NCBI GenBank assembly: GCA_902500755.1
Contig: CABVRV010000016.1
Coordinates: 1-54,727 of the forward strand
Length of the DNA stretch: 54,727 bases
DNA from: an uncultured Nitrospira sp.
GTDB taxonomy: Bacteria > Nitrospirota > Nitrospiria > Nitrospirales > Nitrospiraceae
Reading direction: 5' to 3'
The notes beneath the pieces were generated by a model, which did not search any database, had not been told where the DNA came from, and worked only from the letters and a program-made list of their open reading frames with translations. Of this stretch, positions 1 to 54,727 are shown piece by piece (position 1 is the stretch's first letter; each line of letters starts with the position of its first letter). Made by a program: the position numbers and the translations under genes.

Positions 1-54
1 TCCACTTCCACTTTGATCTTTTACCCGGTCAGTAATCCAGCGTCAAGAAGGTCA

Positions 55-75
55 GGTAGTGGGTCAGTTTGATTT
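55..75 (+). repeat. Left terminal inverted repeat of the transposon
   Basis: Begins GGTAGTGGGTCAGTTTGATT and is the exact reverse complement of 3156-3176. It is preceded by the 8-bp duplication GAAGGTCA at 47-54. Confidence 0.93.
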
Positions 76-84
76 TCTTTGATA

Positions 85-118
85 TTGCCCGTGCTTAAGC
101 GGTCATGTATGATGACCG
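85..118 (+). promoter_or_regulatory. Probable promoter and palindromic operator of the cargo operon
   Basis: TTGCCC (85-90), a 17-bp spacer and TATGAT (108-113) make a plausible sigma-70 promoter. The -10 lies inside an inverted repeat, CGGTCAT-GTATG-ATGACCG (100-118), a likely repressor site. The spacer also contains TGCTTAAGCGGTCA, whose complement resembles the palindrome in the transposase promoter (TGACCGCTCAAGCA), hinting at shared control. Transcription would start near 120, making the first gene leaderless; this is inference. Confidence 0.45.
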
Positions 119-119
119 T

Positions 120-404
120 ATGAGAAAAAAGAAACCATCCACCGATCCAAACGTGATTGCCCACGACATCCTGCAAGCTATCACCGGCGAACCTGCCGGG
201 ACAACCTCGGTTCAGAGAGAAGCTTCCGAAGAGCCCACCAAGAAGAAAGCTCAGCCTGAAAAGAACCCCGCTGCTGTCACTCTAGGTCGTCTAGGAGGAC
301 TAAAGGGCGGGAAGGCAAGAGCGGATAAGTTATCGGCTAAGAAGAGGACTGAAATAGCCAAGAAGGCGGCAAGGTCGCGGTGGGAGAAGAAAGGGGGGCG
401 ATAA
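120..404 (+). CDS. Small basic KGG-motif protein
   Basis: About 94 residues, very rich in Lys, Arg and Ala. The C-terminal half has the signature LGRLGGLKGGKARA followed by KRTEIAKKAARSRW, a pattern found in many uncharacterised small bacterial proteins with Gly-Gly-Lys repeats that probably bind nucleic acid. No catalytic motif or membrane segment is visible. An earlier in-frame ATG at 105 would add five residues but would overlap the predicted -10 box; neither start has a clear ribosome site. Its stop overlaps the protease ATG by one base (TAATG), so the two are probably translationally coupled. As transposon cargo its role is unknown; DNA or RNA binding partner or regulator of the protease are guesses. 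Confidence 0.7.
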   Translation: MRKKKPSTDPNVIAHDILQAITGEPAGTTSVQREASEEPTKKKAQPEKNPAAVTLGRLGGLKGGKARADKLSAKKRTEIAKKAARSRWEKKGGR

Positions 405-1435
405 TGAAAAAAGGTAGGCAAAGCCTTGGGACCGAAAAGCTTGCAGATACCAATGGTGAGGTACTTCCAGGCGTAACACCTCCAAAGGAAACCCTTGCTC
501 CCACCAAATATTGCGCATCGGTGTACCCTGGACCAACTTACCCAGTACCGAAGGCATTTGCAGACCTTATCCAACGCCTAGAGAAACTGCTAGATATGCC
601 TGTGTGGTTTATCGTGCAGAATAACGATGGTCCATGGGCAGAAATAGGGTCTGAACTATTTAAAGGTTTCCAACGTGCCATGTCAGATATGCCCAAGGGG
701 GAACCTATAGCATTGCTACTGGAGTCTCCTGGTGGCCAAGCTAATTATGCGTATCGACTCGCAAAGATGTTTCAGGTTCGGACCCAGAATAAATTGACTG
801 TTATTGTCCCGCAGTATGCAAAAAGCGCTGGAACTTTATTAGCATTAGGGGCTTCCGATTTAATTCTTGGACCTGAAGCCGAACTTGGGCCATTGGATGT
901 GCAAATGTTTGATATGGAGCGAGAATCATATGGGTCAGCGCTTGATGCTGTCCAATCTCTAGAAAGATTAAATGCATTCGCTATGACTGCAGTTGACCAG
1001 ACGATGCTCCTTTTGCTCCGCAGAACAGGGAAAAGGACAGATGTAATCTTGCCGCAAGTCTTGAGCTACGTATCACATTTTTTACAGCCATTGCTCCAGA
1101 AAATAGACACTTTGGATTACACCAAAAAGTCCAGAGAACTAAAAGTTGCTGAAGAATATGCGGTGCGCCTTATGCGCCCAAACTATCCATGGACCGATGC
1201 CAAACGCATTGCAAGGCAGCTAGTTGAAAGATACCCAACTCATGGGTTTGTCATTGACAAGGAAGAAGCTGAGGAATATGAAACAGTTGGAATAGGTGGA
1301 GAGACATTCGGCTTGGGCTTGAATTTATGTGATAAGTTCTCCGATAATGAGGACGTGAATGATATATTGGAAGCGATCATCCCATACCTTGATTCACTTG
1401 TTGTGAGTGGAAGAATAAGGAAAATGCAACCATGA
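404..1435 (+). CDS. SDH-family Clp-fold serine protease
   Basis: 343 residues, no signal peptide. The middle carries the Clp/crotonase-fold signature of serine-dehydrogenase-type proteinases (SppA relatives): ALLLESPGG (about 103-111) as the oxyanion strand, AKSAGT (139-144) with the likely nucleophile Ser141, and the following LGPEAELGPLD (about 155-165). The C-terminal half is helical and less conserved. Start: the ATG at 404 follows AAGGGGGG and overlaps the previous stop; a GTG at 380 is possible but less likely. The gene ends in a 4-base ATGA overlap with the next ORF, so three genes form one unit. It is cargo of the IS1-like element. Family members are predicted cytosolic or membrane-associated proteases; its substrate is unknown, though the basic KGG protein encoded just upstream is a natural candidate partner. 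Confidence 0.85.
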   Translation: MKKGRQSLGTEKLADTNGEVLPGVTPPKETLAPTKYCASVYPGPTYPVPKAFADLIQRLEKLLDMPVWFIVQNNDGPWAEIGSELFKGFQRAMSDMPKGEPIALLLESPGGQANYAYRLAKMFQVRTQNKLTVIVPQYAKSAGTLLALGASDLILGPEAELGPLDVQMFDMERESYGSALDAVQSLERLNAFAMTAVDQTMLLLLRRTGKRTDVILPQVLSYVSHFLQPLLQKIDTLDYTKKSRELKVAEEYAVRLMRPNYPWTDAKRIARQLVERYPTHGFVIDKEEAEEYETVGIGGETFGLGLNLCDKFSDNEDVNDILEAIIPYLDSLVVSGRIRKMQP

Positions 1436-1620
1436 AAGAGACCGCACTCAATAAGAAAGCTATAGACAATTTGCGGCGCGAGGTCACCACAGGTGAAGCT
1501 GTCGAAAGAGCTATTGCGCTATCAAAGGAAGATGGACCCATTTGGGAATACAGCGCTAGACGGAGCTTTTCAACGAGAAAGCTTGCGAAGAAAGCTAGCG
1601 CTTGCGCACATAGTTCATAG
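1432..1620 (+). CDS. Small hypothetical protein, third gene of the cargo operon
   Basis: 62 residues, overlapping the protease stop by ATGA and followed 10 bases later by a strong terminator, which supports it as a real operon member. It has an acidic/basic helical first half (ALNKKAIDNLRREVTTGEAV) and a basic C-terminus. I recognise no family. It could be an adaptor or inhibitor of the protease, but only the position supports that. Confidence 0.5.
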   Translation: MKETALNKKAIDNLRREVTTGEAVERAIALSKEDGPIWEYSARRSFSTRKLAKKASACAHSS

Positions 1621-1630
1621 ATTTTGGTTG

Positions 1631-1663
1631 AAAAGCCATCCTACTTCCTGGGATGGCTTTTTT
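1631..1663 (+). terminator. Strong intrinsic terminator after the cargo operon
   Basis: AAAAGCCATCC and GGATGGCTTTTTT form an 11-bp stem around a short loop, followed by a T run. It separates the protease operon from the transposase promoter, which starts only five bases later. Confidence 0.88.
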
Positions 1664-1667
1664 ATTG

Positions 1668-1696
1668 TTGACATTGCTTGACCGCTCAAGCATAAT
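1668..1696 (+). promoter_or_regulatory. Transposase promoter with built-in palindrome
   Basis: TTGACA (1668-1673), a 17-bp spacer and CATAAT (1691-1696) give a near-consensus promoter. The spacer is filled by a perfect palindrome, TGCTTGA-CCGC-TCAAGCA (1675-1692), an obvious repressor site. A related half occurs on the other strand upstream of the cargo operon near 92-105. Confidence 0.75.
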
Positions 1697-1720
1697 GCCT
1701 CTGTCACAACGGAGGCTTCC

Positions 1721-2566
1721 ATGAACAAACTGACGCAAGCCAAACGAGTCCAAGTGATAGCGGCATTAGTTGAGGGTAATAGTATTCGTGCGACGTGCCG
1801 AATGACCGATGTAGCAAAAGGCACAGTACTCAAGCTCCTCGTGGATCTTGGTAAGACTTGCGCTCGGTATCAGGATGAGAAACTGCGGAACCTGCCCTGT
1901 AAGCGCATTCAATGCGATGAGATTTGGTCGTTCTGCTATGCCAAACAGAAGAACGTTCCTGAGGAATACAAGGGCATGCTGGGTTTCGGCGATGTCTGGA
2001 CGTGGACGGCGATTTGCGCGGATACCAAGCTTATCCCCTCATTCCTCGTTGGTGAGCGGACGGCGGTCTATGCCAGGAAGTTCATCGATGATCTGGCCTC
2101 ACGGCTTGCTAATCGCGTACAGCTCACCACGGACGGCCATAAAGCCTATTTGACGGCGGTCGAGAATGCCTTCGGGATCGACGTTGATTATGCGATGCTA
2201 GACAAGATCTACGCGGCTCCTCCTAAGCCTGATGTCCATCGTTATAGCCCAGCGAATTGTTGTGGAATCGTGAAGAAAAAGATCAATGGCAATCCCGATA
2301 TGTCGAAGGTCTCCACTTCCTATGTTGAACGCCAGAACCTCACCATGCGGATGCAGATGAGGCGCTATACCCGCCTAACCAATGCCTTCAGTGAGAAGCT
2401 AGAAAACCAGGCTCATGCCGTGGCCCTGCATTTCATGCACTACAATTTCCGCCGGATTCATCAGAGCTTGCGAGTGACACCGGCGATGCAGGCAGGAATA
2501 GCCGATCATGTGTGGAGCTTGGAAGAAATTATAGATTTACTCGACAATAATAGGGAGAAGACCTAA
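1721..2566 (+). CDS. IS1-family-like DDE transposase
   Basis: 281 residues. An N-terminal helix-turn-helix (about 5-45: NSIRATCRMTDVAKGTV) precedes a DDE catalytic core with likely residues Asp66 (CDEIWSF), Asp138 (TTDGHKAY) and Glu203 (YVERQNLT). The start follows CGGAGGCTTCC, a good ribosome site. It is encoded in a single frame, unlike classical IS1 with its insA/insB frameshift, but like the ISMhu11-type branch. It cuts and joins at the 21-bp terminal repeats of the element. The gene appears intact, so the element may be active. Expression is probably limited by the palindrome in its promoter. Confidence 0.9.
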   Translation: MNKLTQAKRVQVIAALVEGNSIRATCRMTDVAKGTVLKLLVDLGKTCARYQDEKLRNLPCKRIQCDEIWSFCYAKQKNVPEEYKGMLGFGDVWTWTAICADTKLIPSFLVGERTAVYARKFIDDLASRLANRVQLTTDGHKAYLTAVENAFGIDVDYAMLDKIYAAPPKPDVHRYSPANCCGIVKKKINGNPDMSKVSTSYVERQNLTMRMQMRRYTRLTNAFSEKLENQAHAVALHFMHYNFRRIHQSLRVTPAMQAGIADHVWSLEEIIDLLDNNREKT

Positions 2567-2583
2567 CTTGAAACTGTATAAAA

Positions 2584-2627
2584 GAGTGTTCCATAATGTA
2601 TCACAAGCGCATCACACGGGAATACTC
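2584..2627 (+). promoter_or_regulatory. Candidate operator upstream of the transposon toxin-antitoxin pair
   Basis: GAGTGTTCC (2584-2592) and GGAATACTC (2619-2627) form an inverted repeat with one mismatch, just upstream of the antitoxin start at 2629. Phd/YefM-type antitoxins usually repress their own promoter, so autoregulation at this site is likely. Confidence 0.4.
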
Positions 2628-2628
2628 T

Positions 2629-2949
2629 ATGTCCACTATGACCAAAACACTCTCTATATCAGAAGCTCGTGGTCGCTTAGGGCGGTTTGTCGATCGAGTG
2701 GAGAAGCGGTCGGCCACCTATGCCATTACAAAAAAGGGGCTAACCCGAGCCGTCCTTATTAGCAGTGCAGAATATGAAAGCTGGAATGCTACCCTGGAGA
2801 TTCTCTCAAGCGAAAAAGATATGGCAGCCATTGAGAAAGGAATTGCTGATCTCAATGCTGGCAAGGGTAGATCATTCGAAGAAGTATTCGGTGAGCCCCT
2901 GAATGATCCCGATCATCAAATCCGTCCAATTATCACCCGCCGCAGATGA
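2629..2949 (+). CDS. Phd/YefM-type antitoxin
   Basis: About 106 residues. The N-terminus TLSISEARGRLGRFVDRVEK followed by TYAITKKGLTRAVLISSAEYESW is the typical Phd/YefM DNA-binding fold: two strands and a helix, then the 'xAVLxSxxEYE' strand. The C-terminus (AGKGRSFEEVFGEPL) is the usual toxin-binding tail. An in-frame ATG at 2596 would add 11 residues inside the presumed operator, so 2629 is preferred. It overlaps the toxin gene by 47 bases, which enforces coupling. Expected role: neutralises the downstream RelE-type toxin and represses the module. Within the transposon it may stabilise the element after insertion. Confidence 0.82.
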   Translation: MSTMTKTLSISEARGRLGRFVDRVEKRSATYAITKKGLTRAVLISSAEYESWNATLEILSSEKDMAAIEKGIADLNAGKGRSFEEVFGEPLNDPDHQIRPIITRRR

Positions 2950-3157
2950 TTTCATCTCTTCTCATCCTGAATTAAAGAAGACCATCGGCCAGGCTATCCG
3001 ACGCTTAGCGCAGAATCCTCTTGATGGAATTCCATTGAGGGGGAGGCTAAGAGGACTTCGCAAGAAGCGTGTTGGCGATTACCGCATTATCTACACCTTT
3101 ACGGCGACCACTCTAAATATTGTGGATGTCGGAGATCGAAAAGATATTTACAGATAA
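2903..3157 (+). CDS. RelE/ParE-superfamily toxin
   Basis: 84 residues with the RelE fold signature: an N-terminal strand (KSVQLSPAADDFI), a helical pair, and the C-terminal strands LRGLRKKRVGDYRIIYTF and LNIVDVGDRKDIYR. RelE members are ribosome-dependent mRNA endonucleases; ParE members attack gyrase. The basic patch and YRIIY motif favour the RelE type, but this is not certain. Its stop codon (3155-3157) runs into the right terminal repeat, so the transposon boundary was set immediately after the toxin. Confidence 0.85.
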   Translation: MIPIIKSVQLSPAADDFISSHPELKKTIGQAIRRLAQNPLDGIPLRGRLRGLRKKRVGDYRIIYTFTATTLNIVDVGDRKDIYR

Positions 3158-3176
3158 ATCAAACTGACCCACTACC
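3156..3176 (-). repeat. Right terminal inverted repeat of the transposon
   Basis: Exact reverse complement of 55-75, followed by the second copy of GAAGGTCA at 3177-3184. The stop codon of the RelE-type toxin (3155-3157) overlaps its inner edge, so the coding region runs right to the transposon end. Confidence 0.93.
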
Positions 3177-3234
3177 GAAGGTCAGACCCGCCTTGCCATG
3201 GCGACCGAGCACGGAGCTACTTCTTGGCGATCTG

Positions 3235-3256
3235 AGTGATCGCATGATCACTTTTC
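3235..3256 (+). terminator. Possible weak terminator upstream of murJ
   Basis: AGTGATC-GCAT-GATCACT forms a perfect 7-bp stem followed by TTTTC. It lies outside the transposon in the old murJ upstream region and could end transcription from the left. AT-rich stem and short T tract make this tentative. Confidence 0.35.
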
Positions 3257-3318
3257 TCGCTCGATGGGTTTCCCCGCTTCGATAGACTGCGTATCATCGT
3301 TCCGCTAGAATCCGGTCC

Positions 3319-4932
3319 ATGCCTGAGCCTTCTGTGACGACTGGTGCTCCACCCAAGCTCCAGGACGAGAATCAATCAGTCGTCAAAGCGGCTGGGATGA
3401 TCGGCGTGGCCACGTTTTCCAGCCGCGTCCTGGGGTTCATCCGTGACATGGTTCTCGCGGGACTCTTTGGCGCCACTCCGGCTGCCGACGCGTTCTTTGT
3501 CGCCTATCGTATCCCGAATCTACTCCGCGAACTTTTTGCCGAAGGTTCGATGTCCGCCGCGTTCATTCCGGTCTTCACCGAGTATCACACACTCAAGTCG
3601 AAACAGGATGCTTGGGAGTTGGCGAGTGCCGCATTTACGACACTGCTGACCATTGTGACGGGCATTACCATGCTTGGGATTTTAGGGGCAGCGGGCATTG
3701 TCTGGCTCTTGGCCCCTGGATTTCATGATGATCCGACCCGGCTTGAAATGACGACATTGCTCACACGCATGATGTTTCCCTATCTCATTTTCATCAGTCT
3801 GGCCGCGCTGGCTATGGGGATCCTTAATTCCCTACGAGCCTTTGCGGCGCCGGCGTTTTCTCCCGTATTCTTCAATCTATTTATCATTGGATGTGCGCTC
3901 TTTCTTGCTCCCACGTTGCCGGAGCCCATCCTCGGTGTGGCTGTCGGTGTCGTTGCAGGCGGGGCAGCCCAGTTTGCGATGCAATTGCCGGGGCTCAAGT
4001 TTCGCGGAATGTTATTCGGATTCAAATTCCGGCCCGGCCATCCCGGTGTACGAAAGATCGGCAAGCTGATGATTCCATCGCTGCTTGGTCTGTCTGTGAC
4101 ACAAATCAACATCACCGTGAGCACGATTCTGGGGTCGTTTTTTGCGGGTGGTCCGACCTATTTATTTTATGGTATGCGGCTGATCCAGTTCCCCCTCGGA
4201 ATTTTCGGTGTGGCCCTGGCCACGGCTATTCTGCCGACCCTGTCGGCGCAAGCGGCACGAGGGGCGCTGGCCGAACTGCGCACGACCCTCGGATTTGGTC
4301 TACGCATGATCTTCTTTATCATTCTGCCGGCGATGGTGGGGTTGATTGTGTTGCGGACTCCGATCGTCCACCTCTTCTTCGAGCATGGGACCTTTACGGC
4401 GCACGATACGACTGAGACGGCGTTTGCGGTTCTGTGCTATGCCGTGGGCCTCTGGGCATTCGGTGGGGTGCGTATTATTGTGTCGGCATTTTATTCGATG
4501 AAGGACACGACTACGCCGGCCATCTCTGCAATGATTGCGGTGGTTGCGAATATCCTGCTCTCATTGCTTTTGATGTCGCATCTTGGCGCAGCAGGATTGG
4601 CCCTCGCCACGGCACTCGCTGCGATGGTCAACGGCGGAATTCTCGTGGTCGTATTGAATCGGCGACTGGGTGGTGTTGAGTGGACGTCGGTGATCCGCTC
4701 TGCCGGCCGGGTGCTGGTGGGTTGCGTTCCAATTGTATTGGTCTGTAGGTGGGTGGCCGACGCACAGATCTGGAGTCATCCAGCCGAGTGGTTCGAGAAA
4801 TCTGCAATGCTTGTCGTTGCCATTGGATTAAGCGTCGGTGGATACCTCGGAGTTCATGCGTTGTTTCGGTCGGAGGAGCTTGGTATCGTGTGGGGCATGG
4901 TGCGGAGAAAGCTCGGCAGATCGGCGAGATAA
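3319..4932 (+). CDS. murJ: Lipid II flippase MurJ
   Basis: 537 residues, about 14 membrane helices, a member of the MOP/MviN family that moves lipid II across the inner membrane for peptidoglycan synthesis. The N-terminus carries the family hallmarks: VVKAAGMIGVATFSSRVLGF, the Arg-rich turn GFIRDMVLAGLFGA, DAFFVAYRIPNLLRELFAEG and AFIPVFTEY. The segment FGVALATAILPTLSAQAA is also typical. Length matches the family. The gene starts 142 bases right of the transposon, so the insertion separated it from whatever lay upstream; its own promoter is not obvious. It is followed 13 bases later by ogt, probably in the same transcript. Confidence 0.96.
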   Translation: MPEPSVTTGAPPKLQDENQSVVKAAGMIGVATFSSRVLGFIRDMVLAGLFGATPAADAFFVAYRIPNLLRELFAEGSMSAAFIPVFTEYHTLKSKQDAWELASAAFTTLLTIVTGITMLGILGAAGIVWLLAPGFHDDPTRLEMTTLLTRMMFPYLIFISLAALAMGILNSLRAFAAPAFSPVFFNLFIIGCALFLAPTLPEPILGVAVGVVAGGAAQFAMQLPGLKFRGMLFGFKFRPGHPGVRKIGKLMIPSLLGLSVTQINITVSTILGSFFAGGPTYLFYGMRLIQFPLGIFGVALATAILPTLSAQAARGALAELRTTLGFGLRMIFFIILPAMVGLIVLRTPIVHLFFEHGTFTAHDTTETAFAVLCYAVGLWAFGGVRIIVSAFYSMKDTTTPAISAMIAVVANILLSLLLMSHLGAAGLALATALAAMVNGGILVVVLNRRLGGVEWTSVIRSAGRVLVGCVPIVLVCRWVADAQIWSHPAEWFEKSAMLVVAIGLSVGGYLGVHALFRSEELGIVWGMVRRKLGRSAR

Positions 4933-4945
4933 CGAGGAGCGGGGC

Positions 4946-5464
4946 ATGCAGCGCGTGATGATCTTTCAATCATCTTGGGGGTGGATGGGACTTGCTGAAT
5001 CTCCGAAGGGGATTCAGGCCATTGTGTTGCCGAAACGGTCGAAGCGAGCCGTCGAGTCTGACCTCAGAGCTCAGGCGAATGGGCAATGCCGACAAGGAGC
5101 GTCTCCACGACTGGAAGCAGCCCGTCGGCAGTTGCTCGATTATCTGGCCGGGAAAAGAAATACCTTCGATGTGTCGCTCGATCTTTCGCAGGGCACATCA
5201 TTCCAGCGGCAGGTGTGGCGGACACTGCAGCGGGTACCCTACGGCAAACTCCGTTCGTACCAATGGATTGCGTTGCGCGTGGGGGGACGGCAGTATGCAC
5301 GTGCGGTCGGCAACGCGGTGGGAGCGAATCCGCTGCCGATCGTGGTTCCTTGTCATCGGATTGTTGCACAGGATGCCTCGCTCGGCGGATTCTCCGGAGG
5401 ACTTTCGATGAAACGAAAGTTGCTGTCGCTTGAGGGAACGCTGACCCAACTGCAGCGAGGTTGA
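4946..5464 (+). CDS. ogt: Methylated-DNA--protein-cysteine methyltransferase
   Basis: 172 residues. The protein removes alkyl groups from O6-alkylguanine by transferring them to its own cysteine. The active-site motif PCHRIV gives Cys136. The helix-turn-helix and arginine finger region precede it (QVWRTLQRVPYGKLRSYQWIA, then ARAVGNAVGANPLPIVVPCHR), and GGFSGGLSMKRKLLSLEG follows. Start: ATG at 4946 with GAGGAG upstream, 13 bases after the murJ stop; a longer in-frame reading begins within murJ but is not needed. Confidence 0.93.
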   Translation: MQRVMIFQSSWGWMGLAESPKGIQAIVLPKRSKRAVESDLRAQANGQCRQGASPRLEAARRQLLDYLAGKRNTFDVSLDLSQGTSFQRQVWRTLQRVPYGKLRSYQWIALRVGGRQYARAVGNAVGANPLPIVVPCHRIVAQDASLGGFSGGLSMKRKLLSLEGTLTQLQRG

Positions 5465-5473
5465 CTCTACGCG

Positions 5474-5923
5474 ATGAAAGCGATCCTTCAGCGTGTCACC
5501 GGGGCTTCGGTGACAGTCGACGGCATCGTCGGAGGACGCATTCAAGACGGCTTGTTGGTTTTGCTGGGTGTTGCCAAAGGCGATCAGGATTCGGACGTGC
5601 GCTTTGTCGTCGACAAAATCGGAAACCTTCGCATTTTCTCGGATGATCACGGCAAGATGAATCGCTCACTCACCGATGTGGGTGGCTCTGTGTTGCTGGT
5701 CTCACAGTTCACGCTGCTGGGCAGCACTGCGAATGGGCGTCGCCCGAGTTTCGACGAGGCCGCTCCGCCTGACCAGGCCAAGCAGCTGTATGAAAAGGTC
5801 GCGCAAGGGCTACGCGAAAGCGGGACGAGGGTCGAGATGGGAGTCTTTGCGGCTCACATGCAGGTGGCCTTGGTGAACGACGGCCCTGTGACTTTCGTGG
5901 TGGACAGTAGGCAGGGACGCTAG
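5474..5923 (+). CDS. dtd: D-aminoacyl-tRNA deacylase
   Basis: 149 residues. It hydrolyses D-amino acids, and glycine from tRNA-Ala, off mischarged tRNAs. Recognised by MKAILQRVTGASVTVDG at the start, the catalytic LLVSQFTLLG, and the trans-editing Gly-Pro motif near the end (NDGPVTFVVDS). Length is standard. It follows ogt by nine bases, part of the same plus-strand run of protection and quality-control genes. Confidence 0.96.
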   Translation: MKAILQRVTGASVTVDGIVGGRIQDGLLVLLGVAKGDQDSDVRFVVDKIGNLRIFSDDHGKMNRSLTDVGGSVLLVSQFTLLGSTANGRRPSFDEAAPPDQAKQLYEKVAQGLRESGTRVEMGVFAAHMQVALVNDGPVTFVVDSRQGR

Positions 5924-6038
5924 TGTGGCTCAAGATTGAGCCACGCGCCTCCGATACGATTCACAAGGGTGGGAACCGGTTCGAGGTCGAGATCTGGTAT
6001 ACTGAGTTCAAGCCTTATCGGACTCGCAGGAGGTGGCG

Positions 6039-6605
6039 ATGGGCACTCCAGTTCCTCCACGTCATCCGCTCCGGCAACTCTTCGGCGCATTGACTGAGAA
6101 GAGTTTTACGGAACACCTGGGTTGGCCTGACGCCAAGGTCGCCTCCTATGTCTCCAATCTGTTGGTGGATTTTACCCATACGGATCAGCTCTATAAGATT
6201 AGAAGCCAACAGAATCAACCAGTTGATACGGTCGTGGATCTGTTGTTTGAATCAGAGGTCATGCTCGAAGCGCAATCGTTGGATCGTGAACGGGACGTCC
6301 ATCGCCATATCGGTGACTTCACCCTCTTCATGGCCGGATTGTTTCCCGAATACTTGCGACGGCTCAAAACGGCCGGACGCATTTATCACAAGGACTTTCT
6401 CGTCGACTATGTGAAGACGGGCAAGCGGTCGTACGGAATCGTGGCGCAGATCGGGCGTGATGATGCTGAAACCAGCTTGCCCTTGTTTCAGAAGCTATCT
6501 GAGAACTTTGAACTCTGTGTGACCGGCCTGGGATTTGTGCGATCGGATCTGGATCGCATGCAGAATCCGGTCTATCGGAAGACCCGAGATCTGCTCTTGA
6601 ATTGA
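6039..6605 (+). CDS. Conserved hypothetical protein
   Basis: 188 residues, mostly helical, soluble, no signal peptide. A perfect AGGAGG (6028-6033) sits five bases before the ATG at 6039, which decides the start. Notable segments are LFGALTEKSFTEHLGWPD near the N-terminus, and a central region of charged helices (LDRERDVHRHIGDFTLFMAGLFPEYL). I do not recognise a functional family; it resembles uncharacterised proteins I associate with Nitrospira-type genomes. Its stop overlaps the TTG start of the asparaginase-like gene, so the two are coupled. Confidence 0.75.
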   Translation: MGTPVPPRHPLRQLFGALTEKSFTEHLGWPDAKVASYVSNLLVDFTHTDQLYKIRSQQNQPVDTVVDLLFESEVMLEAQSLDRERDVHRHIGDFTLFMAGLFPEYLRRLKTAGRIYHKDFLVDYVKTGKRSYGIVAQIGRDDAETSLPLFQKLSENFELCVTGLGFVRSDLDRMQNPVYRKTRDLLLN

Positions 6606-7486
6606 CACCCATCCGCCCCATTATTCTCGCTCACGGGGGTGCCGGCCCTCGTGCCATGACCTCTGCACAACGCGCTTGCCTGCGAGCTGCATTGCAAGTC
6701 GGCTATTCGTGGCTCGATCGAGGTAGCTCGGCACTCCTTGCCGTCGAGCAGACCATCCGTGTCCTTGAGCGCAGTGGGCTCTTTAATGCCGGCAAGGGCG
6801 CGTATCTTCAGTTGGACGGAGCACGAAGAATGGACGCATCCATCATGGAAGGGGATGGCCTGCGCGCCGGGGCGGTGGCCTCCATCGAAGGCATCGTTCA
6901 TCCCATCACGGCCGCCTGCCTGGTCATGGACGTAACAGACCATGTATTGCTCGTCGGACCGATGGCGACCAAATTTGCCGAGCATTTCGAACTGGAACCT
7001 CAGAAGCGTTTGGCTCCACGACGCAGGTTGTCGTACGGTTCGGTGCTCAAGCGGATGAGAACGACGCGGAATTGCCATGGAACGGTGGGTGCCGTCGCTC
7101 TCGATCGAACCGGGACGATTGCCGCCGGAGCCTCCACCGGGGGAATCGATCTCATGCTGCCTGGTCGAGTCGGAGATACGCCGATTATCGGTTGCGGGGT
7201 TTATGCTGACAATGACACCGGTGCGGTATCTATGACAGGATGGGGCGAGAGCATCATGCGTCTGGCGGTCGCTAAGGAGATTTGTGATCAGTTAGCTCGC
7301 GGTGGTGCTCCGGCAACTGCGGCCAGACTTGTGCTGCAGAAGCTGGTGTCTCGTATCAAGGGCGCCGCAGGGTGCCTGGTCCTTACTCCAGACGGGCGAT
7401 TCGCCATTCGTCATTCCACCCCTCGTATGATGGCTGGATGGTGGGATGGGAAGGGAGAACCGATCATGAAGGACCAATTTCGATGA
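6602..7486 (+). CDS. Isoaspartyl peptidase / plant-type L-asparaginase
   Basis: 294 residues of the Ntn-hydrolase fold. The precursor cleaves itself before a threonine that becomes the nucleophile, here CHG|Thr161 in HGTVGAVALD. Other family marks are ILAHGGAG at the N-terminus, FNAGKGA (61-67), MDASIMEG (77-84), and GCGVYADNDTGAVSMTGWGE. It probably removes isoaspartyl residues from damaged peptides or hydrolyses asparagine. The start must be the TTG at 6602, overlapping the previous stop, because the conserved HGGAG strand begins a few residues later; weak initiation coupled to upstream translation is implied. Confidence 0.9.
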   Translation: MTPIRPIILAHGGAGPRAMTSAQRACLRAALQVGYSWLDRGSSALLAVEQTIRVLERSGLFNAGKGAYLQLDGARRMDASIMEGDGLRAGAVASIEGIVHPITAACLVMDVTDHVLLVGPMATKFAEHFELEPQKRLAPRRRLSYGSVLKRMRTTRNCHGTVGAVALDRTGTIAAGASTGGIDLMLPGRVGDTPIIGCGVYADNDTGAVSMTGWGESIMRLAVAKEICDQLARGGAPATAARLVLQKLVSRIKGAAGCLVLTPDGRFAIRHSTPRMMAGWWDGKGEPIMKDQFR

Positions 7487-7926
7487 GTAGAAGTTTGTTT
7501 CACTTCGCCTTTCCAATTCATGACGTGGACGCCACGCTGTGGTTCTATGTCGATGGTCTCGGCTGCACCGTCGGACGGCGGACAAAACAGGCGCTGACGC
7601 TGGGATTGGCAGGTCACCAACTTGTCGCGCATGTCGTGCCGGATCTGCCCTCGAAACAACAAGGTATTTATCCTCGGCATTTCGGGTTGATCTTTCTGTC
7701 GCAAGAGGACTGGCAGGTGCTGGCAGATCGGGCCAAGGAGAAAGGCCTCTCTTTTTATCAACAACCGCGGGTCCGTTTTCCTGGGACACGTATCGAACAC
7801 CGCACGTTTTTTCTGGAGGATCCGTCCCATAATCTGCTCGAATTCAAACATTACACCCACGAATCGGCCATCTTTGGCGAACAAGACCACGGTCAAGTCG
7901 GCGACTCTTCCGAGTATTCAGAGTAA
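7483..7926 (+). CDS. VOC-family (glyoxalase/dioxygenase fold) protein
   Basis: 147 residues. Two beta-alpha-beta-beta-beta modules: LFHFAFPIHDVDATLWFYVDGLGCTVG at the N-terminus, and HRTFFLEDPSHNLLEFKHYT in the second half, with metal-ligand-type His5 region and Glu in LLEFKHY. This fits metal-dependent VOC enzymes, with dioxygenase-like members closest by eye. The ATG overlaps the previous stop (ATGA), so it is translated with the isoaspartyl peptidase. Substrate unknown. Confidence 0.85.
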   Translation: MSRSLFHFAFPIHDVDATLWFYVDGLGCTVGRRTKQALTLGLAGHQLVAHVVPDLPSKQQGIYPRHFGLIFLSQEDWQVLADRAKEKGLSFYQQPRVRFPGTRIEHRTFFLEDPSHNLLEFKHYTHESAIFGEQDHGQVGDSSEYSE

Positions 7927-7942
7927 TTCCAGGGCAGCTGGT

Positions 7943-8752
7943 TCACTCATCGACGATGGGTATGGAGGTAGTGGCTGGTCGGTTGACCCATTTTAGAATA
8001 CGTTCGTGGCGGCGAGTCAGGAAGGTCGTTTTCCGCAGGGGGTCGTATCGGCGCGGTGACGGTAACATCGCCGCCAGCCAGGCTGCTTCGTCGGCCGTCA
8101 AGTCCTGCGAGGGTTTCCCAAAGTGATGACGGGCGGCGGCTTCAGCGCCGTAGATGCCCTTCCCCCATTCGGCCACGTTGAGATACAGTTCGAGAATACG
8201 TTTCTTCGTCAGATGTCGTTCGAGTGAGCGGGTAATCAGCGCTTCCCGCGCTTTTCGTAAGAGGGACCGTTCGGATGACAGATAGAGATTTTTGGCCAGT
8301 TGTTGAGTGATGGTGCTCCCGCCTCGTTTCATTTCTCCTGCTTCCAGGTTGTAGCGCGCCGCGTCGCGGATGCCTTCCCAGTCGAATCCCTCGTGGGTGA
8401 AGAACGAGGCATCCTCGGCCGCCACGACTGCATGACGAAGATGGGGTGAGATGCGTGAGAGCGGCACCCACACCCAATGGCGTCCGATGGCCCGAGCCTG
8501 TTCCTTGGCCTGAACTTCTCGCGCTTCCATCAATGCCGTCGATGTCGGGTTCGTTCGCACGAGGAGACGTACATCGGGAAGGGTGATGAGCCAGCTCAAT
8601 CCTAAGATGCCCAAGGGAAATCCGATCAGCACCGTGCCCCAGAAGAGCCTGCGAGCCACCCTGCGAGGTTTGGTTGACTTGGATGGAAGAGGATCGTATG
8701 TGTAGTACCGTCGAAAGACGGCATTGCGACGTGAGTTTCGTCTTGAATCCAT
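7943..8752 (-). CDS. mtgA: Monofunctional peptidoglycan glycosyltransferase
   Basis: 269 residues: one N-terminal membrane anchor (about 35-58) and a GT51 domain that polymerises lipid II into glycan strands. Conserved motifs: AAEDASFFTHEGFDW with the catalytic Glu113, GGSTITQQLAKNLYLS (144-159), KILELYLNVAEWGKGIYGAE-like segment and the second acidic residue in it, and AAMLPSPRRYDP. There is no transpeptidase domain, hence monofunctional. Start: ATG at 8752; longer readings run antisense into engB. It is divergent from engB with 16 bases between start codons, so the two promoters must overlap each other's 5' ends. Confidence 0.93.
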   Translation of the reverse strand: MDSRRNSRRNAVFRRYYTYDPLPSKSTKPRRVARRLFWGTVLIGFPLGILGLSWLITLPDVRLLVRTNPTSTALMEAREVQAKEQARAIGRHWVWVPLSRISPHLRHAVVAAEDASFFTHEGFDWEGIRDAARYNLEAGEMKRGGSTITQQLAKNLYLSSERSLLRKAREALITRSLERHLTKKRILELYLNVAEWGKGIYGAEAAARHHFGKPSQDLTADEAAWLAAMLPSPRRYDPLRKTTFLTRRHERILKWVNRPATTSIPIVDE

Positions 8753-8768
8753 CACTGAGCCTAAGGGC

Positions 8769-9389
8769 ATGAAAATCTTCGCGGCTGAGTTTATCAAAAG
8801 TTGTGTCTCTCCAGAACAGTTTCCTTCCGGTGATCTCCACGAGATCGCCTTTGTGGGGCGTTCCAATGTGGGGAAGTCTTCGCTGATCAATTCGTTGCTC
8901 AATCGCCGTGATCTGGCGAAAGTCAGCCGGACGCCGGGAAAGACGAGGACCGTGAACGTGTTTCTCATTTCGACTTCCGATCCCGACATCGCCCAGTTCT
9001 ATCTCGTGGACTTGCCGGGTTATGGATTTGCCAAGGTCTCGAAGTCTCTCCGTGATCAATGGGGACCGTTGATGGAAGGCTATCTCGTCGACCGAGCCTC
9101 GTTGCTCGCAGTCGTGTTGTTGGTGGATTGCCGAGTCGTCACTGAGCAGGATCGGCAGACCATTGCCTGGCTTCGATCGATCGGAAGAAATCCGCTCATC
9201 GTGGCGACCAAGGTTGACAAATTAAAACCCAGCGAACGGGTGCGCACGCTGAAGCAAACGCATCGGGATCTAGGACTTGCCCAAGGAGAAGTGTTGATTC
9301 CGCACTCGTCGATGACCGGGGATGGGCGAGAATGGGTCTGGGGAGCTCTCCGAGACTCGGTCGGTGGGCGACAGGCGCGCGGTTCTTGA
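8769..9389 (+). CDS. engB: Ribosome-biogenesis GTPase EngB/YsxC
   Basis: 206 residues. A TrmE-Era-EngA-like GTPase required for 50S assembly. G1 is GRSNVGKSS, G2 lies at SRTPGKTRTVN, G3 is DLPGYGFA and G4 is ATKVDKL. N-terminus KIFAAEFIKSCVSPEQFP is typical. ATG at 8769 follows TAAGGGC. An upstream TTG at 8724 would extend into mtgA and is not needed. Confidence 0.95.
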   Translation: MKIFAAEFIKSCVSPEQFPSGDLHEIAFVGRSNVGKSSLINSLLNRRDLAKVSRTPGKTRTVNVFLISTSDPDIAQFYLVDLPGYGFAKVSKSLRDQWGPLMEGYLVDRASLLAVVLLVDCRVVTEQDRQTIAWLRSIGRNPLIVATKVDKLKPSERVRTLKQTHRDLGLAQGEVLIPHSSMTGDGREWVWGALRDSVGGRQARGS

Positions 9390-9442
9390 TCGTGCGCTGG
9401 TGTGCGGAGGGTCCAGTCGGCTGATGACAGAGGTGAAGTGAG

Positions 9443-10399
9443 CTAGAACTTGATTTCGATGTAGGCCTTATTTTTGAGATCCGCCAACCAGGACTCGTAC
9501 ATGTCCGCGCTTTTCTGCTGATAGACCAATTCCTGAATCTCCCGTCGAACGTCCTCATACGGGCGAAACTGTTTTGGCTTTCTATCATCCATACGAATGA
9601 TGTGGACCCCCTCGGGACTCTCGATGATGTCGGAAATACCTCCCGGCACCAAGCGGGCTACGGCCTGCTCAAGTACGGGCCAGAGTTCTCCTTGACGGAC
9701 CAATCCGAGTCGTCCGCCATGCAAGGAATTAGCGCCGTCGGAATACTGCAAGGCAACATCTTCGAATTTCTCGCCGCGCTTGAGGTCATCCATGGCTCGG
9801 CGGGCTTTGGTCAGCGCATCTGCCAGCCCGTCCGAAGAGCGTGGCGTAATGATGATCTGGCTCAGTTGGTATTCTTCGGGAAAGGCGAATCGCTCACGAT
9901 GCTCTTGGTAGTAGCGCTTGATCTCGGAGTCTCCGACCGTAATGTTGCCTCGAATGTGCTGGTCCACGACCCGCATCAAAATGAGCTGATCCCGCACACT
10001 TCGGACATCGTTCGGATTCGTGGGGTCGAGGAATTTGTCTTGCTGCTTCAATTGCGCGAGGGCTTGTTGTACTTCCAGATCTGACACCTCGACCCTCTTG
10101 GTCTTGGCTTCTTGTAGTTGTAATTTCCGCTCGATCAGTTTCGTCAATGCCATGTATTCGGCTGTTTTCATCTGCTGAGCGAGATTGCTTCCGCTGAGTT
10201 CGCGAGAGAGACGTTCTTGTTCCGCTCTGAACTCGTGCTTCACGTCCGACAACATGATCAATTCCGTATTCACGATGGCGACGATGCGATCCTGCAGGGG
10301 GGCGGCGGGGAAGGCCGGAGGCCAGGTTGAGCTCATCAAGAAGGCAAGGAGCAATGCAAGACGGACCTGCCGACTTGATGCGAGGAAAACACGTGTCAT
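9443..10399 (-). CDS. SurA-like periplasmic peptidyl-prolyl isomerase
   Basis: 318 residues. An N-terminal signal peptide (about 1-32, ending AFPAAP) is followed by a SurA N-terminal helical domain starting DRIVAIVNTELIMLSDVKHE, then one parvulin domain (about 180-280: YQLSQIIITPRS, YSDGANSLHGGRLGLVRQGE, GVHIIRMDDRK). It probably chaperones outer-membrane proteins. Only one parvulin domain is present, whereas E. coli SurA has two. It lies 77 bases downstream of a second foldase gene on the same strand; both follow mfd. Confidence 0.88.
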   Translation of the reverse strand: MTRVFLASSRQVRLALLLAFLMSSTWPPAFPAAPLQDRIVAIVNTELIMLSDVKHEFRAEQERLSRELSGSNLAQQMKTAEYMALTKLIERKLQLQEAKTKRVEVSDLEVQQALAQLKQQDKFLDPTNPNDVRSVRDQLILMRVVDQHIRGNITVGDSEIKRYYQEHRERFAFPEEYQLSQIIITPRSSDGLADALTKARRAMDDLKRGEKFEDVALQYSDGANSLHGGRLGLVRQGELWPVLEQAVARLVPGGISDIIESPEGVHIIRMDDRKPKQFRPYEDVRREIQELVYQQKSADMYESWLADLKNKAYIEIKF

Positions 10400-10476
10400 G
10401 ACCCTTTCACCTGGCGCAAAGAACGATAATAAGTGATTTTACACGAAAGGGAAGGTTCCTGGAAATCAAATAGAGG

Positions 10477-11373
10477 CTAACGCGAGCCGGTATCCTCAGT
10501 AATATAGCGAGAAGCTTCGGCAAAGCGAACCGAGGCATTTGTTCGGATGTCGGCGATCACTTCTTCGAAGCGCTTCCGGCGTTTCTCGGTCAGCAACTCC
10601 TGTCGAAGCCGTTCCTGCGTCGCGAGGTCAGCCTGGATAATTGCCTCATCGAGGGGGGTCAGCATGACCAAATAATAGCCGTTGTCGGTCTTAATGGGTG
10701 CGCTGACCATCCCCGGTTTGAGTGTATGGATGGCCTCATCCACTTCAGGGAGGACGAGCCCCTTTCGGTATGGCCCGAGGTCGCCACCCTTTCCTTTCGT
10801 CTTCTCATCGATCGAATACCGTTGCGCGAACTTCGCAAAACTTCCGCCTCGATTGATCTGCGTCTCAAGGTCTTTCGCCGCAAATACATTGGGCAACAGC
10901 ATGATCGAGATATTGACCTTTAACGGGTCTAAGAGTTCGCTCGCGCGGCTCTCGTAGTAAGCGGCCAGTTCCTCTTGCGTCAGCTCTACCTTGGATTGAA
11001 GCTTGTCCTTCAACAGCTCGTCCAGGATCAACTGCTCCTTGTATCGCTGTGTCTTGTCCCGAATCGTATCGTCCTGATCAAGCCCTCGGCGTCGAGCTTC
11101 CTGCATGAGTAGTTCTTTGGTGATGAGCTCGTCGAGGAATCGTCGTTTTCCGCCTTCCTTCTCATAGCGGGATCTCGTCGCTTGCGATAGTTCGTTCCAG
11201 CGAAGGTCGAATTCCGTCTGAGTGATGGCTCGCCCATTGACCAGGGCGACGACCGGTTCCTCTTGTCGCTCCCCGCATCCCGACATCCCAAACCCTGACC
11301 AGGCCAGGATTCCGGTCAGCCACAGAGAAAGCAGAGATGTTCGGTGGAGAATGAGGAATCCGATGGGTTTCAT
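10477..11373 (-). CDS. PpiC-type foldase lipoprotein
   Basis: About 298 residues. The signal ends in a lipobox, GMSGCG, with Cys33 if the ATG at 11373 is used, so the mature protein should be membrane-anchored in the periplasm. Next come a SurA/PrsA N-domain (VVALVNGRAITQTEFDLRW) and a parvulin domain (VNISIMLLP, QRYSIDEKTKGKGGDLGPYRKG, APIKTDNGYYLVMLTPLDE). Architecture is like PrsA/PpiD-type folding factors. An in-frame ATG at 11415 would overlap mfd and give an unusually long leader, so 11373 is preferred. It sits 25 bases after mfd and upstream of the SurA-like gene. Confidence 0.87.
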   Translation of the reverse strand: MKPIGFLILHRTSLLSLWLTGILAWSGFGMSGCGERQEEPVVALVNGRAITQTEFDLRWNELSQATRSRYEKEGGKRRFLDELITKELLMQEARRRGLDQDDTIRDKTQRYKEQLILDELLKDKLQSKVELTQEELAAYYESRASELLDPLKVNISIMLLPNVFAAKDLETQINRGGSFAKFAQRYSIDEKTKGKGGDLGPYRKGLVLPEVDEAIHTLKPGMVSAPIKTDNGYYLVMLTPLDEAIIQADLATQERLRQELLTEKRRKRFEEVIADIRTNASVRFAEASRYITEDTGSR

Positions 11374-11398
11374 GCGTCGTGGCACATGCGGGTCTCTC

Positions 11399-14300
11399 TC
11401 ACGAGATGGTCGCATCCTTTACGAAGGTCTTGGTATCACAGAGATCAAGGCTTTGCAAGATTGCGTTGAGTTCCGAGAAGAGCGACGGCCAGTCGTCATG
11501 ACGCAGTTGGATCTCGAATGAGACCGGGCTGAGGAACCGCAGCCGCTTCTTGAGTTGGTCCATCAATCGATGGATGGCGCTCTCGGGGATGGTCGTCTTC
11601 GGTTGGAAGACGAGCTTCGCCGTTTGCCCGTGCATCTCGATCGAGGCCAGGCGAAGCCGTTTCGCATGAGTCCGAAGTTGCATGACTTCGAGTAATCGTT
11701 CGACCGGTTCCGGAGGGGAGCCGTAGCGGTCTTGTATTTCTCCGTGCAACAGGGCCAACTCGCCGACCTGGCTGCAGGCGGTCAGCCGTTTATAGATGGA
11801 CAACCGTTGGTGCGGATCGGCGACGTACTGTTCCGGAATAAAGGCTGACACCGGCAGTTGGAGGGTCGGGTCAGGCTCTTCTTCGATAATATGACCCTTT
11901 AACCGTTGGACGGCCTGTTCCACCATTTGCATGTAGAGGTCCAAGCCGATTGCCGCAATATGCCCGGACTGTTGCTTGCCGAGAAGGTTGCCGGCTCCAC
12001 GGATCTCGAGGTCTGCCGCAGCGATACGGAAGCCTGATCCGAGTTCTGTGAACTGCTGAATGGCGATCAATCGTTTCTGCGCATCGCCGGCGAGCGTGCC
12101 TTCGTCAGGGATCAAAAAGTAGGCGTAGGCTTGCTCTCCGCCGCGCCCGACCCGTCCGCGCAGCTGATAGAGCTGCGCGAGGCCGAAGAGATCAGCTCGA
12201 TTGACGATGATGGTGTTCGCGTTCGGCACATCAAGTCCCGATTGAATGATGGCGGAAGCGATTAGGACATCTGCCTCGCGCTTCACAAATTTCAGCATCA
12301 CGGCTTCCAACATCTTGGCATCCATCTGACCGTGGGCCATGACCATACGCGCTTGTGGAACCAGCTGATGCAGCCACGCCCCAATCCGTTCCAACGACTC
12401 CACTCTGTTGTGCACAAAATACACCTGCCCCCCTCGCCCGAGCTCGCGGAGGATGGCGTCGCGAACGGCTTTCTCACTGGACCGGATCACCTCGGTTTTG
12501 ATCGCCAACCGGCCGGCCGGTGGAGTGTCGATGATGGAGAGATCGCGGACGCTCGACATGGCCATCTGAAGGGTTCGTGGGATCGGGGTGGCCGTGAGGG
12601 TGAGCACGTCGACTTGCGTACGCAGTTGCTTGAGCCGTTCCTTATGCTTGACACCGAACCACTGTTCCTCATCGATGATGACCAGGCCCAGGTGCCGAAA
12701 TGCCACGTCCTTCTGGAGCAGTCGGTGCGTTCCGATGACCACGTCGATGATGCCCGCCGCGGTGTCCTTGAGAATCGCTTTGGTTTCTCGAGGCGATTGG
12801 AATCGTGAAAGAAGCGCTACCTTCATGGGGAAGGGAGCGAAGCGTTCAGAAAAATTCTCGTAATGTTGATGAGCTAAAAGAGTCGTCGGGACCAGCACCG
12901 CGACCTGTCGATCATGCTCGACGGCTTTGAAGGCCGCCCGCATGGCCACCTCCGTCTTTCCGTATCCGACGTCTCCACAGATGAGCCGATCCATCGGTCT
13001 TGTCGCTTCCATATCTCGACCGATGTCCTCGATGGCTTTCAGCTGGTCCGGTGTTTCCTCGTACTCAAAGGCCGCTTCGAATTCGTGATAGAGGGTTGTC
13101 GACGCGCCATACGCGTTTCGTTTTACGAGCTCGCGGTTGGCATAGAGGTCGATCAATTCATGGGCCATTTCTTCGATGTCCTTCTTCACTCGCGCGGTCG
13201 TCTTGGACCAACTGGTTCCACCCAGTCGGTCCAGCCGAGGGACATGACTCTCAGCCCCACTATAGCGTTGGATCTGATTCAAACGGTCGAGCGGAACATA
13301 AAGCGTATCTCCGCCGGAAAACTCCAGAATCAGGTAGTCGCTCTCGAAGTCTTGGACGACCAAACGTTTCAGCCCTCGATATTTGGCGATCCCATGTTGA
13401 ACATGCACCACATAGTCGCCCACGTTGAGGTCTTCTAAGGAGGAGAGGAAGGTGGCCGTCCGGCTTTTGGGTTGAGGTTTGTGACGTGCTCCCTTGGCGA
13501 ACAGTTCTTCTTCGGTCAATAAGGCGAGTCGAAGATCTCCTGAGAGAAATCCGGTTGAAAGATCTCCATGCAGCACATAAAAGGGGAGTTTACCGGTGCT
13601 CCGGCTTGACCAAAGCGAAGACTCCCACGGGTCGGCAGGTAGATTATGTTCTCGAAGCAGGGCGAGTAAACGATCGACCTGACCGCGACTGCGCGCGACC
13701 AACACCACTCGGTGCTCATTCCGGAGTTCCTCCAAGATGCCGAGAGTTTGGCTGAAGGCCGTGCCACGAACCCCGAGTCCGATGCTGCCCGGTATTTGAA
13801 CAGGGAATGAAAAAGTCGGAGTCCAAGAAGAACCCGGAGGGGTCAGCGGTTCCAAGGCCAGGATCGACCACGTCGCAGTTCGTTCCTGGATTTCGTTCCA
13901 GGTCAGAAAGAGTCGCTCCGGGGAGGGATAGGGATTCGACGCATCCCTGTCCACATGACGAAGGTATCCGTCGTCGATCGTGCCCCACGCCGTGTCACAG
14001 GCTTGCGCCAGCGCCTCAGGCTGGTCGAACGCAAGGGAGGGTGCCCCGGTGAGATAGTCGAAGAGGGTGTCCATAGAGTGGTAGAGGTCAGGGCCTCTCC
14101 ACTCAGCATCCGGCTGAATAGGTGCGGTGGCATCCAAGGCTTCGGCTGGACGAATAAATTCCCGCGCAGGCAAGATCCATCCGTCTTTGAGCTTCGTGAT
14201 GGAGGTTTGTGTCGCAGGGTCGAACAACCGAAGTGACTCGACCTGATCGCCGAGAAATTCAACGCGCAGTGGGTTGGCATAGGCGGTCGAAAAGATATCG

Positions 14301-14869
14301 ACGATCCCGCCGCGGACGCTGAACTCTCCTGGGATTTCAACGACGGAAACCCGCCGGTATCCCAGGCGGAGGAGGTTGGTCACGAGCGAGTCGCGCTCGA
14401 AGGTCGCGGCCGTCTCGAATCGAAAGATCGCCTGCTCGAAGGTCGAGCGCGGGATCAAGCGGTGCATGGCCGCGGTGATGGAGGTGACGAGCATGGTGGG
14501 TGGATCGGTCAGGAGCCGATGCAGCGTCGTCATCCGGTGCGCAATCAACCCGACATGCGGAGCGGTGGCCTCATAGGGAAGCGTTTCCCACTCTGGAAAC
14601 CACGCGAGGCCATCGACGGAGCGGCCGGTGAGTTCATGGAAAAAGCATAGATCATTGAAGAGGCGTTCTGCGGATTCGTCGCTCACTGTCACCACGACCC
14701 ACGGTTCGGAGTGGACGGATCCACTCCGTTGCGTGTCTGTCAGGAGTGTCAAGGCACAGGCTGCGGTAGACCCATGCGCCCCAAGAAGACAACTACGCGC
14801 CTTCTCCTGGTCGAGTGAGGCGCGAAGCGGAGCAAGCCAGGATTGTGTGTGAGAGTTAGCGTCAGACAC
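11399..14869 (-). CDS. mfd: Transcription-repair coupling factor
   Basis: 1156 residues, the normal size. Mfd pushes stalled RNA polymerase off damaged DNA and recruits UvrA. In order: UvrB-like N-terminal domains, RNA-polymerase-interacting CarD-like domain (LNVGDYVVHVQHGIAKYRGL), RecG-like helicase with Walker A GDVGYGKTEVAMRAAFKA, Walker B IIDEEQWFG, TATPIPRTLQMAMSSVRDLS, GRVGRGGEQAYAYFL, and a TRCF C-terminal domain (FIPEQYVADPHQRLSIYKRL). All key motifs look intact. It starts three bases after rfaE2 ends, so the two are cotranscribed. Confidence 0.97.
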   Translation of the reverse strand: MSDANSHTQSWLAPLRASLDQEKARSCLLGAHGSTAACALTLLTDTQRSGSVHSEPWVVVTVSDESAERLFNDLCFFHELTGRSVDGLAWFPEWETLPYEATAPHVGLIAHRMTTLHRLLTDPPTMLVTSITAAMHRLIPRSTFEQAIFRFETAATFERDSLVTNLLRLGYRRVSVVEIPGEFSVRGGIVDIFSTAYANPLRVEFLGDQVESLRLFDPATQTSITKLKDGWILPAREFIRPAEALDATAPIQPDAEWRGPDLYHSMDTLFDYLTGAPSLAFDQPEALAQACDTAWGTIDDGYLRHVDRDASNPYPSPERLFLTWNEIQERTATWSILALEPLTPPGSSWTPTFSFPVQIPGSIGLGVRGTAFSQTLGILEELRNEHRVVLVARSRGQVDRLLALLREHNLPADPWESSLWSSRSTGKLPFYVLHGDLSTGFLSGDLRLALLTEEELFAKGARHKPQPKSRTATFLSSLEDLNVGDYVVHVQHGIAKYRGLKRLVVQDFESDYLILEFSGGDTLYVPLDRLNQIQRYSGAESHVPRLDRLGGTSWSKTTARVKKDIEEMAHELIDLYANRELVKRNAYGASTTLYHEFEAAFEYEETPDQLKAIEDIGRDMEATRPMDRLICGDVGYGKTEVAMRAAFKAVEHDRQVAVLVPTTLLAHQHYENFSERFAPFPMKVALLSRFQSPRETKAILKDTAAGIIDVVIGTHRLLQKDVAFRHLGLVIIDEEQWFGVKHKERLKQLRTQVDVLTLTATPIPRTLQMAMSSVRDLSIIDTPPAGRLAIKTEVIRSSEKAVRDAILRELGRGGQVYFVHNRVESLERIGAWLHQLVPQARMVMAHGQMDAKMLEAVMLKFVKREADVLIASAIIQSGLDVPNANTIIVNRADLFGLAQLYQLRGRVGRGGEQAYAYFLIPDEGTLAGDAQKRLIAIQQFTELGSGFRIAAADLEIRGAGNLLGKQQSGHIAAIGLDLYMQMVEQAVQRLKGHIIEEEPDPTLQLPVSAFIPEQYVADPHQRLSIYKRLTACSQVGELALLHGEIQDRYGSPPEPVERLLEVMQLRTHAKRLRLASIEMHGQTAKLVFQPKTTIPESAIHRLMDQLKKRLRFLSPVSFEIQLRHDDWPSLFSELNAILQSLDLCDTKTFVKDATIS

Positions 14870-14872
14870 GTA

Positions 14873-15355
14873 TTATTTCGCGGTTGATCGGATGCGTTGA
14901 AGCAGCCCGGTGGTCGATAAGCCGGGAACAAGAGGGATCGTCTTGACGACACCGCCGCGGGCTTCGACGATGTCTCGGCCGACAATGCGGTCGAGCGCCC
15001 AATCTCCACCCTTGACGAGTATGTCCGGTTGAACGGATGTGATGAGTTGAAGCGGATCCGACTCATGGAAGATCACGACATAATCGACACAACCCAATGC
15101 TGCCAGAACCTCAGCACGCTGGGCGTCCGGTACGATCGGTCGATCAGGTGCCTTGTCGAGACTGCGGACAGACGCGTCGCTGTTCACCCCGACGACCAAG
15201 ACATCGCCTAGCTCTTTGGCCGCCTGCAGGTAACGAGTATGCCCGATATGCATCAAGTCAAAACAGCCGTTGGTGAAGACGATCCGTTTTCCGCCTGCTC
15301 GTTCAGCGAAAAGTGTAGACAGAAGTTGATCTAGCGGCAAAATTTTCCTGATCAT
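14873..15355 (-). CDS. rfaE2: D-glycero-beta-D-manno-heptose 1-phosphate adenylyltransferase
   Basis: 160 residues, a stand-alone version of the C-terminal half of E. coli HldE. It makes ADP-heptose for the lipopolysaccharide inner core. Nucleotidyltransferase motifs: VFTNGCFDLMHIGHTRYL with the HIGH box, VGVNSDASVRSLDK, PIVPDAQRAEVLAAL, and LVKGGDW. The C-terminal VKTIPLVPGLSTTGLLQRIR matches the family. gmhA of the same pathway lies at 20.3 kb; the kinase and phosphatase are not in the window. Confidence 0.94.
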   Translation of the reverse strand: MIRKILPLDQLLSTLFAERAGGKRIVFTNGCFDLMHIGHTRYLQAAKELGDVLVVGVNSDASVRSLDKAPDRPIVPDAQRAEVLAALGCVDYVVIFHESDPLQLITSVQPDILVKGGDWALDRIVGRDIVEARGGVVKTIPLVPGLSTTGLLQRIRSTAK

Positions 15356-15569
15356 GGGCCCATCATACCGTGGTGGTGGTTGACAGTGAAAGAGCGATAG
15401 AGCGGGTGGAGTCCATCCTTGGTTTCATCGGCTATTGTGCACGATGCCTCGTCCACCGATAAGATGCCGGCCTCAAGTCGTCAACAAACGGACCGATACA
15501 TCACGTAACGGACTCTACGGCCTGGTGTCAACGCAGGCTAAAGCGACGTCCATGTCAGGAGTCTAAGTC

Positions 15570-18500
15570 ATGGGGGATGATGTGAGCGTGTTCTGGATCG
15601 TGGCGGCGGCCAATGTTCTGCTGGTTGCTCCATTACTCCTCTTACTCATCCAGGCTTCTCGTCGGGCGCGGGCCGGTTGGCTCCGCGCTGAAACCGAAAG
15701 GGTCCGTTGTCAGGAGAATGAGCACAGGCTTCGGAGCATCTTGGAAGCCGAACCTCAAGGGATTTTGGTGCTCAGTCTGGATTGGCTGGTGCTTCAAATC
15801 AATCCAGCCGGCTGCGTGCTCTTCGATGCGGGTTTTTCAGAAGAGATCGTCGGTAAAGACATTCGAGAGCATATCCATTCCAACGATCGACCGCAGATGG
15901 AAGATATGCATAGGGCGGCTCGGGAAGGTCGAGAAACCTGTGGAAAAGCTCGGCTCGTCGGGTTCTCGAGGCAGATCCGCTGGGTCGAGATCACATCCGT
16001 TCCGCTTCCGGATGATGACGGCACGGTGCAAGCGGTCCTCAGCGTCGTCCGGGATGTGACGGAACAAAAGCGTGCCGATCGCCGACAAGCTCTCCAGCAT
16101 GCCGTGGCCAAAGTACTTGCCGCGTCCTCAACCGTCGAGCAAGCGGTTCCCGACCTCCTGCAAGCGATCGTGATGAGTCTCGATTGGCATGTCGGCCTAT
16201 TCTGGCGAGTGCAAGACGACCGGCAAACGATCCGTTGCATGCAGGACTGGTCGGTCGATACAACAATGGCGCAGGAGTTCGTGAGAAGTAGTCGACAGGA
16301 GACCCTCACGTCCGGGTCGGATCTGCCGGGAGATTGTTGGGCCCGCGGCGAGCCGTTGTGGGTGGAGGATGTCGCACGAGGCCCCATGTTTACGCGCCGG
16401 CCTCTCGAAGCAACAGGAATGTTGCACGCGGCCTGCGCATTTCCGATTTGGCTCAGGGCTAATGTCTATGGGGTCATGGAGTTCTACAGCAAGGAGGCGC
16501 AGGCCGAGGACTGGGATTTACTGAGAACTTTGGGCACGGCGGGAAGGCAAATCGGCCTTTTCGTCGAACGAACTGAAGTGGAAGCGGCGCTGCAGGAGAA
16601 CGAAGCCCGCACCAGCCTGATTATCGATACCGCCCTTGATGCCGTGATTACGATGGATCGTGCGGGCCGAATTGCCGAGTGGAATACCCAGGCGGAACAG
16701 GTATTTGGGTGGTCTGCGTTTGAGGCTATCGGACGCGATGTTGCCGACACGATTTTCCCACCGTCGCATCGGCCGGGCTATCGCGAGTATGTGCAACGTC
16801 TTCTTGAATCCAGAGACCCCTCTCTCTCGAACATGTTGGTCGAAATGATCGGTCTTCGACGAGACGGGCGGGAGTTTCCTGTAGAAATCGCCATGACGCC
16901 GTTACAGGTTGAGGGTTCCGTCATCTTTAGCGCATTTATTCGTGATATCACCAGCAGGAAAGAAGCAGAGCGTGCGCTGAAAGACTACGCGCAGCAATTG
17001 GAGTCTATCAATCAGCAGCTGGATACCGCCTTGAAGGAAGCCAAAGCCGCGACCGAGGCCAAGTCGTCGTTCTTGGCGACCATGAGTCACGAAATCAGGA
17101 CCCCGATGAACGGCGTGATCGGGATGGCCGGTCTCTTGCTCGATACGAAACTGACTGATGAACAGCGGGAATACGCTGAAACGGTTCAGACTTGCGGCGA
17201 TCATTTGTTGACGATCATCAATGACATTCTCGATTTTTCCAAGATTGAAGCCGGGAAGCTGGATTTGGAGGTGATTGAGTTTGATCTTCGCCTCGCCATG
17301 GATGAGTCCTTGGACCTTGTGGCAGAACGGGCCTCATCCAAAGGGCTGAATCTGGCCTGTCTCTTCCACGCTGATGTGCCGCGAAACTTGCTTGGCGACC
17401 CGGGGCGCTTACGGCAGGTCGTGATGAACTTGACGGCGAATGCCATCAAGTTTACCGACAGCGGAGATGTGGTCGTGGAAGTGACGGTCGAGGCTCAATC
17501 GAATGAGGAAGCGATCATCCGCATTGCAGTGACGGACTCCGGGATTGGGATCTCCGACGAAGCCCGCGAGCGGCTGTTCCAGTCATTCAGCCAGGCCGAT
17601 GGCTCCACGACGAGGAGATATGGTGGGACCGGTCTTGGTCTTGTGATTTGCAAGCGTCTCGTTGAAATGATGGGGGGGACGATCGGAGTGAGCAGCCGAA
17701 TTGGGGAGGGAAGCTGTTTCTGGTTTACCGTCAACCTGCGCAAGCAAGCTGACGGCTTCAGAAATATGGAAGGTTCTGCGGTTGTGTTGGCGGGCCTCCG
17801 CGTCTTGGTCGTAGATGATAAAGCCATCAATCGAAAAGTTCTGGAGCTGATGACGAAAAAATGGGGGATGTACCCGACACTCGTTCATGGCGGTTCCGAG
17901 GCCTTGGAGGCCCTCAGCGGCCAGCACGGTCAACCGCCATTTGACCTGGCACTGTTGGACGTGGACATGGGACCGACGGGGGGAATCGAATTGGCGCGGG
18001 CGATAAAGACGCGAGCGGAAGGCGTTGATCTCCAACTCGTGTTGCTCACTTCGTTCGGACGGCGGGGAGATGCCAAAATAGCCCGAGAAGCAGGGCTAGC
18101 CGCCTACCTGACGAAGCCGATTCGTGAACGGCAACTGCATGATTGTCTTGTGGCGGTCATGACACAGCCTCCTGATTCTTCCTGCGTTCCGGCTGAAAGA
18201 GCGTCGCTCCCGCTCATTACTCGGCATACCCGTGCAGAAACCAAGGCTCAGGTGGATCTTCGCGTGCTGTTGGCCGAGGATAACATCATCAATCAAAAAG
18301 TGGCGGCTCGCCTCTTTCAGCGGCTGGGCTACCGAATCGACGTGGTGGCCAACGGACGTGAGGTCCTCGAAGCGCTGTCTCGTATTCACTATGACGTCGT
18401 GTTCATGGATTGCCAGATGCCGGAAATGGACGGCTTCGAAACCACGCACCTCGTCCGGGAGCGAGAACAGTCGGACCGAGTGCCGATCATCGCCATGACG

Positions 18501-18659
18501 GCGAATGCCATGCAAGGGGATCGTGAACGATGTCTGGCGGCAGGAATGGACGACTATGTCTCCAAACCCATTTCAATAGACGCGTTGGCCAACGTACTGG
18601 ATCGTGTGAATCGGGAGCACACGCGCGCGCAATCTAGGAAAGGTCAAGAAGCCGCGTAG
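15570..18659 (+). CDS. Hybrid sensor histidine kinase (PAS-GAF-PAS-HisKA-HATPase-REC-REC)
   Basis: 1029 residues. One N-terminal membrane helix (about 6-28), a PAS domain (about 50-165), a GAF domain (about 180-335), a second PAS (about 350-465), a coiled coil, and a HisKA domain with FLATMSHEIRTPMNG holding the phosphorylated His. The ATPase has NAIKFTDSG (N box), TDSGIGIS (G1) and GGTGLGLVICKRL (G2). Two receiver domains follow: LRVLVVDDKAINRK with Asp in LLDVDMGPTGG, and LRVLLAEDNIINQK with Asp in FMDCQMPEMDGFE. No HPt domain is present, so the phosphate must leave through a separate protein. It stands alone, without an adjacent regulator. Signal unknown. Confidence 0.93.
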   Translation: MGDDVSVFWIVAAANVLLVAPLLLLLIQASRRARAGWLRAETERVRCQENEHRLRSILEAEPQGILVLSLDWLVLQINPAGCVLFDAGFSEEIVGKDIREHIHSNDRPQMEDMHRAAREGRETCGKARLVGFSRQIRWVEITSVPLPDDDGTVQAVLSVVRDVTEQKRADRRQALQHAVAKVLAASSTVEQAVPDLLQAIVMSLDWHVGLFWRVQDDRQTIRCMQDWSVDTTMAQEFVRSSRQETLTSGSDLPGDCWARGEPLWVEDVARGPMFTRRPLEATGMLHAACAFPIWLRANVYGVMEFYSKEAQAEDWDLLRTLGTAGRQIGLFVERTEVEAALQENEARTSLIIDTALDAVITMDRAGRIAEWNTQAEQVFGWSAFEAIGRDVADTIFPPSHRPGYREYVQRLLESRDPSLSNMLVEMIGLRRDGREFPVEIAMTPLQVEGSVIFSAFIRDITSRKEAERALKDYAQQLESINQQLDTALKEAKAATEAKSSFLATMSHEIRTPMNGVIGMAGLLLDTKLTDEQREYAETVQTCGDHLLTIINDILDFSKIEAGKLDLEVIEFDLRLAMDESLDLVAERASSKGLNLACLFHADVPRNLLGDPGRLRQVVMNLTANAIKFTDSGDVVVEVTVEAQSNEEAIIRIAVTDSGIGISDEARERLFQSFSQADGSTTRRYGGTGLGLVICKRLVEMMGGTIGVSSRIGEGSCFWFTVNLRKQADGFRNMEGSAVVLAGLRVLVVDDKAINRKVLELMTKKWGMYPTLVHGGSEALEALSGQHGQPPFDLALLDVDMGPTGGIELARAIKTRAEGVDLQLVLLTSFGRRGDAKIAREAGLAAYLTKPIRERQLHDCLVAVMTQPPDSSCVPAERASLPLITRHTRAETKAQVDLRVLLAEDNIINQKVAARLFQRLGYRIDVVANGREVLEALSRIHYDVVFMDCQMPEMDGFETTHLVREREQSDRVPIIAMTANAMQGDRERCLAAGMDDYVSKPISIDALANVLDRVNREHTRAQSRKGQEAA

Positions 18660-18685
18660 CTCCTGCGCTCTGTCTACCGCCTGCC

Positions 18686-19369
18686 TCACATCAACTGAAG
18701 GGTCAACTGTTGAGGCTTTGCGATGCGCCGGTTCGGCCGGGCGGATGGACTCACCGGAATGGATAGCTGAGGCGCATAACCCACCGGCTGGCTCTCAACC
18801 GTAAAGATGGGCGACCGGAGTTCGTGTAAAGTCCCTCGACAGACACCGCAACGATGACGGCCGGGCTGGATCGTTTTTCGCTGCCGTCTATAGATCCGTC
18901 CACAGTCGGTGCAGCGCCAGGTGAATCGCGATAAAGCAAGTACTTCCTGCTCCAGCGAGTGGTACGTCGTGATCGCCACCTCTCCCGTTCGGTTCATCTC
19001 CGCCATCTTTCGCAAGAAGGCGAGACCATGATCAGGTCGACGCTTCAGGAGGTCGAATTGCCATTGATGAATCATCTCATGAGCGATCGTGTTCAGGAGT
19101 TCCTGTTCTGCATACGGCGTGCGGTCGGCAAGCTTCACAAAGAGAGGGAGCGACAGGCGAATCTCCCGACTGCCTTGGCCGGTGGATGTTCTCGGACCTC
19201 CACGGCTGGAGAACATGCCAACCGAGGAAGTTAAGCGAGGGCTCCACAGAATGGCGATCGACGGAAGCGATCCAGAAAAATACCGTTGATTCAGATGCTG
19301 CCAACGGGTCTGCAGTTCGCACGGAGTAGGGAGGGACCAGGTCGTTTCACCGGTCATGAGTCGTCTCAT
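18686..19369 (-). CDS. SprT-like zinc metalloprotease
   Basis: 227 residues. A SprT/Spartan-like domain with the metal site HEMIHQWQ (His, Glu, His) and a downstream His in PDHGLAFLRKM. A zinc ribbon follows, CTDCGRIYRR and CGVCRGTL (four cysteines), which reads nucleic-acid-binding. A proline-rich, basic tail ends the protein. Spartan relatives digest DNA-protein crosslinks, but bacterial SprT-like proteins are mostly uncharacterised. The start overlaps the stop of the upstream gene by ATGA, so it is translated with the deoxyhypusine-synthase-like protein and gmhA. Confidence 0.82.
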   Translation of the reverse strand: MRRLMTGETTWSLPTPCELQTRWQHLNQRYFSGSLPSIAILWSPRLTSSVGMFSSRGGPRTSTGQGSREIRLSLPLFVKLADRTPYAEQELLNTIAHEMIHQWQFDLLKRRPDHGLAFLRKMAEMNRTGEVAITTYHSLEQEVLALSRFTWRCTDCGRIYRRQRKTIQPGRHRCGVCRGTLHELRSPIFTVESQPVGYAPQLSIPVSPSARPNRRIAKPQQLTLQLM

Positions 19370-20310
19370 CCTAACTCTTCAATCACCGCCGCGGCCAGCA
19401 GTGGCAGCATAATCTCGTGGTGACCCGTCAAGGAATACCCTTGGCCGCCTTTCTGCGTGGGACGCCGCACGACGTTGGTCTGGGGACGATAGTGAGAAAG
19501 GAAATCCAGGTTGACCGTGGTGATGTTCGCGATGGGATGACCAAGGTTTCGACCAAGCGACAGGGTCTTGAGGAAGACTTCCGGAAGAATCACAGCTGAT
19601 CCGATATTCAGATACACGCCGCCCTCCATTCCGGCGACGACGGCAGTGAGGCGTCTGAAGTCAAGAAGGGACGTGGCTCCGATGGCCGCTCCATCCGCGG
19701 AAGGATGCATGTGAATGATATCCGTGCCCACAGCCACATGCACAGTGACCGGGATGCCGAGCCGTGTGCCGGCGGCAAGAATGCTGACCGAGTGATTGGG
19801 AAATTGGTCAGCAGCGTGGTGCATGTAGCGCCCAATGGCCTCGCCCAGCCCATGGCCGTCCTTCGCGCCGCGCGTGATGGCTTCATTGAGCATGCGCCCT
19901 GTTTCCTCCGCCATGCCAAAGCGACCTTCATCGATTTCAGCGTCGACTTCTTCAGAGGTATGACCCATCAGGGCTAATTCGAAGTCGTGAATGATCCCTG
20001 CCCCGTTCATGGCCACGGCCGTGATGACGCCTCGCTTCATCAAATCCGTGATGATTGGCGCCAACCCAACCTTGATGACATGGGCTCCGATCCCGACGAT
20101 GACCGGACGATGCTTGCGATGGGCCTTCACGATGGCCTGGGTGACGGCCCGCAGCGTCTTGACGGCTAAGATGTCAGGGAGACCGCGATAGAATGTCGAG
20201 AACGATCCCCCACGCTTCCATGATGTCACGAAGTCCGAGAGTCGTACCTTGCTATGCCGTTTTTTCAACGAATAGGTCTTGAGGTCCGATGCATTGATCG
20301 GAGGGATCAA
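19366..20310 (-). CDS. Deoxyhypusine-synthase-like protein (tentative)
   Basis: About 315 residues, no signal peptide. Segments VIVGIGAHVIKVGLAPIITD, VAMNGAGIIHDFELALMG, HMHPSADGAAIGATSLLDF, GGVYLNIGSAVILPEVFLK and GHHEIMLPLLAAAV suggest a Rossmann-type NAD-binding enzyme. They remind me of the bacterial deoxyhypusine-synthase-like family. Bacteria lack eIF5A, so members are thought to act on polyamines or an unknown target. The start is uncertain: the TTG at 20310 lies just after gmhA, while an ATG at 20388 would overlap gmhA by 50 bases. Placement between gmhA and a SprT protease gives no firm clue. A search against PF01916 would decide. Confidence 0.6.
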   Translation of the reverse strand: MIPPINASDLKTYSLKKRHSKVRLSDFVTSWKRGGSFSTFYRGLPDILAVKTLRAVTQAIVKAHRKHRPVIVGIGAHVIKVGLAPIITDLMKRGVITAVAMNGAGIIHDFELALMGHTSEEVDAEIDEGRFGMAEETGRMLNEAITRGAKDGHGLGEAIGRYMHHAADQFPNHSVSILAAGTRLGIPVTVHVAVGTDIIHMHPSADGAAIGATSLLDFRRLTAVVAGMEGGVYLNIGSAVILPEVFLKTLSLGRNLGHPIANITTVNLDFLSHYRPQTNVVRRPTQKGGQGYSLTGHHEIMLPLLAAAVIEELG

Positions 20311-20338
20311 GGAAGGAAGCCGAGGTGGGGGAGTCCGA

Positions 20339-20917
20339 TCAGGACGTTTTCCCAAGGAGATGATCCTCCACCAGTTCGCACAAGACATGGCCGAGCGTAA
20401 TGTGGCTCTCCTGGATGCGTGAAGTGACGGTAGACGGCACGACAAACGGATAATCCACGAGGCCTACCAGCCTGCCGCCGGACGCTCCGGTCCACGCGAC
20501 CGTCGTCAAGCCACATTCGCGCGCAGCGGTGATCCCCTTCAGCACGTTCGGAGAATTGCCACTGGTGCTGATGCCGATCGCGATGTCGCCGGCTCTCCCG
20601 TGCGCCCGCACTTGGCGGGCGAAGAGCTCCTCATATCCATAGTCATTGGCAATGCAGGTAATGGCAGCGATATCCGTCGCTAGGGCCATGGCGGACAACG
20701 GCAACCGTTCGCGCTTGTAACGCCCGACAAACTCCGCCGCGATGTGCGCCGCGTCCGTTGAGCTGCCACCGTTACCGAACAGCAGAACTTTATTGCCGTT
20801 GGTGAAGGCGTTGGCGATGACCGTGGCCACCTGGATGATACGGTCGGCGTGTTCACGCGCAAACTGTTGCTTGACGCGAGCGCTTTCCGCAAAGGCTGTC
20901 AGCACAACCGTTTGCAT
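20339..20917 (-). CDS. gmhA: D-sedoheptulose 7-phosphate isomerase
   Basis: 192 residues, SIS-domain protein making D-glycero-D-manno-heptose 7-phosphate, the first step to ADP-heptose. Key segments: GNKVLLFGNGGSSTDAAHIAAEFVGRYKRER, IGISTSGNSPNVLKGI, and the C-terminal TSRIQESHITLGHVLCELVE with the catalytic Glu/His region. It heads a three-gene minus-strand operon with the next two genes. rfaE2 of the same pathway is 5 kb away. Confidence 0.94.
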   Translation of the reverse strand: MQTVVLTAFAESARVKQQFAREHADRIIQVATVIANAFTNGNKVLLFGNGGSSTDAAHIAAEFVGRYKRERLPLSAMALATDIAAITCIANDYGYEELFARQVRAHGRAGDIAIGISTSGNSPNVLKGITAARECGLTTVAWTGASGGRLVGLVDYPFVVPSTVTSRIQESHITLGHVLCELVEDHLLGKTS

Positions 20918-20973
20918 GGCGCGATTCTAGGCGAGGCGAGTCAGCCTGTCAAACCGAAGCGCCGTGACTCTTG

Positions 20974-21184
20974 ACCCGCATTATTCATGAACGCTTCTAC
21001 TGCAACCGCCGAGACGCCGCTGCGACAAACCTGGCCGTGGTTTTCTCACGGCCAGGCGGGCAGGCTCGCCCCTCGTGGCCTCGACATACTGTTTCAAGTA
21101 TGCCTCGGTCTCTCAGGGCTCCGCGTGCCCGTCTCGCCTGGCGTCTTGGCGGTTTCGTCACGAACCATCATGAATAATGCGGGT
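20974..21184. repeat. Long imperfect palindromic element, MITE-like
   Basis: A 17-bp perfect inverted repeat (ACCCGCATTATTCATGA at 20974-20990 and its complement at 21168-21184) encloses a second one, AACCGCCGAGACGCC (21004-21018) with GGCGTCTTGGCGGTT (21140-21154). Both share the same centre at 21079. A GC-rich internal hairpin, CTGGCCGTG/CACGGCCAG, lies near 21031-21055. No ORF is convincing. The last base overlaps the stop codon of the slipin gene. It looks like a non-autonomous repeat or a structured RNA element. Confidence 0.75.
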
Positions 21185-22122
21185 TAGGATTTCACTGGCA
21201 CCGAAGTTCCGGTCTGTCTGATGGCATTCATCGCCAACGCAATCATGGAGCCGACATCGGAGACACTTGCCGGAAGGATGAGGGTATTGGTCGCCTTTGC
21301 CAGTTCGCCGAATTTGCCGATGTATTGTTCGGCGACACGCAGCTGGACAGCCTCTTGTCCGCCGGGAACTTGAATGGTCTCTGCGACTTTTCGGAGACCC
21401 TCGGCCGTCGCCTGCGCAATGGCGAGTATGGCGGCTGCAGCCCCCTCGGCTTCATTGATCTGCTGTTGTTTCTTGGCTTCGGACGCCTTAATGACTTGCT
21501 GTTTCTCTCCTTCGGCCTGATTGATCGCGGCGTCGCGTTCGCCTTCGGAGGTCAATATCAGCGCCCGCTTTTCCCGCTCCGCACGCATCTGCTTTTCCAT
21601 GGCGTTCAGGACATCCTTCGGCGGAGTGATGTTTTTGATTTCGTACCGTAGCACCTTGACCCCCCAAGGTTCCGATGCCTTATCCAATTCGTTGACGACC
21701 TGTGCGTTGATGGATGTCCGGGCTTCGAAGGTTCTGTCCAGCTCGATCTTGCCGATCTCGCTCCGCAGCGCCGTCTGGGCGAGTTGTGAAAGCGCGAAGT
21801 GGTAGTCGCTGATCCCGTACGATGCCCGCTCCGGATTCAGGACCCGCATGTACAGGACGCCATCGACATGGACCTGAACGTTGTCACGGGTAATGCAGAT
21901 TTGCTCCGGAATATCGACCGCGCTTTCTTTTAAGATGTGCTTGTATCGAATCACGTCGATGAACGGGACGAGGATGTGGAATCCCGCATCCAGCGTGGAA
22001 CTGTACTTCCCTAAACGCTCCACGACATAGGCGCTCTGTTGGGGAACCACGACCGCCGTTTTGGCGATGACGATTAAGACGATCACCGACAGGATGATCA
22101 CGACAAACGTTCCGCCTTCCAT
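21184..22122 (-). CDS. Slipin/stomatin-type SPFH protein (QmcA-like)
   Basis: 312 residues. A single N-terminal membrane helix (GTFVVIILSVIVLIVIAK) and a Band-7/SPFH domain beginning VVVPQQSAYVVERLGKYSSTL, with LVPFIDVIRYKHILKE and ITRDNVQVHVDGVLYMRV. A long Ala/Glu coiled coil follows (REKRALILTSEGERDAAINQ). It forms membrane-associated rings and scaffolds proteases. Start: ATG at 22122 with GAGGTG upstream; a longer reading would run into the nfeD gene. The NfeD partner ends 26 bases upstream, the classic pairing. Confidence 0.93.
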   Translation of the reverse strand: MEGGTFVVIILSVIVLIVIAKTAVVVPQQSAYVVERLGKYSSTLDAGFHILVPFIDVIRYKHILKESAVDIPEQICITRDNVQVHVDGVLYMRVLNPERASYGISDYHFALSQLAQTALRSEIGKIELDRTFEARTSINAQVVNELDKASEPWGVKVLRYEIKNITPPKDVLNAMEKQMRAEREKRALILTSEGERDAAINQAEGEKQQVIKASEAKKQQQINEAEGAAAAILAIAQATAEGLRKVAETIQVPGGQEAVQLRVAEQYIGKFGELAKATNTLILPASVSDVGSMIALAMNAIRQTGTSVPVKS

Positions 22123-22148
22123 GCCCGCACCTCGTTCGCTAATGACCG

Positions 22149-22577
22149 TTATTCTGATTTTACCCAGAGCATCAGACCATCGACTTTGACGACCGTTGCG
22201 CGTTGACCTGAGAGAAGGGGAACGGCTCCGACGTTCCGTGTGCTCCACGTGGAGCCACGCAACTCGGCCTTACCCGTGCGCCCTGGCTGGAGTTCTTCAA
22301 GCAGGATCGCCGACTCTCCAACCATGCTGTCCATGACCTGTGGCGGATGGCCTTGCGTGAGACGAATCAGCGGTCTGCGCAGCAGCAGCAGCGAAAGAAC
22401 CGCCAGGATGGAGAATAAGAGCCACTGTAGCCAGTCGGTTTGTACCACATCCATACCAACTAGGGCGCCAACTATCATTGCAGCGATACCGAAAAACAAC
22501 AGATAAAATCCGCCCGGTGACACGATCTCTGCGCCGGCCAAAGCCAAGCCCAGAAATATCCAATACCACCAGGTCAT
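22149..22577 (-). CDS. NfeD family membrane protein
   Basis: 142 residues. Three or so membrane helices (about 5-70, WYWIFLGLALAGAEIVSPGGFYLLFFG) and a C-terminal OB-fold domain (DSMVGESAILLEELQPGRTGKAELRGSTW, ATVVKVDGLMLWVK). It is the short, protease-free NfeD type that works with stomatin-like proteins in membrane quality control. ATG at 22577 preceded by GAGGT. It is cotranscribed with the slipin. Confidence 0.93.
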   Translation of the reverse strand: MTWWYWIFLGLALAGAEIVSPGGFYLLFFGIAAMIVGALVGMDVVQTDWLQWLLFSILAVLSLLLLRRPLIRLTQGHPPQVMDSMVGESAILLEELQPGRTGKAELRGSTWSTRNVGAVPLLSGQRATVVKVDGLMLWVKSE

Positions 22578-22722
22578 TGAAAACCTCGCTGTAGGGAAAG
22601 CCGACACGAAGAAGGACAATCGTGTCCAGAGTCTAGGCTTGATTATGTAGTCGGTCAAGTAGAACGCTGTTTGGAATCAGCGAATTGAACACCGGCGAAG
22701 TCGATGTTATAGTCCGCCCGAA

Positions 22723-23979
22723 ATGGCACAAGATCAACCTATTAAGGCGTTGGTCATCGCGTTTGTCGATGACGCAGCATCGGCCGTGTATTCGATCAAC
22801 AGGCTCAAGCCGGAAGCGTTGTGTTTTGTGTTGCCGGAAGCAAGCAAGGCCTTGGTGGAGGCTACCATACAGCCGAATATCCAACAGATGCCGAGGCGGT
22901 GGGATTGGATTGTCTTGGCTGAGACCGCTGAGTTTTCTTCCACCTATCAACCTCTTGCACGATCGCTCCCGGACCTTCTGCAGACATGGGAGATACAACC
23001 GGGTGAGCTGGTTGTGGACATGAGTGGAGCGACCGCGGCGATGGCGTCCTCCCTCTCCCTGGTGACGCTACCCTGGACTTCTCGGTTGATCGAACTGTGC
23101 CCGGATCGCGAAGGACTGGAAGGGGATCATGTCAAGCTAGACGCGAAGACGCTGGTCTGGACACAGAGTAATCCGTGGGATGAGCAGGCGACGGTCTCTC
23201 GTCGTGAAGGCTGCGAATTGTTCAATAAGGGCCTCTTCGATGCTGCGGCCAAACTGTTTTGTGAAGTAGAGCTACGGGTCAGTGGCGGGCAAAAGCCGTT
23301 GTATCGCGCGTTCGCCGATTTGGCGGAGGGGTATGGATTGTGGGAACGGTTTCACTATCGTCAAGCCTGGGACAAATTGAAAACCGCGATGAAGGCGATC
23401 GAAATGGCTTCGCTCTGGGGCGGCCCACCAGGGTTGAAGGCGGTCGTGCCGCCGATCAAAGCCAACGCAGGGTTTCTCGAAAAACTCGTCCTTGACCCGG
23501 CCGAGGTCAAAGAATCCGTACCGTTGGATGTCCTGGCATATGCCCATCGGCAGCTCCTTTTTCGTCGAAATCCTGAAGCGGCCATGGTCGCTCTCGTTCG
23601 GGCGCTGGACGGGTTCGCGCAAGTTCGACTTCATAAAGCGCACAAAATCAAAAGCTGGGATGTCTTGCCGGAGCAGCTCCCGCAAGCGCTGCAAGAAATT
23701 TGTCGGACCTGTTATCTGGAAGACATCGATGGCAAGTACAAGTTGCCGCTCCAAGCGCAGTTTCGGGTGCTGGCGGGGCTAGGCGATCAACTGGGCCAAG
23801 CGTTTCTGAGAGAATGGCCGAAGATGAAACCGTTGTTGGACGCGGCGAGTCATGGAGTGTTGGGGCATGGCTTCGAACCCGTCAAGTCGGAACGAGTTCA
23901 GCAATTGTATGATGTGGTCGTCAAGCTGTCGGGCGTCAATGAGACATCGCTGCCGAAGTTTCCGGTTCTTCGTCTGTAA
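22723..23979 (+). CDS. Solitary CARF-domain protein, TIGR02710/Csm6-like
   Basis: 418 residues, soluble. The N-terminal 110 residues look like a CARF domain: strand KALVIAFVDDAASAVYSI, then KPEALCFVLPEAS, and the ligand loop ELVVDMSGATAAMASSLSLV (95-114), comparable to the 'DxTGGTK' loop of cyclic-oligoadenylate sensors. The rest is helical, with TPR-like charge (REGCELFNKGLFDAAAKLF) and a C-terminal segment ASHGVLGHGFEPV (about 374-386). In the TIGR02710 CRISPR-associated family this place has a HEPN R-X4-6-H motif in an 'RN.S.LAHG.xPV' context; here the Arg and Asn are missing, so RNase activity is doubtful. No cas gene or CRISPR is in the window. It could be a repurposed sensor. Family call is from motif memory. 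Confidence 0.65.
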   Translation: MAQDQPIKALVIAFVDDAASAVYSINRLKPEALCFVLPEASKALVEATIQPNIQQMPRRWDWIVLAETAEFSSTYQPLARSLPDLLQTWEIQPGELVVDMSGATAAMASSLSLVTLPWTSRLIELCPDREGLEGDHVKLDAKTLVWTQSNPWDEQATVSRREGCELFNKGLFDAAAKLFCEVELRVSGGQKPLYRAFADLAEGYGLWERFHYRQAWDKLKTAMKAIEMASLWGGPPGLKAVVPPIKANAGFLEKLVLDPAEVKESVPLDVLAYAHRQLLFRRNPEAAMVALVRALDGFAQVRLHKAHKIKSWDVLPEQLPQALQEICRTCYLEDIDGKYKLPLQAQFRVLAGLGDQLGQAFLREWPKMKPLLDAASHGVLGHGFEPVKSERVQQLYDVVVKLSGVNETSLPKFPVLRL

Positions 23980-24092
23980 GAGTCGATGATAAAGAGCGAC
24001 CTCGATTGCAGACCCAGCCGTCAGGACGCATTATCCCATGGCCACGGCTCTAGATCAGTGAGCCAGTCTGACCATGCGTGCTCAATGGGCCG

Positions 24093-24536
24093 ATGAATAA
24101 GCCAGCGCCGTCTCCAATGGAAATCAAAGTCTACTACGAAGATACCGATTGCGGCGGAGTCGTCTACTATGCCAATTATCTGAAATATTTTGAGCGGGCT
24201 CGTACTGAGTATCTTGAAACACGAGGGTGTTCGATTGCCGACTGGATGCAACGGGGTGTGGTCTTTGTCGTGGTACACGCGGAAGCTCACTACTACTCGG
24301 TTGGCCGATATGGAGAAACGTTGATGATCGAGACGGATGTCGCTGATGTGACACGGGCCACCGTCACATTTTCACATGTGGTGCGTGAAAAGGTGAGCAA
24401 CCGAATTGTCGTGAAGGGGTCGGCTCGTCTTGCAGCCACAGACCATCATGGAAAAGTACGGCGCCTCGATAAGACCATCGTCACAGCGCTCAGCTCTGTT
24501 CCGCGACCTTCGGATGTCCATGTTCCTGAGCCGTGA
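24093..24536 (+). CDS. ybgC: Acyl-CoA thioesterase, YbgC/FadM type
   Basis: 147 residues, a hot-dog fold thioesterase. The N-terminal catalytic motif is KVYYEDTDCGGVVYYANYLKYFERARTEYL with the conserved Asp and Tyr. A central ETLMIETDVADVTRATVTFSH strand and KTIVTALSS end match. In proteobacteria YbgC sits with tol-pal, but no tol genes are here. Start ATG at 24093; GTG at 24078 or ATG at 24117 are alternatives. Confidence 0.87.
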   Translation: MNKPAPSPMEIKVYYEDTDCGGVVYYANYLKYFERARTEYLETRGCSIADWMQRGVVFVVVHAEAHYYSVGRYGETLMIETDVADVTRATVTFSHVVREKVSNRIVVKGSARLAATDHHGKVRRLDKTIVTALSSVPRPSDVHVPEP

Positions 24537-25070
24537 AGCACGGGATAGAGCACATCTCAGACAATCCTCTCTGACGACCAACTTAGGGCATTCGCTGGTC
24601 TATGCTTCGGCGTTTTCCGTCCTGACATCAAACGACCTACTGTCTAGCCTCCGATTTGCACTGATCTTTCCAGTGACGTTCACGCGGTAGCCGTTTCTCG
24701 CCAAGAAGAGCCACTCGGCTGAGAGCATTCAAAAAATATAGGCCGCGAGGTGACGTCTTGCTTGTTCCAGGTGACGCCCTGGATCCATCTGTACGTGAAA
24801 ACCGGTGACTTCTAACTCGGCCGGACACGATTCACGGAGACATTCGGAAGAGTATCTGTTTCAGGTGGTGAAACTCAGAATGGCCTCGTAATTATGGGGA
24901 GAGTTGTTATCAAGAAGCACGACTCCCCTCCGAGCGCTGCGAGCGAAGCGTTTCGTTTCCAACGATCTTCTTCTATCAAGACTTTCATGGCTCACTCCCT
25001 GTGAGAAACATGTCATTTATGACGATCGCGCTGGGTGTCCATCTGAACGCCCAGCGCCTCGCTGAAAATA
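24537..25070. other. Intergenic region between convergent genes
   Basis: 534 bases between ybgC and the icd tail gene. I see no credible ORF. GGGGAG...CTCCCC (24896-24929) and GCGCTGGGTG/CGCCCAGCGC (25028-25057) can form stems and could terminate the two converging transcripts, but neither has a good T run. Confidence 0.4.
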
Positions 25071-25421
25071 TCAGTAGGCCTTGCTGAATCCGGCCTCGCC
25101 GTCGTAGTTCCACAGCTTCTGAGCGGCAGACCACCACCACCCCTTCTTGGTCAGGGCGTCCAGGAACGTATTAATGTCTGCATCCTGCACATCCTTAGTG
25201 GCCATGAACCGGCAACGGTACCAATTGACCTGCAGCAGATCGGGGCTCACGAAGCCCGGCCAGACCTTCGTACCTCGGTTCGAGATGAATTCACATTTGA
25301 ATGGTCCGATGTCGTCGAACTTCGGAATGCCCTTGTCGGTGATAATGTACATATCGACTCCGACGAGCTTGATCTCTCTTTTCTGCTTGGTCGCCTTGGC
25401 GATTTCTGTAAATGTTGGCAT
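25071..25421 (-). CDS. Separate C-terminal domain of Thermus-type isocitrate dehydrogenase
   Basis: 116 residues. It matches, by my memory of the sequence, the extra C-terminal domain of Thermus thermophilus isocitrate dehydrogenase. Shared features are KLVGVDMYI, EFISNRGTKVWP, NWYRCRFMAT and KLWNYDGEAGFSKAY, in the same order and spacing as VGVDVF, ISNRGTQVYP, YRCRF and FDGEPGFTKA. In Thermus this domain is fused to the catalytic part and makes extra subunit contacts. Here it is its own gene, 35 bases after the catalytic gene, with its own start and GAAGGAGAT ribosome site. The pair probably forms a two-subunit enzyme. No frameshift joins them: the catalytic gene ends properly. Confidence 0.82.
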   Translation of the reverse strand: MPTFTEIAKATKQKREIKLVGVDMYIITDKGIPKFDDIGPFKCEFISNRGTKVWPGFVSPDLLQVNWYRCRFMATKDVQDADINTFLDALTKKGWWWSAAQKLWNYDGEAGFSKAY

Positions 25422-25456
25422 GGAATATCTCCTTCTTCAGTCTATGTCCTCAGATC

Positions 25457-26473
25457 TCAGGCGTTCGCATGCATCTTGTCCACAATCGCTTGTGCATACT
25501 CGTCTGTTTTTGCTGTCCCACCGACGTCGTATGTCACATGTTTTCGCTCGTCGAGTACGGCGAACATGGCTTTCTCGATCCGGGCCGCGGCGGCTTCTTC
25601 TTTGAGCCATCGGAGCATCATGATGCCAGAGACCAGCACGGCCGAAGGATTGACCTTTTTCATACCGGCGTACTTCGGCGCTGAGCCGTGAACGGCTTCG
25701 AAGATTGCGCAGCCGTCACCGACATTGGCGCCCGGGGCGAAGCCAAGGCCGCCTACCAGTCCGGCGCAGAGATCCGTGAGAATGTCGCCGTACAGATTGG
25801 GGAGCACTAAGCAGTCGAATTGCGCCGGATTTCTCACCAGCTGCATGCAGCAGTTATCCACGATAATGTCGCCGGACTCGATATCGGGATACTTCTTGGC
25901 GACCTCCTTGAAGGCATCGAGAAAAAGGCCGTCGGTCATCTTCATGATATTGGCCTTGTGGACGCAATAGATCTTCTTGCGCCCGTTGGCCTTGGCCCAT
26001 TTAAAGGCGAAATCGGCGATTCGGTAGGAGCCCGGCCAAGTAATCACTTTAAGACATTGCGCCACTTCATCAGAAACCATGTGTTCGATGGCTGCGTACG
26101 AGTCTTCGGTGTTCTCACGGAAATTGATGATGTCGATCTTGTCCCAGGGCCGTTTGAGCACCGGGATGAGTTTGGCGGGCCGCACATTCGCGTAGAGATC
26201 AAAGACTTTACGGAGGGTCACATTGGCGCTCTTGTGTCCAGTGCCGATCGGCGTCGTTGTCGGCCCCTTGAGCGCCACTCTATTCTTCGCGATGTTCTGA
26301 ATCGTTTTGTCCGGCAGAAGAGTGCCGTACTTTTCGAGACAGTCGAGCCCAATGTCCTCATAATCCCATTTAATATTGACACCGCTTGCATCGATGACTA
26401 ACCGCACGGCTTCGCAAATTTCCGGGCCGGTGCCTTCTCCCGGTAACATCGTCACGACATGCTGTGTACTCAT
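25457..26473 (-). CDS. icd: Isocitrate dehydrogenase, catalytic subunit
   Basis: 338 residues of the beta-decarboxylating dehydrogenase family. It converts isocitrate to 2-oxoglutarate and CO2, or the reverse if the organism runs the reductive TCA cycle. N-terminus VVTMLPGEGTGPEICEAV, substrate loop KGPTTTPIGTGHKSANVTLRK, Arg residues in NVRPAK and NFRENTEDSYAA, catalytic Lys in KANIMKMTDGLF, metal Asp residues in DNCCMQLV and LYGDILTDLCAG, and FEAVHGSAPKYAG. It lacks the C-terminal domain of the Thermus enzyme; that is encoded by the next gene. Coenzyme choice cannot be read safely. Start ATG at 26473 with AAGGGAGG. A sigma-54 promoter lies 64 bases upstream. Confidence 0.92.
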   Translation of the reverse strand: MSTQHVVTMLPGEGTGPEICEAVRLVIDASGVNIKWDYEDIGLDCLEKYGTLLPDKTIQNIAKNRVALKGPTTTPIGTGHKSANVTLRKVFDLYANVRPAKLIPVLKRPWDKIDIINFRENTEDSYAAIEHMVSDEVAQCLKVITWPGSYRIADFAFKWAKANGRKKIYCVHKANIMKMTDGLFLDAFKEVAKKYPDIESGDIIVDNCCMQLVRNPAQFDCLVLPNLYGDILTDLCAGLVGGLGFAPGANVGDGCAIFEAVHGSAPKYAGMKKVNPSAVLVSGIMMLRWLKEEAAAARIEKAMFAVLDERKHVTYDVGGTAKTDEYAQAIVDKMHANA

Positions 26474-26536
26474 TGAAGAGCCTCCCTTAAGCAGCAAGGG
26501 CAATCGGACCATCCGCTCCCTCGGTTTGGTGCTAAA

Positions 26537-26552
26537 TGCAAATCAGAGTCCA
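26537..26552 (-). promoter_or_regulatory. Sigma-54 promoter of icd
   Basis: On the minus strand TGGACTCTGATTTGCA has the -24 GG and -12 GC exactly ten bases apart, with TGG and TTGCA matching consensus. It is 64 bases upstream of the icd ATG and about 115 bases downstream of a palindromic enhancer pair. Confidence 0.68.
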
Positions 26553-26667
26553 GACTGTTTGAGGCCTGCACGACGAGCACGCAACCAGTAGCATTCAAAA
26601 AATGCGCGGAAAATAGCGACCAAAGAATTTCGGCGAAGAAGTGCGTTTCTCAACGTGGTGAAATGCT

Positions 26668-26714
26668 CGTGCATCAGCGCACGGGATGCACGGTGGCTTG
26701 TGCATCAATGCTCG
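26668..26714. promoter_or_regulatory. Tandem enhancer sites for the icd sigma-54 promoter
   Basis: CGTGC-ATCAGC-GCACG (26668-26683) is a perfect palindrome of form CGTGC-N6-GCACG. A weaker copy, TGTGC-ATCAAT-GCTCG (26699-26714), has its centre 31 bases away, three helical turns. The same palindrome occurs upstream of the SulP gene. Probable binding sites for an NtrC-family activator, most likely the one encoded at 30207-31610. Confidence 0.62.
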
Positions 26715-26791
26715 ACTACGGCGTTAGCAACTCTAGAGACTGTCTGGAGATCGGTTCAGAAGCGTGGAGTCGAGTGAGGGTATTTCGCTCT

Positions 26792-27199
26792 CTAATGGGG
26801 ACGAACCAAGAGCACCGATGCATCGACCTTGGCGATCAACTGTTCAGCGACGGAACCCATCACCCATCGTTCCAACCCTTGCCGATGTGAGCTTCCTACC
26901 ACCACAAGGTCGGCACCCCATTCGTTCGCGGCGTTCGCGATGGTTTCAGCGATTCCATTCAGGCCATAGACGGCATCGGCGTGTAAGACGCGGGTTTCTG
27001 TGTCTACTCCGTCACCGACAGCAGACTTAGCCTGTGCCAACAGCTTGAGACCGGCTTCCTGATCAGTATCCTCTGAATCCGAGGCGGCATAGACGATGCG
27101 CAACGTGGCCTGGCGGGACACGGCGATGCGCTTCGCTTCCATCAACCCTTTCATTGAAATTTCGCTGCCATCAACCGCCACCATGATTTTCTTGAACAT
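26792..27199 (-). CDS. Universal stress protein UspA family
   Basis: 135 residues, a single Usp domain. MFKKIMVAVDGSEISMKGLMEA is the N-terminal strand-loop; ADLVVVGSSHRQGLERWVMGSVAEQLI contains the G-X2-G-X9-G-S/T ATP-binding pattern. ASVLLVRPH ends it. ATP-binding type, cytosolic stress or metabolic sensor. The ATG follows AGAAGGTGTATCGTT. It is between icd and the SulP gene and could belong to either regulon. Confidence 0.93.
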   Translation of the reverse strand: MFKKIMVAVDGSEISMKGLMEAKRIAVSRQATLRIVYAASDSEDTDQEAGLKLLAQAKSAVGDGVDTETRVLHADAVYGLNGIAETIANAANEWGADLVVVGSSHRQGLERWVMGSVAEQLIAKVDASVLLVRPH

Positions 27200-27300
27200 A
27201 ACGATACACCTTCTTAGAGTGCGATGTGTTATTGAAGGACGCGGATATCCATCGTCCTTTCTACAAGACGATACCGCGTGACCAGCATATGCCAGGGTGG

Positions 27301-28674
27301 TTAGGTGATATCCCCGCTGCCGCTCTTTTTGAGGTCATCGATGTATCTCCTGATAATATCCCGTCCGGGCATTTTATCAAGATTCGCATACATCATGTAG
27401 TGCACACCACCATGCACGGCCAGGGCAATCAGCAAGCCCTCAAAAATGCCCACCTTGAAGACCAGCACACCACACAAAATAGCCAGAATCATGGCATAGG
27501 GGCCATGATGGGTCACATGGATGAGACCCTCGATCATCTTCCAACCCGTGAAAATCATGATCGCGGCCAATGCAAACTTCGGAAGATATTCCAGCGCGTG
27601 CGTATTGAAGGTAAAGAAGGTCACCACACACCCGATGATGAGGACGGAAAATTTGGTATAGGCGCCGGCTAAGCGATTGGTGGTGCTCTTGGCCAATCCA
27701 TCCAGATTGGTCATGCCGCCGAAGAAGCTGGAGCCCATATTGGCGATCCAGATGGCCAGCAGGCTGTTGTTGCTGTTGCACTTGCGCTTGAGCGGGTCGA
27801 TCTTTTCAATCGCGGCATTGCTCATCACCTGTTCGATCACATCAATCATCGCCAGCATCACCGCAAAGACCAGCATCGCGAGAACGGTTAAGGGACTGTC
27901 GAAGTGCGGGATCGGCAGCGCGAGCTTGAGTTCCGTATCTTCCATCGACAACATGGGGACAGAGACGAATTGGGCCAGGATCGTTCCGGCGGCGATCAGT
28001 GCGAAATAGGGAACAGCAGGCTGTGTCTTCTTGAACTTGAGGAAGAGATAGACGAAGACGCCGTACCCGACCATGGAAATCAGGATCATTTTGATACGTG
28101 CGATGTTCAAGAACGAATCGGCGTCTTCCATGCCTGGAGGGAGCTCATAGGTGAAGGCAAGAAACTTGAGCGCGATCTTCAGCCCGACGCCGGCCAAGAG
28201 CCCTTCAACGAGGTAGACCGGCACGGCGACCAAAATATAGCGCTGCCAATTGAATCGCCAGATGATGGCTTGGATGGTCGCCGTCAGGAAAATCGCGAAG
28301 GCCATATTTTCTAGGCCAAAGCTGGCCACGCCCACGGCCAATACCGGTGCCAGACCCGCCGCGATTCCTGGACAGCCGATGTAGTTGCCGGGCTTGAACC
28401 AGGCATTGATCCAACCGACCAAACAGGCAAACGCAACCGTAGCCAACCCGACTTTGATCGGATACTCGGACATCATGGCGATGCCTACCGTCAAGGGGAT
28501 CGCCATCGACCCGGCGATCAGTCCGGCGGCGATATCGCGCCCCGCATATTGGGCCTGGAATGCGGCTGATCCAGGTAGGGTCACCGGCTCCGATATGACA
28601 GGTTGATCACTCCCTCTTTCTCTAAGTTCATCTTCTTGTGACTCTACATTTATTTTTGCTTCGTGAGTTATCAT
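27301..28674 (-). CDS. SulP-family anion transporter without STAS domain
   Basis: About 457 residues, ten to fourteen membrane helices. GRDIAAGLIAGSMAIPLTVGIAMMSEYP is the SulP start; LAMIDVIEQVMSNAAIEKIDP and SFFGGMTNLDGLAKSTTNRLAGAYTK are the conserved second half. SulP proteins carry sulfate, bicarbonate or other anions; the cytosolic STAS domain usually at the C-terminus is missing, which is unusual. A soluble Glu-rich N-terminus precedes the membrane part. Start ATG at 28674. A sigma-54 promoter lies 50 bases upstream. With CysD next door, sulfate is a candidate substrate; bicarbonate is the alternative given the link to icd. Confidence 0.87.
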   Translation of the reverse strand: MITHEAKINVESQEDELRERGSDQPVISEPVTLPGSAAFQAQYAGRDIAAGLIAGSMAIPLTVGIAMMSEYPIKVGLATVAFACLVGWINAWFKPGNYIGCPGIAAGLAPVLAVGVASFGLENMAFAIFLTATIQAIIWRFNWQRYILVAVPVYLVEGLLAGVGLKIALKFLAFTYELPPGMEDADSFLNIARIKMILISMVGYGVFVYLFLKFKKTQPAVPYFALIAAGTILAQFVSVPMLSMEDTELKLALPIPHFDSPLTVLAMLVFAVMLAMIDVIEQVMSNAAIEKIDPLKRKCNSNNSLLAIWIANMGSSFFGGMTNLDGLAKSTTNRLAGAYTKFSVLIIGCVVTFFTFNTHALEYLPKFALAAIMIFTGWKMIEGLIHVTHHGPYAMILAILCGVLVFKVGIFEGLLIALAVHGGVHYMMYANLDKMPGRDIIRRYIDDLKKSGSGDIT

Positions 28675-28723
28675 CGGTCGTATCTCAACATTGTTAGAAC
28701 TGATCGATTTGGTGACAAAGAAC

Positions 28724-28739
28724 AGCAAGAAGAGGGCCG
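28724..28739 (-). promoter_or_regulatory. Sigma-54 promoter of the SulP gene
   Basis: On the minus strand CGGCCCTCTTCTTGCT has GG (-24) and GC (-12) ten bases apart, and TTGCT is consensus. It lies 50 bases upstream of the SulP ATG. Confidence 0.68.
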
Positions 28740-28823
28740 CGCATTCTGCTTAAGGCCTTATCAATCAAAACGGCAGGGTTAATAGAAAATGGACGGGTGG
28801 TTCATAATAGATTTAAAAGACTG

Positions 28824-28858
28824 AGTGCAGTTGCGCACACTCGTGCATCTATGCACGA
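28824..28858. promoter_or_regulatory. Enhancer-like palindromes upstream of the SulP gene
   Basis: TCGTGCAT-CT-ATGCACGA (28841-28858) is a perfect palindrome containing CGTGC-N6-GCACG, as found upstream of icd. A weaker copy, AGTGC-AGTTGC-GCACA, is at 28824-28839. They are about 100 bases upstream of the -24/-12 promoter, the usual position for sigma-54 activators. Confidence 0.65.
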
Positions 28859-28914
28859 ATCAGGAACTCCATACCGCAGGTCCTATAGGAACTCCATGAT
28901 GCAGAATGGCTGGC

Positions 28915-29712
28915 TTACATATGCCCAAGCTTGCGAAGCGTCTCCATCCCACGGCCCTCATCCTGAGCGCGACCACTTCGCTCTGCGATGGTGGTCACGC
29001 GGAGTTCGGAAATGATTTGAGGAATCGTGGAGGCGCATGACGAGACGGCACCGGTGCATGGTACGCATCCCAGACTCCGATACCGCATGCCGTTGCCTTT
29101 ATCAAAATAGAGCGTGGGAAGGGGAATCTGTTCGAGATCAAGATATTCCCAGATATTCAGCTCCGTCCAATCCAAGAGGGGATGGACACGAATATGGGAG
29201 CCGGCTGGGAACGCCGTATTGAATTGGTCCCAGAGCTCCGGAGGCTGATCCCGGAAATCCCATTCGCCATGCTTGTCGCGCAGTGAAAAGTACCGTTCCT
29301 TGGCACGGGTCCCTTCCTCATCGGCCCGAATTCCGAGAATAATGGCAGTCCATTTGTGTTTTGCGATGGTGTGTTTCAAGGCATCGATTTTCATCGCCGT
29401 ACAGCAGGTGACACGTCCCTGCTGCGGTCCCATACCGCCTGCCAGTGCCTCCGCGTTCTGTCCCACAACAAGATCGAGGCGCCATTCTCGACAGAGCAGA
29501 TCCCGGTACTCGATCAGTTCAGGCATTTCGTACCCGGTATCGATATGAACCAACGGAAACGGCACATGCCCGAAGAAGGCTTTCCTTGCGAGCCACAACA
29601 GCACGGTGGAATCCTTTCCCATGGACCAGAGCATCGCCAAATCATCGAAATGCTTGTAGGCCTCACGCAGAATGTAAACACTCTGATCTTCGAGAGCGCG
29701 AAGATGCTTCAT
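28915..29712 (-). CDS. cysD: Sulfate adenylyltransferase small subunit
   Basis: 265 residues of the PAPS-reductase/CysD PP-loop family. [21 protein letters not shown] is the ATP-pyrophosphatase motif; [19 protein letters not shown] and the C-terminal [40 protein letters not shown] match CysD. CysD makes adenylyl sulfate with the GTPase CysN, but no cysN is adjacent on either side. It is slightly shorter than E. coli CysD. Start ATG at 29712; further upstream sequence in frame has no family similarity. Neighbouring SulP and regulator genes suggest a sulfur-assimilation locus. Confidence 0.88.
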
Positions 29713-30206
29713 AGCCGTTCCGCTGTCTCTAGCCTGTGACGAGGCAAACTGATTTGGTCGAAGCGAACACTGCGAGTCCGACAAGTTGAACTTGCGGTGC
29801 GAGTCGGTTGTGAAGATGTTTGACAGTTGCGGGAACCACGACGCGCCCGCATAAGAGACAGCACAGTGCGTAGAAAATCTAGCCTTGGTGCCGACCACGT
29901 CACTATACGATTCCTCCTGTATATAGCTGACACAACCAAGGTAGTTCGGCACTCTCCCTCAGCTTAAGGCAGCCACTTCATGCGAGTGACCTATGCAATG
30001 AGCGATCCAGTATCTGTATCCATGGAAAGTCCAATGAAAGGTCCAAAACTAGATGTCGAAAGGCTGAGCGGAATACTTATGACCGTGCACATGTGTATAA
30101 GCGCACCACGTGCTGTGCGTCCCCGCTCATCTACGGGGTGTTATCGATCAAGGCGGGAGCATAAGCGAGGCAGGTGCCGTCGAGGAGACTTGTAGCTAAA
30201 GTTCCA
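29713..30206. other. Intergenic region upstream of cysD
   Basis: 494 bases. No credible ORF. GTGC/GCAC-rich sequence near 30084-30118 (CGTGCAC...GCGCACCACGTGC) recalls the CGTGC-N6-GCACG palindromes but lacks their spacing. I found no convincing -24/-12 promoter for cysD. Confidence 0.4.
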
Positions 30207-31610
30207 CTATGAGTCCGGCTTGCGTCTGCGATCGAGCTTCCATCGCGTGATCCCGAGATACTTGGCGGCAAGTGACTTGTTTCCTTCGGAACGTCTTAGA
30301 ACTTCGTTGATGATGCGACCTTCAAGTTCAGGCAACGACTCGCCGAGACGGAACGCGATGTGGATCTGGGTGGGATCCACTCTGTCTGAGGAAATGGAAG
30401 TAGAAAGGGCGGATTCGCTATCTGACTGTAAATGAGCGCCTCGCATGTCGGAGGGGAAATGCATCGACTCAAGCGTATCGTCCGGACAGAAAAGAACCGC
30501 CCGTTCCATGAGATTGCTGAGCTCGCGCACATTCCCGGGGAAATGGTACCGCAACAGAGCGGCGCGCGCGCTGTCTCCTAAATGACGAACTGGTTTTCTC
30601 AGGGAAAGAGCCGACCGGGCTAAAAATTGCTCGGCTAAGGGCATGATGTCGTCGTGCCGCTCCCGCAGTGGCGGAATCATGAGGGTCACCACGTTCAGTC
30701 TGAAGTAGAGATCCTCGCGAAACTCGCCTTTGGCAACCGCATCTTTCAGATTGCGGTTCGTCGCAGCCATAAAACGAACATCCAACGGATTCGTTGTCGA
30801 TCCGCCTAGCCGACGAAACGCACGTTCCTCGATGACTCGGAGCAGCTTGGCTTGCAAAGGGAGCGGAAGATCTCCAATCTCATCAAAGAGAACGGTTCCC
30901 CCCTCTGCCAGTTCCATCAATCCGGCCTTGCGGCCCGACGCTCCGGTGAATGAGCCTTTTTCGTGCCCGAACAGTTCGCTTTCAAAGAGTTCTCGTGGAA
31001 TCGCCGGGCAGTCGACCTCGATGTAAGGCTTATCAGCTCGGGCGCCGTTATAGTGAATCACGCGGCCAATATATTGCTTGCCAGTGCCGGTTTCGCCTTG
31101 GAGTAATACGGTCACACGGTCGTTCTTGGCAAGTTCGCGGACCAGGCTCATGAAGGACTGCGTTGCAGAGCTCTTGGCGATGACGCGGCCGAACGCGTAA
31201 CGCTCTGCATCTTGCCCGCTCTGCAAATGAACCTGGCGCTGTAATATGAGCAGCTGCGTGGCCCGGCTCAGCGCGTGCTGCAGGTCTTCCATATCGATAG
31301 ATTTGGCGACAAAGTCGAACGCACCGAGCCTCGTCGCGTCGACTGCATCCTTCACCGTGCCCCTGGCGGTCAACAGAATGACAAGCAAATTAGGCGAAGA
31401 CTGCTTGACGCGTTCGAGCACATCCAAGCCGGATAGGTTCGGCATCACGAGATCCAATACCAGAATATCCGGTTCAACCGACTTCAGGAGGGTCAAACAT
31501 TCTTCTCCGGACCCTGCCGTCTGTACTGCATATCCTTGATCAGCGAGGCGCAGGGCAAATGCCTCGCGGACCGACGCTTCATCTTCCACCAACAAGAGTT
31601 GCCAGGTCAT
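30207..31610 (-). CDS. NtrC-family sigma-54-dependent response regulator
   Basis: 467 residues. Receiver domain (LLVEDEASVREAF; phospho-acceptor Asp in ILVLDLVMPNLSG; Lys in VAKSID), AAA+ domain with Walker A GETGTGKQ, the sigma-54 contact loop GSFTGA (the usual GAFTGA with Ser for Ala), Walker B GGTVLFDEIGDLP, and LRERHDDIMPLAEQFL. The C-terminal Fis-type helix-turn-helix ends EGNKSLAAKYLGITRWKLDRR. It should open sigma-54 promoters; two such promoters with a shared palindrome occur just downstream on the same strand. The sensor kinase gene ends one base upstream. Confidence 0.93.
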   Translation of the reverse strand: MTWQLLLVEDEASVREAFALRLADQGYAVQTAGSGEECLTLLKSVEPDILVLDLVMPNLSGLDVLERVKQSSPNLLVILLTARGTVKDAVDATRLGAFDFVAKSIDMEDLQHALSRATQLLILQRQVHLQSGQDAERYAFGRVIAKSSATQSFMSLVRELAKNDRVTVLLQGETGTGKQYIGRVIHYNGARADKPYIEVDCPAIPRELFESELFGHEKGSFTGASGRKAGLMELAEGGTVLFDEIGDLPLPLQAKLLRVIEERAFRRLGGSTTNPLDVRFMAATNRNLKDAVAKGEFREDLYFRLNVVTLMIPPLRERHDDIMPLAEQFLARSALSLRKPVRHLGDSARAALLRYHFPGNVRELSNLMERAVLFCPDDTLESMHFPSDMRGAHLQSDSESALSTSISSDRVDPTQIHIAFRLGESLPELEGRIINEVLRRSEGNKSLAAKYLGITRWKLDRRRKPDS

Positions 31611-31611
31611 G

Positions 31612-33606
31612 CTATGTATCCCGCTTCAAGGGCAGCCACACTTCGACCAGCGCTCCATTTCCTGGAGGGCTGCTGATCGCCAATTGTCCACCATGTCGGT
31701 CGACGATGTCATGCGTGATTGTCAAACCAAGGCCGACTCCCTTGGCCTTCCCATTTGTGAAAAACGGCTCGAAAATTCGCTGGAGGTCTTCGGGCTCGAT
31801 CCCTTTACCCGTATCGGAAAATGTCACGGAGATGCCCGGACCGTGTTTTGCCACAAGTGCAATTCTGATCGTCAACTCTCCTCCGGTCGGCATGGCATCG
31901 ATCGCATTCATCGAGATATTGAGAAACGCCTGCTGCAAATGGGCACGGGAGGCTTCGACCATAAGAACCTCGGGAATGATCTTTTTCACGGCAATTCGGT
32001 GTTTGCGAAGGTTCGGCCTCAGTAGCGTCAACATGTCCTCGATCAGAGATGGGAGGTCGCAAGACTGGAGATCGAACGGGCGGGGTCGCAGCTGGCCTAA
32101 ATGCGATTCCAACAACTCGTCGATGCGGGCTGCTTCCCTTGCAATCAGCGCGCAACGGTCTCTGGCGGTGCGCGGCAACTCGTCTTGTTCTGCGAGGTGG
32201 GTTGCCAGACTTCCAAGGCCGATTAACGGATTGCGGACTTCGTGCAGAATACCGCCGGCCAGTTGTCCGGCCAGTTTTACCTGTTCGGCGTGGCGCAACG
32301 CTTCCAGCATCTGTTCTCGCTCGCTGAGGTCTGTCAGAATCGCCAAATAGAATTGCGTGGTCCCGTCGCGATCCTTGACGGGGCTGACACTTTCCCAGAC
32401 CAAAAATTCCGATCCGTCTTTTCTTCGATTAACGAAACGATCGACAAATGCCAATCCCGAGTGGATAACCTGCCAGAGTCGTTCGTAGAATTCCGGTGGA
32501 TGCTTGCCGGACTTCAAGATCGACGGCCGTCGGCCGAGTGCTTCGTCCCGGGTCCATCCTGTCATGCGCTCCAATGCCGGGTTCCATTCCAAGATGCGGC
32601 CTTCGGTGTCGGTCAGTATGATCCCGTCCTGCGCGGACATGAACAATCGATGATAAAGATCTCGCTGTGTATCGGCGCGACGCCGTCGTTCCAGCACCGT
32701 CGCCACGGTATTGGCAACCGTGCAGAGGAACTCGAGTTCCTTGATTGTGAAATCACGAACCGATTTGGAATGAGCGGTCATCGCTCCATAGACGCGGTCC
32801 TCTACCAGCATCGGTACACACATGCCTGCGATGCCGCCATGCTCGGTTAAGAGCTTTGACGGTGTAAAGCGGGTTTCCTTTCGCAAGTCTCGTACGACCA
32901 CCGGCAGCCGTTCGCGGATCGCATAGCCCGCCTGCGAATGGGTTCCACCCTCAATCGTGAGTCTTCCGATGAGTCCTGGTTCAAGGCCGATGCCTGCGAC
33001 TACAGCAAGGTGATCGTCTGATTCCCGTTGCACGAGAATCTTGCAGAGTTCGACATCGAGGGCTTCTGCGGTATGTTTCACGGCTTCACCCATCAACTCT
33101 TGCGCGGGCGCATCACTGACGGCCAGCGTGCCGATGCGGGCGAGAACGGATTGAAACCTGGCGATTTGGGAGGCTTCCTGTGTGAGAATCACGCGTTCGG
33201 TGACATTTTGAAGCACAAGCAGAACTCCGGTGGCGCCGTGATAGGGCACGACGTTGAGGCGGCATTCATAGATCAGCGGATGCCCATGCCGATCGGTGAG
33301 CCGGTAGGTTTTCGTCCGGCTGGCGCCAAGCGGTTGGGCATGCCAGGCCTTGGCATCGGCGAACAATCTGGTGCGGAGCGAGTCCCCTCTGTCATGGGAA
33401 CCATGGACTTGGTCCTCAGGGTTGCTACCTGATGCAGCTTCGCTCAATTCTCCGAATTGGGCATTTTCGAAGATCAGGAGGCCTTTGGACACAAAACATA
33501 GGCCGCTTTCGATGCAGTCGCTTAGCCATGCGAGGACTTCCGCAGCGGCCACCTCCGATTGGGCCTGGACCGGTGACTTGGAACGGGCGTGTTTGTCTGC
33601 GGCCAT
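31612..33606 (-). CDS. Sensor histidine kinase (PAS-GAF-PAS-HisKA-HATPase)
   Basis: 664 residues, soluble, no membrane segments. A PAS-like domain (about 20-140), a GAF domain (about 150-315) and a second PAS (about 325-440) precede HisKA with GGILHEVRNPLIGLG (His acceptor) and an NtrB-like ATPase: ISMNAIDAMPTGG (N box), FSDTGKGIEPEDLQRIFEPFFT (G1/F), KGVGLGLTITHDIVDRHGG (G2). Domain style is like NtrB/ZraS partners of sigma-54 regulators. One base separates it from the regulator start, so the two form an operon. GAF domain hints at a small cytosolic ligand. Confidence 0.93.
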   Translation of the reverse strand: MAADKHARSKSPVQAQSEVAAAEVLAWLSDCIESGLCFVSKGLLIFENAQFGELSEAASGSNPEDQVHGSHDRGDSLRTRLFADAKAWHAQPLGASRTKTYRLTDRHGHPLIYECRLNVVPYHGATGVLLVLQNVTERVILTQEASQIARFQSVLARIGTLAVSDAPAQELMGEAVKHTAEALDVELCKILVQRESDDHLAVVAGIGLEPGLIGRLTIEGGTHSQAGYAIRERLPVVVRDLRKETRFTPSKLLTEHGGIAGMCVPMLVEDRVYGAMTAHSKSVRDFTIKELEFLCTVANTVATVLERRRRADTQRDLYHRLFMSAQDGIILTDTEGRILEWNPALERMTGWTRDEALGRRPSILKSGKHPPEFYERLWQVIHSGLAFVDRFVNRRKDGSEFLVWESVSPVKDRDGTTQFYLAILTDLSEREQMLEALRHAEQVKLAGQLAGGILHEVRNPLIGLGSLATHLAEQDELPRTARDRCALIAREAARIDELLESHLGQLRPRPFDLQSCDLPSLIEDMLTLLRPNLRKHRIAVKKIIPEVLMVEASRAHLQQAFLNISMNAIDAMPTGGELTIRIALVAKHGPGISVTFSDTGKGIEPEDLQRIFEPFFTNGKAKGVGLGLTITHDIVDRHGGQLAISSPPGNGALVEVWLPLKRDT

Positions 33607-33893
33607 AGGGAAGCTCGACGACGATGATCTACGAACAGGTTCTCGATGCTCATTGCTGCAAGGAAACAGTATAGCGGCTTTCGCTGAGGACCGTCGAGAT
33701 TCCGTTGCGTCATTGAGAAACGGTACCCTCCAAGGACAGTAAAGCCGGTCTCGGCGATACGAGTCAGTATTCGTTGCTCATCTTCCTTAGATTCGCAAAA
33801 AAATTCACCGAGAATAGCCTCCGCCGATCGCTTGTTTGTCCGGGAATCCACTAGCTATCCTGATCTCTGAGCAGGAGGAGGGATGAGGTGGCC

Positions 33894-34109
33894 ATGTTCA
33901 GCCGTAGTCTGCCATTTCGTGGGTTGTCAATCGTAAGCACCGTTATGGGTTGGGTAGCTGCTGGATACCCGTCAGCTGCTGAACGTTCTCAACAGAATGT
34001 TCAGTGGCTCAAGGCCTACGAGGAGAGTTCAGAGAAATCGGCTGGCCTGATTGCTTGCCGCTCTGTGATTTTATCTGGGCTGAGGGTCCAACCGGCGGGG
34101 GCGAGGTGA
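33894..34109 (+). CDS. Doubtful small exported ORF, possibly a gene remnant
   Basis: 71 residues. AGGAGGAGGG lies 10-20 bases upstream of the ATG, and the first 31 residues resemble a signal peptide (GLSIVSTVMGWVAAGYPSAA). The last third runs antisense into the ompA-like gene, which is unlikely for a real product. It may be the 5' stub of a truncated exported protein gene. No family recognised. Confidence 0.25.
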   Translation: MFSRSLPFRGLSIVSTVMGWVAAGYPSAAERSQQNVQWLKAYEESSEKSAGLIACRSVILSGLRVQPAGAR

Positions 34110-35385
34110 TCACAATCTCTACTCGGCGGTTCTTGCTACGGCCTTTATTAGTCTCATTGGTTGCGATAGGTCTCGTATCGGCGTATCCAACGGCTTTGAC
34201 TCGATCGACCTCGACCCCGCCGTTGATCAATGCCTGACTGGCATGTTCGGCGCGTGCCCGAGAGAGTTCACCATTATCCTGAAATGTTCTTCGCGGGTCA
34301 TTTCTGACCGGGGTACTATCCGTATGGCCGGCCACCTCAATGCTCTGATAGTTGAACTTTTGCACGATTGTTCCGATCTGTTCAAGTAACCAGGTGCCTT
34401 CCTGAGTGATGGTAGCCTCACCCGGGGCAAACAATCCCCCACTGGCCAACGTGAGTGTCAGCGTGTTTCCCCGCTGTTCTAAAGCCACACTTCCTTTCTT
34501 GATTTGATCCCCGAGTGTGTTGGAAAGAGTTTCGCCGACCTTGATGAGATCATTCTTGGGAGGTTCGGAGCTTTCCGTGCGGGTAGGTTTGTGTGGGAGC
34601 AGGTTTGTCACGGATAGATTTTGGTCGGGTGGTAGGTCAGTAGACGGGCTATTGTCGACAGAGGTGGCTTCTGGCGCACGAGCGGTATCGTCTTGCTTGG
34701 CCAATTTGCGTTCGAGGTCCGCGAGCGATTGTTTCGCACGCGCCAGCTCTTCGGTACGAGCCGTGAGCTGTGGGGTCAATGCCTCGAACTTTTGAGTGAC
34801 TTGTTGAAGGTTGTCCTTGATCCTTGTGAGTTCTTGTTCTTTTCCCGCCAGCTGTTGTTCTAACTCGGCGACCCGGTTGTTGGCCTGAGTTATTTGCTCC
34901 GTTTGAGCAGCTAGGTCACCTTTGAGTTTGGAGCCTTCATCGACGGTGGACCGAAGCACGGCTATTTCTTGATCTTTTGCGCCGAGCCGCTGTTCAAGTT
35001 CACCAATTCGACGTTTTGCATGCTCAAGATTGCTGATGGCAAGTTGTCGCTCCAGCTCGTCGATTTGCTGCTTGGCTTCCTGAAGGCTGCTTCTCAGCGC
35101 ACTTAATTCTTGGGATGCCTGGCCCTGTGAATTACCTTGGTCATGGAGAGTATTGAGCTCCTGTTCTTTTAGGGTGAGCGGCTTCTGCTTTCCCCCCTTC
35201 GTGGTCTGCATCGGGGACGTCGTCTTCTTGTGAGAGGACGAATCCTCGCGAACAGGATAGGCATGGACAGCAACCTGTGCGCCTGTCGGGATGTTGCCTG
35301 TCGCTTGAAAGACGGCAGCTATGCCTGGGGTATTTCCAAACAACAGGGTGACGGTCGATAGAAAGGCTAGAGCTGGTACATTCAT
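34009..35385 (-). CDS. OmpA-family protein with long coiled coil
   Basis: About 458 residues. Signal peptide (1-24, PALAFLSTVTLLFGNTPGIAA), a long coiled coil (about 90-235, repeated LEQQL/LERQL heptads), a Pro/Ser linker, then a C-terminal OmpA peptidoglycan-binding domain: SIEVAGHTDSTPVRN, LSRARAEHASQALINGGV, VGYADTRPIATN, GRSKNRRVEIVI. It should bridge the outer region of the periplasm and the cell wall; MotB- or PomB-like architecture but with no transmembrane helix after the signal. GAGG before the ATG at 35385 decides the start. Confidence 0.9.
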   Translation of the reverse strand: MNVPALAFLSTVTLLFGNTPGIAAVFQATGNIPTGAQVAVHAYPVREDSSSHKKTTSPMQTTKGGKQKPLTLKEQELNTLHDQGNSQGQASQELSALRSSLQEAKQQIDELERQLAISNLEHAKRRIGELEQRLGAKDQEIAVLRSTVDEGSKLKGDLAAQTEQITQANNRVAELEQQLAGKEQELTRIKDNLQQVTQKFEALTPQLTARTEELARAKQSLADLERKLAKQDDTARAPEATSVDNSPSTDLPPDQNLSVTNLLPHKPTRTESSEPPKNDLIKVGETLSNTLGDQIKKGSVALEQRGNTLTLTLASGGLFAPGEATITQEGTWLLEQIGTIVQKFNYQSIEVAGHTDSTPVRNDPRRTFQDNGELSRARAEHASQALINGGVEVDRVKAVGYADTRPIATNETNKGRSKNRRVEIVITSPPPVGPSAQIKSQSGKQSGQPISLNSPRRP

Positions 35386-35586
35386 GGTAGGCCTCACTCT
35401 CTGCTTAGTCGAATGTCAGGAAGAGTGAAATGGTATCTCTTTCCGGATTCACTTTGCAATTCCATGGTATGGGGTAGATCATCCTGCCATGTCAATGTCT
35501 TACGCATCTAACAGGTTGCGGAAAAACTCATTTTGACTCCTGTTTTGCAACAGGCATAGAGATCCGAGACGGTACTAGCGCATCAC

Positions 35587-35711
35587 GCAGGATGCTCAAA
35601 AAGGCACGTCCAGCAAGGCCGCAGCGAGCGAAGAGGCGAGGCGTACGCTTCGGTACGTTGAGCCTCTGAGCAATGCGAGAACGCCGCTGGCGGACTTTTT
35701 CAGCATCCTGC
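35587..35711. repeat. 125-bp palindromic repeat, REP/MITE-like
   Basis: The ends GCAGGATGCTCAAAAAG (35587-35603) and CTTTTTCAGCATCCTGC (35695-35711) are inverted repeats with one mismatch. Inside, GTCCAGC/GCTGGCGGAC and a hairpin CGTACGCTTCGGTACG (35642-35657) extend the dyad. I recall very similar repeats scattered in Nitrospira genomes. The last base overlaps the stop of the lipoprotein gene. It might act as a terminator for converging or downstream transcription. Confidence 0.75.
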
Positions 35712-36037
35712 TAATCAACAGGGTACAGTGAATCTCTGGAGAAGACCCGCTTCTCTCGTTCAGTGACGCTGCCGGAACACCGATAGCCTTCACGAGCAAA
35801 GAATGGAAAGAAGAACATGAGGGAATTGGAGTCTACTTCCACGTCATTGGGGTTCAACCGCATGTTCCTCTCGCGTGCTTCCAGCTTCAGGTTGAGCAAA
35901 CAACCCTCTTTAGAGTACCCGCTTGCGGTCACCTTGCCTGGTTGGCTTGGGTCTCCTGCGGATTTCCTTGTCTGTGACGTGCAGGCAAAGAGGAACAGCG
36001 AAAGGACGACACCTAGCCCTATGGAATGGATCTTCAT
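35711..36037 (-). CDS. Small lipoprotein
   Basis: 108 residues. The signal peptide ends in LFLFACTS, lipobox Cys19 from the ATG at 36037. The mature part is short and polar: SKEGCLLNLKLEARERNMRLNPNDVEVDSNSLMFFFPFFAREGYRCSGSV, split here into overlapping hydrophobic and charged strands with two more cysteines. No family recognised. It probably sits in the outer membrane. The 3' end abuts the palindromic repeat. Confidence 0.72.
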   Translation of the reverse strand: MKIHSIGLGVVLSLFLFACTSQTRKSAGDPSQPGKVTASGYSKEGCLLNLKLEARERNMRLNPNDVEVDSNSLMFFFPFFAREGYRCSGSVTEREKRVFSRDSLYPVD

Positions 36038-36669
36038 CGTGAGCTCGATCAATCGACCGCGTACATCATCTGGCCGATGTTTGAACGGATTTCACAAGGA
36101 GCGAGACTTACGCTGATGCCGAAACCGAACAGTCTCTCAGTTCACATTGTTGGTTCAAGCCCAAAGAAGCCATGCGATTGTCCAGGAAACGCAGGGAAGG
36201 TGTCAACGGAAGAAAGCATCAACATTCGGTGGAACTCTCGCGCTTGTTCGGGGCACTTGAGGCGCGTTCATGATGCGGCGTGATGCCGTCCCCACGATCT
36301 GTGGATAACTATGTGAATAACTCGCGTTTTTAGATAGTTGGTGCTCCAATGACGTATCTATTCATCAAATTGCCTATTTTTTAGGCGTCCGCACTCTGAT
36401 CATGGAGCCACAACTAATAGTGGTCTGCGTGATTATCCAAAACAGTTTCACACATTTCTAGCGGTACGTCCTTAGAGCCGGGTAACTCACCATTGAGGCA
36501 TGGTTCCCAATGCAACCATTCGGAACGCTATCCACAGGATCACAGGTATTCTGGGGATCTATAGCCGATTTTGCAGGCCTGGACGGTGTTTCTGATCTGT
36601 CAAGAGCCGGTCGGTAAAGAGAGTTGCTTGATGGATACAAGCGGCAGGGCCAAATGGCCGACACCTGCG
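36038..36669. other. Intergenic region without a recognised gene
   Basis: 632 bases upstream of the small lipoprotein. AT-richer than its surroundings. GCCTA-TTTTT-TAGGC (36373-36387) can form a small hairpin. I see no promoter strong enough to name and no ORF I would defend. Confidence 0.4.
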
Positions 36670-36846
36670 TTACTTTTTTCGGTAGACATTGAGCCCGATT
36701 TTCTCGTGTCGATTTGGAATGGTCACGTTTCCTTCTGTCGAGGCAATGATAATCGTCTTGCCCGTTGAGGATGGACCGAACTCCATTGACAGGTCCACAC
36801 GAATCGTCAGCATGGTTCCTTCGACAATCATCTCGACATTTTTCAT
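36670..36846 (-). CDS. Small conserved hypothetical protein
   Basis: 58 residues, starting MKNVEMIVEGTMLTIRVDLS and ending IGLNVYRKK. The pattern FGPSSTGKTIIIASTEGNV is the core; it is a compact beta-rich domain that I associate with conserved small proteins of unknown function. AAAGGAG lies upstream of the ATG, overlapping the stop region of the preceding gene, 23 bases away, so the two are an operon. No membrane or signal segment. Confidence 0.65.
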   Translation of the reverse strand: MKNVEMIVEGTMLTIRVDLSMEFGPSSTGKTIIIASTEGNVTIPNRHEKIGLNVYRKK

Positions 36847-36869
36847 GATGGCGTCGCTTCTCCTTTCGT

Positions 36870-37514
36870 TTATCGCCCCGCTACCGGTGGGGCCGTCACA
36901 TCGGTGCGGTTCCAGGTCATCAAAATCAGCACGGTATACTGATTGTAATACGCTCGTCCGACCAGTTTAGGACTTGAACCGAGAAACTCGCCGGTCCGAT
37001 TGTCGTAGACATCCAGATGCAGCCGCGCATAGCCGCTCTGGCTCTGTTGCTTGTAGACGACAAGTTCAGGGAGTGAGAAGGGGATCAACACGCTCTGGAC
37101 CGGCGGCATCCCAAAAAATACACTGCCTTGCATGGTTCCGAATGATTCCGCCATCACGCGAACCAAGTAAGGGGATTCCGTATCACGGGCGGAGACACGA
37201 TAACCTCTTCGCCCCAATTCAGCGGCCACGATATCCCGAACGTAAAAAATATCGCGCGATGGACGATCGATCGCGCCGAGATCCGCATTCGTCATGCGGA
37301 GCCGCGACCGATCACTCTCGAGCCCCGTCGCATCCACGTCCACATTGACGCCTTCCGGTAATTGGACCTTGAGATTGACGAGGGCTTGCTCGACCGCCTG
37401 TGTCAACAGGACTTGCTCCACCGCCGTCCGGGGTGTGCGCGACACCTCCTGCTCAAGGGCGCACCCCATGAGCAACGCCGTCACGATCGAGGAAAGAATA
37501 AATGAAGCCTTCAT
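36870..37514 (-). CDS. Lipoprotein, DUF6655-like
   Basis: About 214 residues. Signal peptide with lipobox ALLMGCAL (Cys about 18 from the ATG at 37514). Mature part: RTAVEQVLLTQAVEQALVNL, then a beta-rich domain (VNVDVDATGLE, YVRDIVAAELGRRGYRVS, PYLVRVMAES), and the tail YARLHLDVYDNRTGEFLGSSP. I tentatively associate this with a family of unknown-function lipoproteins (DUF6655). Resembles accessory assembly lipoproteins. It is followed by the 58-residue gene. Confidence 0.72.
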   Translation of the reverse strand: MKASFILSSIVTALLMGCALEQEVSRTPRTAVEQVLLTQAVEQALVNLKVQLPEGVNVDVDATGLESDRSRLRMTNADLGAIDRPSRDIFYVRDIVAAELGRRGYRVSARDTESPYLVRVMAESFGTMQGSVFFGMPPVQSVLIPFSLPELVVYKQQSQSGYARLHLDVYDNRTGEFLGSSPKLVGRAYYNQYTVLILMTWNRTDVTAPPVAGR

Positions 37515-37649
37515 GAAGTCAGACCACCAGTCCACCACCGATCTAGGGATGCTAGTCGTGTTCATCGGGGAATGCAATCGAAGCTGCCGGAACCTACAAA
37601 TGATCTGGAGATGGGATCAAGCCCATTTTTCACCTGCGATGCCACGCGT

Positions 37650-38273
37650 CTATTTACGCGGCGCTAACGTGACGGTATTCGTCTGGCGTTTGTTGGTGCG
37701 AATGTCTAGTATGCTCAGCACGACGTCACGCGGTTGTGAACCCCATGCCTCGAACGTGATGTGGAGGGCTGCTTTTCCTTCGTCGCGGGGTACGAACAAG
37801 CTTTCTCCGGTTTGGATATCGTAGGCCTTTACTCGCCGGTAGCCGCTGGCTGGGAGGTAGTCGTAGGCGAGCGTTCGGCTATCGGCTGACCAATGGAATG
37901 TCAGCACGTCTCCTTCCGTGATGACGTCAATCTCCCGTACCGCCAGCGCAGCGAGATCCAGAACGCCGACGAACGTGTGGTGGTCTTCCGTGGAGAATAC
38001 GGCGTGTCGCCTATCTGGCGAAAGAAGAACTTGGGCAAATCGTTGCGGACGGAAAAAAAGGCCAGGAGCGATCGTCGATTCGGCTGGTAGGTTCTGAAGT
38101 GTAAATTGAGAAAGCGCTGACTTGTTGTGTAGTGTGACAAGAAGCGCCCGCCGGTCGGGTGCAAGTTGAATGGATGGGTATGATGGAATGCCCTGCGTGG
38201 CGCAGGCCAGAAGAATACCACTGATGGCCAGAATGCACAGCGTGAGTCCATTGCGTTGCCGGTTACCAGACAC
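37650..38273 (-). CDS. Lipoprotein with beta-propeller-like repeats
   Basis: About 207 residues. A membrane-length leader ends in a lipobox (ISGILLACAT). The rest has YPSIQLAPDRRALLVTLHN, QVLLSPDRRHAVFSTEDHHT, and FHWSADSRTLAYDY, strands of the TolB/WD type ('SPDGR' repeats), followed by GYRRVKAYDIQTGESLFVPRD. Function unknown. The start is not certain: a GTG at 38273 sits 13 bases after the upstream amidase stop; ATGs at 38339 or 38363 would overlap that gene. Confidence 0.65.
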   Translation of the reverse strand: MSGNRQRNGLTLCILAISGILLACATQGIPSYPSIQLAPDRRALLVTLHNKSALSQFTLQNLPAESTIAPGLFFRPQRFAQVLLSPDRRHAVFSTEDHHTFVGVLDLAALAVREIDVITEGDVLTFHWSADSRTLAYDYLPASGYRRVKAYDIQTGESLFVPRDEGKAALHITFEAWGSQPRDVVLSILDIRTNKRQTNTVTLAPRK

Positions 38274-38286
38274 GGGATACTGTCTC

Positions 38287-39027
38287 TCAGAGCCCCGGAA
38301 TCGGCTGTTCCGTCGCGCCGGCCCAGAAGTAGTTGCCATCTGAATCTTTGTACCAATGGGCATTGCCGTTCACGGTCAGTCCGTTGCTGGTCCAGCCTTG
38401 ATACTGCAGTTTCTTCCCTCGCTTGATCGTGCGGACAACAGGAACGGTAGTTGTCGGTGCCTGTCTGCGAATATTCACATCGACGCGAGTCTTCACAATG
38501 CCGGGTTTCTTGACGAAATTGAACGTGGCCGAATCCTGTTGGAGCTCCTTGACCATGTCGATGAGTTGGTCGAGATCCACTTCGAAACCAGGACAGGTCT
38601 TGTCGGAACGAATCTCTCGATGGCCGATGATATGATCCCGATCACAAGGGATTGACCATCGTCGACAAATCTCATCGATCAACCTGGCGCTGGCCTCGTA
38701 CAGCGCGTCCGGCCAAGGCGTATCCGCTCGTCCTTCATGCTCGATGCCGATCGTATACCAATTCGGATTCACATCAGGCTTCAACAGTCGCCAAGTGGGG
38801 GAGACGAGACGTCCGGCGTGCCAAGCTGTATCGCTTTCGCCGACGTACTGATGAATCTCACCCTGTTTCCCAATTCCATAGTGAGCTGACACGCCAGACT
38901 CTTCGTTCTTAAACCAGGCATCGGTGCCCTTGAGCGTACCTTCCATGATGTGAATGACGATCGCCTCAGGCCTGTACCCTTCACGGCCTTTGTCTTTGTT
39001 TGGGCTCCCGATCCACTGAATAGCCAT
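38287..39027 (-). CDS. N-acetylmuramoyl-L-alanine amidase with SH3-like domain
   Basis: 246 residues. An Amidase_2 domain (about 20-160) with zinc ligands in IVIHIMEGTL and HAG/IGHREIRSDKTCPGF, and the catalytic IGIEHEGR. A C-terminal SH3-like domain (about 180-240) has LQYQGWTSNGLTVNGNAHWYKD. It cleaves the amide bond between peptide and sugar in peptidoglycan. No signal peptide is apparent, so it may be cytosolic, phage-derived or released by another route. ATG at 39027 follows GGGAGGAT. Confidence 0.88.
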   Translation of the reverse strand: MAIQWIGSPNKDKGREGYRPEAIVIHIMEGTLKGTDAWFKNEESGVSAHYGIGKQGEIHQYVGESDTAWHAGRLVSPTWRLLKPDVNPNWYTIGIEHEGRADTPWPDALYEASARLIDEICRRWSIPCDRDHIIGHREIRSDKTCPGFEVDLDQLIDMVKELQQDSATFNFVKKPGIVKTRVDVNIRRQAPTTTVPVVRTIKRGKKLQYQGWTSNGLTVNGNAHWYKDSDGNYFWAGATEQPIPGL

Positions 39028-39064
39028 CAGTATCCTCCCTGAAAGTTTCTACATTCATCCAAAT

Positions 39065-40036
39065 CTAGAGGTCTATGTCAATCCACGCAGGGTCGTGGTC
39101 GCTGCCGTCTCCGGCGTGTTTCGTGCGTCGGTCAATTGTAGGATTTGAGAATCTCCCGGCCAGAGACGGGCTGACCCAGATGTGATCGAAGAGCTCATAA
39201 CGAGGAAACTCTTGTCCTGATGGGTTAAAGCGATGTGTCCATGCCTTTGATTGGGGACCAGGACCCTGCCCCGGGGTCTCTGCTTTCGCGGGCCTCGTTT
39301 CTGAAGGGCTTTCAAGCGCGTTGACAAGAGGGTGATTGTCCACCGTTAACATCGGCGCAAGAAATTCAGAGCCTGGTGGGTCGTTCATATCTCCCACTAA
39401 TACAAATCGACTATTGGGTCGTTCCATTCGACTCAAGATGCGTGAAATCGTCTCCGCCTGTCGTTTGCGCCGATTGTTGGCATCGATGGCGCCCTGCACC
39501 GGGTCTTCCTCAGCGGAAACAAAGTGGCTCTTCAAATGGGTGTTGTAGATCGTGAAGAGTTTGTTGCCGTTGTTGTCTATGATCTCTACTTGAAGGAGAT
39601 CTCGACTGAAGATGCGGCGATTGGGCACATCCGGATGAACAGCCGTTTGGTGAGAAATAATGGTCCCGATCGGAAACTTCGAGAGGATCCCCACATCGAT
39701 GAGTCGCGAATCGTTGCCCTCAACGAGGGCGATATGTGGGTAGAGATTCCCGAGATGCTCCCGGTTGAACTGCTTGAGGACTTCGACATGTTCAACTTCT
39801 TGGACAGCGAGAACATCAGCGTTCATGACCTCTTTGATTCGCCGGGCAATCTCGTGCGTCTCAGTTGAATCCTTGGCCCGCACCAAGCGCCCCATAAACG
39901 TGCGCGCTGTGAATTGGTTCTGGTCAAACGTGAGTGTAATGCCACCCGTCCCTTCGCCGGGAATAGCACTGACCTCTCCTTGAAAATTGAAACGCGAAAA
40001 GAGGTTGTTGAGATTAAAGGTTGCCACCCTCACCAT
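39065..40036 (-). CDS. Endonuclease/exonuclease/phosphatase family protein
   Basis: 323 residues, one EEP domain. VRVATFNLNNLFSRF at the start, VLAVQEVEHVEVL with the metal Glu, IYNTHLKSH with the catalytic Asn/His, RFVLVGDMNDPPGSEFL, and SDHDPAWIDIDL at the C-terminus with the terminal catalytic Asp-His. Probably a DNase or phosphodiesterase; no signal peptide. GGAGG seven bases before the second of two adjacent ATGs (40036) favours that start. A tandem palindrome lies about 200 bases upstream. Confidence 0.88.
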   Translation of the reverse strand: MVRVATFNLNNLFSRFNFQGEVSAIPGEGTGGITLTFDQNQFTARTFMGRLVRAKDSTETHEIARRIKEVMNADVLAVQEVEHVEVLKQFNREHLGNLYPHIALVEGNDSRLIDVGILSKFPIGTIISHQTAVHPDVPNRRIFSRDLLQVEIIDNNGNKLFTIYNTHLKSHFVSAEEDPVQGAIDANNRRKRQAETISRILSRMERPNSRFVLVGDMNDPPGSEFLAPMLTVDNHPLVNALESPSETRPAKAETPGQGPGPQSKAWTHRFNPSGQEFPRYELFDHIWVSPSLAGRFSNPTIDRRTKHAGDGSDHDPAWIDIDL

Positions 40037-40239
40037 CATAGTTCCTCCATCTCATAGGCTTGTTGAATTGCTCCTAGAAAAGACTCCCGGCCACTCTCTT
40101 TGTCCCGACTCTCGAGTGGCTCCTGATGCAGACTATTAAGACAGTTCACACTGCAAATCGATATGCAATGAGAGGACCTACTCACAGTCCTTTTCCTCTG
40201 TTGATCTACAGAGTTCTGCTACTGGCTGTCTCTAAGGTG

Positions 40240-40282
40240 CTGTATCTAGACTGATACGGCTTGAATCTCATTCGATACAGTG
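40240..40282. promoter_or_regulatory. Tandem GTATC-N6-GATAC palindromes, copy 1
   Basis: GTATC-TAGACT-GATAC (40242-40257) and GAATC-TCATTC-GATAC (40263-40278) have centres 21 bases apart. The 43-base stretch agrees with 42153-42195 at about 31 positions by hand alignment, including both palindromes and the same spacing. Likely a double operator, or part of a small repeat family. It lies upstream of the EEP nuclease gene. Confidence 0.55.
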
Positions 40283-40375
40283 ACAGCGGGAAGGCGTGTG
40301 GTGTTCTGAGAGGGCTCGGCGCGTCAGAACGAGGAGATCAACATCCGCAATATCTGTCGCTTGTCTGCCTTGCTG

Positions 40376-40669
40376 CTACGCTGCTAATTTCAAGGCAACT
40401 GTTACGCCGGCTTTGGCGCAGAGGCCCACCAGGTAGTCGAGGGACAGCTTGTCCACCTTGTTGCACGCAATCTCGGAGATGCGCGGTTGGACCACGCCAA
40501 GGCGTTTGGCCGCTTGTGCCTGGGTCAATCCTTCGCGGGCCATCCACTTGCGCAGTGCCTCTGCAAGCTCGCAGCGCAGCAGCATCACGGCTGCCTCGTG
40601 TGGAGGAAACCCCAAATCGAGAAACACATTTCCGCTGCCTCGTGTGACACGTACGCGTGCTCGTTTCAT
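40376..40669 (-). CDS. HigA-type XRE antitoxin
   Basis: 97 residues. An XRE helix-turn-helix (ALRKWMAREGLTQAQAAKRLGVVQPRISEIACNK) forms the middle, then LSLDYLVGLCAKAGVTVALKL. ATG at 40669 with GGAGG upstream; it overlaps the toxin stop (ATGA). The toxin-first order is that of higBA. Probable function: neutralises the toxin and represses the promoter at 40998-41026. Longer readings upstream lie in the toxin gene's antisense frame and were rejected. Confidence 0.88.
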   Translation of the reverse strand: MKRARVRVTRGSGNVFLDLGFPPHEAAVMLLRCELAEALRKWMAREGLTQAQAAKRLGVVQPRISEIACNKVDKLSLDYLVGLCAKAGVTVALKLAA

Positions 40670-40989
40670 CATTCCTCCGCAATCAGCTTGTAGCGCCTTG
40701 CTGCCAGATCGATGTCCGCTTTTGCGGTCTCTCGTGTCTTCTTCTGGAACGCGTGCAGGATGTAGACGGCGTCCTCGAACTTTGCCACGTAGATCACGCG
40801 AAATGCGCCGGCTTCGTCCCTCACACGGATTTCGTAAGCGCCAGGTCCGATGTCTGGCATCGGCTTGAAGTCCGACGGCGTGCGCCCGACCTGCACCATG
40901 AAGAGCTCGTGTCCCGCACGTCGTCGCGCCGTTTCCGGGAAGTGTCCCAAATTCTTGCGAGCCGTGCCGACGAAGTACGCGGCCTTCAT
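40669..40989 (-). CDS. HigB/Gp49-type toxin of a HigBA module
   Basis: 106 residues of the RelE/HigB superfamily. FVGTARKNLGHFPETARRRAGHELFMVQVG at the N-terminus, DFKPMPDIGPGAYEIRVRDEAGAFRVIYVAKFEDAVYILHAF as the core (given here in two parts: PDIGPGAYEIRV and RVIYVAKF), then KKTRETAKADIDLAARRY. This matches phage Gp49-like HigB. Expected to cleave mRNA on ribosomes. Directly downstream of a promoter with a palindromic operator. Confidence 0.9.
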   Translation of the reverse strand: MKAAYFVGTARKNLGHFPETARRRAGHELFMVQVGRTPSDFKPMPDIGPGAYEIRVRDEAGAFRVIYVAKFEDAVYILHAFQKKTRETAKADIDLAARRYKLIAEE

Positions 40990-40997
40990 GTGAGATG

Positions 40998-41026
40998 ATT
41001 ATACGAATGTTCGTATTGCGGCACAA
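40998..41026 (-). promoter_or_regulatory. higBA promoter with palindromic operator
   Basis: On the minus strand TTGTGC (-35), a 17-base spacer and TATAAT (-10) end nine bases before the toxin ATG. ATACGAACATTCGTAT (41001-41016), a perfect palindrome, overlaps the -10 box, so an antitoxin bound there would block RNA polymerase. Confidence 0.75.
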
Positions 41027-41145
41027 GGGGAGTTGTTGGCCTATTGTGCTGAGGTCGCTGGTGCAGGAAATCGGCGAGGTGGTCTTGGGTAGATCCTGTT
41101 CGGCGCATCTTGAGATAAAGCATGGTCTACTTTTCTTTCCAACCT

Positions 41146-41742
41146 CTATGACCGTGTCTTTTCATATCCTTCTGCGATCAATGTGTCCGCCACATTCTGT
41201 CCGTTCACAAAGACATCGGCGATGAGGCGATCGTAGACATCTCGGCCGCGTGGCTCGATACGAATCGGGCCGCTACGCAATAACTCTTCCAACCGTTGCT
41301 TGGCTGCCGGGCCTTGTAGCTCACTCATTTCTGGCGTGTCGATCCCGCGAAGTCTGATGCGCTCGCCTCCAACCCGAATGGTATCTCCATCCACCGCACG
41401 GACGTGGAGATCGCTCAGCAGTCTCGTCTCCTGCCGTGACCGGGTTCGAAGCGTGGAAAGCCGGGACTGCTTGTGGGTAGACCCCAGTTTGTACCGTCCT
41501 TTGGGGTAGCGCTGTGGTCGGCTATCCGGCGGACGTGGGTGACGACGTTGTTTGTACGTGGGGAGGCGGTTCGATGGTTCATCATTCGGTGATGGATACC
41601 AACAGAGGTCACATTGCGGTTGAAGGGTTGAACCAAGGTCAGATTTCGGGAGGCGCTCCGCGTAGGCTTCAGGTATGAACGGGGTGAGTCCCATCACGCA
41701 GATAAGCCACAAGGCTAGAATCGTTCGTGGGTGCGGCTTCAT
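41146..41742 (-). CDS. Exported thermonuclease-family (SNase) protein
   Basis: 198 residues from ATG 41742. A signal peptide (about 1-28, ILALWLICVMGLTPFIPEAYA) is followed by a basic, proline-rich linker and a staphylococcal-nuclease domain: VRAVDGDTIRVGGERIRLRGID, TPEMSELQGPAAKQRLEELL, EPRGRDVYDRLIADVFVNGQ. The catalytic Asp, Arg and Glu are in place. Secreted or periplasmic nuclease. Confidence 0.88.
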   Translation of the reverse strand: MKPHPRTILALWLICVMGLTPFIPEAYAERLPKSDLGSTLQPQCDLCWYPSPNDEPSNRLPTYKQRRHPRPPDSRPQRYPKGRYKLGSTHKQSRLSTLRTRSRQETRLLSDLHVRAVDGDTIRVGGERIRLRGIDTPEMSELQGPAAKQRLEELLRSGPIRIEPRGRDVYDRLIADVFVNGQNVADTLIAEGYEKTRS

Positions 41743-41865
41743 GCCCTGTTTGTATACGCAGATGTCGTGCCAGATTTCTGCTCGATTGACAATGTTCAAA
41801 ACGGCATGTTGCAATGCGGTCATATGTTGAGTTGAACTTATGATGCTTCACGGAGGTTTACACGC

Positions 41866-42096
41866 ATGGATATGATGGGACGGGTTGGGTTGGTCGAGAT
41901 TCCAGTCTTGATTGCCCCCGATCAGAAGGTTTGGATGGATCGCATGATTAAGGAAGGGAAAATTGCCATCCCCCCGGGTGGAACTCTGGAAAAAGGCTCG
42001 CTCTATTCGATGTTTATCCGCATGTTGCTCCATAACGCGATGGAGGAACAAAAGCGGCAGGAGGCACTGGAAGCAGAGGACGAAGACGACGAATAG
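41866..42096 (+). CDS. Small conserved hypothetical protein
   Basis: 76 residues starting MDMMGRVGLVEIPVLIAPDQ, with a helical middle and a very acidic tail (ALEAEDEDDE). ATGCTTCACGGAGG upstream gives a ribosome site. No family recognised. It could be a small regulatory or ribosome-associated protein. Confidence 0.6.
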   Translation: MDMMGRVGLVEIPVLIAPDQKVWMDRMIKEGKIAIPPGGTLEKGSLYSMFIRMLLHNAMEEQKRQEALEAEDEDDE

Positions 42097-42152
42097 GGAC
42101 GGAGGCGTGCAGCGTATCTCGCGAAGCACGTGTGAAATTCATGGTACGGTCC

Positions 42153-42195
42153 CTGTATCTAAACAGATACCGTTCGTATCTTCCAAGATACAGTT
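42153..42195. promoter_or_regulatory. Tandem GTATC-N6-GATAC palindromes, copy 2
   Basis: GTATC-TAAACA-GATAC (42155-42170) and GTATC-TTCCAA-GATAC (42176-42191) are both perfect, with centres 21 bases apart. The segment is the better copy of the element at 40240-40282. It lies between two convergent 3' ends, which is odd for an operator; it could be a repeat or act at a distance. Confidence 0.55.
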
Positions 42196-42214
42196 CGAAT
42201 CGCAAGTGATATCG

Positions 42215-43498
42215 CTAGAGTTTCTTGAACGCTGCGTGTGCGGCTCTGATGGTTTTCTCGATATCCTGCGTGCTGTGGGCGGTGGAAAGGAAAGCCGCTT
42301 CAAACTGAGAAGGCGCAAGGTAGACGCCTTGTTCCAGCACGTGATGAAAAAACTGGCCATACCGCTTTGTATCGGATTGTTTCGCCGTATTCCAATCCAC
42401 GACAGGTCCGGATGTAAAGAACGTCGTCAGCATCGACCCGACGCGGGTTTGCGTGACGGGAACCCCTGCCTTTTTTGCCGCCTCGCCGATGCCCTTCGCC
42501 AGGGCTGCTGAACGCTGCTCCAGCTGCTTGTAAATCCCCTTTGTGCGCAACTGCTTGAGTGTAGCCAGCCCTGCAGTAACTGCCAATGGATTCCCGGACA
42601 AAGTCCCAGCCTGATAGACCGGCCCGACCGGCGCAATGAGATCCATGATCTCTTTGCGCCCGCCATACGCGCCAACTGGTAAGCCTCCTCCAATAATCTT
42701 GCCCAGCACGGTGAGGTCCGGCGTGATGCCATAGAGTGCCTGCGCCCCGCCATAATTCACGCGAAACCCGGATATCACTTCATCGAAGATCAAGAGGATA
42801 TCGTGCTCTGCTGTCAGCTGCCGAAGCGCGGACAAGAATTCAGGTGCGGGAGGCACCACGCCCATATTACCCGCGATCGGTTCCAGGATGACGCAGGCCA
42901 GCTTGTCGCGGTGCGTCGTGATGAGCTGCTGCACTGTACGAATGTCGTTATAGGGGGCAGTCAAGGTATGTTTGACAAAGTCATCCGGCACGCCCGGTGA
43001 ATCGGGAATTCCCAACGTCGCCAATCCAGATCCGGCTTTCGCCAACAAGTAATCACTGTGTCCGTGATAGCACCCCTCAAATTTCATGACGCCGTCGCGT
43101 TTCGTGAATCCTCGGGCGACACGGATTGCACTCATGGCGGCTTCGGTCCCGGAACTGACCAACCGAATCTTTTCCATGGAGGGAAAGGCGTTCCGAATTT
43201 CTCTGGCTAGCGACACCTCCAGTTCCGTGGGCGCGCCGTAACTTGTCCCTTGTCCCGCCGCTTTCTTAATCGACGCGATCACCACGGAATGCGCATGGCC
43301 TAAGATCATCGGCCCCCACGACAGCACGTAATCGATGTAAGCGTTGCGATCCACGTCGTAAAGCCGTGATCCTTTGGCCCTGGCAATAAAGCGTGGTTGC
43401 CCGCCGACCGAGCGGAAGGCTCGGACGGGACTGTTGACGCCTCCAGGTATGAGCTGTTGAGCCTCGGTGAAGAGTTTCGCAGAGCGGGACGTTTTCAT
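42215..43498 (-). CDS. hemL: Glutamate-1-semialdehyde 2,1-aminomutase
   Basis: 427 residues, PLP-dependent, converts glutamate-1-semialdehyde to 5-aminolevulinate for tetrapyrrole synthesis. [18 protein letters not shown] at the start, [43 protein letters not shown], and [15 protein letters not shown] with the PLP Lys. End [15 protein letters not shown], matches. Start ATG at 43498; the longer reading has no similarity. Confidence 0.96.
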
Positions 43499-43745
43499 AA
43501 CGGGGGCGCACCCTATCATGCAGGACGAGAGCTGGTCAAGAAACACACACGAGAGGAATCAATGCGGAAGCCTCTTGCGGCGGGCAAAAATTGTCGGATG
43601 GGTGACGCTTCTATCAAATTGGATACAGTGAAGGCTAGGGCTCCTCGTCCGCAGGACGAAATTCCCTTTGTTATCTGATCCGTCTATGCGGAGGCGCTGC
43701 GGCGCAATTCTTGCTGTGTGTATCAGTAAAGAAAGAGAGCTGGGT

Positions 43746-44021
43746 ATGAAGGTCATCTGTTCATGGTGCCGCGGAGAAGGTCGGAGCGGGTTCGTGGGCG
43801 AAAAAGCGCCGCTGGATGACCTGAGAGAGACGCATAGCATCTGCATCGAGCATGAGACAGCGGTGCGGGCCCGATGGGCGGCTCGTGGGCCGAGGATGGG
43901 TTTTTATACGGCTCCTACCGGTCATGTCAGGAACCGTGCTTGGCGGACTCGCCGGATTGTGCTCTCCGCCATGCAGCTTGGTGTCGGCCTCAAAGAGTTG
44001 GTTTCAAAGGTCGGCCTGTAA
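43746..44021 (+). CDS. Small cysteine-motif hypothetical protein
   Basis: 91 residues. VICSWCRGEGRSGFVGEKAPLDD and the following THSICIEHE give a Cys-X2-Cys ... His/Cys-X3-His arrangement, a likely zinc knuckle. The C-terminal half is basic. I recall similar short 'CSWC...GEK.PLDD' proteins in environmental bacteria, function unknown. ATG at 43746 preceded by GAGCTGGGT. Confidence 0.65.
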   Translation: MKVICSWCRGEGRSGFVGEKAPLDDLRETHSICIEHETAVRARWAARGPRMGFYTAPTGHVRNRAWRTRRIVLSAMQLGVGLKELVSKVGL

Positions 44022-44041
44022 CGCCTCAAAACTCCTACGAT

Positions 44042-44596
44042 CTATTCTGAATCTTTCGAAGTCTTCGCTGAACGTTTGCGGGCTGGTTTCGCCCTCGGTA
44101 TCTTTCGCCCTTCCAGGAAGAATTCATCTAGTTCCCAGCGTTTCCGCTTCGATTTGTCCTGCTCGGTCACGACGAACACACCATGAAATGGGGCCCGCCG
44201 ACCGTCGGTCGTTTGCCCCTTACTCCACGCTTCGCCGGCGTCGCTGAGGACTTCCAGCAGTGTTTCATACTCGTCTTCATCATCGGGAAGCATGGCGTGT
44301 GCGTCTGTGATGAGGAGGATGTACCCTTTGGCTGGGAGCCATTCGAAATCGGCGAGACACTCTTCTAAGGCATCCCAGTTGTGTCCGAAGTAATCCGGAA
44401 AGTCGAGTGCTCGCGCGAACTCATTGAAGAGGTCCGATACATGACGGCATTTCTTTCCCTGGATGATACGCAACGCAAATCCCGGCGGGGCTTTCACCAA
44501 GGATGTGGCGGAAGCTCCACCAGGTATCACAAGCAAAGTCGACCAGGGAGGAGTCGCATTATTCAGATGTGTGTCAAATGTTGGTTTAAGGGACAT
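44042..44596 (-). CDS. Barstar-like RNase inhibitor
   Basis: About 184 residues. The barstar fold is seen in LFNEFARALDFPDYFGHNWDALEECLADFEWLP, then YILLITDAHAML and a C-terminal DDEDEYETLLEVLSDAGEAW: the acidic Asp/Glu patch that plugs barnase's active site. A long basic tail (KPARKRSAKT) follows. It directly follows the secreted RNase gene, so it is the natural immunity partner. ATG at 44596 is preferred; a TTG at 44626 overlaps the RNase stop (TTGA). Confidence 0.87.
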   Translation of the reverse strand: MSLKPTFDTHLNNATPPWSTLLVIPGGASATSLVKAPPGFALRIIQGKKCRHVSDLFNEFARALDFPDYFGHNWDALEECLADFEWLPAKGYILLITDAHAMLPDDEDEYETLLEVLSDAGEAWSKGQTTDGRRAPFHGVFVVTEQDKSKRKRWELDEFFLEGRKIPRAKPARKRSAKTSKDSE

Positions 44597-44622
44597 GAAG
44601 TACCTGTTGATTTCCCCGCATG

Positions 44623-45054
44623 TCAATTAAGAGGGACGAACGTTCGGTAATGATCCCCTGTGTAATAGGCTTTCCCGGTTCGCTGTTCGATGACGATCCG
44701 TTCGGCGTCACGGCTGCGGCCCCGTATCTTTGGATTGACATCATACTCCCGATAGCGACCTCGTGGAAGGCGCCGTTCTCGATTCTGGAACTCACGCCCG
44801 CCGACATAGCCAGGAAGAGGCGAGCCGTCTCGCTCTTCCAATCGCTGATGGAGGTCGTAGGCTTTCTGTGGAGCGGTTCTGAGCGAAGGACGAGCGTCGA
44901 TTGGGTCCAATGGGGTGAGGATGGAGTTGCCAGGAAAGGGAGCGACGCTACTCTCGGCATCGGCTGCTGAGATGAAAGAGCCTATGCTGTTCGCACACAG
45001 CAGCGCGATGAGAAGCGCGGCAAGTGGCGTCCATCGCCGAGGCTGAGTGGACAT
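44623..45054 (-). CDS. Secreted barnase/RNase Sa-like ribonuclease
   Basis: 143 residues. Signal peptide (LAALLIALLCANSIGSFISAADA), then a microbial guanyl-specific RNase domain: LPGYVGGREFQNRERRLPRGRYREYDVNP (in two parts), RDAERIVIEQRTGKAYYTGDHYRTF. Catalytic Glu in FREYD/REYDV and the His in TGDHYRTF are kept. In barnase the same Glu and His act as base and acid. It probably degrades RNA outside the cell; the barstar gene protects the producer's cytoplasm. Confidence 0.87.
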   Translation of the reverse strand: MSTQPRRWTPLAALLIALLCANSIGSFISAADAESSVAPFPGNSILTPLDPIDARPSLRTAPQKAYDLHQRLEERDGSPLPGYVGGREFQNRERRLPRGRYREYDVNPKIRGRSRDAERIVIEQRTGKAYYTGDHYRTFVPLN

Positions 45055-45229
45055 CGGTTCTGGTTCCCCGAATTCCGCACGAAGACGATGAAGAGACCGT
45101 AGCATTCTCTTTTCAGGAAGGTCAAACAACGTGCGGGACCATCACGTTGTTGCCTGGATGTCTCCAGTCCTGTTTGCTAGAATGAGGCGGGTAATGTGGT
45201 CTTTACTACTATAGAGAAGAAGCGAGATC

Positions 45230-45811
45230 TTGTCTGACCTGTGTGGAACATCCTGGGTGCGCGATCGCCTTGCATCCTCTCTTCTTGCCTTGACGGTCCT
45301 CAGCCTGGCCGTCACGTCACATGCACAGGTAAGTCCGAGTGGCTCGCTCAAGCGCTCTCCGGCGGAAGTCGTCAAACGGTACGTGCTTCTTGATCAGAAA
45401 GGTGCTCGCCTGGACGCTCCGTCGTTTGACACCTTGACTCCCTATATCAATTGGAAGGAAGAGCCGGCATGGGGCCGTGTGGTGGTGGTCGAGGAAACCA
45501 GCGTGCCGGAGGATTATCGAAAATGGGACATCCTCAATAATCTGGAAGTGGTCATTCCTGTGACGTTTCATGTCCGGGGCGCAGTGTACCTCGAGAATGC
45601 CACCTTCATTCCTGAAGACACCACGGAAGAGGTTCGGTTCCATGTGAAAGTCGTGGGGAACTACTGGCGCATCGTTTCCCCGATCATTCCTCCTCACGTG
45701 GGGTTGAAACGGATGATGAGTTTCGCGCGAGAAGCCGAAGCGAACGAACAAGATAAAGTCCATCGCACCGAACTGGTATCCCTCATCGACTCCTTGCGAA
45801 AGGCCAAATAG
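45230..45811 (+). CDS. Exported hypothetical protein
   Basis: 193 residues. Signal peptide (ASSLLALTVLSLAVTSHAQ), then KRSPAEVVKRYVLLDQKGARLDAP and a beta-rich region (VVVVEETSVPEDYRKW, VTFHVRGAVYLENATFIP, VRFHVKVVGNYWRIVSP). It resembles NTF2/SnoaL-like folded periplasmic proteins, but I cannot name a family. TTG start at 45230 is weak; GTG at 45257 is an alternative. It is two bases before the HAD gene, same operon. Confidence 0.7.
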   Translation: MSDLCGTSWVRDRLASSLLALTVLSLAVTSHAQVSPSGSLKRSPAEVVKRYVLLDQKGARLDAPSFDTLTPYINWKEEPAWGRVVVVEETSVPEDYRKWDILNNLEVVIPVTFHVRGAVYLENATFIPEDTTEEVRFHVKVVGNYWRIVSPIIPPHVGLKRMMSFAREAEANEQDKVHRTELVSLIDSLRKAK

Positions 45812-45813
45812 TC

Positions 45814-46461
45814 ATGGCGCAGATTCCGGTAGACTTGCTGATCTTCGACTTGGACGGCACCCTGATCGAGTCCAAGTGGGATATTGCCCATTCTGTGAAC
45901 TTTACACTGGTCGAACTGGGGTTACCCGAGCGCCCCATCGAGGAGATTTTCGGGTTTGTCGGCGACGGGGTGAAACGACTGCTTCGCCTGGCAGTCGGAG
46001 AGGGCAATCAGGTCAGATTCGAAGAAGCCTTAAAGGTATTTCGCGGCCACTATCTCGAACATTGCTTGGACCGGACGACGTTCTACCCGGGCATCGAGCC
46101 GATGCTGCAGCATTTTGCTCACAAAACCAAGGCGATTGCGACCAACAAGTCGATTGAATACACTCGTGTCATTTTAAACGGGTTAGGCCCGAAGCATTTT
46201 GGATACATGGTGGGTGGAGACAATGGCTTTGGACTCAAGCCGGAACCCGGCATGTTATTGCACATTATAGATACACTGGGCGTGCCGAAAGAGCGGACGG
46301 TTCTTATCGGGGATAGCACGAATGACATCAATGGAGGTCATAACGCCGGTATCCGCGTGTGCGCGGTGGGGTATGGGATGGGCAACCGGGAGAAGATGGC
46401 CGCCTGTCAGCCCGATTGGTTCATTGAACATCCACAACAACTCATGGAGCTTTTCATATGA
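45814..46461 (+). CDS. gph: HAD hydrolase, phosphoglycolate phosphatase-like
   Basis: 215 residues. Motif I LLIFDLDGTLIESKWDIAHS, cap region, motif II IATNKS, motif III Lys in GLKPEPGM, and motif IV VLIGDSTNDINGGHNAGIRV. It fits the Gph/PGP branch that removes 2-phosphoglycolate; other small phosphates are possible. The stop overlaps the start of the M16 gene (ATGA). Confidence 0.88.
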   Translation: MAQIPVDLLIFDLDGTLIESKWDIAHSVNFTLVELGLPERPIEEIFGFVGDGVKRLLRLAVGEGNQVRFEEALKVFRGHYLEHCLDRTTFYPGIEPMLQHFAHKTKAIATNKSIEYTRVILNGLGPKHFGYMVGGDNGFGLKPEPGMLLHIIDTLGVPKERTVLIGDSTNDINGGHNAGIRVCAVGYGMGNREKMAACQPDWFIEHPQQLMELFI

Positions 46462-48083
46462 CCGATCGTAAATGGTGCCGAGTGAAAAGCCGGGTCGGCC
46501 AGAGGACGGCAGGAGAAGCCATCGGCTGTACGGTTCTTGCTGTTTGCGCGCTCGTGATGGTGACATTCCACTCAATCAACCACTCGTATGCATCAAGTTC
46601 GAGTCTGGCCGAGCGAGTGATCGAACACCGACTTGCGAATGGGCTGACGGTTCTCATGGTCGAACGACATGAGACACCCATCGTGTCGATCAATATCACC
46701 TTTGCGGTAGGCGGGATCAACGAGCAAGTCGGCCAAACCGGCATCGCACATCTCTATGAGCATATGGCGTTCAAAGGCACCCGCATGATCGGCACAACGA
46801 ACTACGAGGAGGAGAAGCCGATCTTGGACGAACTGGCACTCGTTGGAACCGAGCTCGATCAACGCCAGCGCGATTTCGATGCAAACACTGCAAGCGCAAC
46901 GGACGAAGCGCGCGCGACGATCGAGTCACTTCGAAAGCGTTTTACGGACCTCCAGGCCCAGGCAGCTGAGTATGTCGTCGGCAACGAAATGGCGCTGTTG
47001 TATCAACGTCATGGCGGCGTTGGGCTCAATGCTTCGACGGGGAAAGACCTGACTCGCTACATGATCAGTTTCCCATCGAATCGATTGCCTTTGTGGGCGG
47101 CGATCGAATCAGATCGAATGGCCCATCCTGTCTTGCGTGAGTTCTATAAGGAGCGAGGGGTTGTGATGGAAGAACGGCGCCTGCGCAACGACGACAGTCC
47201 GAACGGTCTGTTATTTGAGACGTTCACATCGGCGGCATTCCGCGCCCATGGCTATGGCATTCCGACGATCGGCTGGGGATCCGATATCCTGTCGCTGTCA
47301 CCAGCCGACACGGAAACCTTCTTCAAGATCCACTATGGCCCAAATCGCGCCACCATCGCCCTGGTCGGCGATATCAACCCAAGGGAAGTCATTACGTTGA
47401 TCGAACAGACCTTCGGGAACATTCCGGCTGCGCCGCCGCCTCCATCGTTGGTGACGGTCGAGCCGGAGCAGCGCGGTGAGCGGCGAGTCGAGGTCGAATT
47501 TGACGCGGAGCCGGCAATTGTCATCGGGTATCACAAACCGACATTGGGACATCCCGATGACGATGTCTTTGACGTGATCGATGCCGTGCTGAGCGAAGGG
47601 CTCACGTCTCGCCTCCATCAGAAACTGGTCAAGGAAAAGCGTTTGGCGGCTTCGGTCGGATCAGATGCGAGTCATCCGGGAGTTCGGGCGCCGAACCTGT
47701 TTGTCGTCACAGCCACGCCGTTGGCTCCCCATACGACCGCGGAAGTAGAAGCCGCGATCTATGAAGAAATCGAACGGCTGAAGCGGGAACCGGTGTCGCC
47801 CAAGGAGTTGGAGAAGGTGCTCAATAATCTGGATGCGGACTTGGTGCGAGGATTACGCTCGAACAGCGGCTTGGCGTCCCAACTGGCGTTGTATCAGGCG
47901 TTGGCGGGCGATTGGCAATACATCCTGACATCACGGGATAAGATTGCCAAGGTGACGGCTGCCGATGTGCAGCGCGTCGCGACACAGTACTTCACGAAGT
48001 CGAATCGAACCGTTGCCGTCTTGGTGAAAAAAGGGAATGCAAAAGCGGCTGCGGCAACGCCTGTCAGCGGGGTGAGACCATGA
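46458..48083 (+). CDS. M16 zinc peptidase, active subunit
   Basis: 541 residues. Signal peptide or anchor (IGCTVLAVCALVMVTFHSIN), then an M16 domain with the inverted zinc motif HLYEHMAFKG (His-x-x-Glu-His) and a downstream Glu in the Glu-rich helix. A ~60-residue insert (YEEEKPILDELALVGTELDQ, coiled coil) follows the motif. The second half has YGPNRATIALVGDINPREV and LGHPDDDVFDVIDAVLSEG. It overlaps the next gene by ATGA, so two subunits are made together, as in PqqL/YmxG-type M16B pairs. Confidence 0.92.
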   Translation: MTDRKWCRVKSRVGQRTAGEAIGCTVLAVCALVMVTFHSINHSYASSSSLAERVIEHRLANGLTVLMVERHETPIVSINITFAVGGINEQVGQTGIAHLYEHMAFKGTRMIGTTNYEEEKPILDELALVGTELDQRQRDFDANTASATDEARATIESLRKRFTDLQAQAAEYVVGNEMALLYQRHGGVGLNASTGKDLTRYMISFPSNRLPLWAAIESDRMAHPVLREFYKERGVVMEERRLRNDDSPNGLLFETFTSAAFRAHGYGIPTIGWGSDILSLSPADTETFFKIHYGPNRATIALVGDINPREVITLIEQTFGNIPAAPPPPSLVTVEPEQRGERRVEVEFDAEPAIVIGYHKPTLGHPDDDVFDVIDAVLSEGLTSRLHQKLVKEKRLAASVGSDASHPGVRAPNLFVVTATPLAPHTTAEVEAAIYEEIERLKREPVSPKELEKVLNNLDADLVRGLRSNSGLASQLALYQALAGDWQYILTSRDKIAKVTAADVQRVATQYFTKSNRTVAVLVKKGNAKAAAATPVSGVRP

Positions 48084-49552
48084 AGCGGGGAAGGGCGAGC
48101 TGGATAAGTATGAGAAGCGAGGTCGCGAGGCTGCTTGCCGTGGTAGTCCTCCTGCTGGTGTCGGGATCGGTGGCCTATTCGGCCGATCTAGAGGCTGAAG
48201 ATCCAAGAACCATGATGTTTGAGCCGGTTGAATTCTCACCGCCTGAGCCGGAGCGAGTGGTTTTGGACAATGGTCTGGTCGTCTATCTGCTGGAGGACCA
48301 TGAATTGCCATTGGTCACGTTCACCGCCACCATGCGGACTGGGGGTTGGCTCGATCCAGCCGATAAGGTTGGGTTGGCAGCCATGACTGGTGCGGTGATG
48401 CGCACCGGTGGCGGGGGTGGTTTGTCGGCGGAGCAAGTTGATGCGGAGTTGGAGCAGTTTGCGGGCGATGTCCACATCGGGATTGGACGGCAATCAGGTT
48501 CGGCATCCCTGGATGTGTTGAGCAAGGACTTGAATCGGGGATTGGAAATCTTTGCCGGTCTCATTCGATCGCCGGCGTTTGAGCCCGCTCGTCTGGAACT
48601 GGCCAAGTTACAGGCCATCGAGTCGATTCGCCGCCGACAAGATAACCCTGGTTCCATCGTAAGCCGAGAATTTACCAAAGCGCTCTACGGCGCCGAGCAT
48701 CCGACGGCTCGAGAAAGTTCAGTCGATTCAATCAAGCGTCTCACGAGACAGGACCTCGTCGCATTTCATCGCAACACCATTCACCCGAACGGGATGCTTC
48801 TGGGCGTGACCGGCGACTTTACGAAAGACGAGATGCTGGCCTCGCTGCGAAAGACGTTCGGTGACTGGCAAAAGGGCACGGTGCCCGAGCTGAAGATTCC
48901 CGACGTATCGGAATCGGACCGGTCGCAATCTGTAGTGAGGTTCATCAATAAAGACACATCGCAGACGCATCTCCGAGTGGGCCATCTTTCGATCAAGGAG
49001 AGCGATCCCGACTATGTCGCATTAGCCATCGTGAACGACATCCTGGGCGGAAGCTCGTTTCGAAGTCGCCTCTTCAACGACGTGCGGACGAAGCGAGGAC
49101 TGGCCTATTCCGTCGGGAGCCGACTCATGACGGGGATGCACGATCAGGGTGTCTGGCTGATGCGAGCCGAAACCAAGCTCACCTCCACACAGGATGTGAT
49201 CGAGCGGTTTGTGGCGAATATGGAGCGCATGCGCGAAGAACCGGTGACAGACGCCGAACTTGCGGAAGCGAAAGAAGCGTATGTGAATTCGTTCGTCTTC
49301 TCCTTTGCCAGTCCATCGGCCATCGTGAGTCGCTTAATCGAGCTGGAGTACGATGGGTTACCGAAGGACTTTCTTCAGCAGTTGCGCGCACAGGTGATAA
49401 CGCTGACCAAGGAGGATGTCCTCGCGGCGGCCAAGAGACATTTGCATCCCCATCGACTGAGGATCATCGCGGTCGGGTCTGGAGATGCGCTGCCGAAAGC
49501 GTTGTCGGCGTTTGGAGACGTGAAGGAAATCAAGCTCAGCCCGGAGGGGTGA
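48080..49552 (+). CDS. M16 family protein, inactive partner subunit
   Basis: 490 residues. Signal peptide (LLAVVVLLLVSGSVAYSADL), M16 fold VVLDNGLVVYLLEDHELPLV, but the zinc motif is absent: the position reads DKVGLAAMTGAVMRTGGGG, so no zinc ligands. The second domain has the conserved C-terminal arrangement (TFGDWQKGTVPELKIPDVS, SSFRSRLFNDVRTKRGLAYSVGS with the substrate-binding Arg-Tyr pair). It complements the upstream active subunit, as in mitochondrial processing peptidase. Periplasmic. Confidence 0.9.
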   Translation: MKRGRASWISMRSEVARLLAVVVLLLVSGSVAYSADLEAEDPRTMMFEPVEFSPPEPERVVLDNGLVVYLLEDHELPLVTFTATMRTGGWLDPADKVGLAAMTGAVMRTGGGGGLSAEQVDAELEQFAGDVHIGIGRQSGSASLDVLSKDLNRGLEIFAGLIRSPAFEPARLELAKLQAIESIRRRQDNPGSIVSREFTKALYGAEHPTARESSVDSIKRLTRQDLVAFHRNTIHPNGMLLGVTGDFTKDEMLASLRKTFGDWQKGTVPELKIPDVSESDRSQSVVRFINKDTSQTHLRVGHLSIKESDPDYVALAIVNDILGGSSFRSRLFNDVRTKRGLAYSVGSRLMTGMHDQGVWLMRAETKLTSTQDVIERFVANMERMREEPVTDAELAEAKEAYVNSFVFSFASPSAIVSRLIELEYDGLPKDFLQQLRAQVITLTKEDVLAAAKRHLHPHRLRIIAVGSGDALPKALSAFGDVKEIKLSPEG

Positions 49553-49562
49553 CGAGAGGGTA

Positions 49563-49760
49563 GCGTGGCGGGCGAAGCGCGCATTTCGACGTCATCATCA
49601 TGCGTCCAATACGGAGGGCTGTCGAAATCGTTGCTGGCACGGCCGCACGCTCCTCTAAGGCTGCGGCCTTGGGCCGCAATGCCGTCGCGTGCTGAGAGTT
49701 TTGCTGACGAGAACGAATCGCGCGATGACAGTATCTTAACCCGCGCTTCGTCCGCCACGC
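49563..49760. repeat. About 200-bp palindromic element
   Basis: GCGTGGCGGGCGAAGCGCG (49563-49581) pairs with CGCGCTTCGTCCGCCACGC (49742-49760), 18 of 19 bases. A central hairpin GCGGCC-TTG-GGCCGC lies near 49664-49678. No credible ORF. It differs in sequence from the repeats at 21.0 and 35.6 kb. Possibly a MITE or a structured RNA between the M16 operon and the next gene. Confidence 0.65.
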
Positions 49761-49801
49761 ATAGGTTAAGGGAGAAAGAACCCACCGCTGAGGGTTGATT
49801 C

Positions 49802-50644
49802 ATGCCGTTAGAAGACGACTTTTGCGATATTCTGAAGAAAGCGCGCATCGGCCAAGGGCTGTCGGTCGGCGATGTGGCTCGGATCACGGGCTTGCCCGGA
49901 GGTGATATCAGCGCGTTGGAACGAGGCGATCAACCGAGAGACCGTGCGGAAGTGCGCGCGTTGGCCAAGGCCTTGGGCCTGCGCGGTGAGCCGCTCGAAC
50001 AGATTGCGGTCGATAAGTGGGAGCCGGTTTCGCAACGGACGCCGCCGTGGGTGGACATGGTTCAGGGTTCCATCAATGGGTATGGCGTGCAGGGCTACAT
50101 CCTCCATGATGAGGGTGAAGCACTGTTGATCGATACTGCCTATAACGCGCCCGCGATGCTGGAACAGCTCCATCGACGTGGGTTGCGACTGATCGGTGTG
50201 TGCTTGACGCATGGCCACGCGGACCATGCGGACGGGATCAAGCAGATCCTGGGCCATTGCGAGGTCCCGGTGTACCTTGGTCCTGAAGATGAAAGGCTGT
50301 TGGATTGGCGGCCGCGGAGGGATTTGTTGGTGACGCCAGTCGATGAAATGGCGATTCCTGTCGGAAACCGTACGGTCCGATGCATGACGACGCCGGGGCA
50401 TACCCCGGGCGGCATCTGTTATGGTGTCGATGACGAACAGCTGCCGGTCTGTTTCGTCGGGGATACCCTCTTTGCGGGGTCAATCGGTCGGTCCAATCCC
50501 AAGGAGCTGTACTCGATGCATCTCAATTCGGTTCGCGACCGCCTGCTGACCCTTTCCCCAGACTACCGTCTCTTGCCTGGGCATGGGCCTGCCACGACCG
50601 TTGAGGAAGAGCTGGACCATAATCCGTTCGCGAGAATCAGCTGA
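49802..50644 (+). CDS. XRE helix-turn-helix fused to metallo-beta-lactamase hydrolase
   Basis: 280 residues. Residues 1-75 form an XRE-type helix-turn-helix (LKKARIGQGLSVGDVARITG, LPGGDISALERGDQPRDR, LAKALGL); 85-280 form a glyoxalase-II-like metallo-beta-lactamase domain with THGHADHADG, PGHTPGGICY, GDTLFAGSIGR and PGHGPATTVEEE. The metal ligands all seem present. DNA-binding head on a thioesterase/hydrolase body is unusual; it may be a regulator that senses its substrate. The ATG at 49802 follows GAGGGTTGATTC. Confidence 0.88.
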   Translation: MPLEDDFCDILKKARIGQGLSVGDVARITGLPGGDISALERGDQPRDRAEVRALAKALGLRGEPLEQIAVDKWEPVSQRTPPWVDMVQGSINGYGVQGYILHDEGEALLIDTAYNAPAMLEQLHRRGLRLIGVCLTHGHADHADGIKQILGHCEVPVYLGPEDERLLDWRPRRDLLVTPVDEMAIPVGNRTVRCMTTPGHTPGGICYGVDDEQLPVCFVGDTLFAGSIGRSNPKELYSMHLNSVRDRLLTLSPDYRLLPGHGPATTVEEELDHNPFARIS

Positions 50645-50655
50645 GCAGGGATGGC

Positions 50656-51636
50656 ATGGATGGACTGGGTCGGAACGAACATCGAGAACTTGATCGCGAA
50701 GTCCTTATTGATTCAGGGCAAGATCCGGTCTCACAGGTCATCGACCAGACGGAGACCGAAGATGACGCCGAGCCGTCCTTTTTCTCGAAATGGACCTTGC
50801 CTAGTATCCTCTTTCTCCTGACAGTTTTTACCACATTGTGGGCGGGAGCCTACCAAGCCTACAGCGGCCCAGTGCGAGGACCTCTCAATTTTCTCCTGGC
50901 TTCTCCTGAGGCATTGTGGCGGGGAATTCCGTTCGCCGGATCGCTGCTCTTTATTCTCACCACGCATGAACTGGGGCATTATCTCTTGTCGAGAATTCAC
51001 CGAGTACCAGCATCCCTGCCGCTGTTTATTCCGGGTCCTCCCCATTTTATCGGGACGTTCGGCGCGATTATTCGCATGCGGGGTCCGATTCTCAGCCGTC
51101 GGGCATTGTTCGATATCGGCGTCGCCGGTCCCCTGGCAGGTTTCGTCGTCGCCGTCATTGTGCTGATCATCGGACTCAGTCTGTCCACGGTGGTGGATCG
51201 AACAGCCACGTATGGGTTGCATCTAGGCGAGCCCTTGCTGCTGCAATTCATGTCGTGGGTGGTGGTCGGACCGTTACCGCCGGAGGCCGACGTGGTGCTC
51301 CACCCGATCGGCTTTGCCGCCTGGTTCGGACTCTTCGTAACCTCCCTCAATCTTCTTCCGATCGGCCAGCTCGACGGCGGCCATGTCGCCTATGCCTTGT
51401 GGGGATCACGACAGCGGACGATGGCGCTCGCCTTTCTGCCGATCTTGTTGATCTTGGGTTTCGTCGGCTGGTCGGGTTGGTTTTTGTGGGCCTTCATGGC
51501 GGGACTGTGGGGCGTCGGCCATCCCCCGGTCATGGATCCTGATGTCCCACTCGGCCGCAATCGGACGATCGTCGGCTGGATTGCCCTGGCCGTATTTGTC
51601 ATTACCTTTGCGCCGGTCCCGTTTTCCTTCCACTAA
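50656..51636 (+). CDS. Site-2-protease family membrane metalloprotease
   Basis: 326 residues, M50 family, six or more helices. An acidic soluble N-terminus, a membrane segment (LPSILFLLTVFTTLWAGAYQ), zinc motif TTHELGHYLLSR, FIPGPPHFIGTFGAIIRMRG, and second zinc ligand NLLPIGQLDGGHV (Asn-x-x-Pro ... Asp-Gly-Gly-His). EGY-like arrangement, related to chloroplast EGY1. It cleaves membrane-embedded substrates. Eleven bases after the HTH-metallo-beta-lactamase gene, so probably in the same operon. Confidence 0.92.
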   Translation: MDGLGRNEHRELDREVLIDSGQDPVSQVIDQTETEDDAEPSFFSKWTLPSILFLLTVFTTLWAGAYQAYSGPVRGPLNFLLASPEALWRGIPFAGSLLFILTTHELGHYLLSRIHRVPASLPLFIPGPPHFIGTFGAIIRMRGPILSRRALFDIGVAGPLAGFVVAVIVLIIGLSLSTVVDRTATYGLHLGEPLLLQFMSWVVVGPLPPEADVVLHPIGFAAWFGLFVTSLNLLPIGQLDGGHVAYALWGSRQRTMALAFLPILLILGFVGWSGWFLWAFMAGLWGVGHPPVMDPDVPLGRNRTIVGWIALAVFVITFAPVPFSFH

Positions 51637-51777
51637 TCGCTGTTGCTCCCTTACTCATTCGTCCAGTTTTGTTGATTTTCTTGTCCGATTTATCACCCGA
51701 TCTTACAGTATCGAGATGATCGTGGGAGGGATATCTGCACTGCAGATGCCAGAAATGTAGGGCCATTTTCTTTCCCC

Positions 51778-52338
51778 ATGAGATTAGGATCGATCAGGCT
51801 GGACGTAGTAGAGTCTTACGGAAGTTATGACCCTCCAAAGGAAGCTGCGAAACTTGTGGTATCCCTGCTGGACACTGTGCCGAAGAGCCTGTACGTAGGT
51901 TTGGCGCAAGTCTGTCTTACTGATGCATCAGTCTTATCCAGAGCCAAGCGTCGTCGTAAGACAACACAAAAATCAAGGGTGGGGGAGACGCTAGCAGTCT
52001 ATTGGCCTTCAAGTATCAGGGAATCAGCAAGAATTGAAATCTTTGTGGACAAAGTCTTGGACCAACTACCACCAACGCTGAGAAGAGTGGAATTCATTAG
52101 AGAGTTAGTAATAGCAGACGTCTTATTTCATGAGCTCGGACATCATGTTCAGGCTAAAGCGAGAGTTCGCCTAAGAAGAAACAAGGAAGAAACCTTCGCT
52201 GATAATATTGCCGCTAAGTTACTGAGGAGACTCATAAATAGAAAGTACAGGTTCTTAAAACCTCTGATTGCGGTCGCCAAGATGGGCCTTGATATGCGTG
52301 ACAAATTGATGATGAGTCGAAAAGATGAAAGACGGTAG
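51778..52338 (+). CDS. HELGHH-motif protein in an AT-richer patch
   Basis: 186 residues, no signal peptide. The zinc motif VLFHELGHHVQAKAR lies at about 117-131, with a later acidic residue in KEETFADNIAAKLL (the third ligand of gluzincin-like proteases). Basic, Arg/Lys-rich flanks. Base composition is visibly more AT-rich and codon use differs from neighbours, so recent transfer is likely. Unknown family; could be a protease of a defence or toxin system, no evidence of partner. Confidence 0.65.
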   Translation: MRLGSIRLDVVESYGSYDPPKEAAKLVVSLLDTVPKSLYVGLAQVCLTDASVLSRAKRRRKTTQKSRVGETLAVYWPSSIRESARIEIFVDKVLDQLPPTLRRVEFIRELVIADVLFHELGHHVQAKARVRLRRNKEETFADNIAAKLLRRLINRKYRFLKPLIAVAKMGLDMRDKLMMSRKDERR

Positions 52339-52439
52339 CGGCGCCGTTGCCGCGTGAGAGGCTTGATCGTTGACGTGGCTCGCTTGCGAAACCAAGCGGC
52401 AAGACCTGGCGGAAGGTTCGCATCCACCAGAAATTTCAT
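52339..52439 (-). pseudogene. Broken DUF5615 PIN-like toxin fragment
   Basis: Begins MKFLVDANLPPGLAAWFRKR, the signature start of DUF5615/Mut7-C-type PIN-like toxins, then loses the family pattern; only about 35 codons remain before the end of the HELGHH gene. The ATG overlaps the DUF433 stop (ATGA), so it was the second gene of a normal module. Truncated toxin. Confidence 0.65.
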
Positions 52440-52671
52440 CGAGTCTGGGCCAGCACAATCGTGTGGTTCAGGTAGGCAGCAGCGTAGGTTATCGCGGCCC
52501 GGATTTCGTCGCGTCCAAGTACGGATAGTCATGCAGAATCTCTTCTTCAGACGTTCCTGCCGCCAGCATGTCCAGGATGTCTTGAACGCGGATACGCATA
52601 CCGCGGATGCAAGGACGGTCTCCGCACTTACCTGGCTCGATGGTGATGCGCTTCAGCAGTTCTGTCTTCAA
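52436..52671 (-). pseudogene. Frameshifted DUF433 antitoxin
   Basis: LLKRITIEPGKCGDRPCIRGMRIRVQDILDMLAAG (read in two parts) is a clear DUF433 domain. After YLDA, one base is missing near 52508; a single-base correction restores EIRAAITYAAAYL and then LNHTIVLAQTR with an ATGA overlap to the next gene. TTG at 52671 is the probable start. This is a decaying partner of the DUF5615 fragment. Confidence 0.7.
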
Positions 52672-52914
52672 TAGAAGGTAGGCCGAATCGTTCCGTGCGG
52701 TGAGCATCGCTGAATGGACTATAGCATTGGGTTTGAGGTTGAGCAATGAGATGAGACATCTATCGATGGTGAGAAAATAAATAGGGACAGGCAGGATTTC
52801 TGATGATTGACGTGGCTGAAAGGAGCGATGAATGTCCTGCACAGCCTGTCGAGGTTATGGGGTCGGATACCTTTACAGACCTCAAACCCAGCTCCCACCC
52901 TGACTTACAGGATT

Positions 52915-53331
52915 CTATGGTTTGGCTTTCAGGAGTTGGAGGAACGCCGTGACCGAGACGACCTCGACCGATTGGATGTGGTGAAGGCTCAGGAGATCGT
53001 CATCTCCGCTGACAAGCCAGCGTACTCCAGCCGTCGCCGCACAGGTGATGAATTTGGCATCGTCCGGGTCGCGAACCTCGGGAACCATTGTTTCGATGAC
53101 TTTGACTGATTCGATAAAGGGGAGAAGTTCTTCTTCGATCACACTTCGGATCTCAGCAGGGGTGAGGTCAAACTTGGGATAGGCCAGTACTCGAATGTAT
53201 TCATCCAGTATGGGGGCGGATACAACCAGTCGAAGCCGGCTGGATTGCCAAGCTGAGACGAGTTGCGACGGTGGTCCTGAAAAGAGCAATGCTGAGATGA
53301 CGACGTTCGTGTCGAGCACGGCGCGGATCAC
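52915..53331 (-). CDS. PIN-domain toxin
   Basis: 138 residues. IRAVLDTNVVISALLFSGPP holds the first catalytic Asp; LDEYIRVLAYPKF a middle Glu; EVRDPDDAKFITCAATAGVRWLVSGDDDLLSL the remaining Asp residues. PIN toxins of this PF13470 type are RNases. The start overlaps the antitoxin stop (ATGA). It looks intact, next to the decayed DUF433-DUF5615 module. Confidence 0.88.
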   Translation of the reverse strand: MIRAVLDTNVVISALLFSGPPSQLVSAWQSSRLRLVVSAPILDEYIRVLAYPKFDLTPAEIRSVIEEELLPFIESVKVIETMVPEVRDPDDAKFITCAATAGVRWLVSGDDDLLSLHHIQSVEVVSVTAFLQLLKAKP

Positions 53332-53576
53332 CGGCGGCGGCCTCGGCGTCCTCTTGCCCAGGCGATGGCGCGATCGACGTCAGCCGGCTCCATGCCGAGA
53401 TCTTTGATCTTCCGCCGTACGGCCGCCAGTCGAGACCCTGATTGTGCCATGGTGACGGGTTTGAGGATCAGCACCCCGTCTTTGGTAGTGACATCGAAGT
53501 ACTCCGTGTCCGGAATCTCTTGCAGAGCTTTCTTAGGCAACGTGACTTGATTCTTTGAGGTCTTTTTGGCCAGCAT
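53328..53576 (-). CDS. AbrB/MazE-type antitoxin
   Basis: 82 residues. SKNQVTLPKKALQEIPDTEYFDV is the swapped-hairpin AbrB DNA-binding start, followed by GVLILKPVTMAQ. The tail (VRRKIKDLGMEPADVDRAIAWARGRRGRRR) likely binds the PIN toxin. GGAGGTGAGC precedes the ATG at 53576, which settles the start; longer readings are not needed. Confidence 0.85.
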   Translation of the reverse strand: MLAKKTSKNQVTLPKKALQEIPDTEYFDVTTKDGVLILKPVTMAQSGSRLAAVRRKIKDLGMEPADVDRAIAWARGRRGRRR

Positions 53577-53748
53577 GCTCACCTCCCCCCCAATGAAGTA
53601 AGGATATCTTACACCATTGTATTCTGGCAAGGTAGAGGTCAAGACTCGAAAGGTGTCGCAGGTTTCCTCGAGCGCTCGATCCATTCTATCCATGCACCAT
53701 TCTTGAGATTTCCTTGTTCGAATCCTCCGTCGATCCTAAAGTTGGCAC

Positions 53749-54501
53749 ATGATCGTTAGTGAGACATCTACGACACATTGCCCGAAATGCCAGGCCAAGC
53801 GGCTTGAGGAGTCAACGGAGTGTATCCGATGCGGCATCATCTTCGCCAAGTACCGACCAGGTCTGGCGAGAGTGCCGGTCTCACCACCCTTGTCATTATG
53901 CGCATGCTCTCGGTGGCTGGGGACAGCCAAGGAGTGGCTGATCGAGTCCGACATCACCACCGAAACAATGACATTTTACGGACGGGCGGTTGTGTTCGTT
54001 GCCATGGTCTGGTGGGGGTGGACATTCATCACCACGCCGCTTGAAACCAATTACACCGGTGAGTCCTTTCTGCACTTGATCAATCTGCCCTTTCACGAAG
54101 CGGGACATGTCATCTTCATTCCATTCGGTCGTTTCATGACGATTCTGGGAGGCACGCTCGGCCAGATTCTTATGCCGATGATCTGTCTCGGCACATTCCT
54201 GATCAAGACCCGTGATCCGTTCGGCGCGGCAGTGGCCTTGTGGTGGACAGCAGAAAGCATGATGGACATCGCCCCTTACATCAACGATGCGCGCGCGCTC
54301 GACCTCATGCTCATCGGCGGCGTGACCGGAAAAGAAACCGACGGCCACGACTGGAACAACATCCTGACGATGCTGGACCTCTTGGAATGGGATCATCGGT
54401 TGGCGCACTTCACCTACAACATCGGGATCCTCCTTATGCTCGCTTCCTTCCTTTGGGGAAGCACCCTCTTGTTGCGTCACTATCGGCGACTTTCGGGGTA
54501 G
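53749..54501 (+). CDS. Membrane protein with zinc ribbon and HEAGH motif
   Basis: 250 residues. An N-terminal zinc ribbon (CPKCQAKRLEESTECIRCGIIFAKY, four Cys) precedes several membrane helices (VVFVAMVWWGWTFITTPL, LGGTLGQILMPMICLGTFL, and near the C-terminus). HEAGHVIFIPFGRFM provides a zincin HExxH motif in or near the membrane. WWTAESMMDIAPYINDARA has conserved-looking acidic residues. It looks like a membrane metallopeptidase of unknown function, also known to me as conserved hypothetical in related genomes. Confidence 0.75.
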   Translation: MIVSETSTTHCPKCQAKRLEESTECIRCGIIFAKYRPGLARVPVSPPLSLCACSRWLGTAKEWLIESDITTETMTFYGRAVVFVAMVWWGWTFITTPLETNYTGESFLHLINLPFHEAGHVIFIPFGRFMTILGGTLGQILMPMICLGTFLIKTRDPFGAAVALWWTAESMMDIAPYINDARALDLMLIGGVTGKETDGHDWNNILTMLDLLEWDHRLAHFTYNIGILLMLASFLWGSTLLLRHYRRLSG

Positions 54502-54578
54502 CACTCCTTCCTTGCGTGACTGTACCAACTCTCTTACGATGGCCTGCGGAGAATAGGGAGTTCGAGGAGTCACACATC

Positions 54579-54727
54579 GTGTCTCGGATCACCACACTGT
54601 CATGCCTATGTTTTGTCGTGGCGGCCCTCGCCTCATCGGCTTTCGGTCAAGATCCTGGAAACCAGAGCGCTACGGCTTTCGGTACGCCTACGACATCCAG
54701 CTCTCCGTGGCACTACGGAGCCTACGT
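54579..54727 (+). CDS. N-terminus of an exported protein, probably porin-like (cut by window end)
   Basis: GTG start with GAGGAG upstream. About 49 residues are visible: a signal peptide (TLSCLCFVVAALASSAFGQ) and a Ser/Thr-rich segment ending SSSPWHYGAY. The 'PWHYG' opening is like beta-barrel outer-membrane proteins, but too little is present to be sure. Confidence 0.55.
   Translation, partial: MSRITTLSCLCFVVAALASSAFGQDPGNQSATAFGTPTTSSSPWHYGAY

Follow-up and report, generated by a model that had tools for sequence, protein, structure and literature searches.

Insertion sequences of the IS1 family are compact elements of ~0.8 kb that carry only a transposase, encoded in the two-frame InsA/InsB arrangement, and that generate target duplications of 8-9 bp. 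InsA is an IS1-encoded DNA-binding repressor that limits IS1's own transposase. A number of IS families also include tIS members, in which a simple IS holds passenger genes between its ends, and one such member belongs to the IS6 family (PMC7986276).

The transposon described here lies near the start of a 54,727-nt stretch of DNA from an uncultured Nitrospira sp. (contig CABVRV010000016.1; hereafter the window). It and its relatives share with the IS1 family a DDE domain scored by PF03400 and NF033558, short inverted ends, and 8-9 bp duplications (8 bp in 136 and 9 bp in 3 of the 139 elements), but here the transposase occupies one reading frame, as opposed to the two-frame InsA/InsB, and the elements measure 1.5-5.6 kb rather than ~0.8 kb, with extra genes throughout the sample and a separate KGG gene. 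Passengers between the ends are also found in tIS, but in the sampled branch they are the rule, and a conserved accessory gene and a common promoter site go with them. Our comparisons make it likely that this is a unit transposon regulated by KGG and a palindrome, and that it belongs to a branch of the IS1 group that spans phyla and combines a fixed core with exchangeable cargo.

Boundaries and gene content of the window element

The complete transposon is 3,122 bp long and, with its duplications, fills positions 47-3184 of the window (Table 1). A preliminary description had claimed perfect 21-bp terminal inverted repeats, an 8-bp target duplication, an intact single-ORF IS1-like DDE transposase, and a complete unit with a protease-like gene and a toxin-antitoxin pair aboard; all of this was borne out, the genes by Pfam matches and the unit by its ends, its duplication, and an empty site. 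The two ends form the longest inverted repeat reported for positions 1-3600, a separate script recovered the identical ends and duplication, and the terminal repeat consensus from 71 relatives is GGTAGTGGgTCAGTTTGAA. The uninterrupted site that had been predicted was found in two same-genus relatives, aligning across the junction at 90% over 371 columns and at 83%, and the empty site of relative G053 holds the duplication in single copy (GAAGGACA). The insertion point lies ~135 bp upstream of murJ. Neither the same gene order without the terminal repeats nor an absence of relatives with the same ends was seen, and the transposon inserted as a unit, copying 8 bp of target, with a single pair of ends enclosing its passengers. 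Chance ends are not a serious rival, because 8 bp would match exactly at any one end pair with p ~1.5e-5 and 139 relatives have the identical layout; a mis-joined contig is ruled out by the empty sites and the same 139 relatives. As to target preference, the 8-bp duplications in 71 elements are nonpalindromic (match fraction 0.25) with only weak base bias.

Table 1. Features of the transposon in window coordinates.
Feature	Position	Strand	Support
Target-site duplication, left copy GAAGGTCA	47..54		direct reading
Left terminal inverted repeat, 21 nt	55..75	+	100% complementary to 3156-3176
Promoter-like site before KGG, TTGCCC-17-TATGAT, 9/12	85..113	+	consensus match only
Left operator-like palindrome TGCTTAAGCGGTCATGTA	92..109		15/18 to family consensus
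KGG protein, core gene	120..404 (ORF open from 105)	+	KGG profile; without Pfam match
SDH-type Clp-fold serine protease-like gene, cargo	404..1435	+	PF01972 (SDH_protease) E 1e-16
62-aa ORF, cargo, overlaps protease stop	1432..1620	+	ORF call; no family match
Intrinsic terminator-like hairpin after cargo operon	1630..1662	+	sequence prediction
Transposase promoter-like site TTGACA-17-CATAAT, 11/12	1668..1696	+	consensus match
Transposase operator-like palindrome TGCTTGACCGCTCAAGCA, between -35 and -10	1675..1692		18/18 to family consensus
IS1-like DDE transposase, 281 aa, core gene	1721..2566	+	PF03400 above cut-off
Phd/YefM-type antitoxin, cargo	2629..2949 (ORF open from 2596)	+	PF02604 (PhdYeFM) E 1.2e-13
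ParE/RelE-type toxin, cargo	2903..3157	+	PF05016 (ParE_toxin) E 9.9e-10
Right terminal inverted repeat, 21 nt	3156..3176	-	100% complementary to 55-75
Target-site duplication, right copy GAAGGTCA	3177..3184		direct reading

Another copy in the genome with identical cargo, which had been proposed as confirmation, was not found: the element's own genome gave one match only, in a draft of 203 contigs in which repeats may therefore have collapsed. Among the sampled elements, no relative has the same cargo set as the window element. Since the unit is single-copy and lacks a same-cargo relative in this sample, its recent movement in exactly this form is only putative.

The KGG start is placed at the ATG at 120 by equivalence with the copy in relative L014. 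The protease start codon overlaps the KGG stop, and because KGG, the protease, and the 62-aa ORF overlap end to start, one operon is plausible; the earlier notion of a protease operon holds to this extent, but KGG, the only one of the three that recurs generally in the family, is probably no part of the cargo. Neither KGG nor the 62-aa ORF of the window matched a Pfam family. At the right end, the toxin stop codon extends into the inverted repeat. Promoter-like sites in positions 1-3330 number 6 against 4.3 expected by shuffling, and terminator-like sites 5 against 3.7; no RNA families were matched in positions 1-3400.

The protease has Ser, Asp, and His in the conserved context of SDH-type serine proteases (PF01972), and S141, D165, and H280, invariant in 5/5 aligned cargo copies, are its predicted catalytic residues. 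It scores 67.4 bits against the NF047768 equivalog cut-off of 250, and is related to NF047768 proteins but not the same protein. PADLOC returned no match for it, a search of the genome contig collection found no relative, and a search of 175 other family genomes gave distant matches only, in 10; the transposase was the informative query. The Phd/ParE pair (RelE superfamily) consists of adjacent antitoxin and toxin genes of those families, with toxicity predicted only.

Core and cargo across the family

The window transposase scores above the Pfam cut-off for DDE_Tnp_IS1 (PF03400; E 7e-6, 26.9 bits against 24.1) and below that of the NCBI IS1 model NF033558 (59.3 bits against 100), and represents a divergent branch of the IS1 group. 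Of its putative catalytic residues, D66 and D138 are conserved in 65/65 relatives and E203 in 64/65. Three of four records of related plasmid transposases carry the annotation "IS1 family transposase", and the fourth says HTH protein. A transposase search of phage records gave one distant match, at 31%.

End mapping, which allowed for duplications of 7-12 bp, yielded 139 non-redundant elements of 1,505-5,556 bp in which a related transposase is enclosed by the same ends and an exact duplication. Because the smallest measures 1,505 bp, none of the 139 is a bare IS (0/139 under 1.5 kb), and the window element is not the exception among bare IS1 elements that the preliminary description took it to be. 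If an ordinary IS1-family IS had acquired passengers once, in a single tIS event in this lineage, the Pfam score of the transposase would be expected and the event would be of a known kind (PMC7986276); however, not one bare element occurs in a sample that includes the best 80 of 462 places with transposase relatives, and KGG and the promoter palindrome recur across phyla, and we regard such an origin as very improbable. At a further 67 transposase loci without called ends, KGG was present ≤4 kb upstream in 36 and absent in 17, and 14 were too short.

The family core comprises the ends and the IS1-like DDE transposase, joined by KGG in almost every member. The block that is exchanged lies between KGG and the transposase promoter, downstream of the transposase, or in both places. 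The window element and L044 are 82% identical over element positions 1-337 and 77% over 1614-2461 with no blastn match between, L035 and L055 likewise have conserved flanking parts without a match between them, and the closest members of the family carry differing cargo. Cargo in relatives includes RosmerTA, HTH/ImmA-IrrE modules, P63C, HicA, and HigB; because cargo ORFs were assigned automatically, a few singletons among them may not be real genes, and the PADLOC counts for cargo proteins cover 131 rows, one a 28-aa fragment. RmrA adjoins RmrT in L163, where both were scored by PADLOC models, and in L014, L135, L147, and L166 RmrT was scored by model and RmrA assigned by cluster; PD-Lambda-2_B-like genes are cargo of other relatives. 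Genes of phage-defence modules bearing the PADLOC model names RosmerTA and PD-Lambda-2 are thus common to the cargo of relatives, but the window element is without an RmrA-type gene (no strong match to the RmrA profile) and does not qualify as RosmerTA. No description of this transposon branch, or of control by KGG and a palindrome within it, was found in the literature searched, a scope outside which ISfinder, bioRxiv, and most subscription journals lay.

KGG and the promoter palindrome

A profile built from 13 of the family's KGG proteins matches 87/94 elements (78/85 leaving out nine fetched in the knowledge that KGG was present) and 42/45 in a second set, with 64 matches within 207 kb of elements and 0 in 545 kb of flanks. 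KGG, listed as cargo in the preliminary description, appears instead to be a backbone gene, the second of the core; the 7 elements without it form about three groups. The protein is basic (median net charge +11 over 59 copies), and a weak model gives three helices (pLDDT 75, pTM 0.33), with which a PDB search found no useful match. One copy, beside a transposase in a Mesorhizobium plasmid, is annotated "histone H1"; a single-sequence tblastn search for KGG in plasmids gave no match, a negative that reflects search sensitivity because this annotated copy adjoins the Mesorhizobium transposase.

The palindrome TGCTTGASCGSTCAAGCA is located in core promoters of family elements, where it often fills the -35/-10 spacer before the transposase and in some members covers the KGG start codon. 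Matches of at least 13/18 occur before the transposase in 56/94 elements (shuffles 0.6%) and at the left end in 43/94 (shuffles 0.4%), compared with 4/94 for intervals inside the transposase gene. At 15/18 or better, there are 47 sites before the transposase and 33 at the left end versus 2 in 734 kb of flank. Both transposase promoter hexamers match at ≥4/6 in 34/56 palindrome-bearing elements.

At least one core promoter bears the palindrome in 60/87 elements with KGG and in 0/7 without it, and the figure is 53/61 where KGG is long and intact, leaving 8/61 without. Both core promoters bear it in only 39/87, a count in which the left-end search spanned nt 19-108 and therefore missed displaced KGG genes. 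The held-out set gave 14/25 with a long, intact KGG and 0/3 without KGG; 11/25 of the held-out type-A elements had no palindrome, and spacing 7 fitted best in 5 of these 25. Spacings of 8 versus 6 number 45 and 0 with type A KGG and 3 and 16 with type B (136 elements), and in the held-out set alone 7 and 0 versus 1 and 6; because the tree implies ~3 changes of spacing, and supported branches hold no more than 1-2 independent pairs, this covariation rests on few events. Where the palindrome lies over the KGG start, Ser-Ser is encoded TCA-AGY in 10/10 elements, a uniformity that points to constraint on DNA rather than protein.

If KGG were cargo, for instance an anti-restriction or immunity protein benefiting the host, and the promoter site served its own regulation only, this could account for the occurrence of a KGG-type domain at the N-terminus of P63C cargo proteins as well, for the nearly full-length match of the L040 copy to phage family phrog_2384, and for the 5/29 full-length KGG matches in 176 genomes that have no transposase within 3 kb. 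Yet KGG persists while other cargo turns over, and the palindrome is present in the transposase promoter too, and we find this reading improbable. KGG might otherwise be a nucleoid-like structural or transposition accessory for long elements, with the palindrome read by another protein or region, such as the transposase N-terminal region. Its charge and the "histone H1" annotation would suit such a role, and the transposase is the sole protein common to the whole sample, but the KGG-less elements that keep the transposase are devoid of the palindrome in every case (7/7; held-out 3/3) and palindrome spacing tracks the KGG variant, and we consider an accessory role rather unlikely.

Proposed regulation and its significance

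In the explanation we favor, KGG would be a small basic DNA-binding regulator, probably dimeric, bound to the palindrome. KGG would then resemble InsA of IS1 in being a DNA-binding product of the element that restrains the element's transposase, but it has no convincing Pfam family, and its putative site lies in promoters, not in inverted ends. Since the palindrome often sits in the transposase -35/-10 spacer and lies over some KGG starts, binding should shut these off, and KGG would repress itself, any adjoining cargo co-transcribed with it, and the transposase. On entering a host that has no KGG, the element would go through a short derepressed phase, transpose, and afterwards shut itself down. 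Its upkeep would be repaid by cargo that shields the host from phages or, as toxin-antitoxin pairs do, makes loss costly, a role that in the window element would fall to the SDH-type protease with its 62-aa partner and to the Phd/ParE pair at the right end.

We lean slightly towards the broader view that KGG proteins constitute a new family of transposon-encoded DNA-binding regulators and, with the palindrome, a portable switch over the transposase, KGG itself, and neighbouring cargo. By this view the switch enabled one IS1-like transposase to become a general carrier that exchanges phage-defence, toxin-antitoxin, and protease modules in at least 11 bacterial phyla. If this is true, recurrent uncharacterized cargo, namely the SDH-type protease and its partners, P63C, and the ~160-aa HTH/ImmA-IrrE partner, would be candidate defence systems. 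One family carries named defence systems together with many unnamed gene pairs, bounded by ends and duplications, and such fixed-ended elements, at 2-4 kb, may escape defence-gene surveys. Given the palindrome, a single small protein and a pair of short DNA sites would suffice to test how transposition is controlled, and inspecting the DNA between KGG and the transposase would offer a search rule for new defence and toxin-antitoxin modules.

Insertion and organisation of the window element

The preliminary description had called the element complete, with perfect 21-nt inverted ends and the direct duplication GAAGGTCA, and both were re-found in the window sequence. Six ORFs lie between the ends, all on one strand, coding for the small KGG protein, an SDH-type protease-like protein, a 62-aa product, an IS1-like transposase and a Phd/ParE-type pair, whose toxin gene stops at the right inverted repeat. 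KGG and the protease overlap end to start at 404, and the protease and the 62-aa ORF at 1432-1435. In an alignment of cargo copies the window protease retains Ser, Asp and His, and it matches the phage family phrog_21683 (function not known; E 2.6e-28); it would work in a defence or toxin-antitoxin-like unit.

Coordinates of features in the window and in relatives (L-numbers are loci of relatives)
Feature	Location	Remarks
Terminal inverted repeats	55-75 and 3156-3176	21 nt, perfectly complementary
Target-site duplication	both outer sides of the ends	GAAGGTCA
Terminator-like hairpin	1630-1662	downstream of the KGG-protease-62-aa ORF run
Promoter-like site of the transposase's own	1668-1696	TTGACA-17-CATAAT, near-consensus
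P63C cargo with N-terminal KGG domain	L040:4568-5602	
Similar P63C cargo	L042:4789-5844; L059:3155-4225	
146-178 aa protein	L133:4251-4730	relatives in L074, L083, L091, L129, L132, L152
Zinc-ribbon protein	L144:6773-7051	opposite direction, at right end; KGG-like motifs swapped

A right-flank search gave matches in 71 of 80 genomes, and the joined flanks, of which the left comprises only 46 bp (window 1-46) because the window begins where its contig does, were compared with 20 loci fetched with their right flank, the window's own included. The expected uninterrupted site was found in two genomes of the same genus, which align across the junction at 90% over 371 columns with one gap and GAAGGACA present once (G053), and at 83% with six gap positions (G127). 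The other 17 fetched loci align on the murJ side only, none across the junction. A second genomic copy had also been proposed as a check, and the draft genome (3.8 Mb, 203 contigs), which its named relatives mark as probably that of a Nitrospira, returned a single element match. As read from these alignments, the window element inserted as a unit. At the G053 locus, about 1.4 kb of sequence is present left of the empty site.

A transposon family with a two-gene core

Transposase relatives were drawn from genome_contigs (the best 80 of 462 confirmed places), viral_contigs (59 loci) and 36 of 176 family genomes. The first round, of 150 transposase loci, yielded 94 non-redundant elements, each having its two ends and an exact duplication (8 bp in 92, 9 bp in 2), the remainder being 6 duplicates, 29 loci with both ends and no duplication, and 21 with a single end. 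A second round of 107 more loci, 101 of them with a usable transposase match, added 45 new elements (duplication of 8 bp in 44, 9 bp in 1), alongside 21 seen before, 27 with both ends and no duplication, and 8 with a single end. These end-mapped comparisons show that the element family exists, with its 139 elements spanning 1,505-5,556 bp; the element-by-element ORF listing covers the first 71. By record title, 52 of the 94 fall in 11 named phyla and 1 is a bacterium without phylum, although single labels may be wrong because many records are metagenome bins; the other 41 are viral contigs, plasmids and genomes without a taxon in the table. Of the four full-length plasmid matches (Mesorhizobium, Methylocapsa, Acidiphilium, Hoeflea), all carry both ends and 3 the duplication. 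The comparison with IS1 drew on its known size, its arrangement in two frames, InsA and the length that its duplications usually have. We found no description of this transposon branch in searches of open-access PMC papers, PMC7986276 and PMC7371123 among them.

The preliminary description had treated KGG as cargo; it is instead a core gene alongside the transposase. A profile built from 13 of the family's own KGG proteins gave, at E 1e-5, 64 matches in 207 kb of elements versus 0 in 545 kb of flanks (59 of 69 elements positive). At E 1e-3, 87 of 94 elements were positive, or 78 of 85 without nine elements fetched with KGG presence already known, as were 42 of 45 in the new set, two of which (L375, L377) were also known beforehand to have KGG; some of the profile matches lie in P63C proteins that begin with a KGG domain. 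Among 67 transposase loci without called ends, KGG lies within 4 kb upstream in 36 and not in 17, with 14 too short. The 59 small KGG ORFs of the first 71 elements run in the same direction as the transposase in 58 cases, and 43 of them start no more than 78 nt from the left end. The 176 family genomes contain 29 full-length KGG matches, 24 of which have a transposase on the same strand at a distance of 3 kb or less. Taken together, these profile and position counts show a family core of two genes, transposase and KGG.

Of the five remaining full-length matches, L187/L236 and L193 were inspected and had no transposase. L236 (G117:C1:4290000-4300000) and L187 hold a left end, KGG and two genes that by eye resemble the HicA pair of L246, with neither transposase nor right end found; this is a decayed or non-autonomous element. 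L193 (G116) has a full-length Nitrospira-type KGG gene with no recognisable ends or transposase within the 3.2 kb examined, apparently a remnant. In four of the 7 elements without KGG, the right end instead encodes, in reverse orientation, a zinc-ribbon protein whose KGG-like motifs have changed places; it belongs to a clade without the usual KGG that comprises L144, L148 (the same element as L149), L150, L154 and L162.

Exchange of cargo

Between the window element and L044, element nt 1-337 match at 82% and 1614-2461 at 77%, with no blastn match between, and L035 and L055 likewise have both end segments in common (89%, 83%) and different cargo. Among the closest members (transposase identity at least 75%), the window's SDH protease and Phd/ParE pair are replaced by an HTH gene with HicA, P63C (two), RosmerTA, HTH/M78 with HigB, Gp49-type and HTH genes, a second SDH protease, and unknowns. 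Strong profile matches in the 94 elements were to P63C (16), RmrA (9), PD-Lambda-2_B-like (9) and SDH (9), a total of 42 elements because one has two; the cut-offs of 1e-50 (SDH 1e-15) were set by us, and the profiles derive from members of the first 71. For the 131 cargo proteins of those 71 elements, Pfam gave HTH_3 17, M78 13, P63C 11, SDH 6, NYN 4 and SocA 2, and PADLOC gave at most 12 matches to single RmrA models, weak ones counted, and 3 to one RmrT model. Among cargo ORFs of at least 100 aa, 84 are singletons.

The transposase tree has 65 rows and strong support on few branches (10 of 62); on it, cargo changes number 7 for 7 RmrA rows, 5 for 5 SDH, 7 for 9 P63C and 4 for 6 PD-Lambda-2_B. 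All labels jointly need 23 changes, where shuffled labels average 26.7 and reach so low a number in 2 of 200 shuffles; the labels cluster somewhat more than shuffled ones, and cargo is therefore in part inherited and in part exchanged. The pairwise alignments and the tree show exchange between members, and the cargo would confer an advantage on host or element.

Some P63C cargo proteins themselves bear a KGG domain at the N-terminus, and the phage family phrog_2384 covers almost all of the L040 copy, which suggests that this domain has passed between phages and the transposon. All 7 first-set elements with the PD-Lambda-2_B-like HTH/M78 gene also encode a 146-178 aa protein; its L133 copy has no match in Pfam or PADLOC, and it is a candidate partner gene of the HTH/M78 gene.

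The promoter palindrome and its putative binder

Comparing KGG-side with transposase-side promoter regions inside elements, which are more similar within than between elements (p 0.003 direct, 0.0015 inverted), revealed a palindrome with the consensus TGCTTGASCGSTCAAGCA. At 13/18 or better, 56 of 94 elements have it within the 90 bp preceding the transposase and 43 of 94 at the left end (nt 19-108), versus 0.6% and 0.4% of the respective shuffles and 4 of 94 transposase-gene windows. At 15/18 or better there are 47 sites before the transposase, 33 at the left end and 15 in other parts of elements, of which eight or more fall where a displaced KGG gene begins; transposase genes have 0, and 734 kb of flank have 2. 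The palindrome occurs in one or both regions of 60 of the 87 KGG-bearing elements, and in both regions of 39. Before the transposase it fills the promoter spacer, with both hexamers in place, in 34 of 56. Where KGG begins KR-Ser-Ser over the palindrome, the serines read TCA-AGY in 10 of 10 elements (rows picked by peptide). These counts show a promoter palindrome shared in the family.

As to what binds it, the main rival candidate is the transposase N-terminus, and the palindrome's occurrence differs with the state of KGG: it is present in 53 of 61 elements with an intact long KGG versus 0 of 7 without KGG (Fisher p 7e-6, which is too small because the rows are related), and in the held-out set in 14 of 25 and 0 of 3. 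KGG comes in a longer form A, with GGxxGG, and a form B about four residues shorter, and half-site pairs were scored for spacing, the two regions together being allowed no more than 4 mismatches. The best spacing for type A (n=66) was 8 in 39, 6 in 0 and other in 4, with no site in 23; for type B (n=12) it was 6 in 9 and 8 in 2, with none in 1. By the same scoring, the new 45, which are not wholly independent since several have near relatives among the earlier elements (L375 and L114 are one element, which counts among the first 71 but lies outside the 94), gave for type A (n=25) 8 in 7, 6 in 0, 7 in 5, other in 4 and none in 9, and for type B (n=12) 6 in 6, 8 in 1, other in 2 and none in 3. 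Head to head over 136 elements, spacing 8 versus 6 stands at 45 versus 0 for A and 3 versus 16 for B. Of the three type B rows at spacing 8, L082 resembles, by eye, a long form with an altered glycine, L024 has its KGG scored inside a P63C-type cargo protein, and L371 is a plain exception. The tree holds about three spacing changes, with 1-2 independent pairs on supported branches, so the association of KGG type with spacing is strong in counts with few events beneath. The occurrence and the spacing of the palindrome point to KGG, over the transposase N-terminus, as the protein that would bind the palindrome and act as repressor.
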